Shown: positions 1 through 55,755 of the stretch, in pieces
Numbering within the stretch: the first letter of the stretch is position 1
How the letters are laid out: each line of letters opens with the position of its first letter
Assembly: GCA_903845055.1 (NCBI GenBank)
Contig: CAIMWF010000085.1
Span: 1 to 55,755, forward strand
DNA length: 55,755 bases
DNA from: an uncultured Bacteroidales bacterium
GTDB lineage: Bacteria; Bacteroidota; Bacteroidia; Bacteroidales; FEN-979
Reading direction: 5' to 3'
Notes under the pieces: generated by a model
The model's database searches: none
Seen by the model: only the letters and a program-made list of their open reading frames with translations
What the model was told of the DNA's origin: nothing
Made by a program: the position numbers and the translations under genes

Positions 1-1
1 G

Positions 2-694
2 GATACATCATCCCTGAAGAATCCGAGTTACAAGTATCCCAACACGGGCGACTTCACGGTTCGTATGATCGTCAAAGACCATTTCGGTTGTATCGATACC
101 ATCGATTCTACTGTAAGGGTCAACATTACACCGGTAAGTTCATTTACGATCACTGACGGATATGACGGGAAACAGGGAAAGATCAAGCTCAATAATCTTT
201 CTTCAGGGGCTCAAAATTATACCTGGGATTTTGGTAACGGCAAGACATCCGACGAGCAGGATCCTGTTACTGCCTATACCGAGGACGGAACTTACACGAT
301 CAGGTTGGTTTCGCTGAACCAGTTTGATTGCACTGATACCACCTTTTATGAATACAAGTTGTTTTTCAGGGGACTTTTTGTTCCGAATGCCTTCGCACCG
401 GGGAATACCAATCTTGGCACCCGGTTGTTCCGCCCCATCGGGGTGAACCTGAAAAAATATCATGTGACGGTATTCGATATTTGGGGACACCTGATGTGGC
501 AATCGGAAAAACTGGACGAAAAAGGAGTTCCCTTAGAGGGGTGGGATGGCACATCTGATGGCAGGGAGATGCCCCAGGGAAATTACATCTGGAAAATCGA
601 AGCTACCTTCGTGGATGATTCAGCCTGGACCGGAACGGATATCGGTGTCGGTATTCCTTCAAGAACGATGGGTGCGGTGGTCCTGATCCGTTAA
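2..694 (+). CDS. PKD-domain surface protein with T9SS type B (gliding-motility-type) C-terminal domain, 5' partial
   Basis: The reading frame is open from base 2, so the gene begins before the window; the first ATG (65) is internal. The visible part holds the end of one PKD-like domain (KNPSYKYPNTGDFTV), a second PKD domain with the WDFGNG core and a DPVTAYTEDGTYTIRL strand, and a final region of about 90 residues beginning FVPNAFAPGNTN. That region, with FDIWGHLMWQS, GWDGTSDG and the PQGNYIWKIEA strand, is the family signature of the gliding-motility-associated / type B T9SS sorting domain. The protein is therefore expected to cross the outer membrane by T9SS and sit on or leave the cell surface. 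Its N-terminal function cannot be seen. No terminator with a T-run is evident after the stop. Confidence 0.85.
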   Translation, partial: DTSSLKNPSYKYPNTGDFTVRMIVKDHFGCIDTIDSTVRVNITPVSSFTITDGYDGKQGKIKLNNLSSGAQNYTWDFGNGKTSDEQDPVTAYTEDGTYTIRLVSLNQFDCTDTTFYEYKLFFRGLFVPNAFAPGNTNLGTRLFRPIGVNLKKYHVTVFDIWGHLMWQSEKLDEKGVPLEGWDGTSDGREMPQGNYIWKIEATFVDDSAWTGTDIGVGIPSRTMGAVVLIR

Positions 695-834
695 CCTCAT
701 CCGGATTATCCAGGTCGGCAACCTGATCCATCCAGAAAAATCCTGTTTATTTGCGTTTAACAAAAATTATCTTTTCCTCTTTCCGCCATTCCTTTCTGAA
801 TATTTCCCGGAAATAGTTTTCCATAAAAGTAGTG

Positions 835-842
835 TATATTTG
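835..842 (+). promoter_or_regulatory. Bacteroidota-type -7 box (TATATTTG)
   Basis: A perfect match to the TAnnTTTG consensus lies 65-77 bases before the two likely ATG starts of the TPR regulator. It lies inside the longest open frame (which would begin at the GTG at 832), so that upstream start cannot be right if this promoter is used. No TTTG is seen at the ideal -33 spacing. Confidence 0.5.
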
Positions 843-906
843 TAGTTGGAAACATGCTGCTAAAGTCATTTACCTCATGCATTCCGGGGAAAAATCATCA
901 TATTTC

Positions 907-2694
907 ATGCCATCGTCCATGCGTTTTTTTATTGTACTGCTTATTATTGTATCCGGAACGGACGTTTCAGCCGGCCAGCCCTTTTCATTTTTAAAAAAAG
1001 CAAAAGCACATTACCAGGAGGTAATTTCAAATACTGCGCAAACCAAACGGGGGAAATCTTCCATCGATTCCCTGTTAAATATTCCGGCCGACCGTGTGGA
1101 TTTTTCAAGATCCTATAAATTATCCTGGGAAATCGGTCTTTTCATGCTGGAACAGGGAAACCATGCCTTTGCCCTTGACATTTTTAATGACATCAGGAAT
1201 TTCATGGAGGCCAAACCTTTAAAAACTACGGAGGATCAGAAGAACATCGCCTCCGTTTATAATGTAATCGGTGCAATATACGAAGAAACCGGATTGTGGA
1301 ACGACGCCCTGGCCATGTACATGAATTCGCTGCAATTGTGCAACACGACGAAAAACATGGCAGGAAAGGCAAAAGTATACAACAATATCGGCAAACTATA
1401 TTTCAACCGAAATGACATGACGAAAGCCGAGGAGTTGTTCAACAAGGCGACCGAGATCAACAAGTCATTGAACATCCGTCCCGAGCTGTTCAACAACTAC
1501 AACAACCTGGCAGGGGTCTACAGCAAAAAACACAATTCATCCCGGGCACTTGAATATGCGCTGATCGCACTCAGCCAGCTCGATATCAACCGCGATTTCT
1601 ACGACTTGTCGATCGTTTATTCCAATATCGGCAACCTATACCAGGACATGGGAAACAACCCTGTTGCCCTTTCTTATTACCAGCAGGCTGCCCGGATCCA
1701 GGAGGAAAAATCATTCCTGGTTGCCCTGGCAAGGTCGTACCTCTCCATTTCCTCCCTGCATGAGGTGATGTACCGGCCGGATTCGGCAACCGACTATATG
1801 AACCGGTCGCTGAAACTCCTTGACCTGCTTAAGAATCCCTCCCAGGACCTGGTGGTCTACAGGTCGGCGGCCCGGTATTTTGAGAGGATCAGGAAATATA
1901 AAAAGGCATATGATCTTTACTCCAAGTATGTTGTTTTGAACGATTCCCTGGAAGCCCTGAACAGTCTTACAAAAATCGAACAGATCCAATCCGTTTATGA
2001 GGTGATCAACAAGGATAAGGATAACAAGATACTTCAGCAGACCGTCAACCTTCAGCAACTGGCCATTCAACGTCAGCGGATCGTGCTGATCGGTGCGGTT
2101 GCCCTTGTGCTGTTCTTTATCTTTTTCCTTTTCAATATGTTACGGAACAACCGTCGTGAACGGGAGAAGAACCTGAAGATCATGCAGCAGGCCGACCTGC
2201 TGCACCAGCAGGAGAAAAACCTTTTGCTGAACAAGGAACACAACCTGGAACTGGAGCTCGATTACAAGAACCGCCAGCTTACGTCCTACGCATTGCACCT
2301 TGCCCGCAACAATGAATTCGTGATCAAATCCACGGAGGAGCTCAAGGAGATACTGTTGGGGATCAATCCCCGGGAAAAGGAGCGTCACGAACGAATCAGG
2401 CAGATGATCTCTGATCTGCAGCAGTATTCGGTGGGGCACGACTGGGAAGAGTTCAGGCTCTATTTCGAAGAGGTTCACCAGTCGTTCGAGAAAAACCTGA
2501 GTACTGCTTTCAAGGACTTATCCCCGAATGATAAAAAGATATGCGCATTGCTGAAATTAGGCTTATCGACAAAAGAGATTGCCTCCATTACTTTCAGGGA
2601 ACTGCGCAGTGTAGAGTCGGCCAGAAACCGCCTCAGGAAGAAACTCGGGCTTGCAGCCGATGTGAATATACATAATTTTTTATCGCAGTTTTAA
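907..2694 (+). CDS. TPR-repeat membrane protein with C-terminal LuxR-like HTH (signal-transducing regulator)
   Basis: The start is the ATG at 907 (or 919), because the longer frame starts with GTG upstream of a -7 box and the protein from here begins with a plausible signal peptide (RFFIVLLIIVSGTDVSAG). Several tetratricopeptide repeats follow over about residues 70-330 (for example NVIGAIYEETGLWNDALAMY, NNIGKLYFNRNDMTKAEELF and SNIGNLYQDMGNNPVALSYY). A single transmembrane helix (IVLIGAVALVLFFIFFLFNM) comes next, then a long charged coiled coil and a C-terminal LuxR-type helix-turn-helix (LSPNDKKICALLKLGLSTKEIA, then SVESARNRLRKKLGL). The layout is periplasmic TPR, membrane helix, cytoplasmic coiled coil and DNA-binding domain. 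This is a known Bacteroidota design in which one protein senses an envelope signal and acts on DNA. Its position just upstream of a large adhesin gene suggests, but does not prove, local control. Confidence 0.85.
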   Translation: MPSSMRFFIVLLIIVSGTDVSAGQPFSFLKKAKAHYQEVISNTAQTKRGKSSIDSLLNIPADRVDFSRSYKLSWEIGLFMLEQGNHAFALDIFNDIRNFMEAKPLKTTEDQKNIASVYNVIGAIYEETGLWNDALAMYMNSLQLCNTTKNMAGKAKVYNNIGKLYFNRNDMTKAEELFNKATEINKSLNIRPELFNNYNNLAGVYSKKHNSSRALEYALIALSQLDINRDFYDLSIVYSNIGNLYQDMGNNPVALSYYQQAARIQEEKSFLVALARSYLSISSLHEVMYRPDSATDYMNRSLKLLDLLKNPSQDLVVYRSAARYFERIRKYKKAYDLYSKYVVLNDSLEALNSLTKIEQIQSVYEVINKDKDNKILQQTVNLQQLAIQRQRIVLIGAVALVLFFIFFLFNMLRNNRREREKNLKIMQQADLLHQQEKNLLLNKEHNLELELDYKNRQLTSYALHLARNNEFVIKSTEELKEILLGINPREKERHERIRQMISDLQQYSVGHDWEEFRLYFEEVHQSFEKNLSTAFKDLSPNDKKICALLKLGLSTKEIASITFRELRSVESARNRLRKKLGLAADVNIHNFLSQF

Positions 2695-2772
2695 TACTTG
2701 ATATTCAGAATTATAATCTATATTGCCGTAGTGAATTATCAGGTCTTCTGCCTTTTGCCGTAGTATGGATAT

Positions 2773-2795
2773 GGCATATAAATGCATTATATGCC
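2773..2795. repeat. 8-bp inverted repeat ahead of the large adhesin gene
   Basis: GGCATATA and TATATGCC are separated by 7 bases, about 75 bases upstream of the adhesin start and about 80 after the TPR regulator stop. It could be a regulator site or an RNA hairpin; there is no T-run, so a simple intrinsic terminator is less likely. Confidence 0.45.
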
Positions 2796-2869
2796 GGCCT
2801 GACCCTAATTTAGCCGAATAATTTTTGTCTATGAATCAATTTTAACAATTAATATTAACCAACAGGAAA

Positions 2870-5800
2870 ATGAAAACAACCCTTCGGAATTTTTTCATCC
2901 CGGCATCCTTTGCCGGCTTTGCCGCACTGCTGCTGATCCTTGGTACCGTCATGATCCCGGGCCGGGTACTTGCGCAATGGAACACCAATACATCGGTGAA
3001 TGAGTTGATATCCACCCTCCCGACTGCCGACATCCAGTCAGTTTCAACGAGCGACGGGAAAACCTGGATCGCCTTTTATCACCAGAACGGTGGAAACTAT
3101 GACATGCGGGCCCAGTTGGTCGATGCCAATGGTTATAAACTGCTCGGGACCGACGGGATGCTGGTCAGCAACCAGACTTCAGGATCGGCAACCTATGTGT
3201 TCAACGTTTGCGTGGATGCTTCCAACAACCTGATCATCGGCTGCCAGGATGAACGCACCGGTTCGGACCAGGCAGTATTGTATAAAATTTCCCAGTCGGG
3301 ATCCATGCTGTGGCCTGCAACAGGTGTTGTACTGGGTGGCGGATTGTCACCCTATCCCTGCGCGCTGAGCAATGGCGAGGTGGCAGTTGCCTGGAACGAA
3401 TCCACCAGCAACACCCTCAAACTTCAGAAGGTTACAACCACTGGGACCCTGGCATGGGGATCACCCATCTCCATTACAGTTGGGACATCCAACACAACCC
3501 GCGGCCAGATCATCGCAAATACAGCCGGCAGGTTTACCGTGGTTTATCAGAAAAGGGGCGTTGGTATTTCGACAACACTGTATTCGCAGATGTTTGACAA
3601 TTCCGGAACTGCGCTGTACGGGGCGTTGCAGATATGCAACCAGACGACCAGCGGAGCGCGTTACTATTCCATTACTGCTGAGGTGGACACCGTATATTTT
3701 GGCTATTATTCCTCCTCGGGAAGCCGTTTCAACTCCTTCCTCCAGAGAATCAACCCGACTGGCGCCATTCCGTGGGGGATGAACGGTTCGAATTTCAATA
3801 CTTCCGTTTCCTCCAGCGACAACTACCAGACGACCACCAATATCAACATGACACCCGGATCCAGCTATGTGTGGTCCGTTTGTACATTCTGCGATCCAAA
3901 CCAGGTGCAGTATGGCGTTTACATACAAAAATTTCTTAAGACAACCGGCGGCCGCCAGTTTACCGATGCCGCCAAAGTTGTTTACGCGATCAGCACCAGC
4001 ACCGATGAGCAATGGGGCCAGCTGGCACTCGTAAACGACACCCCGATGTTCCTGACCGAGGATTTCGTGTCCAAATTGTACGCCACCCGTCTGGATGCCA
4101 GCGGCAATTTTACCTGGCCCGGCAACAGGATCGAAATAAGTTCCACAACTGCAACCGCCGGTTCGCCTAAGATGCGCATGGGGTTCACCCCCGACGGCCC
4201 GAACAGGTGCGCGGCGGTATGGACTGAAAACAGGACCGGGACCTATTTCGGTTATGCCCAGGGAGTTTCAATTGGCGGTCTTGTCGGTCTGACGGTTGCT
4301 ACCCAGGGTGCAGTTCCTGCCACCATCACCTCAAATGGCGGTACTTTGCAGATGGTTGCCACCGTTTTCCCGGCAACCGCAAGCCAGAGCGTCACCTGGA
4401 GCATCGTCCCCGGAACGGGCAGTGCTTCAATTTCTGCCACGGGACTTGTCACCGCGATCACCAATGGCACGGTCTATGCGAAAGCCATAGCCCTACAGGA
4501 CATTACTGTTAAGGATTCATTGCTGGTAACCATTTCAAATCAGGCGGTGACGGTTCCCACCGTGGTGACGCTTGCAGCGACTGCTGTAACTGGCACCACA
4601 GCCACACTTAACGGTTCCGTAACGGCCAATTCTGCAGCAACAACGGTATCATTCAACTGGGGACTTACCGTTGCTTACGGTAATACCGTGGCCGCAACAC
4701 CGGGAACCGTCAATGGAACCTCCGCAACCGCAGTGCTGACCAATCTCACAAGTCTTACCCCTGCCACAACCTATCACTTCCGCGTTACTGCGACCAACAC
4801 TGCCGGAACTACCAATGGAAACGACCTTACCTTTTCAACTCCGGCGGCAGCACCCACTGTCATTACCAATTCCCCTTCAAATGTTGTGGTGAACGGCGCC
4901 CAGATGAACGGCACGGTCACGGCAAACAATTTATCAACTACTGTTTCCTTTGATTACGGTCTTACAGCAAGTTACGGGAGTAATGTCGCAGCAACACCTC
5001 CGACAGTCAACGGGCTTACACCAACAGCTGTCCTGGCGACCCTCAGCGGCCTGCCAACCCTCACCCTCTATCACTACCGCTGTGTCGCCATAAACTCGGT
5101 CGGTACTTCCTATGGCGCCGACATGACTTTCACGACCGGCTGCCAGACTCCCGTCACCCCCGGGACCATTGCAGGTCCCGCAAGTGTTTGCCAGAACCAG
5201 GCCGGTGTGGTCTATTCCGTCCCAACCATCACCAACGCGACCAGTTATACCTGGACGGTTCCGGCAGGGGCTACGATCACAGCCGGGACAGGGACCAACA
5301 GCATCACCGTCTCCTTTTCGCCAACAGCCGTGTCAGGAACCATCACCGTTACCGGGACAAACACCTGTGCCACAGGCCCGACTGGATCAACGCCGGTTAC
5401 CGTCAATACAGCCCCGGTTCCCACCATCACCGGGACAAACACTGTTTGTGTCGGATCAGGTACAGTTGGTTATACGACCGAAGCCGGGATGAACACCTAT
5501 ACATGGACTGTTTCGGCAGGTGGAACCATTGTTTCAGGTACCGGAACGAATATAATCCAGGTACAATGGACAACCGCCGGGGCTCAGACCGTATCGGTCA
5601 CCTACCACAATGCCAATGGTTGCGCGCCACAAAACCCCGTCACTTATAATGTTACAGTTAACGGGCTTCCTGCTGCAGCCGGAGGTATCACCGGTACGGC
5701 CGCGGTATGCGGCGGTGCCCAGGGTGTTGCTTACTCGGTCGCCACAATCTCAGGGGCCCTTGCGTATGTATGGAACCTCCCGACCGGTGCAACGATCGCT

Positions 5801-6676
5801 TCCGGTGCCAATACCAATTCCATTACGGTCAACTTTGCCGGCAATGCCAATTCCGGAAATATAAACGTTGCCGGGAACAACCTTTGCGGGAACGGCAATA
5901 CTTCGCCCGACTTTGCAGTTACGGTAAACGCCCTTCCTGCAGCGGCAGGGACCATTACGGGCGATGCAAACGTATGCCTTGGCTCGACAGGACATGTTTA
6001 CTCGGTGCCCGTCATCACCAGCGCCGCCAATTATACCTGGACCCTTCCTGCCGGGACGACCATCACTTCGGGCCAGAACAGCCCTTCTATCACGGTGACC
6101 TTCGGTCCGGCGGCAGTTTCGGGAAATATAAGTGTGGTGGGTGCCAACACTTGCGGAAACGGAACGGCCTCACCGAACTTTGCAGTTGCGGTGCACCCGG
6201 TTCCTGCAACACCGGTGATTACCGCCAACGGGTTTTTACTGACGTCAAGCGCCCCTGTGGGAAACCAGTGGTATGTGAACGGGGCAACCCTTGCGGGGGC
6301 AACCGGGCAGACGGTTATTGCCACGCTGCCGGGATGGTACACCACGTTGGTAACCCTGAACGGCTGTTCATCCGATACCTCCAACCGTATCCATATCATC
6401 GTTGGCATCGATGAGAAAACCGGCGCGAACGTCGATATCTACCCGGTTCCCAATGATGGCCGGTTCAACATTTCGATCAGCTGCACTTCTGAAGTGACTT
6501 ACGAACTGGAAATCTTCAACAATATCGGGATAAAGGTATATGGCGATAAATCGATCACTGTTAAAGGGACATTGGTTACCCCGGTGGACCTTCGCCCGGC
6601 TCCCAGCGGACTTTATACCGTCATTCTGAGGAACAGGGATCACCAGGTTGTGAATAAGATCCTGGTAAACAGGTAA
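2870..6676 (+). CDS. Large secreted surface protein: Big2-like, Fn3-like and PKD-like repeats, T9SS type A sorting tail
   Basis: A 1268-residue protein with an N-terminal signal peptide (about residues 1-36, ending VLAQW). Residues about 37-460 form an unrecognised beta-rich region, possibly a propeller or lectin-like head. An Ig-like Big2-type domain follows at about 465-560 (TLQMVATVFPATASQSVTW). Two fibronectin-III-like modules lie at about 563-755 (ATLNGSVTANSAATTVSFNW; the second copy has MNGTVTANNLSTTVSFDYG). About four PKD-like modules at 765-1110 each carry an AxVCxxxxxVxYSV start. The end, VDIYPVPNDGRFNISI through GLYTVILRNRDHQVVNKILV, is a type A T9SS sorting domain. Adhesion or polymer binding is inferred. 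No catalytic motif was recognised. A strong terminator follows directly after the stop. Confidence 0.85.
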   Translation: MKTTLRNFFIPASFAGFAALLLILGTVMIPGRVLAQWNTNTSVNELISTLPTADIQSVSTSDGKTWIAFYHQNGGNYDMRAQLVDANGYKLLGTDGMLVSNQTSGSATYVFNVCVDASNNLIIGCQDERTGSDQAVLYKISQSGSMLWPATGVVLGGGLSPYPCALSNGEVAVAWNESTSNTLKLQKVTTTGTLAWGSPISITVGTSNTTRGQIIANTAGRFTVVYQKRGVGISTTLYSQMFDNSGTALYGALQICNQTTSGARYYSITAEVDTVYFGYYSSSGSRFNSFLQRINPTGAIPWGMNGSNFNTSVSSSDNYQTTTNINMTPGSSYVWSVCTFCDPNQVQYGVYIQKFLKTTGGRQFTDAAKVVYAISTSTDEQWGQLALVNDTPMFLTEDFVSKLYATRLDASGNFTWPGNRIEISSTTATAGSPKMRMGFTPDGPNRCAAVWTENRTGTYFGYAQGVSIGGLVGLTVATQGAVPATITSNGGTLQMVATVFPATASQSVTWSIVPGTGSASISATGLVTAITNGTVYAKAIALQDITVKDSLLVTISNQAVTVPTVVTLAATAVTGTTATLNGSVTANSAATTVSFNWGLTVAYGNTVAATPGTVNGTSATAVLTNLTSLTPATTYHFRVTATNTAGTTNGNDLTFSTPAAAPTVITNSPSNVVVNGAQMNGTVTANNLSTTVSFDYGLTASYGSNVAATPPTVNGLTPTAVLATLSGLPTLTLYHYRCVAINSVGTSYGADMTFTTGCQTPVTPGTIAGPASVCQNQAGVVYSVPTITNATSYTWTVPAGATITAGTGTNSITVSFSPTAVSGTITVTGTNTCATGPTGSTPVTVNTAPVPTITGTNTVCVGSGTVGYTTEAGMNTYTWTVSAGGTIVSGTGTNIIQVQWTTAGAQTVSVTYHNANGCAPQNPVTYNVTVNGLPAAAGGITGTAAVCGGAQGVAYSVATISGALAYVWNLPTGATIASGANTNSITVNFAGNANSGNINVAGNNLCGNGNTSPDFAVTVNALPAAAGTITGDANVCLGSTGHVYSVPVITSAANYTWTLPAGTTITSGQNSPSITVTFGPAAVSGNISVVGANTCGNGTASPNFAVAVHPVPATPVITANGFLLTSSAPVGNQWYVNGATLAGATGQTVIATLPGWYTTLVTLNGCSSDTSNRIHIIVGIDEKTGANVDIYPVPNDGRFNISISCTSEVTYELEIFNNIGIKVYGDKSITVKGTLVTPVDLRPAPSGLYTVILRNRDHQVVNKILVNR
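5155..6200 (+). repeat. Tandem PKD-like coding modules (about four diverged copies)
   Basis: Within the adhesin gene, modules beginning near 5155, 5420, 5680 and 5940 repeat the same residue grammar: AGPASVCQNQ, TGTNTVCVGS, TGTAAVCGGA and TGDANVCLGS, each followed by a Y-[ST]-[VT] strand, a YTWT- or YVWN-like strand and a final N-x-C-x-x-G strand. The DNA copies are similar but not identical, so copy-number change by recombination is possible. Confidence 0.75.
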
Positions 6677-6698
6677 CAGAATCCAGAATAATAATAAC

Positions 6699-6735
6699 AA
6701 AAAAGGTAAAACGGGAAACTGTTTTACCTTTTTTT
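6699..6735. terminator. Bidirectional intrinsic terminator
   Basis: The stem GGTAAAAC / GTTTTACC is extended by six A-T pairs, with the 8-base loop GGGAAACT and an A-run and T-run on the two sides. It lies between the adhesin stop (6676, plus) and the transglutaminase stop (6773, minus), so it can serve both convergent genes. Confidence 0.9.
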
Positions 6736-6772
6736 ATGACCGGCTGACCGCTTCGGTGCGCAACCGCAAAGC

Positions 6773-9364
6773 CTATTTCATCACCTTCAGCAGTTCCTCA
6801 CCCAGCCCGATCTTATAGCCTTCGGAGATGTAATTGATTGTCCCACTTGGGCTGATGGAAATGACCACGGGGAAATTTTTAAGCCCGCTGATAGTAACCT
6901 GCGGATCGGATAGTTTCACCGGGAATATCTGTTCACAGGAACAGGCGATATTCGAAGCAATACTGGCGGATTCTTTCCGCTGAAAATCTTTCATCTGTTC
7001 CTCGTTCGGGAAAATGAGGACGAACCGTCCTTTCCACTTCCCAAATTCCGGTTTTCGCAGCCTGAGATCCGCGACCAGGTGCTTGGTCGGTTCCTTATCC
7101 GGATCAACCCATATCATGACCATCCCGTTTGGAATTTTGCCACCCACCTGGGCCGGGTCTATTTTGCCATATACCGGAGGGGGCAGCTGGTTCTTTCTCA
7201 GGGATACGGTCTGTGAAACCGTTTTGCCGGTTTCCACGCTGAATGACCGCATGGAAGCAAGCACGGTGCCCCCTTCGATACGGTTCCCGGTCACAACCAG
7301 GTAATTGCCTGGTGTCAGCGACAGTGTGCACGGGAAATGAGCCACCAGCGGATCATTCTCATAGTCGAGCGACCTGTAAAAACCATTGTCGAATTTTTCA
7401 ATGGTAAAATGAGTGTAATATTCGGGCGCCCGTCCGTTTCCGGGATCGGAATCCAGGATGAGGTTCCCCCTGGCATTGCTTTCCTGTTCATGTTTTTCAA
7501 AATAGACATCATGCCAGGTATTCTCTGAGAAATACTGCGGCACTCTGGTTCCGGGCTCCAGCCTTGACGGGATGCTGAAATAGCGGCACATGGCAACAAA
7601 GAGGATGTCGCGTGAATGGCTGTCGGCGATCTTAAGTTCAAAAGTACCGGCCGGCGTGAGCGGCGCCCTTGCCCAGTTGGAGGAGGCATTGATGGAGATG
7701 TTTTTCCTGGTCCAGGCAACCAGTTCTTCCGGGTTTTTGCGACTCTTTCCGGGCATATCCGGGTCGGTGCTTTTCTGAAAAAATGCCCTGAAGGGTTTCA
7801 GCCATTCATTGTCGACCCTTGGTGATAAAACATATTCGTTGTAAAAACCTGGTTTCACACCCGCCGGTATAACGAAGTCGGCATTGACCTGGCCGGCCAG
7901 TACGTCCGCAGTCACGTCACGGAGGTCTTTTTCGGAAATGACGCCAAGGAGCGGGAATACCAGGTTCCGCTTTGCTTCCGGTGTTCCGGTAATGAAATCG
8001 ATGATTTCACGCCAGTTTCCGCGACTCTTCTTCAGGAAAATCCAGAGGGTGTCGGGATTCATCTTCAGGGTGTTGGCAAGGCGCACGCACTTGGCCGAAT
8101 CAATGAAGGTCGATTCATAACCGGAACGGAGTTTGTCCTCGAATTCCAGCCTCTTCGTATTCACCAGTTTCAGGGAGTCGCTGATACCTGTTCCGGTCTT
8201 GATTTCAGGAGGCGGCACGATATCAAGTGTTTCACTGAAGGAATCCCTGGCTTTCCTTTCAAGGATAACATCAACCGTGTCCTGGTCCCTGACCGTTGCT
8301 TTCCGGTACCCGAACATACCATTCTTCGATGCCCATACCAGCAGGTCACCGTAACCGGTTCTGAAGGCGGCTGTTCCGTTTTTTCCGGATACTGTATTAT
8401 GCAACGTGTAAAATTCGGCATAGTTGTACAATTGGAATTCCACGATAGCGCTGTCGACCGGCCGTTTTTGATGGTCGAGAACACGTGCAACAATGCGCTT
8501 GGTTGCTGCATAATTGGATAGAACATTGATCCGCGTAAACATGGGGTCCCTTACGAGCACATCCTCAGGTCCTTCGTAATCGCCAAAAACGTTGGTGTTG
8601 ACCAGCATCGCACGTTTTGCAGGCGCGGTGAACCATGCAAGGTCGAGATCGGCGTCGGGTTCGCAGGCTCCGATGAAGTGCCATTTTCCGTCCACCCACA
8701 CTTCGACCCAGGCGTGATTGTCATCGCTGTGGGCCCAGCGCGGCGTGTAACATTGCCTTGCCGGGATGCCCCCTGCCCGCAATGCCGCGACGGTGAAGGT
8801 TGATTCTTCGCCGCAACGGCCATAGGCGGTTTTCACCGAGGCGAGCGGGGATGAGGTACGCCCGTCGGACCCGCGGTAGGTGACCTTTTCGTGACACCAA
8901 TGGTTGATCTCCAGGACTGCCTCCTTCATGGGCAATTTTTTGATTCGGTCTTTCAACTCCATGAAAAAGACCCACCGGGAGGAATCCAGGTTTTCGTTAT
9001 TCACCCGGATGGGCAGGACGAAATGGCGGAAAAGGTTTTCCGGAACCTTTTTACCCCAGCTGAAGGTATCACGGGCTGCAAAAGAGGCCCTGACATTCTT
9101 CAGAAAAAAATCACCATCATAATCTGCCAGGTCGCTCAGCGGGCTGTATGCATACAGGAACTTTAGCGCCTCTTTTTCACGGGTGGACAGGTTGTTTCTG
9201 AAAACGTCAAAAAGTTGTTTGGACCGGTTGCGGGCAAGTTCTTTCTGCTGCCTGAAACGGATGTCCACCTTGTTCCGGTAAGCAGGGTCGGTGATGAAAT
9301 GGTCGTTATGGCAGCCCGAAAGCAGGAGGGAGGCGAGGATCGTGATAAACAGGACGTTTCTCAT
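6773..9364 (-). CDS. Transglutaminase-like lipoprotein
   Basis: An 863-residue protein starting with a lipoprotein signal (lipobox LLLSGC, Cys18). A transglutaminase-like core (PF01841 type) lies at about residues 140-245: YGRCGEE supplies the catalytic Cys (C184), DDNHAWVEVW the His (H217), and the region GACEPDAD the acidic third residue. The remaining 600 residues contain a beta-sandwich-like stretch (about 290-350), a helical region, a second domain near 520-700, and a C-terminal part (about 780-863, with FVLIFPNEEQM and FPVVISISP) that resembles a thioredoxin-like fold only loosely. Such lipoproteins occur in Bacteroidota, probably as envelope peptidases or isopeptidases; the substrate is unknown. 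It appears to be transcribed alone, from a -7 box at 9416-9423. Confidence 0.8.
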   Translation of the reverse strand: MRNVLFITILASLLLSGCHNDHFITDPAYRNKVDIRFRQQKELARNRSKQLFDVFRNNLSTREKEALKFLYAYSPLSDLADYDGDFFLKNVRASFAARDTFSWGKKVPENLFRHFVLPIRVNNENLDSSRWVFFMELKDRIKKLPMKEAVLEINHWCHEKVTYRGSDGRTSSPLASVKTAYGRCGEESTFTVAALRAGGIPARQCYTPRWAHSDDNHAWVEVWVDGKWHFIGACEPDADLDLAWFTAPAKRAMLVNTNVFGDYEGPEDVLVRDPMFTRINVLSNYAATKRIVARVLDHQKRPVDSAIVEFQLYNYAEFYTLHNTVSGKNGTAAFRTGYGDLLVWASKNGMFGYRKATVRDQDTVDVILERKARDSFSETLDIVPPPEIKTGTGISDSLKLVNTKRLEFEDKLRSGYESTFIDSAKCVRLANTLKMNPDTLWIFLKKSRGNWREIIDFITGTPEAKRNLVFPLLGVISEKDLRDVTADVLAGQVNADFVIPAGVKPGFYNEYVLSPRVDNEWLKPFRAFFQKSTDPDMPGKSRKNPEELVAWTRKNISINASSNWARAPLTPAGTFELKIADSHSRDILFVAMCRYFSIPSRLEPGTRVPQYFSENTWHDVYFEKHEQESNARGNLILDSDPGNGRAPEYYTHFTIEKFDNGFYRSLDYENDPLVAHFPCTLSLTPGNYLVVTGNRIEGGTVLASMRSFSVETGKTVSQTVSLRKNQLPPPVYGKIDPAQVGGKIPNGMVMIWVDPDKEPTKHLVADLRLRKPEFGKWKGRFVLIFPNEEQMKDFQRKESASIASNIACSCEQIFPVKLSDPQVTISGLKNFPVVISISPSGTINYISEGYKIGLGEELLKVMK

Positions 9365-9415
9365 ATCAGGGGATTGGATTTTGTTTTGCAGTGGCTACCT
9401 GGAAAAAGTTATTGA

Positions 9416-9423
9416 CAAACGTA
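9416..9423 (-). promoter_or_regulatory. -7 box (TACGTTTG) for the transglutaminase lipoprotein
   Basis: A perfect TAnnTTTG match on the minus strand, 52 bases upstream of the ATG at 9364. No clear TTTG lies at -33. Confidence 0.45.
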
Positions 9424-9469
9424 TTACTTTTTGGTGAAACGGCGATTAAGCATAAATACATATTTTTTT

Positions 9470-9508
9470 TACCACAATAGGCACATTAGGCACACCAGGA
9501 TCACAATA
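9470..9508 (+). repeat. Left flank of the GxxExxY cassette (inverted and short tandem repeat)
   Basis: It begins TACCACAATAGGC, the exact reverse complement of 9962-9974, and continues with degenerate copies of a 9-base unit resembling AGGCACA-NN (GGCACATTAGGCACACCAGG). It ends 14 bases before the GxxExxY start codon. Confidence 0.75.
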
Positions 9509-9521
9509 GAAAAAGAAAACC

Positions 9522-9938
9522 ATGCTCACACAAAAAAGATTAAACGATCTCACTCGTTCCATTATCGGGGCGGCAATTGAGGTTCACAGGGAACTTGGGC
9601 CGGGGCTGCTTGAAAGTGTTTACGAAAAATGTATGCGATATCTTCTCATCGAAAAAGGGTTAATAATGGCTGCTCAACAAAAGGTTCCGATCATTTTCAG
9701 GGGATTGTACCTAAATACAGATCTTCGTCTGGATTTACTTGTAGAAGATTGCATTATTCTCAAAATAAAAGCAGTTGACTACCTGCTGCCAGTTCACCTG
9801 GCTCAAATGCTTACCTATCTCAAACTGCTTCAGAAACCAAAAGGCATCATTATAAACTTTAACTGTACGAATATTTTCAAAGAGGGTCAAAAAACAATGG
9901 TCACAGATCTTTATACCCGCTTGCCGAATGGCTACTAA
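9522..9938 (+). CDS. GxxExxY family protein (PD-(D/E)XK nuclease-like)
   Basis: A 138-residue protein with the family's usual length and signature, GPGLLESVYEKC (G-x-x-E-x-x-Y), near residues 27-38, followed by the nuclease-like strands DLRLDLLVEDCIILKIKAVD. Most relatives, as I recall the family, have an acidic residue two before the lysine in the second strand (E-L-K); here it reads K-I-K, so one metal-binding acid appears missing and activity may be lost. The conserved tail HLAQMLTYLKL is present. The cellular role of this family is not established. It stands alone on the plus strand between two minus-strand genes and is bracketed by inverted repeats, which suggests a mobile or self-contained cassette. 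Confidence 0.88.
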   Translation: MLTQKRLNDLTRSIIGAAIEVHRELGPGLLESVYEKCMRYLLIEKGLIMAAQQKVPIIFRGLYLNTDLRLDLLVEDCIILKIKAVDYLLPVHLAQMLTYLKLLQKPKGIIINFNCTNIFKEGQKTMVTDLYTRLPNGY

Positions 9939-9944
9939 TGTGTT

Positions 9945-9974
9945 CCTATTGTGCCTGTTGAGCCTATTGTGGTA
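9945..9974 (+). repeat. Right flank of the GxxExxY cassette (inverted repeat partner)
   Basis: CCTATTGTG occurs twice (9945-9953 and 9963-9971), and GCCTATTGTGGTA (9962-9974) is the perfect inverse of 9470-9482. Outward of both arms the sequence is A/T-rich. The repeat begins 6 bases after the gene's stop codon. Confidence 0.75.
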
Positions 9975-10043
9975 TATTTTTAAACCTGTATACCTCTATG
10001 TTGATTTACCTGGAACATCACGCAACGGGGGGCAACAACCGTC

Positions 10044-12437
10044 TTAATAATTCAACACCATCTCACTTGCAGAAACCGGTATCTCAACCATCCGCTCAGT
10101 ATTTGACCGGAGCTTCAATGCATAATCCCTGTCGCCCGAGCGAAGGCTCATGATCTCTCCGAAAGAATGGAGCACAAGCCTGAAGGAGGTGAATTTTGAC
10201 ACAAAACTTCCTTCCGGTTTCGAAAAGGCAATGGTTTTATGAACCGGATCAAAGGTTATGGTACGATTCAGGCACTGCCCGTTTTCAAACTGGTAGGTGA
10301 GTCCGTCATCCTCATAATATTTGAATGTATTGGGCTTGTCCCCGTTGTAAATGTTGATTTCAAGGGTGGGGGAGGGCTTCTGATCGGTGAACTGGACATC
10401 CGACTGCATCGGGATGATCCCCGAAGCTTTGACAAACACCGGGAGGTCGTTCAAAGGCGCGTCAACCGTTACCTCGGCATTCCCTTTATAGGGTTCCCCG
10501 GAACTGAACCTGTACCACATCCCTTCGGGCAGGTATACCTTTGCAGCAAGCTGGTTGCACGACACGGGGATTACCAGCAGGTTATCGCCGAACATGTATT
10601 CATTCTGGTATGCCCACCAGTAAATCTTTTCATCATAGGTGTAGTTGATTGAAAGGCTGCGCGCGACAGGGAGTCCGCTTAACGTGGATTCATGAAACGC
10701 GGAATAAATGTACGGAAGGAGCCTGTAACGCTGTACAATCATCTCCCTGACCATTCGTTCCACGTTCAGGCCGAAGGCCCAGGGTTCCTTGCTTTTCGTA
10801 TCCCATGCAGAGTGATTCCTGTAGAACGGGGTATAGACACCCAGTGACATCCAGCGGGTAAACAACTGTTCCGTTGGATTCCCCATAAAACCGCCAACAT
10901 CGGGACCTGTGAAAGAAACGCCCGACAACCCGAGACCTGTGACCATTCGTGCCGAAAGCAGCATATGTTCATCGGTGGCGTCGTTGTCGCCCGTCCAGAC
11001 AGCCGAAAAGCGCTGAATCCCGGCATACCCGGCACGTGTCAGTACGAAGGGGCGCCTCCCTTTCAGGAGCTCGCGGGTACCTTCGTAGGTTGCCCGCGAC
11101 ATCTCGAGCCCGTAAATATTGTGGGCCTTCGTGATGGGTGCCTTTTGACCGTCAAAATCAAACTGGACGATGTTGGGGATGCTTTGTCCCCATGCACTCG
11201 GTTCGTTCATGTCGTTCCAGAACCCTTCAACCCCGGGTTCGGAAAGGCGGTTGAAAGAGGCACCCCACCATTTCCTGACGGCCTCTTTCGTAAAATCAGG
11301 AAAATGACATCTTCCGGGCCATACGCTGCCGGTATAATCGCTGCCATCGGGATATTTTGCGAAATAATTGTTCGCAACACCTTCATTGTATGCAAAATAA
11401 TCTTTATCGATTTTGATTCCCGGGTCGACGATGGTGACCAGGTGAAATCCCATTTCATTCAGTTTGCCGGTCATCGCCTTTGGCTGGGGAAATTTCTCCT
11501 TATCCCATGTGAATATTTTGTACTTGTCCATGTAATCGATGTCGAGGTAGATCACATCGCATGGGATCTTCTTGTCGCGGAATTTCCGGGCAATGCTCAT
11601 AACCTCCGATTCCGGGAAATAGCTCCAGCGGCACTGCTGGTAACCCAGGCTCCAGATGGGTGGCAATGGCATCCGGCCGGTGAGCCAGGTGTAATCGCGG
11701 ATGATCCCGGCAACGGTGGAAGCACCAAAAAAGTAATAGTTCATCTCCCCGTCTGCGGCCGAAAATGAGGAGAAGGCTTCATCGGTCGAGGCGCCGAAAT
11801 TAAATTTTGTTCTGTATGAATTGTCAAGAAAAAGGCCATAGGTAAGATGACCGTGGATACCGATGAAGAAGGGAATGCTCTGGTACAGGGGATCTAGGTT
11901 GGTGGCATACGCGGGCACATCGGAATTCCAGTTTTCGAAAGAGTTTCCGCGTTTATCGAAATTCCCGGTCTTTTCACCCAGTCCAAGGAATTTCTCACCA
12001 GCAAACAGTTTCCGGTAAGTGGTAACTTCTGTTCCCAGCCATGATACGGGCATCCCGGGCTGGTCAACCGAGATCAGCTCTCCTTTCAGTGTTTTAAAGG
12101 CAACCCTGAATGGAGTCCTGAAAACAACCAGGTTCAGCGAGTCGGTTGCGAACAGCAGCGAATCCCTGTTTTCGGAAAGCTGTCTCAAGATCCCGGCAGG
12201 TGACTGGATCACGGCATACGACTGGTCCTTCCCGGGTTCCCCGCGGGTGATCCGGATACGGATGACGGCAGGAGCGTAGGCCTCGATGGTGGCAATACTG
12301 TTCCCGTTGCCGAATGAATAACCGTGCAGGGTTTTCCTGACGGTTTTTACATCTCCTGAAAATTCGACCGGTTTGGTTTGACCATGGAGAAGGAATGGGA
12401 CCACAACGAGCAGCGGCAGGATGATTTTTTTGATCAT
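10044..12437 (-). CDS. Glycoside hydrolase family 31 (alpha-glucosidase / alpha-xylosidase type)
   Basis: A 797-residue exported enzyme with signal peptide MIKKIILPLLVVVPFLLHGQ. An N-terminal beta-sandwich (about 25-240) precedes the (beta/alpha)8 barrel with the GH31 landmarks: DVIYLDIDYMD, GFWNDMNEPSAW carrying the nucleophile Asp409, and AVWTGDNDATDEHM with the probable acid/base Asp484. C-terminal beta domains follow (about 600-797). The family retains configuration and removes alpha-linked glucose or xylose. WNDMNEPS is typical of alpha-glucosidases, but the exact substrate cannot be read. It lies 84 bases downstream of the glycyl radical enzyme on the same strand and could be co-transcribed with it, although no functional link is obvious. 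Confidence 0.92.
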   Translation of the reverse strand: MIKKIILPLLVVVPFLLHGQTKPVEFSGDVKTVRKTLHGYSFGNGNSIATIEAYAPAVIRIRITRGEPGKDQSYAVIQSPAGILRQLSENRDSLLFATDSLNLVVFRTPFRVAFKTLKGELISVDQPGMPVSWLGTEVTTYRKLFAGEKFLGLGEKTGNFDKRGNSFENWNSDVPAYATNLDPLYQSIPFFIGIHGHLTYGLFLDNSYRTKFNFGASTDEAFSSFSAADGEMNYYFFGASTVAGIIRDYTWLTGRMPLPPIWSLGYQQCRWSYFPESEVMSIARKFRDKKIPCDVIYLDIDYMDKYKIFTWDKEKFPQPKAMTGKLNEMGFHLVTIVDPGIKIDKDYFAYNEGVANNYFAKYPDGSDYTGSVWPGRCHFPDFTKEAVRKWWGASFNRLSEPGVEGFWNDMNEPSAWGQSIPNIVQFDFDGQKAPITKAHNIYGLEMSRATYEGTRELLKGRRPFVLTRAGYAGIQRFSAVWTGDNDATDEHMLLSARMVTGLGLSGVSFTGPDVGGFMGNPTEQLFTRWMSLGVYTPFYRNHSAWDTKSKEPWAFGLNVERMVREMIVQRYRLLPYIYSAFHESTLSGLPVARSLSINYTYDEKIYWWAYQNEYMFGDNLLVIPVSCNQLAAKVYLPEGMWYRFSSGEPYKGNAEVTVDAPLNDLPVFVKASGIIPMQSDVQFTDQKPSPTLEINIYNGDKPNTFKYYEDDGLTYQFENGQCLNRTITFDPVHKTIAFSKPEGSFVSKFTSFRLVLHSFGEIMSLRSGDRDYALKLRSNTERMVEIPVSASEMVLNY

Positions 12438-12521
12438 GGGAATTGGTTTTAAGCGTTTTCCAAAACAAAAACGAACATGCAGGTTAATTTCAAAAATGTA
12501 ATGAACAGGAAGAAAATGTCC

Positions 12522-14885
12522 TCAGATACTCCCCTGTTCCGTCCTGTGAATGATCTCATTCTGAAGATCTTCTCCCAGGTCATTGAAATAATCGGAATAA
12601 CCGGCTACGCGAACGATCAGGTCGCGGTATTTTTCGGGATGTTTCTGCGCGTCGCGGAGGGTGTCGGCCGATACCACGTTGAACTGTATGTGGTGACCGT
12701 CCATCTTGAAATAACCCCGGATTAATGCGGTAACCTTTCGGATGCTTTCGTCGTCCCTGAAAAACCCCGGGGAGAACTTCTGGTTCAGAAGGGTCCCGCC
12801 GGTTCGGATGTGGTCGATCTTTGATGCTGATTTCAACACTGCCGTGGGGCCTTTTATATCGGCACCCTGAACCGGGGAAATCCCTTCTGAAAGCGGTTCC
12901 TTTGCTAGCCTCCCGTCGGGGAGCGCGTCGATCACGCTGCCGAAGTAAACGTGGCAGGTGGTTGGCAACAGGTTGATCCGGTGAAATCCGCCAAGGGCAT
13001 TGGGCCGGCCGTTTATACAATCGTAATAAAGTTCAAAAACGGCTTTAGCCTGGTCATCGGCATAATCATCGTCATTGCCGTATTTCGGGGTATCATGGAT
13101 CAGGGAGGCCCTGAATTCCGCGAAATCCTCAAAATTCTTCGAGAGCGCGTTCATCATCCCGCTCATGGAGATGGTTTTCCTGTCATACACATGGTACCTG
13201 ATCGCGGTTAGCGCGTCGGTCATGGTACCCAGCCCGACCCCCTGGATATAGGTGGTGTTGTACCTGGCACCACCTGCGTTGTAATCCATCCCGGAAGCGA
13301 TGCAATCATCGATGATCAGCGAAAGGAAGGGAACAGGCAGGTATTGCGCGAAAACCTGGGCGATGATGTTGTTGCCCCTGATTTTTATATCGGTAAAATG
13401 CTTTAACTGGACACCGAAGGCTGTTATCAGCTCTTCAAAGGTCCCGAACCGGCATGGGTCGCCCGTCTGCAGGCCAATCAGCCTGCCGGTGCGGGGGTCG
13501 GTGCCGTTGTGGAGTGTGATCTCGAGCACTTTCGGGATGTTGAAATAGCCGCTCAGGATGTAGGCCTCGGTTCCGAAAGCGCCCGACTCGACACACCCGC
13601 TGGCGCCGCCGTTGCGGGCGTCGGTAATCTCTTTTCCCTGTCTCACCAGTTCCTGGATGATGGCATCGGTATTGAAATAGGAGGGCTGGCCAAAGCCGGT
13701 CTTGGTGATCTGCAGCGTGCGGTGGATCAGGCTGTCGGGGTTCTTTTTGCTGACCTGCACCATGGAACTGGGCTGCAGGAGCCGCATCTCTTCAATCACA
13801 TCAAGCAGGATGAAGGTCATCTCGTTTACGGCATCGGAACCGTCGGATTTAACGCCGCCAAGGTTGATGAGGGAGAAATCGGTGTAGGTGTTGCTTTCCT
13901 GCGCCGTAACCCCGACTTTGGGCGGGGCCGGATGGTTGTTGAACTTGATCCAGAAGCATTCGAGAAGTTCGACGGCCTTCTCTTTGGTGAGGGTGCCGGC
14001 TTCGGTCTCTTTCTTGTAAAAAGGATACAGGTGCTGGTCGAGCCTGCCGGGATTGAATGAGTCCCATGGATTGAGTTCGGTGATCACGCACAAATGTACA
14101 AACCAGTAATACTGCAGGGCTTCATGGAAGGTTTGGGGAGCGTGGGCCGGCACCCTCCGGCAGATGGAGGCCAGCTCTTTCAGTTCGCAACGGGAAACTG
14201 CTGACGGGTGACCGGTGGCGATCAACTCAAGTTTCTCCGCATAACGGCTGGCATAACCGATCACCGCCTCCGCAGCGATTTCCATGGCTTTCAGTTCTTC
14301 GTCCTTTGCCAGTCCCTGCGGGTCGTTCAGCCAGTCGATGACCTTTCTTGATTCCCTGATTTCTGCAATGAGGTCCAACATCCCTTTCCGGTAGATCTTA
14401 TCCCCGGCTACGGTATGCCCCGGGCCGCGCTGTTCCTGGAATTCCGTAAAGATCCCGGCCCGGTATGCCTCCATCCATTCGGGAGGGAGTGTGCGCATGA
14501 TGCGGTCGCGGTTTGAACGGCCGCGCCAGAAAGGGATGATCGTTTCCTCGTAGTTTTTCCGGGTTGCTGCATCCACATTGAAGGAAACCTTTTTCCGGTT
14601 GTCAAGAATGTCCAGGTCTTCAAGCGTATGGACACATATTTCAGGGTATGTTGGGCATGCCTTGGGAGCAGGACCGCGCTCGCCAACGATTAACTCCCCA
14701 TCATTGTAACAGAGTTCCTTGTTTGTCAGAATATGGTCCAGGGTCATGGCGCGCATTACCGGAACCGATACTTCACGTTCAATCCCCGAACTGTAAAACC
14801 CGGTAACCAGCAGGGCCCGTTCGTCCGAAATCCGGTTTACTGAACTCAGGCTTGCTTCGCGGAGAATTTTAATGCGGTCTGTCAT
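12522..14885 (-). CDS. hypD: Glycyl radical enzyme, probably trans-4-hydroxy-L-proline dehydratase (HypD-like)
   Basis: A 787-residue pyruvate formate-lyase-family protein. It has the GRE dehydratase active-site motif GCVES (thiyl Cys431, base Glu433) and the C-terminal glycyl-radical loop RVAGYS (Gly762). The overall pattern (GELIVGERG, YPEICVHTLEDL, QRGPGHTVAGD, GCVESGAFGTEAY, LPTTCHVYFG, KTGGTLLNQ-like RTGGTLLNQ) fits the HypD clade better, from memory, than PflB, choline lyase or glycerol dehydratase. HypD removes water from trans-4-hydroxy-L-proline to give pyrroline-5-carboxylate, which proline reductase-type enzymes (ProC, not in this window) convert to proline. It is oxygen-sensitive and cytoplasmic. 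Its activase is encoded 0.9 kb away on the same strand but separated by an opposite-strand gene. A -7 box lies at 14929-14936. The subfamily call is less certain than the GRE call. Confidence 0.7.
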   Translation of the reverse strand: MTDRIKILREASLSSVNRISDERALLVTGFYSSGIEREVSVPVMRAMTLDHILTNKELCYNDGELIVGERGPAPKACPTYPEICVHTLEDLDILDNRKKVSFNVDAATRKNYEETIIPFWRGRSNRDRIMRTLPPEWMEAYRAGIFTEFQEQRGPGHTVAGDKIYRKGMLDLIAEIRESRKVIDWLNDPQGLAKDEELKAMEIAAEAVIGYASRYAEKLELIATGHPSAVSRCELKELASICRRVPAHAPQTFHEALQYYWFVHLCVITELNPWDSFNPGRLDQHLYPFYKKETEAGTLTKEKAVELLECFWIKFNNHPAPPKVGVTAQESNTYTDFSLINLGGVKSDGSDAVNEMTFILLDVIEEMRLLQPSSMVQVSKKNPDSLIHRTLQITKTGFGQPSYFNTDAIIQELVRQGKEITDARNGGASGCVESGAFGTEAYILSGYFNIPKVLEITLHNGTDPRTGRLIGLQTGDPCRFGTFEELITAFGVQLKHFTDIKIRGNNIIAQVFAQYLPVPFLSLIIDDCIASGMDYNAGGARYNTTYIQGVGLGTMTDALTAIRYHVYDRKTISMSGMMNALSKNFEDFAEFRASLIHDTPKYGNDDDYADDQAKAVFELYYDCINGRPNALGGFHRINLLPTTCHVYFGSVIDALPDGRLAKEPLSEGISPVQGADIKGPTAVLKSASKIDHIRTGGTLLNQKFSPGFFRDDESIRKVTALIRGYFKMDGHHIQFNVVSADTLRDAQKHPEKYRDLIVRVAGYSDYFNDLGEDLQNEIIHRTEQGSI

Positions 14886-14928
14886 AGGATCTGGTTTGGA
14901 GCCGGAGGCCGGGATTTGTACTTAACTG

Positions 14929-14936
14929 CAAAATTA
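14929..14936 (-). promoter_or_regulatory. -7 box (TAATTTTG) for the glycyl radical enzyme
   Basis: A perfect TAnnTTTG on the minus strand, 44 bases upstream of the ATG at 14885. It forms a divergent promoter region with the plus-strand box at 15025. Confidence 0.5.
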
Positions 14937-15024
14937 CCACAACTTTATTCAAATACCAATTCTAAGGTGACCGGGTGATACAGGATTTTGACCAAGAGTA
15001 CCCGTCGCTGTGTGCAATTTGTCA

Positions 15025-15032
15025 TAAATTTG
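15025..15032 (+). promoter_or_regulatory. -7 box (TAAATTTG) for the outer-membrane barrel
   Basis: A perfect TAnnTTTG followed by GCA, 31 bases upstream of the ATG at 15063. No consensus TTTG is seen at -33. Confidence 0.5.
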
Positions 15033-15062
15033 CATCGAATAACAAATTGAAACAGCATTTCC

Positions 15063-15734
15063 ATGAAAAAAATCTGTCTTGCCCTCTTCCTGGTATTCCC
15101 TTATGCTCAGGTGTTCTCACAGAATTCGATCAGTATCGATGCCGGGTACCTGAGAAGCCATACCAATGTTTCAGAGTATCTCAGGACGGGGCGATCATCG
15201 AACCTGATGGATTCTGTAAAGATATACCCGGATGTCAATTCATTCCAGGCGGATTTTCATGCCGATTTCGATCTGGGAAAGCGGTTTTATTTTTCAACAG
15301 GGTTCCATTATGCCCGAAAAGGCCTGGCTGAAGTAGATCATGCCGATACCGTTGCCACCTTTTTTGTGCATCCCATCCAGCACTATGTTGGTTTATCCTT
15401 CCTGGTTGGCTACCGTTACCAGTTCAAGCATTCCAGGTTCGGATTGTTGGGAGCAACGGGTCCGCAGGTTGATTTTGCCGTTGGTAAACCAAACAACGGG
15501 GCCCTTTATTCCGGGACTTACCAGCAATTCTTCATGCCATTTTCACGTTTCAACGAAGTGGATCTCTCCTGGACCGTGGAAGCAGGGCCAACCTTCAGGC
15601 TCGGACCGGGCGATGCTGCCCTGAAATTATGCTATAAATACGGTTTGAGTGATGTGCTTGAGGATGCATTTATCATCGGAAGAAGCTCATCCTTCGGAAT
15701 TACGCTTGGATATTCGATCAGATTGACAAAGTAA
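15063..15734 (+). CDS. Outer-membrane beta-barrel protein (porin-family-like), 223 aa
   Basis: It begins with a signal peptide ending VFSQ, followed by alternating amphipathic strands (RFYFSTGFHYARKG, YVGLSFLVGYRYQF, GITLGYSIRLTK). The protein ends in a short strand, as is typical of small Bacteroidota beta-barrels annotated as outer membrane beta-barrel or PorT-like proteins. No ligand or pore specificity can be read. It sits on the opposite strand between the glycyl radical enzyme and its activase, 17 bases from the activase stop in convergent orientation, and so splits a pair that is usually adjacent. Confidence 0.7.
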   Translation: MKKICLALFLVFPYAQVFSQNSISIDAGYLRSHTNVSEYLRTGRSSNLMDSVKIYPDVNSFQADFHADFDLGKRFYFSTGFHYARKGLAEVDHADTVATFFVHPIQHYVGLSFLVGYRYQFKHSRFGLLGATGPQVDFAVGKPNNGALYSGTYQQFFMPFSRFNEVDLSWTVEAGPTFRLGPGDAALKLCYKYGLSDVLEDAFIIGRSSSFGITLGYSIRLTK

Positions 15735-15751
15735 TCAACCCACGCCGGGAT

Positions 15752-16591
15752 TCAGCTCCCGATTGTCACATCAAGGCCAAGAGCCTCGAATTCCATTTTC
15801 AGGGGAGCCAGTTCCTCCGGTTTAAGGTCGGGAAGTTGCGCCAGGGGATTTTCTTTAGAGAACCGGCGGTATTTTTCCCTTGCCATACCATGATAGGGCA
15901 GGAGGCTTATTTTTAAGGCAGCCTTACGGGGATCAGCGGCAATAAAGGATTTCAGAAGGCCAATATTTTCTGTTGTATCGGTGATCCCCGGAATCACAGG
16001 GAATCGCAGGCAGATATTTTTGCCCTCCTTTACCAGGTATTCCAGGTTTTCATGAATGGGCATGTTCGATACACCGGTATATCTGATGTGCGACATTTCA
16101 TCCATGAGTTTGAGGTCGAACAGTACCAGGTCGGCAAATCGCGCCACCTGCTCCATGGCCTGCCGCGAAGCGTAACCTGAAGTGTCGAGCGTGGTATGGA
16201 TGCCCCGCAACCGGCAGGCCTTCATCAGTTCACCCAAAAAAAGCTCCTGCATCAATGGTTCGCCGCCCGAAAAGGTGACCCCGCCCCCCGATTCATCATA
16301 AAAGATGCGGTCCCTTTCAATCTCGGCCATGACCTCCAGGGGGGTCATCCACCTGCCGGTGGCCTCATTGTGACTGAACGTTTGGCCGTCAAGTGTGATG
16401 TGCTTAACCGAATGTTCGATCTGGTGGTCGCGGCTTTCAGGATTGTGGCACCACAAGCAGTTCAGCGGGCAGCCCTTGAAAAAGACTGTTGTCCGGATCC
16501 CCGGTCCGTCGTGGACACAGAACCGCCTGATATCGAAAATCAACCCCTTCGCCATCTCCCGCTCTTTCCTGACAGTTTCTTCCCTAATCAA
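15752..16591 (-). CDS. Glycyl radical enzyme activating enzyme (radical SAM), lacking the ferredoxin-like insert
   Basis: The radical-SAM motif C-x3-C-x2-C (GCPLNCLWCHNPES, Cys41/45/48) binds the 4Fe-4S cluster that cleaves SAM to install the glycyl radical on the partner enzyme. The SAM-binding FSGGEPL and the DTSGYAS strand are present. Many GRE activases carry a two-cluster ferredoxin insert of about 50-60 residues directly after the CHNPES motif; here that interval (about residues 53-85) is short and has no cysteines, so no auxiliary clusters are expected. The gene starts inside the end of the M64 peptidase gene (8-base overlap) or, if the ATG at 16555 is used (Met13, right before GLIFDIRRF), 28 bases after it. 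Either way it is co-transcribed with the peptidase. The partner is inferred to be the HypD-like enzyme nearby. Confidence 0.88.
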   Translation of the reverse strand: MIREETVRKEREMAKGLIFDIRRFCVHDGPGIRTTVFFKGCPLNCLWCHNPESRDHQIEHSVKHITLDGQTFSHNEATGRWMTPLEVMAEIERDRIFYDESGGGVTFSGGEPLMQELFLGELMKACRLRGIHTTLDTSGYASRQAMEQVARFADLVLFDLKLMDEMSHIRYTGVSNMPIHENLEYLVKEGKNICLRFPVIPGITDTTENIGLLKSFIAADPRKAALKISLLPYHGMAREKYRRFSKENPLAQLPDLKPEELAPLKMEFEALGLDVTIGS

Positions 16592-17945
16592 TTTTCTCCT
16601 CGCAATAAAACCTGATCATTCTCGAAATCGCATCCGTACAAACAGGACAAAAGCCCGGGGCTTCATTGGTTTTCATACGGCAGTCCATCACAGGGCTGAA
16701 GATTCCCTTTGCAACATAACCTCCACCTTCAAACATGCCGGTATTATTTTTGAATTTCTCGCTGCGGGGGGTGGGTAAGGGTGTTCCGGGGGTAACCAGT
16801 TTCTGCCATTTTGAGGAAAAATTGACATTGGTGGTGATGTTGGGCTCCCAGGGTTCAAATTTCAGGTTGTAAAAATCGCTGTAGGTCACTTCGGAGGTGT
16901 AATACTCATCTGCAAGTCCAGCAAATTCATGACCGAATTCGTGGAGGGCAACAATCTGCGAAAGCTGGTGATCGACCGTTCCCTCGCCGTAATGGTTATA
17001 GAAACCCCCGCCACCGTATCGGGTGCTGTTGACCAGAACAAAAATGACATCATAGGGCACATTGGCGGCGATATCGTAAACAGCTTTGGTATCGAAAGTG
17101 GTAAGGTAGCGATCCATGTCGAAGGTGTAAAAGCTGCTGTGGACGCTGGTATTAACGAAAACATCCTTTCCAGGGATGGTGATTCCCGATTCGTCGGAGG
17201 GCGATTCAACGGCATAGAAGTTAAAGGAGGAGGCATGACCGGCATAAGGTTCGGACGACATGAAGTAATCCATCATGCGTTTCGCATCCTTTCGAAACTT
17301 GTCCATCTCCGTCGCTGTATATCCTTCGGCCAGGAATGCAATGTCGACATGGTTGGAGGGATCGCCCGAATCCTTAATTTTCGAGAATTTGTAAGGATGC
17401 ACCGATTCACGGTTGATGAAATAATCAACCGGATTGATGAACCTTTCAAAAAGCACTTCGAACTGGTTGGTGTTGTATGATCTTTTTTCAATTACAAACC
17501 TGACAGTGGACTTCGGAAAGGGCATCACTGCCGTCATGGGAAATGCCCTTTTCATTTTTTTTGCCTCGGGCGTTCCTTTCCATTCCTGGAACAGGGTGCT
17601 GAACCCGCGAGAAAAGATCATTTTCCTGGATGCTGAATCATACAGGCTGTAACGATAGGTGCCAAAACCAAACGGGTCGACCAGGTTTTTCTGTGGCCCG
17701 CCCCAGCGCGGCTCCTCTTTCATCTGGCTGAAAAAGACGGTTTCAGATCCGGCATCTCCCGAAAGGAAATAATCGATCCTCAGGGTCTTCGATTCAAAAA
17801 CCACATCATACGGCAGGGGTTCCTCTGCGATCGGAACTGCGGCAATTGCGGCGGTCAGGTCGGCCTGCGCATGAACGGGTGAAGGGAAACAGAGCACACC
17901 TATGGTCAACAGTGCCATCCCGGTTTTACAGATATTCATATGCAT
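16584..17945 (-). CDS. Peptidase family M64 (IgA-peptidase-like) metalloprotease
   Basis: A 453-residue exported protein with a signal peptide (ends PVHAQ). An N-terminal beta-domain (about 45-175) matches the M64 N-terminal region, and the catalytic domain has the zinc motif HEFGH (335-339) in the context LHEFGHEFAGLADEYY, where Asp346 is a candidate third ligand. DIAFLAEGYTATEMDKFRKD is another family landmark. Although the family is named for an IgA protease, Bacteroidota homologues occur in non-host species and the substrate here is unknown. The gene leads a short operon with the radical-SAM activase. A -7 box is at 17980-17987. Confidence 0.88.
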   Translation of the reverse strand: MHMNICKTGMALLTIGVLCFPSPVHAQADLTAAIAAVPIAEEPLPYDVVFESKTLRIDYFLSGDAGSETVFFSQMKEEPRWGGPQKNLVDPFGFGTYRYSLYDSASRKMIFSRGFSTLFQEWKGTPEAKKMKRAFPMTAVMPFPKSTVRFVIEKRSYNTNQFEVLFERFINPVDYFINRESVHPYKFSKIKDSGDPSNHVDIAFLAEGYTATEMDKFRKDAKRMMDYFMSSEPYAGHASSFNFYAVESPSDESGITIPGKDVFVNTSVHSSFYTFDMDRYLTTFDTKAVYDIAANVPYDVIFVLVNSTRYGGGGFYNHYGEGTVDHQLSQIVALHEFGHEFAGLADEYYTSEVTYSDFYNLKFEPWEPNITTNVNFSSKWQKLVTPGTPLPTPRSEKFKNNTGMFEGGGYVAKGIFSPVMDCRMKTNEAPGFCPVCTDAISRMIRFYCEEKID

Positions 17946-17979
17946 TATTTTAGGTATTGAAATGGAGTTCTTTAGTGGT

Positions 17980-17987
17980 CAAAATTA
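17980..17987 (-). promoter_or_regulatory. -7 box (TAATTTTG) for the M64-activase operon
   Basis: A perfect TAnnTTTG on the minus strand, 35 bases upstream of the ATG at 17945. It is the same octamer as the glycyl radical enzyme's own box. Confidence 0.5.
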
Positions 17988-18059
17988 AGCAATTCACCTG
18001 AAAGGGTGTAAATTTATCAACATTAAGTCACACCTGGATGGCTTTCGGGTTGGGTTTCT

Positions 18060-18935
18060 CTATTTTGTCCTGACCTGCACCACGATCATGCCACCGAGCA
18101 TTAGCATGCATCCGAAGATCATGCGTTGGGTAAGTTGTTCATGAAGGATGAGCCAGCCTCCAGCAACCGCGAATACAGCTTCCAGGCTAAGGATGATGGA
18201 AGCATGCGTGGGATGTGCCGTTTTCTGGGCGATCACCTGCAGGGTATAGGCCACGCCGACCGACAAAATCCCCCCGTAGGCAATCGGAAGCCAGGCCTGC
18301 ATGATGGAGCCGGCGGTGACCGATTCGGTTGAAAAGGCAACCATCAGGTTGAGAATTGCACAGATTGAAAACTGGATGACTGCCAGCAGGAAGCTGTCCA
18401 TAAGGGGCGACAGCCAGGCAATAAACAACACATGAAAGGTGAAGACGATGGCGCAATACAATACCAGTTTGTCGCCGGGGGCAAGTGAAAACCCGCTGGT
18501 CATGCTGAGGAGGTAAAGTCCGGCGACCGAAAGCACGGCCCCGATCCACATGGTGAGATGCGACCGTTGTCCGAAAAGTAACCCGACAATGGGGACGAAC
18601 ACCACGTACAGTCCTGTGATAAAACCTGCCTTCCCGGCCGATGTTTGTTGCAGGCCCAGTTGCTGCAGTGCTACACCTCCAAACAGCAGCAACCCGGTCA
18701 TCAGGCTGCCGATCATGATCTTGCGGCGGTCGGCCGGGTGGGAAATTTTCAGCAATGGTCCGGATTTCGAGGCTTTCGCAAAAAGGAAGGGAAGGAGGAT
18801 GAGGGTTCCCATGGTAAACCTGACGCCGTTGTAAGTGAAAGGCCCAACATAATTCATCCCGATCCTCTGGGCGACAAAAGCAAAACCCCAGATAACCGCG
18901 GCAACCAGCAATATTAAATCCGACCTGAATTTCAT
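18060..18935 (-). CDS. EamA/DMT-family transporter
   Basis: About 291 residues from the ATG at 18935; the frame can be extended to a TTG at 18956, but the ATG directly before the first membrane helix is the more natural start. Ten predicted transmembrane helices in two EamA repeats (first: LILLVAAVIWGFAFVAQRIG; second begins near KLVLYCAIVFTFHVLFIAWL) place it in the drug/metabolite transporter superfamily of the inner membrane. The substrate cannot be read. It follows the GH92 gene on the same strand, separated by a 7-bp microrepeat, so co-transcription with the mannosidases is plausible and a role in moving a sugar or metabolite is possible but unproven. Confidence 0.85.
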   Translation of the reverse strand: MKFRSDLILLVAAVIWGFAFVAQRIGMNYVGPFTYNGVRFTMGTLILLPFLFAKASKSGPLLKISHPADRRKIMIGSLMTGLLLFGGVALQQLGLQQTSAGKAGFITGLYVVFVPIVGLLFGQRSHLTMWIGAVLSVAGLYLLSMTSGFSLAPGDKLVLYCAIVFTFHVLFIAWLSPLMDSFLLAVIQFSICAILNLMVAFSTESVTAGSIMQAWLPIAYGGILSVGVAYTLQVIAQKTAHPTHASIILSLEAVFAVAGGWLILHEQLTQRMIFGCMLMLGGMIVVQVRTK

Positions 18936-18967
18936 TTGAAAATTGTTTTCAGTCAACCCCTAACCCT

Positions 18968-18999
18968 AAATCGTAAATCGTAAATCGTAAACCGTAAAT
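18968..18999. repeat. 7-bp tandem microrepeat (AAATCGT)
   Basis: Four consecutive units (the last reading AAACCGT) and a partial fifth lie in the gap between GH92 and the EamA gene. A related array occurs at 30230-30260. Confidence 0.85.
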
Positions 19000-19009
19000 A
19001 ATAAAGGTG

Positions 19010-21970
19010 TTATTCAATGCTGATCTCATCCGCAAAGATCCACGCCTTGCTGCCTGCACCCGGATGCCAGGCAGGGCACATGCCCCGGTTCCTGGCCACC
19101 ACCTTTACGTAGCGGCATTTCACTCCTTTTAATGTCACTGAAAATTCTTTGGTCCGGGGGCCATCCGCCTTCTCGTCCACATCATTTGTCACGGTGTTCA
19201 CTTTGTCGAAATTTGTACCGTCGCCGGAGGTCCAGAAGGTCACATCCGCAGGCATGAAGATCCAGGCTCCCTGGTCCTGCAAACAGCCCAGCGACAATTT
19301 ATGAACGGTCAGATCCGCACCGAGTTCGACAACGGCGTCGATGTTAACACCCTCATATCCCTGCCAGGTGCCGGTCTTGAAATTTTCACCGCCACGCAGG
19401 AAGTCGATCAGCGCGAGGTCGCCGCCTGCTGAATATTGTCCGGCATATGGTGTATTGAGTTTGATCTTGCGATTCCGTGGAATTTTGATGAACCGTGCTT
19501 CGATGTCATAGCTTTTCGGGGTTTCCCTGCCCTTTGCAAAGGCCCTCAGGGTGGTCGATTTGCGCAAAAGAAATGGACGCTGGTATACCGGCGATCGCAT
19601 GGAGGCTTCCGACCCGTCGAGGGTAAAATGAATTTCGGCGTCGTGCATGGCGCAGGATAGCCCCACCTCGGTTGAATCCATAAAGGTGTGGCTGCCCTGG
19701 TGCACCGAAGGAACCGGGGTGATCTGGTACTCGGAAACATAGGAGTCGGGGAAGGCGCCGAAACCGATTCCCCATGCCTTGTTGGGCTGGGGACCCATAT
19801 TGACCACCAGTTCACCGCCTTTGAGGATCTCTTCGTGGGAGATGTAGCATCGGGTGTATGGTTTCCCGTTCAGGCTGGCCGACTGGATATAGTAGTTTTG
19901 TTCGCAGACATTGATGGCTTTGATGATAAAGGACTTGCCGTTCTCCAGGTTAAGGGTGGCTTTTGGAAAAACCGGCGTCCCAAAGGCATAAAGACCCGAA
20001 CCAGGGGTGACAGGGTAAAATCCCATCGCGCTGAGCACGTACCATGCCGACATCTGGCCGCAGTCTTCATTGCCAATCAGACCGTCGGGTGCGTTTTTAT
20101 AAAAATCCTGGCAGATGCGGTGAACCAGTTTCTGTGTTTCCCAGGGAAAACCTGCATAATCATAAAGGTATGCCATATGGTGGCTCGGCTCGTTACCGTG
20201 TGCATACTGCCCGATCATCCCGCTGATATCCGCCTGGTCGCGGCCGGTGGTTTTGGAATCGGCTGAAAAGAGGTCGTTCAGCTTGTTTTTAAAATTGCTC
20301 CTGCCCCCCATGAGATTCATCAGGCCGCCAAGGTCCTGCGGAACATAAAAATTATATTGCCAGCAATTGGCCTCGGTATAGTTGAAGTTTACCTCCGAAG
20401 GGTCGAAAGGGGTGACCCAGGTTTCGTTGGATTTTGCACGGATAAATCCCGTTATCCGGTCAAAGAGGTTTTTGTAATTCTGTGAACGGAGCAGGTAGGT
20501 CTTATAATCCTCCATGTTTCCCAGCGATTTTGCCATCATGGCGATGCACCAGTCATCATAGGCATATTCAAGGGTCTTTGACACCGATTCCCCTTCACGG
20601 TCGGCCGGGATATAACCCTTCGTTTTGTAATATTTCAGCCCAAGATGATCCTGCACTGCGCTGTGTTTCATTGCTTCCAGCGCTTTGTTCCCGTCGAATC
20701 CCCTGATACCTTTCAGCCAGGCGTCGGCGATGACCGGCACCGAATGGTAGCCGATCATGCATCCTGTTTCATTGCCCGAGAGTTCCCAGACCGGGAGCAT
20801 GCCTCCCTCGGTGTACTGGCGCAGGAAGGTGTTGACGAAGTCGTTCACACGTTTTGGCTCGATCAGCGTATAGAGCGGGTTGGCTGCACGGTAAGTGTCC
20901 CAGAGCGAAAAAACCGTGTAATAATCAAACCCGTCTGTTTTATGTACTTTCAGGTCGCGGCCGCGGTACTGCCCATCCACATCACAATATATGTTGGGCT
21001 GCAGCAATGTATGATAAAGGGCGGTATAGAAGATCACCTGCTGGTCGCGGGTGCCATCTTCTACCATGATCCTGCCCAGCGCTTTGTTCCATGCTGCAGT
21101 GGCCTGTCCTGCTACTGCATCAAAATCCCAGCCTGGAAGTTCCTCCTCCAGGTTTTTGCGGGCCCCTTCGATACTGACACCCGAAATACCGACTTTGACA
21201 AGTATCTGTTCATTTTTTCCAGCAGGGAAGGTGAAGAATGCCTTCAGGTCGGTACCACTGGCTTCGGTGAGCGATGCTGACAACTGGCCACCCGACGAGA
21301 CCGTGTGGGATACAAATGTTTTTGAGAACTTCGCCACAAAATAGATCATCTGGCGTGACGCCCATGCCTCCGAAATACGGAAGCCCTCCACTTCGTCGTT
21401 GCCGGTAATCTTCAAACCCGATTCCAGAACCTTATCGCGGTGTTTCAGGTCGATGACAATATTTGCCGCTTCCGTTGCAGGAAAGGTATAGCGGTGCAGC
21501 CCGACCCTGGCTGTTGCTGTAAGTTCGGCCCGGATCATCCCCTTCAGGTTTTCCACGCGGTAATAGCCGGGGGATGCAATTTCGTCCTGTTTCCTGAACG
21601 GGGATTTATAGCCATAATCTTTCAGGTTGACGGCCCCTGCGACCGGCATGACCAGGATGTCGCCATAATCTGAGCAACCTGTACCGCTGAGGTGTGTATG
21701 GCTGAAGCCGTAGATCACCGAATCACTTCCATGATAGGCCGAGCAACCGTCCCAGCCATCGAGACGGGTATCGGGGCTCAGTTGGACCATCCCGAAAGGT
21801 ACACTTACCCCGGGAAAGGTGTGCCCGTGACCACCCGTCCCGATAAAGGGGTTTACCTTTCCGGTAAGCTGAACCGGGTTTTGGGCCCTGGTGGCGGTTG
21901 TTCCTGAAGAGACCAGCCCGGAAAGGATGCATCCGGCGGCAAACGCGGTTAAATGACGGTTGAAAAACAT
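19010..21970 (-). CDS. GH92 alpha-mannosidase with C-terminal chitobiase-like and F5/8-type domains
   Basis: A 986-residue exported enzyme with a signal peptide (about 1-29). The GH92 core starts with the hallmark VNPFIGTGGHGHTFPG and PFGMVQLSPDTR, and contains GNEPSHHMAYLYDYAG, FPWETQ and GNEDCGQMSAWY. The last two carry conserved catalytic or calcium-site residues in this inverting, Ca-dependent exo-alpha-mannosidase family. After about residue 735 there is an Ig-like domain resembling chitobiase C-terminal domains (EIHFTLDGSEASMRSPVY) and then a galactose-binding (F5/8 C) like domain with GTWQGYEGVN and CRYVKVVARN. The extension makes it about 230 residues longer than the minimal enzyme. 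It lies 44 bases downstream of the GH2 beta-mannosidase, so together they could take apart mannose-containing glycans in the periplasm or at the surface. Confidence 0.93.
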   Translation of the reverse strand: MFFNRHLTAFAAGCILSGLVSSGTTATRAQNPVQLTGKVNPFIGTGGHGHTFPGVSVPFGMVQLSPDTRLDGWDGCSAYHGSDSVIYGFSHTHLSGTGCSDYGDILVMPVAGAVNLKDYGYKSPFRKQDEIASPGYYRVENLKGMIRAELTATARVGLHRYTFPATEAANIVIDLKHRDKVLESGLKITGNDEVEGFRISEAWASRQMIYFVAKFSKTFVSHTVSSGGQLSASLTEASGTDLKAFFTFPAGKNEQILVKVGISGVSIEGARKNLEEELPGWDFDAVAGQATAAWNKALGRIMVEDGTRDQQVIFYTALYHTLLQPNIYCDVDGQYRGRDLKVHKTDGFDYYTVFSLWDTYRAANPLYTLIEPKRVNDFVNTFLRQYTEGGMLPVWELSGNETGCMIGYHSVPVIADAWLKGIRGFDGNKALEAMKHSAVQDHLGLKYYKTKGYIPADREGESVSKTLEYAYDDWCIAMMAKSLGNMEDYKTYLLRSQNYKNLFDRITGFIRAKSNETWVTPFDPSEVNFNYTEANCWQYNFYVPQDLGGLMNLMGGRSNFKNKLNDLFSADSKTTGRDQADISGMIGQYAHGNEPSHHMAYLYDYAGFPWETQKLVHRICQDFYKNAPDGLIGNEDCGQMSAWYVLSAMGFYPVTPGSGLYAFGTPVFPKATLNLENGKSFIIKAINVCEQNYYIQSASLNGKPYTRCYISHEEILKGGELVVNMGPQPNKAWGIGFGAFPDSYVSEYQITPVPSVHQGSHTFMDSTEVGLSCAMHDAEIHFTLDGSEASMRSPVYQRPFLLRKSTTLRAFAKGRETPKSYDIEARFIKIPRNRKIKLNTPYAGQYSAGGDLALIDFLRGGENFKTGTWQGYEGVNIDAVVELGADLTVHKLSLGCLQDQGAWIFMPADVTFWTSGDGTNFDKVNTVTNDVDEKADGPRTKEFSVTLKGVKCRYVKVVARNRGMCPAWHPGAGSKAWIFADEISIE

Positions 21971-22014
21971 AGGTGTGAATTTATCACTTCAAAAATTCAT
22001 GAAAGCGCAAGGTG

Positions 22015-24543
22015 TCAATAAGTATCGGCAAGGCTCTTCAAAACAATCAGATCTTTCACCAGGAGATTTTTTTTCGGCGTCGTGAACTTTATCTCGACCG
22101 GTATTCCCGGAAGGATGTCGAAATAATTATCCGAGAATTCTCCCCTGACGGTTGTCGAAAGGGAAAGGTTTTTGACTAGTTTGTCCGATGATAACCGGAT
22201 GATATAACCACCGGTTGTTTCCCTGGCCTCTTTTTTAATGGAAGGAATGTCAAGAAGAAGATCTTTCGGGGAGACAAAATAGAGCAGGTGCGTCTCATGG
22301 AGCCCCGGGTCAGATTTGCCGTCCAGGTTCACCTGCAGCACAAGTCCTGCCGGGTTCAGCGGACCCGTCAGCGCCGTTTGAAGGGTATCATAATAGATCC
22401 CGGCGGTATTCGGGCGGATGGTAACCGGCTGTTTTCTTTCAAACCAGGTTTTTCCGCTGAAATCGAGGAGCCTGACCGACAGGACCGCCTCCTGTGTTGT
22501 TAATTGGTCAGTTGAAATGGACACCCTGATGCGGCCTTTCTCAGCTACCGGTGAAATAAGGGTGCGGGCATAGGCATGGGTTACCGCGAAGTGAAGCGCC
22601 TTCTTTTTGCCGTAATAGTCGCGCGACGACCAGGAAACCACCGGCCAGCAGTCGTTCAACTGCCAGTAAAGGGTCCCCATGCAGTAAGGCTGCGCCCTGC
22701 GATGGGCCTCGATGGCAGTAGTGATCCCACGTGCCTGCAAAAGCTGGCTCACATAAATATAGGATTCAAAATCCTTCGGTTTTTTGTAATCCCTGAGCAG
22801 GAATTCATCAATGGTTTCATATCCAACGGGGTGTTTCTGGTGCGTTTTCAGTACCGGCGAACCCAGTTGCCTCTCCCCCGGGGTCGTAAACCGGTTGATC
22901 GTGGTGAGGTCGGGGAAACCCTGGAAACCATACTCCGACATGAACCGTCCGACCTTTTTTTCGTAATTGGAAAATGGTTCTTTGCCCCACCAGACGCCCC
23001 AGTAATGTGAATCGCCATTCTTCAGGCTTTCGGGGTGACCCCATCCATACAATGGCGAAGAGGCGATATAGGGCCGAAGGGTATCTAAACCGTGTACGTT
23101 GTTGGGCAGGATTACGTTGAATATCAATTTATAATCCTTGAAAATTCTTGCCGAATCGGCTGGAGAATACCCAAATTGTTTTTGCCAGCCCCAGTTTTTC
23201 CATCCTTCGTCAATTTCATTGTTGCCGCACCAAAGCGCGAGGCACGGGTGTCGCCTTAGCCGCACGATGTTCTGGATCGCTTCATCCCTGACATTATCGA
23301 AGAATTTCTTTCCACCCGGGTACATGGAACAGGCAAACATAAAATCCTGCCACACGAGAATCCCGTTCTCATCGCAGAGGTCATAAAAAATGTCGTTTTC
23401 ATAGATTCCGCCTCCCCAAATACGGAGCATGTTCATGTTGGCATCCTTCACATCGCGGATAAGGGCGCGGTAACTGGAATCTTTGACCCTTGGCAGGAAA
23501 TTGTCCTGCGGGATGTAATTGGCGCCCTTGGCAAACATTGGGATTCCGTTTACCCTGAAATAGAAGGTGCGTCCGGCTGAATCAAGGTCCTGGACCAGCT
23601 CGACGGTACGCAGACCGATGTTCTGGTGACCCGAGGAGACCAGTTGCCCGTCGTAATAGACCTCGTACCTGAAATTATAGAGTTTCGGCGCTCCCATGCC
23701 ATTGGGCCACCATCGCTCGGGATTTTTAAGGATGATATCGCCCGACAAAATATTCGGTCCCCTCTTCAGGATGATCGACTGACGAAGCACCTCGGCAGAA
23801 TCATGGAATATCCTTACTTCACAGGGATTATCAAGTTCGGAGAACATGGTGAATTGGGCGGTTAGCTTTGCTGCCGAATCGGAAAGGGATTTCTGGATAA
23901 AATGAACGTTGAGCACATTCAACGCGTTCCACTTGCGGATGTAAACCGGGCGCCAGATCCCGCTGGTTACGAACGTTGGTCCCCAGTCCCAGCCAAACTG
24001 GTAGGCGGCCTTGCGGCAAACCACCTTTTCATCGCCGGGCAGTTTGGCGGGAAGCAGGCCGTAACGGTTCTTATTTTCGGCATTCACCGCCGGAAACTGG
24101 ATTCTCAGCGTGTTGGCGCCGATATGCAGGTATCGCTTGATATCCACATACCATTCACGGAACATATTGTCGGCCACAAGGATCAGTGAATCGTTCAGGT
24201 AAACGTTGGCATAGGTGTCGAGCCCTTTGCTTACCAGTTCAATGTGCCGCCAGGCAAAATTTCCCTCGCCGTACTGGAAGGTTTTGACATATTCCCAGCC
24301 CACATCTCCTATCCACTGGAGTTTTGTTTCATTGTCGCCCATAAAGGGGTCGGGGATCACATTGTTCCGCAACAGGTCGAGGTGAACCACGCCCGGCACT
24401 TTTGCCGGCATCCATTCTTTGGTTCCCGCACGGCGGAATTTCCAGTTTCCGTTCAGCGAATAGGTATCCTGGTCCTGGGCGGAGCAGGTGACTGAAAAGG
24501 TGATAAAAATCAAAAGGATCAGCGATGCCGGGATGCGATTCAT
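22015..24543 (-). CDS. GH2 beta-mannosidase
   Basis: The start is set at the ATG at 24543: the longer frame begins with TTG at 24564, which overlaps a perfect -7 box, and the protein from 24543 begins with a proper signal peptide (MNRIPASLILLIFITFSVTCSA). The order is sugar-binding jelly roll, Ig-like domain, TIM barrel and two C-terminal beta domains. GH2 beta-mannosidase landmarks are LRIWGGGIYEN, ALWCGNNEIDEGW with acid/base Glu443, and GRFMSEYGFQGFP with nucleophile Glu537 (numbering from this start). The family removes terminal beta-1,4-linked mannose, as in the core of N-glycans or in mannans. It is the first gene of the GH2-GH92(-EamA) operon. No SusC/SusD pair accompanies it in this window. 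Confidence 0.92.
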   Translation of the reverse strand: MNRIPASLILLIFITFSVTCSAQDQDTYSLNGNWKFRRAGTKEWMPAKVPGVVHLDLLRNNVIPDPFMGDNETKLQWIGDVGWEYVKTFQYGEGNFAWRHIELVSKGLDTYANVYLNDSLILVADNMFREWYVDIKRYLHIGANTLRIQFPAVNAENKNRYGLLPAKLPGDEKVVCRKAAYQFGWDWGPTFVTSGIWRPVYIRKWNALNVLNVHFIQKSLSDSAAKLTAQFTMFSELDNPCEVRIFHDSAEVLRQSIILKRGPNILSGDIILKNPERWWPNGMGAPKLYNFRYEVYYDGQLVSSGHQNIGLRTVELVQDLDSAGRTFYFRVNGIPMFAKGANYIPQDNFLPRVKDSSYRALIRDVKDANMNMLRIWGGGIYENDIFYDLCDENGILVWQDFMFACSMYPGGKKFFDNVRDEAIQNIVRLRRHPCLALWCGNNEIDEGWKNWGWQKQFGYSPADSARIFKDYKLIFNVILPNNVHGLDTLRPYIASSPLYGWGHPESLKNGDSHYWGVWWGKEPFSNYEKKVGRFMSEYGFQGFPDLTTINRFTTPGERQLGSPVLKTHQKHPVGYETIDEFLLRDYKKPKDFESYIYVSQLLQARGITTAIEAHRRAQPYCMGTLYWQLNDCWPVVSWSSRDYYGKKKALHFAVTHAYARTLISPVAEKGRIRVSISTDQLTTQEAVLSVRLLDFSGKTWFERKQPVTIRPNTAGIYYDTLQTALTGPLNPAGLVLQVNLDGKSDPGLHETHLLYFVSPKDLLLDIPSIKKEARETTGGYIIRLSSDKLVKNLSLSTTVRGEFSDNYFDILPGIPVEIKFTTPKKNLLVKDLIVLKSLADTY

Positions 24544-24561
24544 AAGCCCATGTTTACACCG

Positions 24562-24569
24562 CAAATTTA
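24562..24569 (-). promoter_or_regulatory. -7 box (TAAATTTG) for the mannosidase operon
   Basis: A perfect TAnnTTTG on the minus strand with TCTG (3 of 4 of TTTG) at the right -33 spacing. The ATG at 24543 lies about 19 bases downstream, so the leader is very short. Confidence 0.55.
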
Positions 24570-24740
24570 CGTTTTATACCATTACCTTCAGAGGACTTAT
24601 TTGCGATTTGCCGCGGTCACGGAAGGGGACTGATTCCGGCAGAACCAATCCCTGAAATCATCATTTCCAACATTTGGCAGGAAGGATGCGCCGGCATCGG
24701 ATTTCTTATTACTTTTATCCTGAATAATTAAACGGACCTG

Positions 24741-25922
24741 ATGATGAACCTGTCGAACCTTACCACCCGGTTTTTCGAACTTTACGGAAACCCCGATGAG
24801 AAACCAAAGCTGTTCTTTGCACCGGGAAGGGTGAACCTGATCGGTGAGCATACCGATTACAACGGCGGATTCGTGCTGCCGTGCGCGCTCCAGTATGGCA
24901 CCTACCTCCTTATCAGGCATTCTGCCGGCCCGGTGATGCGGTTTGCTTCGACCAACATGGAATTCAGGACTGAAATCCCCCTTGAAAGACTTTCGGAAAA
25001 GGTCGGATCGCAATGGGTCAATTATCCGCTCGGGATCTTTGATCAGTTCAGGCAGATGAACATTGCCTTTGGTGGGTTCGACATGCTCTTTTCGGGCGAT
25101 ATCCCCAACAGTGCCGGGCTCTCCTCGTCGGCATCCATAGAGATGGTTACCGCCTATGCCCTCACCGTCATGCTGAATGCCGGCCAACTGGAGATGGTCG
25201 ACCTGGTAAAGTTGTCTCAACGCTCTGAAAATGAGTTTATCGGACTCAACTGCGGTATCATGGACATGTTTGCCATTGGCATGGGAAAAAAGGATTTCGC
25301 GATTTTCCTGAATTGCCGCACTCTTGAATACAAGCGCGTCTCGTTCGTGCTGAATGGTTTTAAACTAATCATTGCCAACACCAATAAGAAAAGAGGGCTG
25401 GCCGACTCAAAATACAATGAAAGGGTTGCCGAATGCCAGCTGGCTGTGACCTACCTCGGTCAGAAAATGCCGCTTTCAAAACTTGGGGAACTCAGTTTCA
25501 TGCAGTTTTTCAAAATGCAGGATACCATCCCCGACGAACTTGTCCGCCGCAGGGCTCGCCATGTGATCTCAGAGAACCAACGTGTGCTCAATGCCGTTTC
25601 CTGCCTGCAGAAGGGCGATATCGTACAGTTCGGTGCGCTGATGAATGCCTCGCATGAATCGTTGCGCGAAAATTACGAGGTGACCGGCTTCGAACTTGAT
25701 ACGATGGTGGCCGCTGCACAGAAGATCAACGGAGTAGTGGGCGCGCGCATGACAGGCGCCGGGTTTGGCGGTTGTGCCGTTTTCCTGGTCACCGAAAAGG
25801 TGGTGAATGCCGTCATAGAACAGGTGGGCCACGAATACGAAGAAAAAACAGGGATCATCCCCGATTTCTATCTCGCCGAGGTTTCCGACGGAGTAGGTGA
25901 GATCATAAACCATCAGTCATAA
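24741..25922 (+). CDS. galK: Galactokinase
   Basis: A 393-residue GHMP kinase of normal length. The galactokinase signature GRVNLIGEHTDYNGGF lies near the N-terminus, the ATP-binding glycine/serine motif is DIPNSAGLSSSASIE, and the C-terminal GHMP motif is MTGAGFGGCAVFLV. It phosphorylates alpha-D-galactose to galactose-1-phosphate (Leloir pathway) in the cytoplasm. An aldose 1-epimerase is encoded 2-4 kb away on the other strand, which fits the pathway, but galT and galE are not in the window. It starts with two consecutive ATG codons. The PPK2 gene follows after only 7 bases. Confidence 0.94.
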   Translation: MMNLSNLTTRFFELYGNPDEKPKLFFAPGRVNLIGEHTDYNGGFVLPCALQYGTYLLIRHSAGPVMRFASTNMEFRTEIPLERLSEKVGSQWVNYPLGIFDQFRQMNIAFGGFDMLFSGDIPNSAGLSSSASIEMVTAYALTVMLNAGQLEMVDLVKLSQRSENEFIGLNCGIMDMFAIGMGKKDFAIFLNCRTLEYKRVSFVLNGFKLIIANTNKKRGLADSKYNERVAECQLAVTYLGQKMPLSKLGELSFMQFFKMQDTIPDELVRRRARHVISENQRVLNAVSCLQKGDIVQFGALMNASHESLRENYEVTGFELDTMVAAAQKINGVVGARMTGAGFGGCAVFLVTEKVVNAVIEQVGHEYEEKTGIIPDFYLAEVSDGVGEIINHQS

Positions 25923-25929
25923 CAACGTT

Positions 25930-26823
25930 ATGGGAAGCAAGAAGGAAAAATCAAGGGAAAAGGAGACCGTTAAAAAGACGAAGCCAGCGGAAAAAACAGC
26001 CGGCAAGGAAAAAAAGGTCGTCATTGTCCACGAAGATGAAGGAACCGATAAAATGGCCAACCGGCTGTACGAGGAGAAGATGGTCAAACTCCAGGTGGAG
26101 CTGGTCAGGCTGCAGGAATGGATCAAGTACAAGGGATTGCGGGTGGTTGTCCTGTTCGAGGGTCGCGATGCCGCCGGGAAGGGCGGTGCCATCAAGCGAA
26201 TCACCGAAAGCCTCAATCCCAGGGTTTGCCGTGTGGTCGCATTGGGCGTTCCCACCGAAAAGGAGAAGACGCAGTGGTATTTCCAGCGGTATGTCTCGCA
26301 TCTCCCGGCAGCCGGAGAAATGGTCCTTTTCGACCGCAGCTGGTACAACAGGGCAGGGGTGGAGCGCGTCATGGGTTTCTGCAGCGACGCCGAATACTGG
26401 GACTTCCTTCGTTCGTGCCCAAGTTTCGAAAGCATGCTGATCCGCTCCGGCATCATCCTCATCAAGTATTGGTTTTCAGTGAGTGACAGGGAACAGGAAA
26501 AACGCTTCGTGCAGCGGATCAACGACCCGACCCGCCGGTGGAAGATCAGCCCGATGGATGTGGAATCACGCACGCGATGGGTCGATTATTCCAGGGCAAA
26601 GGATGAGATGTTTTCATATACCGACACGAAACTTTCGCCCTGGTATGTGGTTGAAGCCGACGACAAGCGCCGGGCCCGCCTTAACTGCATCAGCCACCTG
26701 CTCAGCCAGGTGCCGCACGAAGATGTCCCGCGCGAAACCATCATCCTGCCCCCGATGGTGAAGGACAAATCCTACGTAAGGCCTCCCATGTCGGAACAGA
26801 CCTTTGTGCCCCAGAAGTACTGA
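25930..26823 (+). CDS. ppk2: Polyphosphate kinase 2 family protein
   Basis: A 297-residue protein. A lysine-rich, low-complexity N-terminus (about 1-35) precedes the PPK2 kinase core with Walker A GRDAAGKGG (78-86, Lys84) and the family Walker B/lid LFDRSWYNRAGVE (Asp135, Arg136). KYWFSVSDREQEKRF and SRTRWVDYSRAKDEM are also typical. PPK2 enzymes move phosphate between polyphosphate and nucleotides, usually making ATP or GTP from the diphosphate. The length and single domain fit one-domain class I/II enzymes; which nucleotide is used cannot be read. It follows galK by 7 bases and is almost certainly co-transcribed and possibly translationally coupled with it. Confidence 0.92.
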   Translation: MGSKKEKSREKETVKKTKPAEKTAGKEKKVVIVHEDEGTDKMANRLYEEKMVKLQVELVRLQEWIKYKGLRVVVLFEGRDAAGKGGAIKRITESLNPRVCRVVALGVPTEKEKTQWYFQRYVSHLPAAGEMVLFDRSWYNRAGVERVMGFCSDAEYWDFLRSCPSFESMLIRSGIILIKYWFSVSDREQEKRFVQRINDPTRRWKISPMDVESRTRWVDYSRAKDEMFSYTDTKLSPWYVVEADDKRRARLNCISHLLSQVPHEDVPRETIILPPMVKDKSYVRPPMSEQTFVPQKY

Positions 26824-26904
26824 AGAAACTGTATCGCAAGGTGAAGTGACCGGGTTTAGATTTAACAGCATTTCCCGATGTACCGGTCAAGAAATAACTT
26901 TCCA

Positions 26905-27987
26905 TCATTGTCCATTGTACCTGATCTCTTTCAGGACGAATTTTCCATAGGTGAATTTCCCGTCGGGATAGGTGTAAACCGCTTCGCCTTTGGTCCAGAT
27001 GTTGATCCCGTTGAGGTTCTGGTAGTCTGAAACGGGGGTGGTGAAAGGGTATTGCTTCATTTCGTTCACCTCGGTGCGGTCGTTTGAAAGAAAGTTAGTC
27101 AGCTGGCCTTTCTCATTAAAATAGAGGACAGCGGAAATGGTAATTCCATGGTTGGTGAAAATGGCCCTGCAGGTGTTGCTGTCGATCTCCTCCCATTTGA
27201 TCCGTTTGTCAACCAGGGTGGCGGGCGCCATCAGGCACATGTCGTTGAAAAGGGTGACCGTTTCGGTCTTATCCAGGATCTCCCCCGAAATGTTAACGAC
27301 TTTAACCATTCCCAGCAAACGGATGTCCATGGTGGCTTTTCCTTTCATGAACCGGTGGTAACCGGAAATATTTAACCCGAACATGCTTCCCTTCATAAAG
27401 AACAGCCGGACAGGATCGTCAAAGAAGTTGAACTGTTCGGAGGTGTAATCCGCGAAATTCTTCCCCCTGGCACGCATCCGGACCTCGAAAGTGACCTTCA
27501 TATTTTTCACCCTGGGTTTGTTTACGGCACCAGTGTAGCGCAGGTAACGCTGAACCGGGCCCGGCAATGCCTGCAGGTCGGCCTCCTTCAGGATTTCAGT
27601 GGATAATGCATTGCTGGTATGCATGTTTTCCGCAACGTCTTTCCGGTAGCCTTTCTCAAAACCGGTAATAAAGAAACAGAGGATCGCGGCGACCAGCATG
27701 ATCCCATTGGCAACCGTGCCGAATTTCGCATCCTGCCATGCCAGGATGATCAAAATTTGTGAAACGAGGGCAGCAGCCAGTCCCACCATCCACCATGCAT
27801 CATTTTTAAGCAGAAGCAAAACGGCAGTTGTAACAAACAGGATGGCCACTGCAAGCCATACCATCCCCGCGGGTTTCGAAATATCACCGGTAAGCCGTGT
27901 CATTCCGGCACTGCCGTATGCCTTTGCAAAACCCATGAGGTGAATAAGCCCGTGGATGGTGATTATAAAAATGAAAAAATATTTCAT
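26905..27987 (-). CDS. DUF6544-like membrane protein
   Basis: A 360-residue protein with four hydrophobic helices in the first 130 residues (FFIFIITIHGLIHLMGFAKA, MVWLAVAILFVTTAVLLLL and two more), then a soluble domain of about 230 residues that starts ALPGPVQRYLRYTGAV and continues as beta-rich sequence. This layout matches what I recall as DUF6544, whose function is unknown. It lies 48 bases downstream of the aldose epimerase gene on the same strand and may share its transcript. Confidence 0.65.
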   Translation of the reverse strand: MKYFFIFIITIHGLIHLMGFAKAYGSAGMTRLTGDISKPAGMVWLAVAILFVTTAVLLLLKNDAWWMVGLAAALVSQILIILAWQDAKFGTVANGIMLVAAILCFFITGFEKGYRKDVAENMHTSNALSTEILKEADLQALPGPVQRYLRYTGAVNKPRVKNMKVTFEVRMRARGKNFADYTSEQFNFFDDPVRLFFMKGSMFGLNISGYHRFMKGKATMDIRLLGMVKVVNISGEILDKTETVTLFNDMCLMAPATLVDKRIKWEEIDSNTCRAIFTNHGITISAVLYFNEKGQLTNFLSNDRTEVNEMKQYPFTTPVSDYQNLNGINIWTKGEAVYTYPDGKFTYGKFVLKEIRYNGQ

Positions 27988-28035
27988 GACGTCCTGATTT
28001 TATAAGTTGTGATTGTTTGCACTTCTCCGGCAACA

Positions 28036-29193
28036 TTACCGTGATGCTGGAACCGAAAAGCGAAAAATCGTGGTCTCTGTAAATTTCTCCCCGGGATACA
28101 AGATCGTATTTGGGAACGAAGGCTGGTTGGGCGAATCCGGAAAATGCTGGGTCTCCATGCACAACCCGTAATGCTGACGGTATATTTTGCCTCCCTTGCC
28201 GTGGTTCGTGCCATCGAGAAAATTGCCTGAATAAAACTGAAGTCCCGGCTGCGTGGTGAACACTTCGACCTGCCTGCCTGAGCGCGGGTCATACAGTCGG
28301 GCAGCCATTGCCAGGCCCCCTCGTGAATTGTTCAAAACAAAATTGTGATCGTAACCTCCCGGAACCTTGTCGATCCGCTCGCCGATCGCGTGCGGCTTGG
28401 TGAAATCCATGGCCGTGCCGTGAACTTCGGGGAGCTTCCCCGTCGGGATAAGCTCGCCGTTCACCTCGGTGAACCGGCCTGCGTCAATGGTAAGCTCATG
28501 CGCGAGTATATCGGTTTCAGCCCCGCCCAGGTTGAAGTAGGTGTGGTTTGCTATGTTCACGGGGGTGGGTTTGTCGGTGGTGGCCTCCATCACCATGGAT
28601 AGTTCGTTTTTATCATTCAGACGGTAGGTGACCTTTACCTCCAGGTTCCCCGGGTAACCCTCTTCCCCATCCTTGCTCTGGTAGGTCATCTCCAGTCCGA
28701 CAAATCCGGAGTCACTGATCTTCCTTGCATCCCAGACAACCTTGTCAAACCCTTTGATCCCTCCGTGCAGGCTGTTATTTCCATTGTTGACGGCCAACTG
28801 GTACTTCGTTCCGCCAAGGATGAAACGCCCTTTCGCAATGCGGTTTGCATACCGTCCAACAATGGCCCCGAAATATGGACTGGATGCAAGATAGTCTTTC
28901 AGGCTGTCGTAACCCAATACGACATCCCCCATTTTATCGTCCCTGCCGGGAACCAGGATGGAGGTGATGATGGCGCCGTAGTTGGTGATCTTAACGGTCA
29001 TCCCCGACCCATTGGTGAGGGTATAAAGAAAAACTTCCTTTTGGTCAAAAGTCCCAAAGTTTGTTTTCATGATGGCATGTCTTTTAATTGAATCGGGGCG
29101 AACCGGATGAGCAGCAGAACTGTTGTTCATGTGGCACGAAACCAGGGTCAGCATCAGCAGAACTGCAGGATATGCAATGATTAAACGTTTCAT
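28036..29193 (-). CDS. galM: Aldose 1-epimerase (galactose mutarotase), lipoprotein form
   Basis: A 385-residue protein with a lipoprotein signal (lipobox LTLVSC) in front of a complete mutarotase domain: NYGAIITSILVPG, FGAIVGRYANRIAKG, the catalytic His in NHTYFNLGG and the catalytic Glu in METQHFPDSPN. It interconverts alpha and beta anomers of galactose or related aldoses. The lipid anchor places it in the periplasm or outer membrane, where it would act on sugars released by the glycosidases before uptake, ahead of the cytoplasmic galactokinase. Two adjacent palindromes lie 63-91 bases upstream. Confidence 0.92.
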   Translation of the reverse strand: MKRLIIAYPAVLLMLTLVSCHMNNSSAAHPVRPDSIKRHAIMKTNFGTFDQKEVFLYTLTNGSGMTVKITNYGAIITSILVPGRDDKMGDVVLGYDSLKDYLASSPYFGAIVGRYANRIAKGRFILGGTKYQLAVNNGNNSLHGGIKGFDKVVWDARKISDSGFVGLEMTYQSKDGEEGYPGNLEVKVTYRLNDKNELSMVMEATTDKPTPVNIANHTYFNLGGAETDILAHELTIDAGRFTEVNGELIPTGKLPEVHGTAMDFTKPHAIGERIDKVPGGYDHNFVLNNSRGGLAMAARLYDPRSGRQVEVFTTQPGLQFYSGNFLDGTNHGKGGKIYRQHYGLCMETQHFPDSPNQPSFPNTILYPGEKFTETTIFRFSVPASR

Positions 29194-29255
29194 ATGTTAA
29201 CATTTATATTTTCGGGCCAAATGGAATAGCTATAAATTATCCTTCACGGTTTGCA

Positions 29256-29284
29256 TGTACCTTGTACATATGAAAATTTCATAT
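29256..29284. promoter_or_regulatory. Paired palindromes upstream of the epimerase gene (candidate operator)
   Basis: TGTAC-CTT-GTACA (29256-29268) abuts ATATGAAA-A-TTTCATAT (29268-29284). Both are perfect inverted repeats. They lie in the 149-base gap between the LpxL-like gene's stop and the galM start. The binding protein is unknown. Confidence 0.5.
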
Positions 29285-29342
29285 AATCTGTTTCGGTTTT
29301 TTATTATTTGTCAATTGGTTGCCCTATTTTAAAATACATTCC

Positions 29343-30224
29343 CTATTTCCAAAAATCGTAATAATTATACCATTGAAGGGGATAAGCGCGGATGGTTTTT
29401 TCGAGTTCCGAAACATAGTCTTTGATCGGACCGGTAACCAGTTCCGCGCGTTTCATCGGGTTCGAAAGGGAAGGGATACGACGCAGGGGAGTGGCCGAAA
29501 AGCGGTAGTGGCGGCGGGATGTCTTTACGGCGAATACATAGGAAACCGGCACTTTGAAATAGGAGGCGATGTGCCATGGCCCTGTAGGAAAGGCTGCCGG
29601 TTCACCAAGGAAGCCGACCCGCACGCTTTTGTTTCCTTCCACGAAACGGTCGCCGGTGATGGCGATGATCTCCTTTCTTTCAAGTGCTTTCTGGATCTCC
29701 AGCATATGCGAAAGATCCGGTCCCATTTTGATGAAGTTGACATTGCGGTCCTCCAGGATGTCCGACATATACTGGCTGATGGCGGCGTGTTCCGCATCAA
29801 AAACCAGCAGGTTGATCTTCTTGTCGAGAAATGCGAGGGTTTTGGTGCCGACCTCCCAGTTGCCCACGTGGCCGCTGATGAGAATCCCGCCGTCGTGCAT
29901 CTCCAGGAGGTGTTCCCTGCCGAGGAGGGAAAAGGTGAAATTGTGCCTGATCCCCGCGAGGATGGTGGTTTTATCGATGAGAACCTGGCCGAAAAGATAA
30001 TAGTTCCGGAAGATGCTGGCCAGTGTATTTATTTTGTTGCGGCCGAGCCGGTCGTGGTAAAAATACCAGATTGCCCTGAAGGCCTTCCGGGAGGCAAAGA
30101 CAAAGTAGGAGGACACGAAAAGAAGCAGGAAATAGGCAAAATTCAGTCCCAGGTAACGGATACACCAAACAAAAATCCTGTATCCCAGCACATTACCCCT
30201 GCTTTTCCCCTCCCATTTATCCAT
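29343..30224 (-). CDS. LpxL/HtrB-like lysophospholipid acyltransferase
   Basis: The start is the ATG at 30224; the frame extends two codons to a TTG. About 293 residues. One N-terminal membrane helix (LNFAYFLLLFVSSYFVFA) precedes the acyltransferase core with the HX4E motif GHVGNWEVG and a later ITGDRFVEG-x-K segment as in lipid A late acyltransferases. These transfer an acyl chain from acyl-ACP at the inner membrane. It is the last gene of the operon with the MMPL fusion and the ICMT-like protein. Bacteroidota also use such enzymes in polyene or flexirubin pigment loci, so it may acylate something other than lipid A. Confidence 0.82.
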   Translation of the reverse strand: MDKWEGKSRGNVLGYRIFVWCIRYLGLNFAYFLLLFVSSYFVFASRKAFRAIWYFYHDRLGRNKINTLASIFRNYYLFGQVLIDKTTILAGIRHNFTFSLLGREHLLEMHDGGILISGHVGNWEVGTKTLAFLDKKINLLVFDAEHAAISQYMSDILEDRNVNFIKMGPDLSHMLEIQKALERKEIIAITGDRFVEGNKSVRVGFLGEPAAFPTGPWHIASYFKVPVSYVFAVKTSRRHYRFSATPLRRIPSLSNPMKRAELVTGPIKDYVSELEKTIRAYPLQWYNYYDFWK

Positions 30225-30229
30225 ATCCA

Positions 30230-30260
30230 AAATCGTTAATCGTAAATCGTAATTCGTAAA
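30230..30260. repeat. 7-bp tandem microrepeat (AAATCGT variants)
   Basis: Units AAATCGT, TAATCGT, AAATCGT and AATTCGT fill almost the whole gap between the ICMT-like stop and the LpxL-like start. It is the same unit as at 18968-18999. Confidence 0.85.
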
Positions 30261-30803
30261 TTATCTTCTCCCGACCCTCGGGAACCATGCCGGCACCTTT
30301 TCGCAATATTCCTTCCAGTTTTCACCGAAACGGCGTTCAAGTTGTGGTTCTTCATAATTGACAACAATAAGGTAGATGATCCTCGACATGGCAATCAGCC
30401 ACAGGATGAGGATAAAATGGCCGTAAGTGAGTATCTCCCCGAAAACCACCAGGACCAGGGCCCACATCATCGGATGGCGGACGATACCGTAAATGCTGCG
30501 TGCCATGATCTTCTGAGGGGCCGAAGTGACCAGCGGGGTGCCCTTGCCGAAGAGGAACATCAGCACCGAGCACCAGATCGCCAGCGCCAGTCCCGCCCAC
30601 ATGAAAAAGATACCGATCCACTCAACCCAGGGGAGACCGAAGCCATCCTGTTCCCGCACCGGAACGAGTTTCATCAGGAAATGCGGGATAATGTATAAAA
30701 CGCTGAAAGGGCCGATGAAGCCGTAAAGTGCCCCGTCAACCAGGCGCAAGAGGTTTTTGTAAATGATTTTGAACATTGATTGTGATTTTAATTTTCGGTT
30801 CAT
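30261..30803 (-). CDS. ICMT-like membrane methyltransferase family protein
   Basis: A 180-residue protein with about five transmembrane helices. The C-terminal pattern YGIVRHPMMWALVLVVFGEIL followed by EEPQLERRFGENWKEYCEKVPAWFPR is the signature of the isoprenylcysteine carboxyl methyltransferase / phospholipid methyltransferase-like group (R-H-P and E-E-x2-L-x3-F-G-x2-[WY]-x2-Y). Members methylate lipids or isoprenoid thiols with SAM, but many bacterial ones have unknown substrates. It lies between the MMPL fusion (36 bases) and the LpxL-like gene (36 bases), which suggests it modifies the same lipid. An internal ATG at 30776 is an alternative start. Confidence 0.75.
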   Translation of the reverse strand: MNRKLKSQSMFKIIYKNLLRLVDGALYGFIGPFSVLYIIPHFLMKLVPVREQDGFGLPWVEWIGIFFMWAGLALAIWCSVLMFLFGKGTPLVTSAPQKIMARSIYGIVRHPMMWALVLVVFGEILTYGHFILILWLIAMSRIIYLIVVNYEEPQLERRFGENWKEYCEKVPAWFPRVGRR

Positions 30804-30839
30804 TTCTGATCCCGGAATCTGCCACGAATTTAGACTTTT

Positions 30840-33800
30840 TCAACGTATGACATCTCCGGGGTTGCGGATAACGAAAAAATTATTGGAGGTGAGCCCTTCC
30901 CGGCCGGCGACCTCAAAGGTAAAACCATACGCTGAAACAATTTCACGCAGTCTTGCCGCGCTGGTGAAATTAAGTTCACCCATTGCCCAGGCCGTTTTAT
31001 TGAACCGGAATACTTTCGTTGAGAAGAATTCGGTCATCCGGGTCACCCGATGGCGGCTTCCCCGCGATTCATCACCTTCACGGATGAGGATCACCCCGCC
31101 GGGCTTCAGGTTTCGCATGCAGCAGGCGATGAGCGATTCCTGTTGCGGATGTGTGAGGTAATGCAGCACATCCCCCAGCAGGAAAGCATCCTTCGGAGTA
31201 ACAGGATATTTGGTTATATCGGCATGGATGAATGTAATTCGTTCATTTTTAAGATATCCGTTGGCCGCGACCGTGATCTTCTGTTTATCATGATCAACGC
31301 CGGTGATGGTCCGGCTGCCGGAGGTAAGCATGAGCATGTAGGAAATGTAACCGTAACCACAACCCAGGTCCAGGATGTCTCCTTTTTCAGGGATTAAACG
31401 GCACCAGGTGTCGAAATTATTCTCCAGGATCATCTTCACCCTGAGGTACCATTCCAGCACCGGCCCGCAGTAAATATAATTGAGCTGCAGGCTTCTCCTG
31501 TAATAAACTGCGGTGGCATGACCGGCACGGAATGTTTCAAAAGCACCGGTCAGGTATTTCCTGACCATCCTGGTACGTTCGCTGTAATGTCGTCCGAATT
31601 CCTGGCTGGAGGGCACAATCCGTGGCAGGATCTTCATATGAAGCCGGTTGGGCTTCCCCCAGAAAACCCCTTTTGGAAGAAAATCGAACCCTCCCGAGAT
31701 CATGACAGGAAGGATATCAAGACTGAGTTTTTCGGCTATGTAAAAGGCGCCCCGGTGAAAACGCTGGATATGGCCATCCTTCGACCGGTGACCCTCAGGG
31801 AAGACCAGTACGGAATATCCTTCGTCAATCCGCTGACGTATCAGTTCCAGTGAATTGTCGATGCTGTCAGTCACAGGGATAAAACCGGCAACACGGGCAA
31901 CCGGGCCAAAAATACGGTTCCGGAATACCCATTCGTGGGTGAGGATGACGATTTTGGGATGCAGCCTGAGCAGGGCAGGGGTATCGATGAGCGACTGATG
32001 ATTGCAGATGATGATGGCAGGTTTTGAAAAATGTTCATCGGACGGGTTTTCAATGGAATGGTTCCAGGGAAAGGTGATCCAGATATAGGTACTGCTCAGC
32101 CTGCAGAAAATTCGGTGAAACAGTTCCTGTTTTCTTGCGCGCGGAATGGGAAGCAGCGGGCTGACCAGGGTGCTGTAAAGTACCAGGATAACGGCAATCA
32201 GCGAAATGGGGATCCAGGCGACAAAGATGGCATAGACCATATAGCGCAGCGTCATCGGGTAGGTGCCCTGCTGTTTGGGCAGGAGAACCATCCAATTGGC
32301 CAGCAATGGCTGCAGTGAAAGTGAAATGAGCACCACGCTCAGGATGCCGAAGATGGAAATGATGGCGATGGAATTCAGTGCCGGGTGCCGGGCAAAGAAA
32401 AGGGCTCCCACCCCGATCAGGGTGGTGGAAGAAGAGAGCATGATCGACACGCGGTAGGTTTTCATGTCGTCAATCCCGGTTTTGTACCGGCTCAGCATTC
32501 CGCGCATCATCAGGATGCTGTAATCGACGCCCAGTCCGAAAATGAAGGTGGAGATGATAATGTTGAAAATATTGAACCTGATGCCGGTGATCCCCATGAA
32601 CCCGAGGGTGACCAGCCAGCTGAAAAACATGGGAAGCGAGGTGATGACGGCCAATTCGATTCGTCCAAAGGAGATCAGCAGCAGCAGCGTCACAAAAACC
32701 ATCGAGAGGGTGACCAGCAAACCAAAATCGTGTTTTACATTCAGCACAAAGCGGGTGGTGAGCTCCTGGCGGTCGAAAACTACCATTTCAGGGTCGTGTT
32801 CAAGGGCTTTGTAGACGGTTTGCATTTGGGGGCCGGTCACCTTTACGATCCCTGAAACCATGGTCATGTCGTGCGTTTCGTTGATCCAATCACTGAATAG
32901 GAGTTTCCTGAAAGCCAGGCTTTGCGCAGGGGCGATGAGGGGAAATGAAGTTTCGGTCATGATCCTGATGCCTGCAACAGCCTTGCCGGTAAAGCCGATC
33001 TTTTTCCCAAGCTTTTCCGCCATGCCGGAAAAGACTGATTTCCTTTCCCCGGTCCAGAATTCACGCCATTTTTTAAGTTTTACCCGCTGGATGGAATCAG
33101 ACAGCAGCAGCGTGCTGATCCCGGAATATCCTTCGATTTTACCCTCTTTTTTCAGGGTTTCAAGCAGTCTTTGCGTTCGTTCATTCCGCTGAAGCGCCTC
33201 ATCCAGGTTTTTCCCCGTGGCGACGACATAAACGTTCACCATGTTACTGCGGGATATCCGGTCGAAATCATGTTCGGCCTTTTTGAGCGGTTTCGGCAAA
33301 TAGTTCAGTGAGTTCATGTCCTTTTCAAACCCGGCCCTGCCGGCGAAAAAGAGGCTGATCACACCCGCTGCCATAAGCCCGATGATGAGCCAGGGCTTTG
33401 TACCAAAATCGGTTTCAGCCAGCCGGTCGATAAAAGTTGTGGTTTTTTCCTTTCCATCTTTGGGCAGTAGCTGCCTGCCAAGAAGCTGGGGCAGGATAAC
33501 CAGGGCGCACATGGAGGCACCGAGCACGCTGATGGCGGTAAACCATCCCAGGTCGTGCAGTACCGCCGAATTGAGGAAGATAAGGCACAGGAAAACCCCG
33601 ACGGTGGTCAGGCTGCAGATGATGATGGTTTGGGTCATGTCCCTGATCACCTGTTCAACCGATTTTTTACGACGGTAATGGTTGACCATGTATAGCGCGT
33701 AATCGATGATCAGACCAAGGATGACCGACCCGATGCCGAGGGCGATGAACGACACCCGTCCTTTCACCAGGTACAGGATGGCAAGTGCCAGCCCCCCGCC

Positions 33801-34721
33801 GACAATGGCGGGGACGAATCCAAGCAACGGCACCAGGAAGTTCCTGAAATACCATCCCAGCAGGAGGAAGATCAGGACGACTGCGATCAGCAATGTGAGG
33901 ATTATATCGATCTTGATCTGCCATGCATTGCCAACGGCAGTTGCTGCGTACCCGAAATATTCGGCTGAAACGCGGTTTCCCGTTGACGAGGAAACCATCC
34001 TTGTGTACCTGTCGAGCCGGGCGACCAATGTTGAGTTTTTATTGGTCTCGGTGGAGGGTTGCGCAGGGGTGATGAACATCAGCATATGCTTCAGGTCGGG
34101 GGTGAAGATGCAGCCGTTGTAAAAAATGAATTGATCCTCCGACCTGAGGGATGCCAGTTTTTTATATGCCAGTCCGGATATGCCCGCCGGATCCTTTAAA
34201 AGCAGTTGTTTGACCACAAGGCTGGCAGGGGAGACGAGCAGCCGGTAGTTGGATCGCAATACAGATTCAAGGCGGCCGGGTAGCATCAGACTGTCGATCA
34301 ACTGGTAATCCCTGTCATCCAGGAACAGCGGCAGGTGGTCGTCGATGATCTGCTGTGCGGCATTGAACAGCGAATCGTCAAGTTGCATGAAAATTTCACG
34401 GATATAACTGGAATCGAGACTTGAATGAAGGCTGTCGCGCAGCGCCCCGGCGGCGGCGACCAGCGCATCAGGATCGGCCTGTGCGTTGCTGTCGGACAGG
34501 GCAAAACTGACAACAAGTTTGTCGGCGAACCTGAAATTACGGATCACATATTCATAGCGGCTCAGCTTTGCATTCCCCCTGGTGAGTCCTGAAATATCCT
34601 CCTCCAGCCTGATCTTCGATCCGAACCAGCTGATAAAGCCGGCCAGTAATAACAGGAAAAGGTAAAATACCTTCCGGTGGCGAAGAAAATACCGGTAAAG
34701 AATAACGAAAAATTCTGACAT
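30840..34721 (-). CDS. Three-domain fusion: MMPL-family exporter, lysophospholipid acyltransferase, class I SAM methyltransferase
   Basis: A 1293-residue protein. Residues 1 to about 870 form an RND/MMPL exporter: an N-terminal helix, a periplasmic loop, a first helix bundle with a D-Y-A-L-Y-M-V-N-H core, a second periplasmic loop and a second bundle with the matching GVDYSILMMRG. Residues about 880-1060 are a PlsC-type acyltransferase with HX4D (NHQSLIDTP, His908/Asp913) and FPEGHRSKDG. Residues about 1090-1293 are a methyltransferase with SAM motif I DLGCGYGY (near 1118) and GVDHD. I recall this architecture as a recognised one in Bacteroidota. It implies that one protein builds, methylates and exports a lipid. 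It leads the operon with the ICMT-like and LpxL-like genes. No ketosynthase, ACP or dehydratase is visible, so a full polyene cluster is not present here. Confidence 0.9.
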   Translation of the reverse strand: MSEFFVILYRYFLRHRKVFYLFLLLLAGFISWFGSKIRLEEDISGLTRGNAKLSRYEYVIRNFRFADKLVVSFALSDSNAQADPDALVAAAGALRDSLHSSLDSSYIREIFMQLDDSLFNAAQQIIDDHLPLFLDDRDYQLIDSLMLPGRLESVLRSNYRLLVSPASLVVKQLLLKDPAGISGLAYKKLASLRSEDQFIFYNGCIFTPDLKHMLMFITPAQPSTETNKNSTLVARLDRYTRMVSSSTGNRVSAEYFGYAATAVGNAWQIKIDIILTLLIAVVLIFLLLGWYFRNFLVPLLGFVPAIVGGGLALAILYLVKGRVSFIALGIGSVILGLIIDYALYMVNHYRRKKSVEQVIRDMTQTIIICSLTTVGVFLCLIFLNSAVLHDLGWFTAISVLGASMCALVILPQLLGRQLLPKDGKEKTTTFIDRLAETDFGTKPWLIIGLMAAGVISLFFAGRAGFEKDMNSLNYLPKPLKKAEHDFDRISRSNMVNVYVVATGKNLDEALQRNERTQRLLETLKKEGKIEGYSGISTLLLSDSIQRVKLKKWREFWTGERKSVFSGMAEKLGKKIGFTGKAVAGIRIMTETSFPLIAPAQSLAFRKLLFSDWINETHDMTMVSGIVKVTGPQMQTVYKALEHDPEMVVFDRQELTTRFVLNVKHDFGLLVTLSMVFVTLLLLISFGRIELAVITSLPMFFSWLVTLGFMGITGIRFNIFNIIISTFIFGLGVDYSILMMRGMLSRYKTGIDDMKTYRVSIMLSSSTTLIGVGALFFARHPALNSIAIISIFGILSVVLISLSLQPLLANWMVLLPKQQGTYPMTLRYMVYAIFVAWIPISLIAVILVLYSTLVSPLLPIPRARKQELFHRIFCRLSSTYIWITFPWNHSIENPSDEHFSKPAIIICNHQSLIDTPALLRLHPKIVILTHEWVFRNRIFGPVARVAGFIPVTDSIDNSLELIRQRIDEGYSVLVFPEGHRSKDGHIQRFHRGAFYIAEKLSLDILPVMISGGFDFLPKGVFWGKPNRLHMKILPRIVPSSQEFGRHYSERTRMVRKYLTGAFETFRAGHATAVYYRRSLQLNYIYCGPVLEWYLRVKMILENNFDTWCRLIPEKGDILDLGCGYGYISYMLMLTSGSRTITGVDHDKQKITVAANGYLKNERITFIHADITKYPVTPKDAFLLGDVLHYLTHPQQESLIACCMRNLKPGGVILIREGDESRGSRHRVTRMTEFFSTKVFRFNKTAWAMGELNFTSAARLREIVSAYGFTFEVAGREGLTSNNFFVIRNPGDVIR

Positions 34722-34837
34722 ATGGTTTTCCTGTTCCGGTCGCTGGCCGGGTGGAATAGGGATGCAGTCGTCCGCCTGGCAATAACCGCTGCAATATTAC
34801 ACAAAAAATCCAGTGATCGGAACCTGCGTAAGGGAAG

Positions 34838-36763
34838 TTATAATACCACGATCTTCCATACCTTCCAGTTGGAATCACAGTTCACATGTATGAAATAGAC
34901 CCCGGCGGCCAGGAGTGAGAGGTCAATTTCGGCAGGAGCGTCAAGGTCGGGTGAATCGATATGCCGGCTGAAAACCTTTTTGCCAAACTGATCCTCGGCG
35001 AACAAATCGGCCGACTGGCAATCGCGGTAAAACCTGACATATTCCTTCTCCCTGGCAGGGTTGGGGTACAGGATAACAGGGTTCGACTGGTGCAGCGAGG
35101 GATTAACATGCAACAGAAGTGTTTCACAGGTTGTCCCGAGGTGCCGGTCATCGCCTGCAACCAGGCATACCGTGTAGATCCCGTAATCCTTATAAACGTG
35201 CGATGGATTTTTCACCTCAGATGAATCGCCGTCGCCGAATTTCCACTTCCAGTAAGCGGTACCGGGTGTCAGGTCGCTGAAGTTGGCCAGAAGGTCGTTT
35301 GTTGCTGCCGGCTCCGCGGATATCTGCAGGGTGAGTGCGATCATCATATAAATAGTCTCGTATGCACTGCTGGTGCCACACGAATCGGTAATGGTCAGAC
35401 AAACATGGTAGATGCCGGGTTCGGCATAAACATGCACGGGATTTTTTACGGACGACGAGGTGCTGTCTCCGAAATCCCACAGCCGTGCGATCAGGCTGCC
35501 AAAGGTGGATGTATCGGTGAATACCGCCACCATGGTGTCGTAGGTACTGGAAAAGCCGGCCACCGGAGGCAGGCAGGCAATATGCAGGGTCTTGCAGGTG
35601 GAATCCGTCCCGCAACTGTTGGTTACCTTAAGACAAACGTTGAAATCGCCCGGGGAGAACTGGTGTACGGGGTTTTTGTCGGTGGTGGTGGACCCGTCGC
35701 CGAAATCCCAGTGATATTGGGCCGCCTGGAAGGATGAATCGGTAAAACTGACGGTGAGATCGTCTTCCCGGTAGGTATAACCTGCTATGGGATTCAGGCA
35801 GGGCCCAAAATTCCACAGGTCGTTGAGCATGACCCCTGTGTTGTAATAGGGATCGTAGGGATCGGACCGTCCGCCCATGATCCAGGCACCACCGTTCATG
35901 ACAAAGGCGGTGGCGCTTACCCGTTTGCTGAATCCTGCGGGGGGATCCGGGACCTGCGTCCAGGTATTGGTTGATGGCGAATAGGCCCAGATGGTGATAT
36001 AGGTCGCGCTCAGGGAGGTGCCAGTGCCGACAAATGCCATGTCACCCAGCACGAAGCCCATTGCCCCCGACCTTTTTCCGGGAAGATCGGCAATCCTGGT
36101 CCAGTGATCCGTCGCCGGGTCGTACTGGTAAAAATCCTGCGTGGTTTCGTAGGTGTTGGCCGCGCCGCAGCCGACATATCCCTTGCCGTTGATGCTGAAC
36201 CCGACGGCGCCCGACTTGTGCTCAACCGGGAGGTCGGCCTTACGGACCCATGTATCGGTTTCGGGCGTGTAACACCACAAGTCGCGGAGATAGCCATACC
36301 CGTCATTGACTGATCCGCATGCCAGGTAAGCTTTGTTGCCGATGACGAAGGAACAGCTGCCGTAACGGTTTCCGCCGGGGAAATCCGCCATTCTTGTCCA
36401 GGCGAGGGTGGCCGGGTCAAACCGCCATACATCGTTGCGCCACATATGGGTGTTGTCGACCCCCAGGCAGATATAGCCCTTGCCATTGATGGCAAATGCC
36501 GTAGCGCCGTAACGGGCGCCTCCTGGAAAATCTGCGAGCTTGTCCCATGTATCGGTGGATGGCCGGTACCGGAAAAAACCGGCGGTGTATATACGCTGGG
36601 GGGCCTCAATGGCGCCCAGCCCGCAGAAAGCCTCATCTCCAACGACAAAGGAGATGTGGGCATACCGTCCCGGAGCAGGGAGGCTGCTTTTCTGGTTCCA
36701 GTCCGTCTGGCCAAACGAGGTGAAGACTGCCAGGAAAAACAGGAAAAAGACCAATTTTTTCAT
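34838..36763 (-). CDS. Kelch-repeat and PKD-domain surface protein with T9SS type A tail
   Basis: The start is the ATG at 36763, where a clean signal peptide begins (MKKLVFFLFFLAVFTSFGQ); the frame reads 24 codons further upstream. About six Kelch repeats (residues 20-310; units with GxxAFxxxxKGYxCxG, then W-x-D and D-P-x-T-x-x-W) would form a beta-propeller. Three PKD domains follow (WDFGDGSTTTDKNPVHQFSPG, WDFGDSTSSSVKNPVHVY and WKFGDGDSSEVKNPSHVY). The tail has VILYPNPAREKEYVRF and ends AGVYFIHVNCDSNWKVWKIVV, a type A T9SS sorting domain. A surface-attached binding protein is likely; its ligand is unknown. A -7 box lies at 36866-36873. Confidence 0.9.
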   Translation of the reverse strand: MKKLVFFLFFLAVFTSFGQTDWNQKSSLPAPGRYAHISFVVGDEAFCGLGAIEAPQRIYTAGFFRYRPSTDTWDKLADFPGGARYGATAFAINGKGYICLGVDNTHMWRNDVWRFDPATLAWTRMADFPGGNRYGSCSFVIGNKAYLACGSVNDGYGYLRDLWCYTPETDTWVRKADLPVEHKSGAVGFSINGKGYVGCGAANTYETTQDFYQYDPATDHWTRIADLPGKRSGAMGFVLGDMAFVGTGTSLSATYITIWAYSPSTNTWTQVPDPPAGFSKRVSATAFVMNGGAWIMGGRSDPYDPYYNTGVMLNDLWNFGPCLNPIAGYTYREDDLTVSFTDSSFQAAQYHWDFGDGSTTTDKNPVHQFSPGDFNVCLKVTNSCGTDSTCKTLHIACLPPVAGFSSTYDTMVAVFTDTSTFGSLIARLWDFGDSTSSSVKNPVHVYAEPGIYHVCLTITDSCGTSSAYETIYMMIALTLQISAEPAATNDLLANFSDLTPGTAYWKWKFGDGDSSEVKNPSHVYKDYGIYTVCLVAGDDRHLGTTCETLLLHVNPSLHQSNPVILYPNPAREKEYVRFYRDCQSADLFAEDQFGKKVFSRHIDSPDLDAPAEIDLSLLAAGVYFIHVNCDSNWKVWKIVVL

Positions 36764-36865
36764 ATGACCTTTTTTTAGATTTATCCAACGGCACAGCGAA
36801 TGAAATATTCGGGAAAACACGAAGGGGTCCGCCACACTTTCATTCGGATTTTCAATGCTTCAGCA

Positions 36866-36873
36866 CAAAGTTA
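36866..36873 (-). promoter_or_regulatory. -7 box (TAACTTTG) for the Kelch/PKD protein
   Basis: A perfect TAnnTTTG on the minus strand, about 100 bases upstream of the ATG at 36763. Confidence 0.45.
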
Positions 36874-36928
36874 ATGCATAAAACAGGATTTTGTTTATGG
36901 CGATGGAAAAAAAATGGCAAAAGGGGAA

Positions 36929-37321
36929 CTATTTCCGGTAGCTGGAAATCGTCTGGTATAACTCTTCGCGGTCGGGTGGGGATTTTGTGATCTGGCCGTT
37001 CATTTCGCATTCGAGGATCCGCTCGGGGTCGGGGCAGGAACTGAAGGCATAGATGGGGAGGTTGTGGAAGTAATCTCCATCCATGGCCCTGATGGCTCGG
37101 GTAACATCATATCCGTCGAGTTCGGGCATCATGATGTCCATCAGCACCACATCGTACACATTTTTCGTCAGGAGATCCAGCGCGATTCTGCCGTTGGCGG
37201 CAAGGTCGGTGGTGACCTGCCATTGCATAAGGATACGCATGAACAACCGCTGGTTAATCAGGTTGTCCTCCACTACCAAAACACGCAGACCTTGCAGACT
37301 CTGGAATCCGGGGTTGTTCAT
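36929..37321 (-). CDS. Stand-alone response regulator receiver domain (CheY-like)
   Basis: The start is the ATG at 37321; the upstream extension starts with TTG and adds non-homologous residues. About 130 residues form a single receiver domain: acidic pair VVEDN, phospho-acceptor Asp in VVLMDIMMPELDGYD, the Ser of YAFSS in the switch position, and a Lys in QITKSPP where most receivers have K-P. There is no output domain, so it acts by protein contact, for example with a hybrid kinase. No kinase gene is nearby. Receivers that start VEDNxxNQ are often parts of hybrid histidine kinases, so this could be a split-off domain. Confidence 0.88.
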   Translation of the reverse strand: MNNPGFQSLQGLRVLVVEDNLINQRLFMRILMQWQVTTDLAANGRIALDLLTKNVYDVVLMDIMMPELDGYDVTRAIRAMDGDYFHNLPIYAFSSCPDPERILECEMNGQITKSPPDREELYQTISSYRK

Positions 37322-37716
37322 AATTAGAATAAATCTCCCGGTTAGCAGCAATAACTGTTCCACCCTTGATAGTTGAAAACAACACACTGATTATGAATGC
37401 AGTTATTTAAACCCCTGTTTGGCCAAAATTCCATTTTTGGGAATTTTCATCCCTGAATAGGAATTCCGGGAGAAATGCTGGCGGTCATGGCAATTGAAAA
37501 AAAGGGAAGATCTGGCGGTTCCCGGGTGATGGGTTCGGGCATGGTGCTCAAAAATAAAAAAACAAATCGCATAAATAGCACGAATCTGTTTTTTTTGTTT
37601 CTTTGCAGGTATATCTGCCTTCATCGAAAATTGAGAGCCCGGAATGGAGTCAACAGTTTAGGAATTGGTTCTCAACATCTTGCAGGGTTGATTATAAATT
37701 TTTAAAGCTAACCTCC
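37322..37716. other. 395-base intergenic region between divergent receiver and DUF302 genes
   Basis: I see no gene, tRNA or convincing terminator. A weak -7-like TTTCTTTG followed by GCA (about 37600-37607) after a long T-run could start a DUF302 transcript with a leader of about 105 bases. A short palindrome GGAATTCC lies near 37459. Confidence 0.4.
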
Positions 37717-38103
37717 ATGGAATATTATTACAGTAAAGTGCTGACGACTTCGTTCGACGAGGCCATTCAGAAAGCCACCGACGCCCTGAAGGCGGAAGGA
37801 TTCGGAATCATCTCGGATATTGATATCCGTTCGAAACTGCATGAAAAACTGGGCGTTGAATTCAAGAGATACAGGATACTCGGGGCGTGTAATCCCGGGT
37901 TCGCCTTCCAGGCACTTCAGTCTGAAGATAAAATCGGCACCATGCTGCCATGCAATGTTACCGTAATTGACCAGGGAGAGGGCATGGTGGAAATCGCGGC
38001 CGTGAATCCCATCGCCTCCATGATGGCTATTCAGAACGAGGCCCTGGTGCCGGTTGCAGCGGAGGTTTCCCTCCGTTTGCAGAAAGTTATCAACTCTTTG
38101 TAA
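37717..38103 (+). CDS. DUF302 family protein
   Basis: The start is the ATG at 37717 (MEYYYSKVL), because the family begins here; the frame runs open upstream but that part is unlike the family. 128 residues. Landmarks are FDEAIQKATDALKAEGFGIISDIDI, LGACNPGFAFQALQSEDKIGTMLPCNV and the tail VNPIASMMAIQN. The fold is known structurally in this family but the function is not; members occur next to redox or metal genes and sometimes bind small ligands. Here it stands alone. Confidence 0.88.
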   Translation: MEYYYSKVLTTSFDEAIQKATDALKAEGFGIISDIDIRSKLHEKLGVEFKRYRILGACNPGFAFQALQSEDKIGTMLPCNVTVIDQGEGMVEIAAVNPIASMMAIQNEALVPVAAEVSLRLQKVINSL

Positions 38104-38159
38104 TCCGGGTAACAGGTTATCTAAGCGCCTGGTCGACCTATTCCTTCAGCCTGGTCGTG

Positions 38160-40634
38160 CTATAATCCCTGCGGACTGGAGACATCATTGTGTTCCTCTT
38201 CCCTTTCAGGCCGGAACTGAAGTTTTCCGAATTTATAAGTCAGGTTGATCCCGAAGGAACGGTAGGGAACCTGCCGGAGGGAGTTGAGGATGAAATTTTC
38301 GCCTGACATCTCGGTTTTCTGATCGACATATTTATTGAACGGGTTCACGGCGGTGAGGGCCACGCTGGCTTTTTTCCCGAAGAACTGTTTCCTGACAGCA
38401 AAATTGTAGGTTGTAAAGGAGGGAACCTTTCCCTGGACGGTAATCCTGGGCGAATTGAAGTTGCCGAAAAATTCAACAGCCAGGTTCCAAGGAAACTGGT
38501 ACGAAAGGTTCAGGTTGATGCGGTATTCGAAACTATTCATGGAACCCGTTCCGCCATTGGTATTGCTGATGTACCTGTAAAATCCCGACAAATTTGACCG
38601 GATGCTGAGACCTTTCAGCGCGGTGACCGATCCGTAGAGGTTGATCCCGCCGCGCTGCTCCAGCGAAATGTTGGCACGGCTGGTGACTGTTACGTCGGAA
38701 TAAAGTGAATCGCCTATTTTATAGGATGGATAGTAAGTGACGAATGACTGGATATCGTCGGTATTTCTCCTGTAAAAAGCAACAAAGCTGATATTTCCGC
38801 CTTTGTGAAACGATTTGTTGTACGCTGCCTCAAAACCATTGACCAGTTCGGGTTTCAGATCCGGGTTGCCGGTGGTGATATTATGCGGATCACTCAGGTT
38901 GATGAAGGGGTTGAGATCCCTGTAATCGGGTCGCTGGATGCGGAAGGAATAACTGAACCGTATGTTATCACGGTTTTTGAAGGTGTGCGAAAGCACCAGC
39001 GACGGTATGATCGTTTTATACCCGGGAGTATCAACATTCGGGTTGTTTGTGTAAACGATCCTGGTTCCGGTGTACTCATACCGGCCCCCGGCCTTGATAT
39101 CGAGCCAGTGAAACAGGGTGAATGCCGCGGAAAGATAGCCCGCGTATATGTTCCGGTCGTATGTCAGGGTATAGGACTGGGTTTTGTCGGGTAAAAATTC
39201 ATTGAAAGCGGGAGTGAAGGTATAGGTGTCGTTGTTGCTGCAGAGTTCATACAATACAGCTTTTACCCCTGTTTCAATGTTCACCGAAGCTCCGATCGGG
39301 AGGCTGTAATCAATCGACAGGTCCGTTTCGCGGTTGGTTCCGGGGTTGTATCCCTGTGATCCCGAAGTGATGGAATCGGGAGTGACGAGATTCTGTGACT
39401 GCTGGTAGGAGGAATAATTTTTTGAATAGCTAGAAGTATAAAGGAAATTCAGGTCGTGTCCCTTCCTGTTGAAATTATGGCGGTAGCCGAGGCTCCAGTC
39501 GTAAGTCTGGCCATGGTTGTCACTGACCGATTTCAATACGTTGGCCATGTCGCTGACCTGGTTCCCCGAAAGGTCGTAAACAAGGGTCTGCTGGCTGGTC
39601 GTACTGTTGGAGTTGTTTCCGAAGTAACTGTAATTCAGGGATGCGGTGATGTTATCCGTCGCTGCCGGGTTCCAGTCGAAACCAAGTCCGCCCTGGTAAC
39701 CATATCTTTTGAATTTGCTGCTGCCGTCCTGGTTCATGTGCTGGTGACTCAGCGAATCTGCCGACAAACGGTCTAGGGAATTAAGCGTGGTCGAAGGCAT
39801 CTGCGCATTCCCGCTCAGGTAGGCAGTTACGCCGATATGCCCGGTCCTTGCGTTCAGGTTTACCGATCCGTTTTCGAGACGTGTTCCGGCCGACAACGAT
39901 GTGTTGCCGCTGATTCCCTTGACGGTTGTCTTTTTCAGGATGATGTTGATGATCCCGCCGGTTCCTTCGGCATCATATTTTGCGCCAGGACTGGTTACCA
40001 CTTCGATGCTCTGGATGCGGCTGGCCGGGATTGTCTGGAGCACGTCGGTAATACTGTTCCCGAAAACGGTGGAAGGTTTTCCATCGATCAGGAACCGGAT
40101 GTTTGAATTTCCCTGCAACTCCACATTCCCGTTGATGTCAACCGTCACCTGCGGGACCTTTTTCAGGACATCAATGGCAATCCCCGTTTGGGAGGTGATG
40201 TCGTTCTCGGCGTTGTAAATGAGTTTGTCGATTTTGTTCTCGATGATGTTTTTCTGGGCGGTGATGGTTACGTCCTTCAGGGTGGTGACGGAGGCGGAAA
40301 GCAATAGCGTTCCAAGCGAAAGTGTGCTCCTGCCGTCAATTTTAACAGGTGACAACACCTTTTTGCTGTAACCAATGAAGTCGATCACAACCCGGTAATT
40401 CCCTGCAGCGATATTGCCGACGCTGAATTTGCCTTTAATGTCGGAAGTGGTCCCTGTGACGATTCGTTCACCCCCTGCCTGGTAAACAGCAATGGTTGCG
40501 TATTCTACCGGGTTGCGGGTGAGTGAGTCAAGGATGATGCCTTCGATTTTTCCGTTTGATATTGGATTGTTTTGCCGGGCTTCCAGCCGGAATACAACAA
40601 GCAGGAGTAAAAACAGCAGCGTGAGATTTTTCAA
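38160..40634 (-). CDS. TonB-dependent-receptor-like outer-membrane protein (carboxypeptidase-regulatory domain, plug, OMP_b-brl_3 barrel)
   Basis: An 824-residue protein. The signal peptide (KNLTLLFLLLLVVFRLEA) is followed by a carboxypeptidase-regulatory-like domain (KIEGIILDSLTRNPVEYATIAV; about 28-110), a plug domain (IDVLKKVPQVTVDINGNVEL, RIQSIEVVTSPGAKYDAEGTGGIINI) and a large 22-strand-type barrel ending TYKFGKLQFRPEREE. The short tail after the last strand and the absence of a TonB box place it near the outer-membrane beta-barrel family 3 group, which may not import by TonB. The only start consistent with the signal peptide is a TTG at 40634; no in-frame ATG exists nearby. A promoter with both boxes lies 69-99 bases upstream. 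Confidence 0.88.
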   Translation of the reverse strand: MKNLTLLFLLLLVVFRLEARQNNPISNGKIEGIILDSLTRNPVEYATIAVYQAGGERIVTGTTSDIKGKFSVGNIAAGNYRVVIDFIGYSKKVLSPVKIDGRSTLSLGTLLLSASVTTLKDVTITAQKNIIENKIDKLIYNAENDITSQTGIAIDVLKKVPQVTVDINGNVELQGNSNIRFLIDGKPSTVFGNSITDVLQTIPASRIQSIEVVTSPGAKYDAEGTGGIINIILKKTTVKGISGNTSLSAGTRLENGSVNLNARTGHIGVTAYLSGNAQMPSTTLNSLDRLSADSLSHQHMNQDGSSKFKRYGYQGGLGFDWNPAATDNITASLNYSYFGNNSNSTTSQQTLVYDLSGNQVSDMANVLKSVSDNHGQTYDWSLGYRHNFNRKGHDLNFLYTSSYSKNYSSYQQSQNLVTPDSITSGSQGYNPGTNRETDLSIDYSLPIGASVNIETGVKAVLYELCSNNDTYTFTPAFNEFLPDKTQSYTLTYDRNIYAGYLSAAFTLFHWLDIKAGGRYEYTGTRIVYTNNPNVDTPGYKTIIPSLVLSHTFKNRDNIRFSYSFRIQRPDYRDLNPFINLSDPHNITTGNPDLKPELVNGFEAAYNKSFHKGGNISFVAFYRRNTDDIQSFVTYYPSYKIGDSLYSDVTVTSRANISLEQRGGINLYGSVTALKGLSIRSNLSGFYRYISNTNGGTGSMNSFEYRINLNLSYQFPWNLAVEFFGNFNSPRITVQGKVPSFTTYNFAVRKQFFGKKASVALTAVNPFNKYVDQKTEMSGENFILNSLRQVPYRSFGINLTYKFGKLQFRPEREEEHNDVSSPQGL

Positions 40635-40978
40635 GTTCAGGGCAGATAGGATATTTTTGAAGAAAGGAAATCCTGCTCTTCAAGGGACAGGTTTCATGGC
40701 TGCAAATTTCGGCAATTTTACCATAGGATCAAACCGGGAAAGCCGATTATTTCCCTTTTCATGACCTGTTTCGGAACTGATGCGGACCCTCTCCTGATTA
40801 TTGGTAAACACGGAACCTGATCCACTCCTTTTCGATGGAGAACCCGGGGCCACGAAGAATGTAAATGGGAATTTCACGCTGTGGTTTCGTACAATCGGGG
40901 CAATGCAGGCAGCAGGCAGGAACCGGTCGGTTTGTATTTCATGAAATTGTCCCTGTAATTGTGCGTGTCATCTGTTGA
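40635..40978. other. 344-base intergenic region
   Basis: It holds the promoter of the TonB-receptor-like gene (40703-40733). The rest, up to the patatin remnant's stop, shows no gene or structured element that I can support. Confidence 0.5.
40703..40733 (-). promoter_or_regulatory. Promoter of the outer-membrane receptor gene (TTTG, 19 bases, GAAATTTG)
   Basis: On the minus strand TTTG (40733-40730) is followed after exactly 19 bases by GAAATTTG (40710-40703). This fits the Bacteroidota -33/-7 arrangement with one mismatch in the first base of the -7 box. Confidence 0.6.
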
Positions 40979-41588
40979 TCAGCGTATTCCTTTCGACTTC
41001 AGAATGTCCAGTATCCGGGGCATCATGGCCCTGGCCGACCTGATCCCTTCTTCGTACATGTGAAGGTTGAACTTGTCACTCAGGGCAGGGATCCCGGCAA
41101 GGTCGGACGAAATAATCACATCGGCATCCTTCATGCGCGCCATCTGGAGATTCCGCAAGGCCATCCCCATCGATCGCCTGTAAACCTTGTCCCTGTTTCC
41201 GAGCTCAGGCAAGGTGTCGAGGTCGGCCATCACATCTGCCGCGATGACAACAAGGGCGCCTTTACTGCGTGCAACATCCACGGCAACATTGTTCAGGATC
41301 CCACCCCAGGGTCATCCCATACATTTTAACTGGTACAAACAACCCGGGGATGGCGCAGGAGGCATTGACGGCAGGGGCGACAGGCCCCGGTTCAATGGCA
41401 ACAGGGTTTCCGTGGATGATATCACCGGCCATGGCAATGAATGGGTTTTTGGGCATTCTCGGTGGCGGCATTTTCGCAGGTTCACGGATTACCATGTATT
41501 TCCGGGTACATGAACCTGCGAACAGCATGATGACCACCATGGCAGCGGCCATCATGCTGATTCTACGCATGCTGTAATATATCTTCAT
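40979..41588 (-). pseudogene. Patatin-like phospholipase remnant (N-terminus replaced, frameshifted at DGG)
   Basis: Two overlapping frames together read through the second half of a patatin domain. The first frame (41588-41262) has a lipoprotein-like signal (LFAGSC) and then FIAMAGDIIHGNPVAIEPG, PVAPAVNASCAIPGLFVPV. The second (from about 41305 down to 40979) continues GGILNNVAVDVARSKGALVVIAADV to the end. Family members join these blocks through a D-G-G motif containing the catalytic Asp. Here the DNA around 41302-41308 is out of frame and the Asp codon is missing, consistent with a 5-base loss. The catalytic Ser region (GxSxG) and glycine-rich N-terminus are absent, so both catalytic residues are gone. 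A sequencing error could explain the frameshift but not the missing N-terminal half. Confidence 0.78.
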
Positions 41589-41766
41589 GCTATTTTGCCG
41601 TTCTGGTGAACAATCATGGTTTCATACCGCCGGCGCCCCTGGTCATGCAATCCATGCAACTGTTGTACAATTTACAACGAAAGGGCGCCCGGGTTCCAAT
41701 TGTGAAAAGCAAAAATCTGAAACAAATTCAATTTGGTGATACGAACACCGGTTTTCCGGTCACCTA

Positions 41767-42948
41767 CTAGATTTCCGCAAGGAACACATCCATCCCGGCA
41801 AGCAGGTCCCTGACCCGGTGCAGGTTCTCCAGGGTGATCAGCCCCGTAACATAGCCGAATTCATCAGAGTAATATCGCTCACGGATGTTTTCAAAACAGA
41901 AGAGATTCAGATCACTTTCTTTACTGTACCTGAGGTAAACGTTCACGTTGGCGTTGTTTGTGAATGCCGGTCTGCCGTCAAGCTTCATCTTCTTGTATTC
42001 GTAGCGGTAATCATAACCCCGCGCCGTGATGTCGGAAAGAACAGCCGAACCGGTAGGGTAAGCCCCGGCTCCCTTCCCGAACATGAACTGCTTGTCGTAA
42101 AAGGCACCCTTGATGACCACCCCGTTGAACTCATCCTCCACGTTGTAGATGTATTTATCGGGCGAAACCATCCTTGGCATTACGTAAAGCGACAGGCTTC
42201 CTTCGGGGTTCTTCCTGACCTGCGCCACCAGTTTTATTTTCCTTCCTTTCTCGCGCGCAAACTGCATATCCTTCTCCGATATGTTTGCAATCCCGCAGTT
42301 GAACACCTCCCCGGGCTGAACATACACGCCGAAGGCATGCACCGTGATGATCACGAGTTTGTACAGGGCGTCCAGTCCCCCGACATCAAAGGTCGGATCG
42401 CTTTCAGCGAAACCAAGCTCCTGGGCGAGGGTCAGGGCCGTTGCAAAATCTAATCCCTGGCTGAACATTTTTGTCAGGATATAATTGGAAGAGCCGTTCA
42501 GGATGCCGGTAACGCTCTGCAGCAGGTCGTTGTCGTAATACTCCTCGAGATTCCGGATGACCGGGATGCTCCCGCAGGCAGAGGCGTCGTAAAGCAGCCC
42601 GGTGCCATTCCCCGCCTGGAGGGTGATGAATTCGGGGAGATGTGCTGCAAGCATTTTTTTGTTGCCCGAGACCACGCTTTTTCCATGCTCCAGGGCCGAT
42701 TTGACAATGGTATAGGCGGCCGCGGCGTCGTCGATGAGTTCTACCACCAGGTTGATGTCAGGGTCATCCAGGATATCCCCGGGATCAAAGGTGAACATCT
42801 CAGGGGGCAACTGACGCTGTTTTTCCCGGTTTTTGATGCATATCCTTGAAATGGTGGCATGGGTTGCAGGACTTTGCCTGAGTACTTCGTAGAGTCCGTT
42901 TCCCACGATCCCAAAGCCAAACAGACCGATGTTAATTTGCTGGTTCAT
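41767..42948 (-). CDS. hom: Homoserine dehydrogenase
   Basis: A 393-residue enzyme that reduces aspartate-4-semialdehyde to homoserine for methionine and threonine synthesis in the cytoplasm. It has a Rossmann motif at the N-terminus (GLFGFGIVGNGLYEVL), VVSGNKKMLAAH, and the substrate-binding block ILNGSSNYILTKM followed by ELGFAESDPTFDVGGLDALYKL, which carry the catalytic Lys/Asp region. The C-terminus (about 320-393) is short compared with forms carrying a full ACT domain, so allosteric control is doubtful. It overlaps the end of metX by 17 bases, so both are translated from one SAM-riboswitch-controlled message. Confidence 0.93.
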   Translation of the reverse strand: MNQQINIGLFGFGIVGNGLYEVLRQSPATHATISRICIKNREKQRQLPPEMFTFDPGDILDDPDINLVVELIDDAAAAYTIVKSALEHGKSVVSGNKKMLAAHLPEFITLQAGNGTGLLYDASACGSIPVIRNLEEYYDNDLLQSVTGILNGSSNYILTKMFSQGLDFATALTLAQELGFAESDPTFDVGGLDALYKLVIITVHAFGVYVQPGEVFNCGIANISEKDMQFAREKGRKIKLVAQVRKNPEGSLSLYVMPRMVSPDKYIYNVEDEFNGVVIKGAFYDKQFMFGKGAGAYPTGSAVLSDITARGYDYRYEYKKMKLDGRPAFTNNANVNVYLRYSKESDLNLFCFENIRERYYSDEFGYVTGLITLENLHRVRDLLAGMDVFLAEI

Positions 42949-43975
42949 TTTGCGTTGTATTGTAAAATTGTTGAATGATATTCGTTAGTTGTTCATTTTC
43001 GATCAGGAAACCGTCGTGCCCGAAAGCTGACGTGATCTCGCTGTAAATGCCGCCCTGGATGTGGCGGATGATATTTTTCATCTCCTCGGGAGGGAACAGG
43101 ATGTCGGTTGAAATCCCGACCGCCAGGGTGTTTGCCCTGATCTGCCCAAGTGCTTGTTCAAAATTCCCGCGCCCGCGCGCCACGTTATGGGTGTCCATGG
43201 CCCTCGAAATCACATGGTACGAATAGGCGTTGAAACGTTTCACCAGTTTTTCACCCTGGTACGTCTGGTAGGTCGAAGCCCTGAAGCCGGCTGTTTTAGT
43301 GTCATCGCCCTCCTCCTGCGTCTGGTTGTATGCCTGCCTGTTCCGGTAACTCAGCAATGCAACGGCCCTGGCTGCCTTCAGCCCGCCGAGCCCGCCGCCG
43401 GGGATGTCCTCATAAAAGGTGCGGTCGGCCTCAATGGCCATCCGCTGTGCCTGGTTGAAGGCAATGGCCCACGGCGAAAGCATTGCTGATGAAGCCAGCA
43501 GGATCATGTTCCTGAAAAGGTCCGGACAGGCGATGGCCCATTCCATCGACTGGTGTCCGCCGATCGAGCCGCCGATTACGGTATGAACCGATGCTATCCC
43601 AAGATGTTTCCTGAGCAGTTCATGCGCTGCAGCCATGTCGCGGATTGTAATTTCGGGGAACCTGCGGTACCAAGGACTTCCGGTAGAAGGATCTTCCGAA
43701 AGCGGGCCGCTGGTTCCATAGCAGGAGCCAAGCATGTTGGCGCAGACGATAAAATAATGGTCAGGATCGTACAGTTTGCCCTTTCCTGTCATTCCCGGCC
43801 ACCATTCCAGGGGGTCTGAATTTGCGGTCAGGGCATGACAGATCCAAACAACATTGTTCCTCGCTGCGTTCAGGTTGCCGTAAGTGTGATACCCGACCGT
43901 CAAACCGGGCAAAAAACCTCCAAGTTCAAGCGGGAAGGGATCGAGGGAAGTATAGGTCAGATGGGTCGGTGTCAT
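42932..43975 (-). CDS. metX: Homoserine O-acetyltransferase
   Basis: A 347-residue alpha/beta-hydrolase-fold acyltransferase that makes O-acyl-homoserine for methionine synthesis. It has the nucleophile Ser137 in the MetX motif GGSIGGHQSMEWA, the acid Asp in ISTDILFPP, the His in FGHDGFLIEN, and CHALTANSDPLEWW and GSCYGTSGP as family blocks. MetX normally uses acetyl-CoA (some members use succinyl-CoA); I cannot separate these by eye. It leads the metX-hom operon, and a long leader (about 440 bases from the candidate promoter) contains an S-box aptamer. Confidence 0.94.
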   Translation of the reverse strand: MTPTHLTYTSLDPFPLELGGFLPGLTVGYHTYGNLNAARNNVVWICHALTANSDPLEWWPGMTGKGKLYDPDHYFIVCANMLGSCYGTSGPLSEDPSTGSPWYRRFPEITIRDMAAAHELLRKHLGIASVHTVIGGSIGGHQSMEWAIACPDLFRNMILLASSAMLSPWAIAFNQAQRMAIEADRTFYEDIPGGGLGGLKAARAVALLSYRNRQAYNQTQEEGDDTKTAGFRASTYQTYQGEKLVKRFNAYSYHVISRAMDTHNVARGRGNFEQALGQIRANTLAVGISTDILFPPEEMKNIIRHIQGGIYSEITSAFGHDGFLIENEQLTNIIQQFYNTTQNEPAN

Positions 43976-44240
43976 TTTTGTTTTTTTACTTCATTCATGA
44001 TTTGATCTTTTAAAAGGCCTGTTCAAAATAGCCGGGGATATTTCCGATAAGTTGATGACTCATCAGTTACTGCAGACCGGCCGGCCCGTCCGGGCCATCC
44101 TGATGCATGGCAGGGTCAGGGGACGATCCCGTTAACCCTGCGTGCGCATAGCCATAGGCGATGCGGGGAAAAGGCGGTTACTGTTAAAAGGGGAGGGGCA
44201 ATGAAGACCCGGCAGGTTTCTTCCCGGGAATAAACAACAA

Positions 44241-44248
44241 AAGGTGCT
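44241..44248 (-). promoter_or_regulatory. Element complementary to the riboswitch core (candidate expression platform)
   Basis: In the RNA this reads AGCACCTT, the exact complement of AAGGTGCT in the conserved aptamer core (44317-44324). Pairing of the two would disrupt SAM binding, so it could be the switching strand. Confidence 0.4.
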
Positions 44249-44271
44249 CAATGTCATGATTTACGATATTT

Positions 44272-44390
44272 AGTTTATAATTCCCTATGCGGATAACCGA
44301 ATCAGGGTTAGGTATTAGCACCTTGCTTTTTAGACGTAGGTTGCTAGAGCTTCACAGAGCCTATTCTCTCCGCTCTTCTTTATAAATCAA
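44272..44390 (-). ncRNA. S-box (SAM-I) riboswitch upstream of metX
   Basis: Read on the minus strand, the conserved S-box elements occur in order: an A/T-rich P1 arm (TTTATAA, pairing with TTATAAA at the other end: 44380-44386 with 44274-44280), AAGAAGAGCGGAGAGAAT, GGCTCTGTGAAGCTCTAGC-AACC, and the core AAGGTGCTAATACC. The hairpin CCCT..CGG-TTAT-CCG..AGGG follows before P1 closes. Family knowledge: SAM binding lowers expression of methionine genes, which matches metX-hom downstream. The expression platform is not an obvious terminator. Confidence 0.92.
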
Positions 44391-44430
44391 ATACCTCTGT
44401 AACAGGGAAGGATGATTTGATTTGCGCTTG

Positions 44431-44438
44431 CAAAGATA
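44431..44438 (-). promoter_or_regulatory. -7 box (TATCTTTG) for the riboswitch-metX-hom transcript
   Basis: A perfect TAnnTTTG followed by CA on the minus strand, about 45 bases before the P1 arm of the aptamer, so transcription would start just upstream of the riboswitch. Confidence 0.6.
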
Positions 44439-44618
44439 TAAAATATTTTTATCAACCAAGCCGGTCTGCAAAAAAACGGGAAAACTGCCGGGTGGCTTGT
44501 TCGCTTCAGCCATCCCGCCAACCTGTTTTTAAAACCAGTCCAGCGGCCCGACGAATGTGTGAAGATCAGCAATAGCAGGAGGTTCAGAGGAAGTGGCCCT
44601 TTTCTCACGGAATGCGGT

Positions 44619-44846
44619 TTATAGAAATTTCTTAATGAACGCAACAATTTCATCCATTGCCATGGTCGCCTCCCTGATGGTGATCCCCTCCGGAATCCTC
44701 CAGAATCTTGCCGCCCCCGCTTCGCATTGGTCACGGAAAGCGGCGATGGATGTGTTAAAATCAAATACCTCCTTTTTTAACTTGCCCCGGAATAGGTGCC
44801 GGTTTCTCAAGACGAAGTTAAACAATTGACTTTTAAAACTATTCAT
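44619..44846 (-). pseudogene. Alpha/beta-hydrolase remnant with internal deletion
   Basis: A 75-residue frame. Residues 1-56 (FNFVLRNRHLFRGKLKKE, FNTSIAAFRDQCEAGAARF, IPEGITI) look like the N-terminus of alpha/beta hydrolases of the carboxylesterase type, and the last 16 (EATMAMDEIVAFIKKFL) look like their C-terminal helix. The central 200 or so residues with the catalytic triad are missing, so this is probably an in-frame internal deletion. It could still be translated, but it cannot be an active enzyme. It lies on the minus strand between OsmC and the metX leader. Confidence 0.6.
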
Positions 44847-44890
44847 TGAATTATATGACTGAATATGTGTTATTTGTATTATTTTACCTG

Positions 44891-45322
44891 TTAATTTGCT
44901 TTAATGTCATGATGTACAATGATTTCCACATTGCCTTTCAAAAGCGCCCATACCGGGCACAGTGACGATTCGGCAGTACGGATGGCCTTTTCAAGGTCGG
45001 CAAGGGTGACATCGGGTGAAACAAGGGTGAATGACAGATCGATCCGTGAAAAGGTGTATGGCGGTGCCTCCTGCCTGATCCCGCAGGCATCGATGGTGAG
45101 CCCATTCACGGTTTTATGCATTTTCCCGAGCAATACCGTTACAGCCGTGGCACTGCAACCAGAGAGGCTCACCAGGAGCATTTCCAGGCCGGTATAGCCC
45201 TCCCCGTCTCCCTGCGGAGGAAAGTAGTCCATGAAAATGGCAGGGTTGTTCCTGGCAGTTGAGGAGAAGCGGATTTTGTCGTTTACCAGGGTCGTCCTGG
45301 TGGTGGGATTGATGATGGACAT
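44891..45322 (-). CDS. OsmC family protein
   Basis: The start is the ATG at 45322 (MSIINPTTRTT); the longer frame begins with TTG. 143 residues. The two redox cysteines of the family appear in LVSLSGCSATAV and AESSLCPVWALLKG. OsmC/Ohr-type proteins reduce organic hydroperoxides through these thiols, or have unclear roles in the YhfA-like branch; the sequence looks closer to general OsmC than to Ohr. It is cytoplasmic, and is transcribed alone from a -7 box at 45423-45430. Confidence 0.88.
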   Translation of the reverse strand: MSIINPTTRTTLVNDKIRFSSTARNNPAIFMDYFPPQGDGEGYTGLEMLLVSLSGCSATAVTVLLGKMHKTVNGLTIDACGIRQEAPPYTFSRIDLSFTLVSPDVTLADLEKAIRTAESSLCPVWALLKGNVEIIVHHDIKAN

Positions 45323-45422
45323 GGCAGTGGGTTTATGAAGTAAATTGATGACCCGGAGGTTCAAAAATATTACCTTTCAGTGAACGGTTGATTTTTTTTG
45401 TGAATCAAATAACAACAAGCCG

Positions 45423-45430
45423 CAAAATTA
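45423..45430 (-). promoter_or_regulatory. -7 box (TAATTTTG) for osmC-like gene
   Basis: A perfect TAnnTTTG on the minus strand with a T-rich -33 region (TTTT), about 100 bases upstream of the ATG at 45322. The remainder of the 280 bases up to 45600 holds only a weak TAATTCG microrepeat (about 45569-45583). Confidence 0.45.
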
Positions 45431-45600
45431 TCTGCATGGGTGCAATGCGAAAACCATTTTTCGGCAAACCACCGTAAACAGGGGACAGACAAAGATTTTC
45501 AGCTGTTAGAAGGTTCATGACATACTCTTCCAAGCTATATACCATGGCACATTTCGAACAGGAAAAAGTAATTCGTAATTATTCATTTTAAATTGTAAAA

Positions 45601-45666
45601 GTGTGAATGATGCAAGATTATTCCAAAGTTGTGTAACACACCTGGGCAGCATTTGCCCCAACTTTG
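45601..45666 (+). promoter_or_regulatory. Composite promoter element, copy C (upstream of the small barrel gene)
   Basis: GTGTGAATGATGCAA (45601-45615), 15 variable bases, GTGTAACA (45631-45638) and, starting 21 bases after GTGTAAC, the -7-like box CAACTTTG (45659-45666). The same parts at the same spacing occur at 48946-49011 and 54437-54502 on the other strand. It lacks a TTTG at -33, which suggests activator dependence. The ATG at 45693 lies 26 bases after the box. Confidence 0.8.
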
Positions 45667-45692
45667 CATATGACGAAGTTCAGACAAAAAAG

Positions 45693-46265
45693 ATGAAAAC
45701 TATTATAGCATTTATTATCCTCATTACTCTAACGGCCCTTCCTGCAACCAACGCATACAGCGGCAACCCTGGGGATGATCCCGCAGCCAAGGGCAGCGCG
45801 ATCTTCAGGTTCGGGTTCGGTGCCGGAATCCCGTTTTACGGCAGCAGTGGCTTCGGTCCGGCCGCGATTTACAATTACGATCAAAATGCCTGGCAGGCAG
45901 GCCCCGGGACCATCAGTCTAGGTGGACAAATAGGATCCTCCTTTTTCCACCGGGATTTTGCCTTTGAAGGCCATCAGTACATTTCTAAATGGTCGAATGT
46001 CAGTGTTGTATTCAGGAGTGCCTGGCACTATGGCTGGAATGTTCCGGGACTGGACACCTATGCCGGGCTTGGAGCAGGTGCCATGGTAACCATGTATAAC
46101 AACGATGGGTACGATTCAGGTAAAAAAGCTACGCATTATGCATTCCTGCCGGTCGCATTTGCAGGGGTCTCCTATTTCTTCAACCATGTTGTCGGGGTCA
46201 ATGCCGAATGCGGGTACAACTTTACTTATGTTTCGGCAGGTCTCACTTTCAGGTTGACGAAATAA
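45693..46265 (+). CDS. Small outer-membrane beta-barrel protein, 190 aa
   Basis: The start is the ATG at 45693; the longer frame begins with GTG inside the composite promoter. The signal peptide (KTIIAFIILITLTALPATNA) is followed by amphipathic strands rich in G, Y and F (AIFRFGFGAGIPFYG, SVVFRSAWHYGW, DTYAGLGAGAMVTMY, FLPVAFAGVSYFF, CGYNFTYVSAGLTFRLTK), typical of an eight-stranded barrel. No specific function is recognised. It is one of three genes behind the shared composite promoter, so it is probably induced with the nearby oxidoreductases. The coiled-coil lipoprotein gene follows after 138 bases. Confidence 0.72.
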   Translation: MKTIIAFIILITLTALPATNAYSGNPGDDPAAKGSAIFRFGFGAGIPFYGSSGFGPAAIYNYDQNAWQAGPGTISLGGQIGSSFFHRDFAFEGHQYISKWSNVSVVFRSAWHYGWNVPGLDTYAGLGAGAMVTMYNNDGYDSGKKATHYAFLPVAFAGVSYFFNHVVGVNAECGYNFTYVSAGLTFRLTK

Positions 46266-46403
46266 CTTTCCCGGGATCTTTTCAATCAAACACTCTTTGC
46301 TGTAATATGGTCATCACGACCCCGACGGGACGGCCAAAAACAGCCTGGGGACCCGGCTGTTTTCATCATCACTATTTAAACACAATCACTAAAAACCATT
46401 TAA

Positions 46404-46853
46404 ATGAGAAAAGGAATTTTTACCCTGGCCGCAACGGTATGCATAGTGGGAACCATGATATGCAGTTGCCAGTCACAGGCCGACAAAGTCAGGAATGCTG
46501 AGGACAAACTTCAGGATGCCAACGAGAAGCAGGAAGCGGCCGTCAGGAACCTCGACCAGGCTTTAAGAGATTCGATCCAGCATTTCAGGAAAGAATCGGA
46601 AGAAAGCCTCAATGCAAATGAAAGGAGCATCGAGGAGTACAGGGTCAAAATAGCCGCGGAAAAATCCGGGACGAGGGCGCGCGATGAACGCAGACTGGCC
46701 TCGCTGGAGCAGCAGAACAGCGACATGCGGAAAAACCTCGAGGCATTCAACGATACCCAGCGTGACAAGTGGGATTCATTCAGACTCAGGTTTAAACATG
46801 ATATGGAAGATCACGCCAGGGCCATGAGGGATTTCTGGACGGGTGGCCGATAG
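46404..46853 (+). CDS. Coiled-coil lipoprotein, 149 aa
   Basis: The signal peptide ends in a lipobox-like MICSC (Cys20 or Cys22). The rest is almost entirely charged helix (heptad-like from about 28 to 135, for example VRNAEDKLQDANEKQEAAV and RLASLEQQNSDMRKNLEAF), so an envelope coiled coil is likely. It is unrelated to any family I can name. It lies on the same strand as the small barrel and may be carried on its transcript. It converges with the NADH:flavin oxidoreductase gene, with only 20 bases between stops. Confidence 0.75.
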   Translation: MRKGIFTLAATVCIVGTMICSCQSQADKVRNAEDKLQDANEKQEAAVRNLDQALRDSIQHFRKESEESLNANERSIEEYRVKIAAEKSGTRARDERRLASLEQQNSDMRKNLEAFNDTQRDKWDSFRLRFKHDMEDHARAMRDFWTGGR

Positions 46854-46873
46854 TCCCTCATGACCTGACCCGG

Positions 46874-48859
46874 CTACAATTCAATTGCAAGCAGGTAGGC
46901 GTCCCAAATCGCACTCATGATGTTGCGGACAGATTTGGCATCCCCAATGTTGTAAATAATTTTACCTGGATTCATGGAATTTCCGGTGAACTGATCACGG
47001 GGATGATAACCCACGGCGATTACCACGGTATCTGCTTTAATTTCCTGGCTGCCTGCGGGTGTTTCAACGACAACGGAAAGATCATTCACCGATCCTATAT
47101 GTGATTGGAGCAACACATCGATCTTGTTGAAAACGAGCAGGTCTTTCAGCATGTCATAATTGGCAAAACACATGAATTGGCCGCCATCCAGAATCTCCGG
47201 CTTTGATTCAACGATTGTCACCTTTTTGCCCATCATCCGCAGCCAGAGGGCTGTTTCACAACCCACCAGTCCGCCCCCTGCCATTACGATGTTCTCCCCG
47301 GCAAGGCTGGGATTCAAAAGCACTTCATCCGCTGTAAAGACATGATTTTTATTGCCGAAATCGGGTTTCACCGGGGAAGACCCGGTAGCCATGATCACAA
47401 TATCAGCACCCGAATCGTCAATCATTTGCTGGTCGGCGTCGCAGCTGAGCCTGATCTCCACCGGCAACTTATAAAGCTGTACCTTGTACCATTTAAGCAA
47501 CGCACGGTCATCTTTTTTAAAATCCGGCACACTCCCGGGGATGAGGTGACCACCAAGCATTTCGCTCTTTTCGGCCAGTGTGACCTTGTGCCCGCGGATG
47601 GCGCAGACCCGTGCCGCCTCCATCCCGGCTAGTCCCCCGCCGATAATCAATACATTTTTACTTACCGGTGCTTTCGTAATGGCAAGCGATTTTTCTCTTC
47701 CGCAGGATGGATTTGCCGCGCATGACAGCGGTAAACCGTGTGCCAGCCGGTCGAGGCAACCCTGGTGACAGGAGAGGCACGGGCGGATGTCCGCCAGGTT
47801 GCCGGTCCTGATTTTTTCAGGAAGGTAGGGATCGGCCAGCAGGGGCCGGCCCAGCCCGATGATATCACAGCAGGTCCCGAGGGCTTCACAGGCCATTTCA
47901 GGGTCATCCATCCTGCCGGCAAGGATCACCGGGACCGTAACATGTTGTTTAAGAACTTTCCCAAACTCCCGGTACATGCCTTTTTCAAAATACATGGGCG
48001 GATGGTTCCAGTACCAGGCATCATAGGTTCCGGCATCCACGTTCAGCATGTCGTAGCCGGCTTCCACCAGTATTTTGGCTGCTTCGATGCCCTCGGCGAT
48101 ATCTTTCCCCTGTTCAACGAATTGTTCACCCGGCAAGGCCCCGTGTCGCAGGCTTTTTATAAAACTTTTCAAACTGTAGCGCAGCGAAACGGGAAAATCC
48201 CGGCCGCAGGCTTCCTTGATGCCTTTAACGATATCGGTGGTGATTTTCAGCCTGCCCTGCAAATCCCTGCCATATTCGTCGGTTCTTTTGTTGTAGAACG
48301 CAATGGCAAACTGGTCAAGCAGGTAACCTTCATGAACGGCATGAATTTCAACGCCGTCAAATCCCGAATCCTTGGCCACCACGGCACAGGTGATAAATGA
48401 TGCGACCAGGGCCTTTATCTCCGCGATGGTCATGGCCTTGTGCGTTATGGAAGGATCCCACCGGTTTTCCTGGTCCGACGGGGCAATTGCACGGGTCATA
48501 AGGCGGGGAATGGCTGCCCTGCCGAACCCGCCCGTGAGCTGGAGTAAAATTTTGGTGCCAAGGGCATGAATTCTTTCGTTCATCGGTGTACATGACTTCG
48601 CGAACATCAGCGGCATATAGGATGCGCAGGGCATGAGCAATGACGGCATTTCGTTATAGTTGACATTGGTAATCCCCGTGACGATCAATCCTGTGCCGCC
48701 TTTCGCCCGTTCAATATAGTATTCCTGCGCCTCTTCTGAAAAGCCGCCGCAGGGATCGGCCATGGCCACCATGCCCAGCGGGGCCATGGATATGCGGTTT
48801 TTAAGGGTGAGTTTGCCCACGGTAAGGGGTTCGAAGAGTTTCTGATAGCTGCCTGACAT
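46874..48859 (-). CDS. NADH:flavin oxidoreductase, old yellow enzyme / 2,4-dienoyl-CoA reductase type
   Basis: A 661-residue, two-part enzyme of the FadH/BaiCD group. An FMN TIM barrel (1 to about 340; LTLKNRISMAPLGMVAM, GFDGVEIHAVHEGYLLDQF, VILAGRMDDPE) is followed by a 4Fe-4S site (CLSCHQGCLD, later LSCAANPSCGRE), then FAD and NAD(P) Rossmann folds (VLIIGGGLAGMEAARVCAIRGHKVTL; NIVMAGGGLVGCETALWL). Members reduce activated C=C bonds such as dienoyl-CoA, enoates or bile acids; the substrate here is unknown. It is monocistronic, behind composite promoter copy A. Confidence 0.9.
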   Translation of the reverse strand: MSGSYQKLFEPLTVGKLTLKNRISMAPLGMVAMADPCGGFSEEAQEYYIERAKGGTGLIVTGITNVNYNEMPSLLMPCASYMPLMFAKSCTPMNERIHALGTKILLQLTGGFGRAAIPRLMTRAIAPSDQENRWDPSITHKAMTIAEIKALVASFITCAVVAKDSGFDGVEIHAVHEGYLLDQFAIAFYNKRTDEYGRDLQGRLKITTDIVKGIKEACGRDFPVSLRYSLKSFIKSLRHGALPGEQFVEQGKDIAEGIEAAKILVEAGYDMLNVDAGTYDAWYWNHPPMYFEKGMYREFGKVLKQHVTVPVILAGRMDDPEMACEALGTCCDIIGLGRPLLADPYLPEKIRTGNLADIRPCLSCHQGCLDRLAHGLPLSCAANPSCGREKSLAITKAPVSKNVLIIGGGLAGMEAARVCAIRGHKVTLAEKSEMLGGHLIPGSVPDFKKDDRALLKWYKVQLYKLPVEIRLSCDADQQMIDDSGADIVIMATGSSPVKPDFGNKNHVFTADEVLLNPSLAGENIVMAGGGLVGCETALWLRMMGKKVTIVESKPEILDGGQFMCFANYDMLKDLLVFNKIDVLLQSHIGSVNDLSVVVETPAGSQEIKADTVVIAVGYHPRDQFTGNSMNPGKIIYNIGDAKSVRNIMSAIWDAYLLAIEL

Positions 48860-48945
48860 GTTGTTTTTATTTTAGATGTGTGAATGGTTGCGGACAAGAA
48901 GGGGAGGAGTTGTTTTTCACGGGATGAAGGATCCCCGGCATGCTG

Positions 48946-49011
48946 CAAAGATGAGGCTGACCGCTGTCGCGATTGTTACACAATAAATGAAAAGGTTTGC
49001 AATATTCACAC
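48946..49011 (-). promoter_or_regulatory. Composite promoter element, copy A (upstream of the NADH:flavin oxidoreductase)
   Basis: On the minus strand: GTGTGAATATTGCAA (from 49011), 15 variable bases, GTGTAACA (the TGTAAC part ends at 48975), 21 bases, and CATCTTTG (48953-48946). The parts and distances are identical to copies B and C. The ATG is at 48859, giving a leader of about 80 bases. Confidence 0.8.
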
Positions 49012-49041
49012 GTGGGCGGGATAACCTGCAGCGGCCAGGAA

Positions 49042-50853
49042 CTAATCGAACTGCCCGGTATAGAGGTCGTAATATCTTCCTTTCAGTTTCAGCAAATCGG
49101 AATGACTGCCCCTTTCCACAATTTCGCCATGTTCAAGGACCATGATTTCATCGGCGTTGTGTACCGTGGATAAACGGTGGGCGATCACGAAACTGGTCCT
49201 GCCCGCCATCAGGTGGTCCATTCCCTTTTGTATGATCTGTTCCGTGCGGGTGTCGATCGAGCTGGTTGCCTCATCCATGATCATCATGGAAGGGTTGGCG
49301 ATGGTGGCCCGTGAAATGTTCAGCAACTGTCTTTGTCCCTGGCTCAGGTTGCCGCCGTCGTTTTCAAGCCTGGTCTGGTAACCCTTCGGCAGCCGCTGGA
49401 TAAATGAATGGGCGCCGGCCAGGGTGGAGGCGGCGATGACCTCCTCATCGCTCGCTTCGAGCCGCCCGTACCGGATATTTTCCATGACCGTGGCGGTAAA
49501 AAGATGCGTGTCCTGCAGCACGATGGCTACCGACCTGCGCAAACTGCTGCGTTGAAGGTTCCTGATATCCGCCCCGTCGATTGTGATGCTCCCCGATTGT
49601 ACATCATAAAATCGTGAAAGCAGGTTGAGGATGGTTGTCTTGCCGGCACCGGTTGAACCGACGAGGGCAATCTTCTGTCCCTGTTTCACACTGAAGGATA
49701 TCTTTTTCAGGATCACTGTATCCGGATCATAACCGAACACCACTTCATTGAATGCCACATTGCCCCTGGTATTGGTCAACGCGGTTGCGCCGGGGAGATC
49801 CGCTTTTTCCGGGATCTCATCCATGACCTGGAAAATGCGTTCCGCGCCCGCAAGTGCTTCCTGGAGACTGTTGTACTGGTTTGAAATTTCATTGACCGGG
49901 CGTCCGAACTGGCGGGTATACTGAAGGAATGCGGCGAGCCCGCCCAGGTCGAGCCCGCTGAAAATGGCCAGGAGCCCCCCGACTGTGGCGGTGATGGCAA
50001 AATTGATGGTGTTCAGGTTCTGCATCACGGGCATCATGATCCCCGAAAACAGCTGGGCCCCGGTGGCTTTGTCGCGCAGATCATAGTTTATTTTTTCAAA
50101 ATTCCCCGCAGCGGTCTGCTCATAACAGAAAACGGTCACAACTTTTTGACCCGTGATCATCTCCTCCACGTAACCGTTCATGGTCCCCATCGCATTCTGC
50201 TGGTTTGTGAAAAACATCCTGCTCTTCTTAATGATCCGGCCCGCTACCCAGAACATCAGCGAAACAACCGCCAGGGTCACCATGGTCAGCAACGGGCTGA
50301 TGCAAAGCATCAGGATAAAAATGCCGGTTACCGATATGGTACTGATAAATAATTGTAAAACGCTGGTGTTGAGCGAATCGCTGATGGTATCCACATCATT
50401 CGTGAAACGGCTCATCAGCTCCCCGTGGCTGTGACTGTCGAAATATTTCAGGGGCAGTGCCTGGAGTTTGGCGAAAAGCTCGGCCCGGATGATAAAAACG
50501 GTCTTCTGCGCGACCCTTATCATCAGCCGGTTTTGAAAAATGGCCGCAATGGAACCGGAGATGTATATCCCTGCAAGCAGGCCGATCATCTCAACCAGCC
50601 CCCGGATATTGTGCGGGATGATATAATTGTTGATGATTGGCCGGAGCAGGTAGGCCCCGGTCATGGTACTCCCGGTATTGATCAGCATCAGGATGAAAAT
50701 GATGATGAGCATGAACCGCTGCCTTTTCAGGTAACTCCATAACCGCAGGATGACCCTTCCCGGTTTTTTCGGTTTCTCATCGGATATCCGGCCCCGCCTG
50801 CCCGGGAGAGCAGCGGGCATCAGCCTGGTTTTGTTGCCGGCTGCCGTGTTCAT
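49042..50853 (-). CDS. ABC exporter half-transporter with the catalytic site (partner of the next gene)
   Basis: A 603-residue protein: an N-terminal six-helix transmembrane domain (about 45-330) and an ATP-binding domain with Walker A GSTGAGKTT (399-407), signature LSQGQ (503-507), Walker B MMIMDEAT with the catalytic Glu528, and H-loop AHRLSTV. It overlaps the preceding half-transporter gene by 4 bases (ATGA-type coupling), the standard layout for heterodimeric exporters of the BmrCD / TM287-288 kind. Substrates of this group are drugs, lipids or peptides; here unknown. It is the last gene of the probable MDR-VIT1-ABC-ABC transcript. Confidence 0.93.
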   Translation of the reverse strand: MNTAAGNKTRLMPAALPGRRGRISDEKPKKPGRVILRLWSYLKRQRFMLIIIFILMLINTGSTMTGAYLLRPIINNYIIPHNIRGLVEMIGLLAGIYISGSIAAIFQNRLMIRVAQKTVFIIRAELFAKLQALPLKYFDSHSHGELMSRFTNDVDTISDSLNTSVLQLFISTISVTGIFILMLCISPLLTMVTLAVVSLMFWVAGRIIKKSRMFFTNQQNAMGTMNGYVEEMITGQKVVTVFCYEQTAAGNFEKINYDLRDKATGAQLFSGIMMPVMQNLNTINFAITATVGGLLAIFSGLDLGGLAAFLQYTRQFGRPVNEISNQYNSLQEALAGAERIFQVMDEIPEKADLPGATALTNTRGNVAFNEVVFGYDPDTVILKKISFSVKQGQKIALVGSTGAGKTTILNLLSRFYDVQSGSITIDGADIRNLQRSSLRRSVAIVLQDTHLFTATVMENIRYGRLEASDEEVIAASTLAGAHSFIQRLPKGYQTRLENDGGNLSQGQRQLLNISRATIANPSMMIMDEATSSIDTRTEQIIQKGMDHLMAGRTSFVIAHRLSTVHNADEIMVLEHGEIVERGSHSDLLKLKGRYYDLYTGQFD

Positions 50854-52589
50854 CCCGCGGTCCCTTTCTGCAACTGCTGTGAAAGATATATTTCCCTGTA
50901 TATCATGCAGTTCTTCATCAGCTCATCATGCCTGCCAATACCTGCAATTTCACCATTGTCGACCAGGATGATCTTATCGGCGGCCTGTATCGAACTGATC
51001 CGCTGTGCAATAATAAGGACCGTTGTCCCGGCGAGATGGTTTCTGAATGACTGCCGCATCGCTGCTTCCGTGGCAACATCCACGGCACTTGTGCTGTCGT
51101 CGAGAATCAAAATGACCGGCCTGCCCAGGATGGCCCTGGCAATGCAGATCCGTTGCTTCTGTCCTCCCGAAAGATTCACACCGCCCTGTCCCAGCACCGT
51201 ATCATATTGCCGGGGCAGGGTCATGATGAAATCGTGTGCCTGCGCATCCCTGGAGGCAGCAATGATCTCCTTTTCCGTGGCTGTTACATTTCCCCATTTC
51301 AGGTTGTCGCGGATGGAGCCTGAAAAAAGTTCATTCTGCTGAATGACCAGGTTGGCCGCTGAACGCAGATTTTTTACCGGGTAGTCCCGGACATCCCTGT
51401 CGTCGACCAGGACCCGGCCAAGGGTAACATCATACAACCGCGGGATCAGCTGCACCAGCGTGCTTTTAGACGACCCCGTTGCACCGATAATTGCGGCAGT
51501 TTCACCGGGAAGGACTGTAAAGCTGATGTTTCGCAATACAAATTCACTGCCGTCGGCATGGTATTTGAAAAAGACCTTTTCGAATTCAATTTTCCCCCGG
51601 GTCACATGGAGGTCCTCATTTACTGCAGCCGGTGAATCGATAATATCAACCTTCGCCTTCAGCACCTCGGTAGTGCGTTGAACCGAGGCTCCCGCCCTCG
51701 AAAACGACATGATGGTCATCGAAAGCATCATCAGCGACATCAATATCTGGGTGATGTAGGTAATGAACGACATCAGCTGCCCCACCTGGAAACTGCCGGA
51801 AATGATTTTATTTCCCCCGAACCAGACGATGGCAACTATCGAAAGGTTCATTACAAGCTGCATCACCGGCATGATCAATACCACCGTTCCCGAAGCCTTT
51901 ACCGACATTTCCCGGAGTTCGTCATTGGTACAGGCAAATTTTTTCACTTCAAAATCTTCCCGTACAAACGATTTGACAACCCGAACGTTGACAAGGTTTT
52001 CCTGGATCACTACATTAACCTTGTCGAGCTTTTTCTGCACCTTTTCAAAAAAGGGCAGTCCTTTACGCAGGATCAGGTAAATGCTCACTCCCAGCACCGG
52101 GATGGCAACACCGATGATGGATGCGAGACCTGCATTGATCCTTACGGCAATGATGACCGCGAACAACAGCATGAGCGGCGCCCTGATCAGCAGGCGCAGC
52201 GACATCATGGTCACATCCTGGAGGATATTGATGTCGTTGGTCATCCGGGTGACCAGGGAGGCTGAACTCAGCCTGTCGAGATTTGAAAATGAGAATTTAA
52301 GGATCTTATTGTAGAGACCTTTCCGCAGTTCGGCGGCAAACCCGACCGATGCATGCGACGAGTAATAGATGTTCCCGATGTTGGCGGTGATGGCGACCAG
52401 CGACAACCCCAGCATGATGCCGCCTGTATGCAGGATATACGACATGCTTTTTTGGCCAACCCCGTTGTCAACAATTTTCGACATGAGTTCGGGCTGGACA
52501 ATTTCACAGAGTACATCAAGGATCACCAGTGCAGGCGCAAGAATCAGGGCTTTGCGGTATTTTCCGAAGAATGGGAGATATTGTCTCAT
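50850..52589 (-). CDS. ABC exporter half-transporter with degenerate ATP site
   Basis: A 579-residue protein with a six-helix transmembrane domain and an ATP-binding domain: Walker A GATGSSKST (369-377), canonical signature LSGGQ (473-477), but Walker B VILILDDST with Asp498 where the catalytic Glu should be. The partner carries the Glu and an LSQGQ signature. The two deviations fall in the same composite site, which is the textbook pattern of heterodimeric ABC exporters with one degenerate and one consensus site. The gene lies 2 bases after the VIT1-like gene. Confidence 0.93.
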   Translation of the reverse strand: MRQYLPFFGKYRKALILAPALVILDVLCEIVQPELMSKIVDNGVGQKSMSYILHTGGIMLGLSLVAITANIGNIYYSSHASVGFAAELRKGLYNKILKFSFSNLDRLSSASLVTRMTNDINILQDVTMMSLRLLIRAPLMLLFAVIIAVRINAGLASIIGVAIPVLGVSIYLILRKGLPFFEKVQKKLDKVNVVIQENLVNVRVVKSFVREDFEVKKFACTNDELREMSVKASGTVVLIMPVMQLVMNLSIVAIVWFGGNKIISGSFQVGQLMSFITYITQILMSLMMLSMTIMSFSRAGASVQRTTEVLKAKVDIIDSPAAVNEDLHVTRGKIEFEKVFFKYHADGSEFVLRNISFTVLPGETAAIIGATGSSKSTLVQLIPRLYDVTLGRVLVDDRDVRDYPVKNLRSAANLVIQQNELFSGSIRDNLKWGNVTATEKEIIAASRDAQAHDFIMTLPRQYDTVLGQGGVNLSGGQKQRICIARAILGRPVILILDDSTSAVDVATEAAMRQSFRNHLAGTTVLIIAQRISSIQAADKIILVDNGEIAGIGRHDELMKNCMIYREIYLSQQLQKGTAG

Positions 52590-52591
52590 GA

Positions 52592-53272
52592 TTAACTGAC
52601 CGCCTTGGCCAGGAGGAACGCTGCGGCGGCGGCCACGATGCCCGTGATCGCCACCTTGACCGTTCCTTTCAGCAGGGGTCTGTCGGTCATTTTGCTTTTA
52701 TAGTAACCAAACCCTACCAGGGCCAGGATCGTGACAATGCAGGAAAAGATAAACCCGGTTTTACTGTTAAGGGTGACAATGTAGGGGAACAGGGGGATAA
52801 ATCCTCCAACGAGGTATGAAATGGCAATGGTGGCAGCACTGATCGCGGCACGGTTTTTCTCCGGTTTTTCCAGCATTAGCTCCAGCTTCATCATCAGGTC
52901 GACCCAGTGGTTCTTGTCTTTGCTGACCTGGAGGGCAACCTGTTTGCTCAATGTTTTTTCAACCCCCATGGCCATGAAGATATCCTCCACCTCCCTCAGT
53001 TCCTGCTCCGGAACACTTTCAACTTCGTGGTATTCACGCTGAAGTTCCGAATCGTAATGTTCAACCTCCGACTGCCCGGCCAGGAAACCTCCAAGCCCCA
53101 TTGAGATACACCCGGCGGTTATTTCCGCCAGTCCCGAAACGATGATCAGGTGGTTCGTGTTGAGCACCCCCGACAGCCCGGCCGTAAGGGCAAAGGGCAC
53201 GGTAAGGCCGTCGGACATCCCGATGATGATGTCCTTGACCAGGTTGGTGTTTTTATTGTGCTTTTCGCCCAT
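52592..53272 (-). CDS. VIT1/CCC1-family transporter (Fe/Mn type)
   Basis: A 226-residue membrane protein. The family N-terminus is clear (KDIIIGMSDGLTVPFALTAGLSG), and the cytoplasmic metal-binding helical part contains HYDSELQREYHEVESVPEQELREVEDI and KLELMLEKPEKN. Five transmembrane helices in total, the last three at the C-terminus. Relatives move Fe2+ or Mn2+ out of the cytoplasm or into a store. It has 2 bases to the downstream ABC gene and 48 bases from the MDR oxidoreductase stop, so it probably shares their transcript. Confidence 0.88.
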   Translation of the reverse strand: MGEKHNKNTNLVKDIIIGMSDGLTVPFALTAGLSGVLNTNHLIIVSGLAEITAGCISMGLGGFLAGQSEVEHYDSELQREYHEVESVPEQELREVEDIFMAMGVEKTLSKQVALQVSKDKNHWVDLMMKLELMLEKPEKNRAAISAATIAISYLVGGFIPLFPYIVTLNSKTGFIFSCIVTILALVGFGYYKSKMTDRPLLKGTVKVAITGIVAAAAAFLLAKAVS

Positions 53273-53320
53273 ACTAGCCTATGTTACCGCCCGGGAAAGG
53301 GTGTCTTTGTTCAGCCATCG

Positions 53321-54325
53321 TCAGTCCTCCCGGACCTTAACAATCATTTTACCACTGTTTTTCCCGTCAAATAGGTCGAGAAATGCCTGGGGAATGTTTT
53401 CAAACCCCTCTACGATTGTTTCGGCATGGGTGAGTTTCCCCTCCTTGAGCCACAATGCCAGTTGTTTCATAGCAGCGGGGAATTTTGCCGAAAAATCATT
53501 TACAATGAACCCCCGCATGGTTGCACTTTTTGTCAGCAAGATCGGCTGGATGCGGGGTGCAAGGCGTATCCTCGTATCGTTATACAGCGAAATGGCGCCG
53601 CAAACCGGCAGCCGTGCATGTTTGTTGATGTTGGCGAGAACTGCATCCGATATCTCACCACCCACATTGTCGAAATAGATATCCACCCCGTCGGGGCAGG
53701 CCATCCTGACTGCCTCACGCAAGTCGTGCGTGGTTTTGTAATTGATGGCTTCATCAAACCCGAATTTCGATTTCAACACTGCCGACTTTTCATCCGAGCC
53801 CGTGATACCGACCACCCTGCAGCCCTTGATCCTGCCGATCTGGCCGACAACGCTGCCAACAGCTCCGGCCGCGCCCGACACGACAAGGGTTTCTCCCGGT
53901 TTCGGGGCGCCTATTTCGGTCAGGCCAAGGTAAGCTGTAAGTCCCGTCATCCCCAAAAGCCCGAGGTAGGTCGATAGCGGAGTGACCGATGCATCCACCT
54001 TGTTTAACCCGGAACCGTCGGAGAGCTGGAATTCCTTCCATTCGAGCATACCGGAAACAAAATCACCCTTTTTAAACAGGTCGTTCTTGGAATCCGTTAC
54101 CTCGGCGATGATCCCCGACTGGATGGGCTTCCCCAGTTCAAAGGGTGGAATGTATGACTTTGTATCATTCATCCGGCCGCGCAGGTAGGGATCAACCGAA
54201 ACATAGAGGGTCTTTAAAAGGATATGGCCGGCTTCGGGAACTGGGATGGCTGCGCTGGAAAACATGAAATCGTCCAGGGTCGGTTTCCCGACGGGTCTTT
54301 TATTGAACAGGATTGATTTATTCAT
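53321..54325 (-). CDS. NADP-dependent zinc-less MDR oxidoreductase (CurA / leukotriene-B4-dehydrogenase-like)
   Basis: A 334-residue medium-chain reductase with no zinc-binding cysteines: YVSVDPYLRGRMNDTKSY near the N-terminus, the coenzyme motif VSGAAGAVGSVVGQIGR, then GCRVVGITGSDEK, YFDNVGGEISDAVL and the C-terminal QAFLDLFDGKNSGKMIVKV. These features match the 2-alkenal/curcumin reductase (CurA, PTGR) branch, which reduces alpha,beta-unsaturated carbonyls with NADPH. It lies behind composite promoter copy B and is the probable first gene of an operon with VIT1 and the ABC pair. Confidence 0.92.
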   Translation of the reverse strand: MNKSILFNKRPVGKPTLDDFMFSSAAIPVPEAGHILLKTLYVSVDPYLRGRMNDTKSYIPPFELGKPIQSGIIAEVTDSKNDLFKKGDFVSGMLEWKEFQLSDGSGLNKVDASVTPLSTYLGLLGMTGLTAYLGLTEIGAPKPGETLVVSGAAGAVGSVVGQIGRIKGCRVVGITGSDEKSAVLKSKFGFDEAINYKTTHDLREAVRMACPDGVDIYFDNVGGEISDAVLANINKHARLPVCGAISLYNDTRIRLAPRIQPILLTKSATMRGFIVNDFSAKFPAAMKQLALWLKEGKLTHAETIVEGFENIPQAFLDLFDGKNSGKMIVKVRED

Positions 54326-54436
54326 TTACTGAATTTATTTGAGTTAAACGTTGTTTTTAGACGGGCGTTGCCATTGAAGAGAAATAGAATATGTAAAGAT
54401 TACAGAAATGGGTCTGGCTTTAAAATGATTTTGAAA

Positions 54437-54502
54437 CAAATTTCACCCAAATCGGAGAAGCCGGTGTTACATAACTTTATAAATTAGTTGCAACATTCAC
54501 AC
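54437..54502 (-). promoter_or_regulatory. Composite promoter element, copy B (upstream of the MDR oxidoreductase)
   Basis: On the minus strand: GTGTGAATGTTGCAA (from 54502), 15 variable bases, ATGTAACA (the TGTAAC part ends at 54466), 21 bases, and GAAATTTG (54444-54437). Spacing is identical to copies A and C. The ATG is at 54325. It lies between the HxlR stop and the MDR start. Confidence 0.8.
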
Positions 54503-54530
54503 GTCTACAGGTTGGCTATGCCTTTCGTGG

Positions 54531-54893
54531 CTACCGGTCGCCTAAAACATTTTTCCTAAGCTGCATGCCCCATTTGATCATCGGGTCAAGCACCTGGTTC
54601 AGCGACCTGCCCGACTGGGTCAGTTCGTATTCCACAGTAACGGGAATGGTATCAAAAACAGTTCGTTTCAGGATACCGCTGGATTCCAGGTCCTTCAACT
54701 CCTTCGAAAGCATGCGCGGTGTTATTTTGGGAATGTCACGTTCGAGTTCTCGGAATCGTTTCTTTCCGTATAGCAAAGACCCGATGATGGGCAACTTCCA
54801 CTTCCCGCTGATCACATTGAGCGTATCATTGATGGCCAGAACAAACTGTCCTGAACAGCTTTTTACCTTTTCAAACTCCGATAATTCTACCAT
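54531..54893 (-). CDS. HxlR-family winged-helix transcriptional regulator
   Basis: 120 residues with the classic HxlR core: a Cys near the N-terminus (KSCSGQ), IKGKW-like VISGKWKLPIIGSL, GKKRFRELERDIPKITPRMLSKELKDLESSG (recognition helix region) and the wing VEYELTQSGRSL. Many members respond to aldehydes, quinones or disulfide stress through that N-terminal Cys and control adjacent oxidoreductases. It is divergent to the DoxX-like gene across a palindromic operator candidate and just upstream of the MDR gene on the same strand. Confidence 0.93.
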   Translation of the reverse strand: MVELSEFEKVKSCSGQFVLAINDTLNVISGKWKLPIIGSLLYGKKRFRELERDIPKITPRMLSKELKDLESSGILKRTVFDTIPVTVEYELTQSGRSLNQVLDPMIKWGMQLRKNVLGDR

Positions 54894-54937
54894 AAAGCCT
54901 GATTTAATTGTTGATATACTAAAGGATAGTGCTATAC

Positions 54938-54958
54938 ATTAGTATACTGGTTACTAAT
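54938..54958. promoter_or_regulatory. Candidate HxlR operator (ATTAGTA-N7-TACTAAT)
   Basis: A perfect 7-base inverted repeat lies in the divergent hxlR/doxX region; a second half-site TATACTA at 54915-54921 pairs with TAGTATA at 54940-54946. It sits over the expected -33 region of the doxX promoter (-7 box at 54975), consistent with repression, and 45-65 bases from the hxlR start. Confidence 0.6.
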
Positions 54959-54974
54959 CCATAGCAAATATATG

Positions 54975-54982
54975 TAATTTTG
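54975..54982 (+). promoter_or_regulatory. -7 box (TAATTTTG) for the DoxX-like gene
   Basis: A perfect TAnnTTTG on the plus strand. The ATG at 55104 is 122 bases downstream, so the leader is fairly long. There is no TTTG at -33, where the HxlR operator candidate lies. Confidence 0.5.
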
Positions 54983-55103
54983 CCGGAACAGGATCAACGA
55001 TGTGAAAAAAAATGGTGACACGAAAATATTCATTCGTGGTGCCATGGACAAAACATTGAAAATAGTTAACCCATTTTAAATCAACAAACAACATAATCTA
55101 AAA

Positions 55104-55469
55104 ATGAAAAAAGACAAAATTATTTTCTGGACAACCACCGGGATCGTTTCCGCGATGATGGTTTTCAGTGGTTACAGCTACCTGACCAATGATGCGATGA
55201 AGGATGGTTTTATACACCTGGGATTTCCCGTCTATTTCAGGATAGAACTGGCTATTGCCAAACTGCTGGGTGCGGTAGTGCTCATCCTCCCGATGATTCC
55301 GGCACGCATCAAGGATTTTGCATACACCGGCTTTGCCATCACCTTCACCTCGGCATTCATCGCCCACCAGTCGAGCGGCGACGCAATCTCGATAGCCATC
55401 ATGCCGTTATTATTCCTTGGAATCCTGGCGGTATCCTATATCTACTATCATAAAACCATCAAGGTATAA
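55104..55469 (+). CDS. DoxX-like family membrane protein
   Basis: 121 residues, four transmembrane helices (IIFWTTTGIVSAMMVFSGYSYL, KLLGAVVLILPMI, DFAYTGFAITFTSAFIAH, AIMPLLFLGILAVSYIYY). The sequence HLGFPVYFRIELAIAKLLGAV is typical of the DoxX-like group (as in DoxX_2/DUF proteins induced by HxlR or MarR regulators). Biochemical function is uncertain; thiosulfate:quinone or redox roles are known only for distant members. It is transcribed divergently from the HxlR gene, its probable regulator, and ends at a strong terminator. Confidence 0.87.
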   Translation: MKKDKIIFWTTTGIVSAMMVFSGYSYLTNDAMKDGFIHLGFPVYFRIELAIAKLLGAVVLILPMIPARIKDFAYTGFAITFTSAFIAHQSSGDAISIAIMPLLFLGILAVSYIYYHKTIKV

Positions 55470-55507
55470 ATCCCGGTTAGTCCTTCGAAGGCAATGAATG
55501 AAAGTGT

Positions 55508-55543
55508 GAGGCTGTCTCAAATTGATGAGACAGCCTCGCTTTT
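55508..55543 (+). terminator. Intrinsic terminator after the DoxX-like gene
   Basis: A perfect 12-bp stem, GAGGCTGTCTCA / TGAGACAGCCTC, with the loop AATTGA, followed by GC and TTTT. It starts 39 bases after the stop codon. Confidence 0.9.
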
Positions 55544-55558
55544 GTATACAAGTGAAAA

Positions 55559-55581
55559 GGCAATGGGCAATGGGCAATAGG
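55559..55581. repeat. 7-bp tandem microrepeat (GGGCAAT)
   Basis: About three units of GGGCAAT with a partial fourth follow the terminator. It has the same 7-base period as the AAATCGT arrays but a different sequence. The rest of the interval to the window end shows no gene. Confidence 0.8.
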
Positions 55582-55698
55582 GTTGCTAAACTTAACCCGC
55601 AATTATTAATTAGTAATGTGAATCAAGAGTCAAAAATAGTTTAAATTCCGATTTGGCCTAAAGATTTTTAAACTGAATTACAGTGAAATGTTAGATAT

Positions 55699-55729
55699 CC
55701 AAAGAGAAGACACAGAGATTCAAAGAGAC
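55699..55729. repeat. A/G-rich short repeats at the window edge
   Basis: CAAAGAGAAGACACAGAG and then TTCAAAGAGAC repeat an AAAGAGA / ACACAGAG pattern. Similar strings often precede GxxExxY genes in Bacteroidota, as I recall; the gene itself would lie beyond the window. Confidence 0.35.
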
Positions 55730-55755
55730 TAGAAAAACAAATTATAAGGTGCCTA

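Follow-up and report, generated by a model that had tools for sequence, protein, structure and literature searches.

AraC, RhaS and MelR recognise direct half-sites that lie 21 bp apart, with the proximal half-site over the -35 region, and for AraC this direct-repeat spacing of the dimer is established. MarA and SoxS bind single boxes of about 20 bp as monomers. HMA domains carry the metal-binding motif MxCxxC, and AAC is common in the -35 elements of ECF sigma factor promoters. Here we compare with these systems a set of promoter elements from an uncultured Bacteroidales bacterium, three of which lie in a 55,755-nucleotide stretch of its DNA (the window). In order to place the element we used the transcription start site map of Flavobacterium psychrophilum, in which a TAnnTTTG -7 box lies at -12 to -5 (PMC9723704); neither "arac" nor "tgtaa" occurs at the start of a word in the main text of that paper.

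Composite promoters of the window

The initial annotation of the window had described three promoters of the same architecture, each aimed into its gene, and this was borne out. A pattern search recovered all three elements with 0 mismatches and found no match in 100 dinucleotide shuffles, and the spacing is identical to the base in the three copies, with 37 bases from GTGTG through TGTAAC, then 21 bases, then nAnnTTTG (Table 1). The small protein behind the first element has no Pfam match, and its ORF cluster recurs in site-driven operons of 4 genomes. The lipoprotein-like protein that follows shows a weak match, below cut-off, to the sll1863 stress family, and in 4 genomes its orthologue is the gene that comes first after a site. 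For the ene-reductase, the nearest NCBIfam models (bilirubin reductase and BaiCD) fall below cut-off, and the element is also found upstream of its orthologue in genome G013. The MDR reductase is nearest to the models for curcumin reductase and leukotriene B4 12-hydroxydehydrogenase, again below their cut-offs, while the VIT1-family protein occurs in site-driven operons of 3 genomes.

Table 1. Predicted promoter elements, the genes behind them and the candidate activator (window positions, except in the last row)
Feature	Position	Strand	Remarks
Activator element of barrel gene (predicted)	45601..45638	+	AATnRTGTAAC-like half-sites 45606-45616 and 45627-45637
-7 box CAACTTTG, barrel gene	45659..45666	+	Spacing same as in 227-site profile
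Small protein, 190 aa	45693..46265	+	First gene after element; barrel according to initial annotation
Small lipoprotein-like protein	46404..46853	+	Possibly same unit as 45693..46265; gap 138 bases
FMN ene-reductase, OYE family, 661 aa	46874..48859	-	Pfam PF00724 and PF07992
-7 box CATCTTTG, ene-reductase gene	48946..48953	-	Fixed spacing
Activator element of ene-reductase gene (predicted)	48974..49011	-	Half-sites 48996-49006 and 48975-48985
ABC exporter subunit, fourth gene of MDR run	49042..50853	-	Pfam; probable operon member, judged by gaps
ABC exporter subunit, third gene of MDR run	50850..52589	-	Pfam; probable operon member, judged by gaps
VIT1-family protein, second gene of MDR run	52592..53272	-	Pfam
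MDR reductase, first gene of run	53321..54325	-	Pfam
-7 box GAAATTTG, MDR gene run	54437..54444	-	Fixed spacing
Activator element of MDR-VIT1-ABC-ABC gene run (predicted)	54465..54502	-	Half-sites 54487-54497 and 54466-54476
HMA-AraC candidate activator in this genome	G000:C24:16907-17461

The full pattern reads GTGTGAATnnTGYAA-N15-RTGTAACA, with the -7 box at a fixed distance. It had been proposed that GTGTGAAT and RTGTAACA are direct half-sites 30 bases apart. The three window copies alone cannot separate this reading from one of 21 bp, since the identity counts are similar (5, 5 and 4 of 8 bases at 30 bp; 6, 6 and 7 of 11 at 21 bp). In the self-similarity of a profile built from 227 sites, however, the best repeat is AATnRTGTAAC occurring twice, 21 bp apart, which scores 9.7 bits at an identity of 72% per site; the 30-bp spacing scores 3.4 bits and was rejected over these sites.

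The -7 box of the same profile, nAccTTTG, agrees with the Bacteroidota housekeeping TAnnTTTG except at the first T, which is present in 23% of the sites (A 94%, TTT 98/100/87%, G 78%). The -33 TTTG/TTG of the housekeeping promoter is absent from the profile, and RTGTAACA occupies its position. The missing -33 motif and the box without its first T, both expected of activator-dependent composite promoters, therefore hold beyond the window, and the element is likely to be an AraC-type operator whose second half lies where a promoter of the housekeeping type (TAnnTTTG) would have its -33 motif. It is very improbable that the element is instead the promoter of an alternative sigma factor of the ECF type with TGTAAC as its -35 element. 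TGTAAC does include AAC, at about -39 to -34, and stands at a fixed spacing from the downstream box, but that box has the housekeeping -7 form (A..TTTG), whereas ECF-like promoters of F. psychrophilum are reported to have a CGT box (PMC9723704); moreover, conservation extends upstream to position -3, and the same word is repeated 21 bp away.

Sites and predicted target genes across the Bacteroidota

In the genome from which the window comes, 19 sites are found at up to 3 mismatches, compared with 0 for the reversed-pattern control. All but one, on contig C116, also match a longer pattern that includes the -7 box at equal spacing (18/19, three of them with an imperfect box, TTTA or TTAG), and this pattern adds one site on contig C120, so that the regulon would comprise about 20 promoters. 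Among 344 genomes from the order, 79 carry the element, which was detected in more than 100 genomes overall, in many orders of the phylum. While the proposal of a regulon is supported, with some 20 promoters here and the element in many other Bacteroidota it can no longer be called small. Copies are not scattered away from gene starts, as 158 of 163 sites in named relatives lie outside ORFs of at least 110 aa, against 21% of random positions. Conservation in front of orthologous genes was also found: among the 6 family genomes with an MDR orthologue, 4 have the element directly in front of it, and in the other 2 the element lies about 1-1.3 kb away upstream, with the same orientation.

Copies of the element cluster in genomic islands. 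This clustering and the number of similar copies would also fit a mobile repeat that transposition or recombination has spread, but the spaced words are conserved while the bases between them vary, and the sites are intergenic, aimed into genes and distributed over many orders, leaving this explanation hardly credible.

Predicted target genes were examined in 9 genomes and 79 named loci. Genes for envelope lipid transport (MlaEFD, DUF748, PAP2) recur, as do those for BON, barrel, OmpA, Usp, DnaJ and ice-binding proteins, and for the hybrid histidine kinase and receiver that belong to the HMA-AraC protein described below. The regulon thus ranges over Usp, BON, YceI, DJ-1, DnaJ, detoxification and envelope genes, and is tied to a sensor kinase. 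A response to reactive carbonyls or quinones had been suggested from the genes of the window. This theme is too narrow, because the ene-reductases of the window appear to be accessory members: at the cut-offs used, MDR is found in only 6 and the ene-reductase in only 3 of 43 family genomes, and the recurrent members belong to the envelope and to general stress. We infer that the regulon serves an envelope/general stress response.

An HMA-AraC protein as candidate activator

The likely activator is a protein of about 186 residues that joins an AraC DNA-binding domain to an N-terminal HMA (heavy-metal-chaperone) fold. Its C-terminal two-HTH domain of about 100 residues (PF12833) is the one that defines the AraC/XylS family; HTH_18 matches at 3.2e-16 in the G016 homologue and above cut-off in this genome, where only 3 proteins have it. 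A sequence search of solved structures returned AraC-type domains only, and in the AF2 model (pLDDT 89.5) residues 92-184 match the domains of MarA, SoxS and AraC. Residues 2-62 form a beta-alpha-beta-beta-alpha-beta HMA fold, for which Foldseek gives a probability of 1.00 to Atx1 and GolB at E-values of only 0.05-0.15 (for 4a47, 4y2i and 2xmv, probability 1.00, TM by target 0.70-0.73, E-values 0.05-0.08). In its clade, 82 of 91 rows have MVSxRC in place of the MxCxxC motif and 9 have MVCxRC, and we therefore do not class the protein as metal-binding. A paralogue clade keeps MxCxxC in 8 of 9 rows, and one paralogue shows a weak CopZ match below cut-off.

The element and this protein occur together. 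Among the 344 genomes of the order, a close homologue is present in 53 of 61 with at least two sites against 13 of 283 others, the similarity cut for "close" having been chosen after inspection of the list. Within the 35 families in which genomes with and without the protein both occur (family f27 included), at least two sites are found in 42 of 53 genomes with the protein against 5 of 66 without, a difference reached in 0 of 100,000 permutations. When the matrix was trained on no sites but those of the window's family, it found a site in 67 of 79 named loci around the HMA-AraC protein, and its reversed form in 0; an earlier matrix, whose training genomes overlapped the named loci (L133, L146, L176, L196), gave 71 of 80. 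The site lies just behind the HMA-AraC gene in 39 named loci and just in front of it in 10 more, and in 19 of them, likewise in this genome, the TGA stop codon of the gene lies inside the element. In the tree, 81 of 91 clade rows have a site in the locus (44 of 49 when restricted to the loci of about 3.5 kb, L074-L132), against 0 of 9 paralogue rows (8 different proteins). The paralogue (35-38%), which also occurs in genomes without sites, was accordingly rejected as the binder, as were the receivers encoded with the HMA-AraC protein, since in the two scanned no DNA-binding domain was found.

The association has exceptions. Some genomes with at least three sites have no close homologue (G088, G191, G148, G343 and G029). 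A profile search found a diverged homologue with a site in its locus in G343, a best match falling in the paralogue clade in G148, and none in G088, G191, G006 and G029. There is no site at up to 2 mismatches in 8 of the 66 order genomes with the protein, and at the same limit a sample of the phylum has 22 carriers out of 33 with no more than one site and, among 14 genomes with two or more, 3 that lack a close homologue. By the stricter matrix, 12 of the 79 named loci, many of them flavobacterial, have no site. The genomes with sites but no close homologue would fit another regulator binding the element, for example the HxlR protein encoded beside the third element (54531-54893) or an unlisted factor, with the HMA-AraC protein as a fellow member of the islands. 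In 5 genomes its gene is part of a site-driven operon, which would suit a passenger too. We consider this unlikely: no HxlR gene was found among the genes scanned beside the other sites of this genome, for which reason this HxlR protein was rejected as the regulator, and the HxlR gene itself is preceded by different sequence, whereas the AraC link holds within families, in named genomes and against the protein's own paralogue clade, and a direct repeat of 21 bp matches the spacing of AraC-type dimers.

Proposed mechanism and comparison with known systems

Given the element observed, with its spacing, placement, conservation and genomic link to the HMA-AraC protein, we put at roughly 0.83 the probability that the elements are operator and core promoter of a class II AraC-type activator, the HMA-AraC protein, which would drive about 20 promoters. 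The tandem direct half-sites about 21 bp apart that are typical of dimeric AraC/XylS proteins are present in the 227-site profile, and judging from sequence the HMA-AraC protein may bind both as a dimer and activate transcription. It would contact two direct AATnRTGTAAC half-sites, 21 bp or two helical turns apart, aided by the upstream ATGTGTG. The downstream half-site would cover roughly -40 to -33, a stretch that offers the housekeeping sigma factor no -33 motif, and the protein would recruit polymerase to the -7 box without its first T. Genes for envelope lipid transport, outer-membrane proteins, stress proteins and detoxifying reductases would thereby be switched on. In relatives, where a PAS hybrid histidine kinase and a receiver-only protein are encoded with the HMA-AraC protein, it may also activate this operon of its own, and in many loci a stand-alone cupin-like protein adjoins its gene.

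A possible wider role, which we advance only tentatively and regard as somewhat doubtful, is that this phylum-wide regulon supplies the general stress response so far missing from the Bacteroidota. Its AraC system would then be "split", with a degenerate HMA domain of one cysteine where the cupin usually stands, and with the cupin-like protein, PAS hybrid kinase and receiver-only protein sensing in trans. The literature searched, a scope outside which most subscription journals and bioRxiv preprints lie, contained no description of the regulon, in line with the initial annotation, and no master regulator of the Bacteroidota general stress response. A concrete protein, an operator to the base and a promoter geometry can now be named for a candidate stress regulon of this phylum, which makes the regulator question experimentally testable, and the named loci include the culturable genera Emticicia, Arcicella, Dyadobacter, Terrimonas and Algoriphagus. 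One candidate switch may stand over envelope lipid-transport operons (MlaEFD, DUF748, PAP2), ice-binding proteins and many unnamed proteins.

Like the candidate, the class II activators of the AraC/XylS family (AraC at araI1-I2, RhaS, MelR) have the two-HTH domain PF12833, and the element has the same 21-bp direct half-sites, with the proximal half over the -35 region. However, the N-terminal domain of the candidate is an HMA fold where theirs is a cupin, the half-site sequence is unlike theirs, and the promoters of the candidate use the Bacteroidota -7 box. The MarA/SoxS/Rob regulon of enterobacteria is likewise a case of one small AraC-type protein over a scattered stress and envelope regulon, although two tandem half-sites are found here, with other targets and in another phylum. 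The fold of residues 2-62 is common to the HMA proteins Atx1, CopZ and GolB, but the candidate has MVSxRC in place of MxCxxC and is fused to an AraC domain. The stress regulons of sigma-B, EcfG/PhyR and RpoS are of similar breadth and are linked to a sensor kinase; here, in contrast, an activator would work on housekeeping-type promoters, with no alternative sigma factor.

The composite element and its promoter geometry

The positions that the initial annotation gave for three composite elements in the window, upstream of the barrel, ene-reductase and MDR genes, were all confirmed. At up to three mismatches the 38-base pattern matched exactly three times in the window and never in 100 dinucleotide shuffles. 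The GTGTGAATNNTGCAA word alone, at the same tolerance, was no commoner than chance (23 matches versus 18.2 expected), and the signal is therefore the composite. The window's own genome (3.95 Mb, 175 contigs) contains 19 sites at up to three mismatches, against zero with the pattern reversed. When the -7 box was added to the pattern at its fixed spacing, the total was again 19, made up of 18 of the first 19 sites (three with an imperfect box) and one on contig C120. The C116 site did not match this longer pattern; the gene behind that site matches NCBIfam NF052320 (Cbp1 family) above cut-off.

Coordinates of features in the window and elsewhere in its genome
Feature	Position	Strand	Remark
OsmC-family gene	44891-45364	-	divergent from barrel gene
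Lone GTGTGAATGGTTGC word	48878-48891	+	between ene-reductase start and its element, on the strand opposite to that element; no second half or -7 box
HxlR-family regulator	54531-54960	-	TAGTATACTGGTTACTA sequence upstream
DoxX-like gene	55104-55469		divergent from HxlR gene
Regulator homologue	C24:16907-17461		gene end inside element
Weaker site (L026)	C116:26515-26552		no matching -7 box; before NF052320 gene

A profile was built from 227 distinct sites, of which 141 come from genomes of the family and order and 86 from named loci, some genomes being in both. It reads AATGTGTGAATnATGTAACTTATT..n..A[AG]TTRTGTAACACTT, followed after about 18 bases by nACCTTTGt. Pattern-based choice of sites fixes the columns inside GTGTGAAT, TGYAA and RTGTAACA, while the -7 box, AAT at -3 to -1, the A at position 9, TTATT and A[AG]TT lie outside the selecting pattern. 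The initial annotation had proposed half-sites 30 bp apart, and in the three window copies alone this reading ties with one of 21 bp. When the profile of all 227 sites is compared with itself, the strongest signal is at 21 bp (9.7 bits), versus 3.4 bits at 30 bp and 1.8 at 9 bp, which argues against the wider spacing. The 21-bp repeat is AATnRTGTAAC at profile positions 5-15 and 26-36, and mean identity between the halves is 0.72 versus 0.31 with permuted columns.

PMC9723704 places the -7 box of Flavobacterium psychrophilum at -12 to -5. With the box so set, RTGTAACA falls at -40 to -33 and occupies the expected place of the -33 motif. A proximal site over this promoter region is the class II arrangement of AraC-type activators, and we infer the same arrangement here.

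Conservation of the element and its link to a candidate regulator gene

Allowing up to two mismatches, the pattern was found in 28/43 genomes of the window's family (control 0). It occurred in 79/344 genomes of the order sample, with up to 26 copies each and one reversed-control match in each of six genomes, and in 30/345 of the phylum sample (control 0), where 16 of the 30 hold a single copy that could be a chance match. A matrix search (score >12) of 79 regulator loci of named relatives (L134-L212; L133 was left out, its contig being as long as G016:C56) gave 163 sites. As the initial annotation expected, the element is not scattered inside genes: 158 of these sites lie outside ORFs of at least 110 aa, versus 21% of random positions, and the predicted start is within 60 bases of a same-strand ORF start in 44%, versus 3% at random.

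The islands in which sites cluster encode an AraC-type protein of about 190 residues. The window's genome has only three HTH_18 proteins, and the stop codon of its homologue of this regulator is the TGA of GTGTGAAT. In the order sample, a close homologue (E up to 1e-57, a cut chosen after viewing the E-values, with no genome between 1e-60 and 4e-56) was present in 53 of the 61 genomes with at least two sites, absent in 8, and present in 13/283 genomes with fewer. Across 35 mixed families, at least two sites were found in 42/53 genomes with the regulator versus 5/66 without, and within-family permutation of the link gave 0/100,000. In the window's family the regulator occurs in 19/20 genomes with at least three sites and 4/23 with fewer, and in the genus in all 11 with at least three and none of 8 with fewer; G011, a genome scored as without the regulator, holds a contig-edge fragment. 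In the phylum sample it was found (E up to 1e-60) in 11/14 genomes with at least two sites, and 22/33 carriers had fewer than two.

A stricter matrix, trained on 126 sites from the window's family alone, found a site in 67/79 named loci (reversed matrix 0). The site lies just behind the regulator gene in 39/79 and just in front in 10 more; in 19 the element begins right after the last regulator codon, TGA being the stop. A tree was built from 100 rows, 96 of them different, taken from every second named locus and from other loci passing a protein motif filter, some loci giving two rows. A site was present in the locus for 81/91 regulator-clade rows (support 100/99) versus 0/9 rows of a 35-38% paralogue clade, as scored with a matrix whose training sites came in part from these loci. 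The bootstrap had not converged, and the placement of two long-branch rows is uncertain. This HMA-AraC protein, so called for its HMA-fold N-terminus, is thus our putative activator acting through the elements; we put the probability at about 0.83, a figure lowered because the best match in genome G148 falls in the paralogue clade.

Genes behind the element

In the window's genome, besides the three window units (barrel; ene-reductase; MDR-VIT1-ABC-ABC), elements precede PAP2 + DUF748, a second PAP2 unit, DUF4421, BON + MCRA (oleate hydratase) + YceI, HlyD + MacB/FtsX + ABC ATPase, MlaE + ABC ATPase + MlaD + AI-2E, a cupin (match below cut-off), DJ-1, triple BON, PepSY-like and BrkB, alpha/beta hydrolase + NDH-2 and several unnamed proteins; YceI, MlaD and AI-2E were assigned by ORF cluster only. 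The list covers part of the sites, some of which (such as C24:28030, C120 and C128:6753) were assigned no clear first gene.

In nine genomes read in islands, 93/98 sites are followed within 600 bases by an ORF on the same strand, a count tolerating ORF starts mis-called by up to 260. With cluster names taken from one example each, ice-binding proteins recur in 7/9 genomes; DUF4421, MlaE, ABC ATPase and hybrid kinase in 6/9 each; PAP2, DUF6600, OmpA, HMA-AraC and receiver in 5/9; the window's barrel and lipoprotein families in 4/9; and MDR, VIT1, BON, YceI, Usp and DnaJ/MerR_2 in 3/9. The named loci gave 146 first genes. Leaving aside 3 duplicates, 12 genes for regulators and 2 more (one in each of L156 and L177), 129 were scanned, cut at 330 residues; matches included Ice_binding (15), Cupin_2 (10), AraC (HTH_18; 7), Band_7 (5) and outer-membrane barrel families (9 and 8).

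Orthologues of the window's MDR gene (E up to 1e-80) occur in 6/43 family genomes, all regulator carriers, and the conservation foreseen upstream of them was borne out, the element lying directly in front in 4/6 and, in the other 2/6, 1-1.3 kb upstream with the same orientation. Ene-reductase orthologues (E up to 1e-150) occur in 3/43, again all carriers, with the element in front in 2/3; in the third, G023, the gene has no element within 1.5 kb and comes after the MDR gene in the same orientation. The target list by itself suggests a general stress response. The OsmC gene would suit this theme despite having no element directed at it, and the HxlR gene with its DoxX-like surroundings looks like a separate HxlR unit.

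The candidate regulator and known systems

In an AF2 model (61-row alignment), residues 2-62 form a beta-alpha-beta-beta-alpha-beta domain, which a linker helix joins to an AraC domain. A Foldseek search matched AraC-type DNA-binding domains, and its hits to the N-terminus were the Atx1 and GolB metal chaperones (probability 1.00, E 0.05-0.15). In 82/91 regulator-clade rows MVSxRC is all that is left of the HMA cysteine pair, and metal binding is therefore not claimed. A sister clade (L088-L091, L093-L095) retains both cysteines (MVCIRC); its loci carry the element in 7/7 rows, so first-cysteine loss is not required for the link between regulator and element.

AraC proteins themselves often bear a cupin domain. 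A stand-alone cupin-like protein of about 116 residues (L135-L211) is the most frequent neighbour of the regulator gene, occurring near it in 31/79 named loci (15 just behind, 7 just in front); one scanned example fell narrowly short of the cut-off for EutQ. A PAS hybrid kinase (24/79, 19 just behind) and a receiver-only protein (24/79) also occur nearby, and all three are candidate sensors.

A literature search found no paper on an HMA-AraC fusion, no NCBIfam model scored above cut-off for the regulator, and text searches with partial literature coverage found no description of it or of the element. Domain content places the regulator in the AraC superfamily; its N-terminal domain has the HMA fold. 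It would resemble MarA/SoxS as a small activator over a scattered envelope and stress regulon, and AraC in its tandem half-sites.
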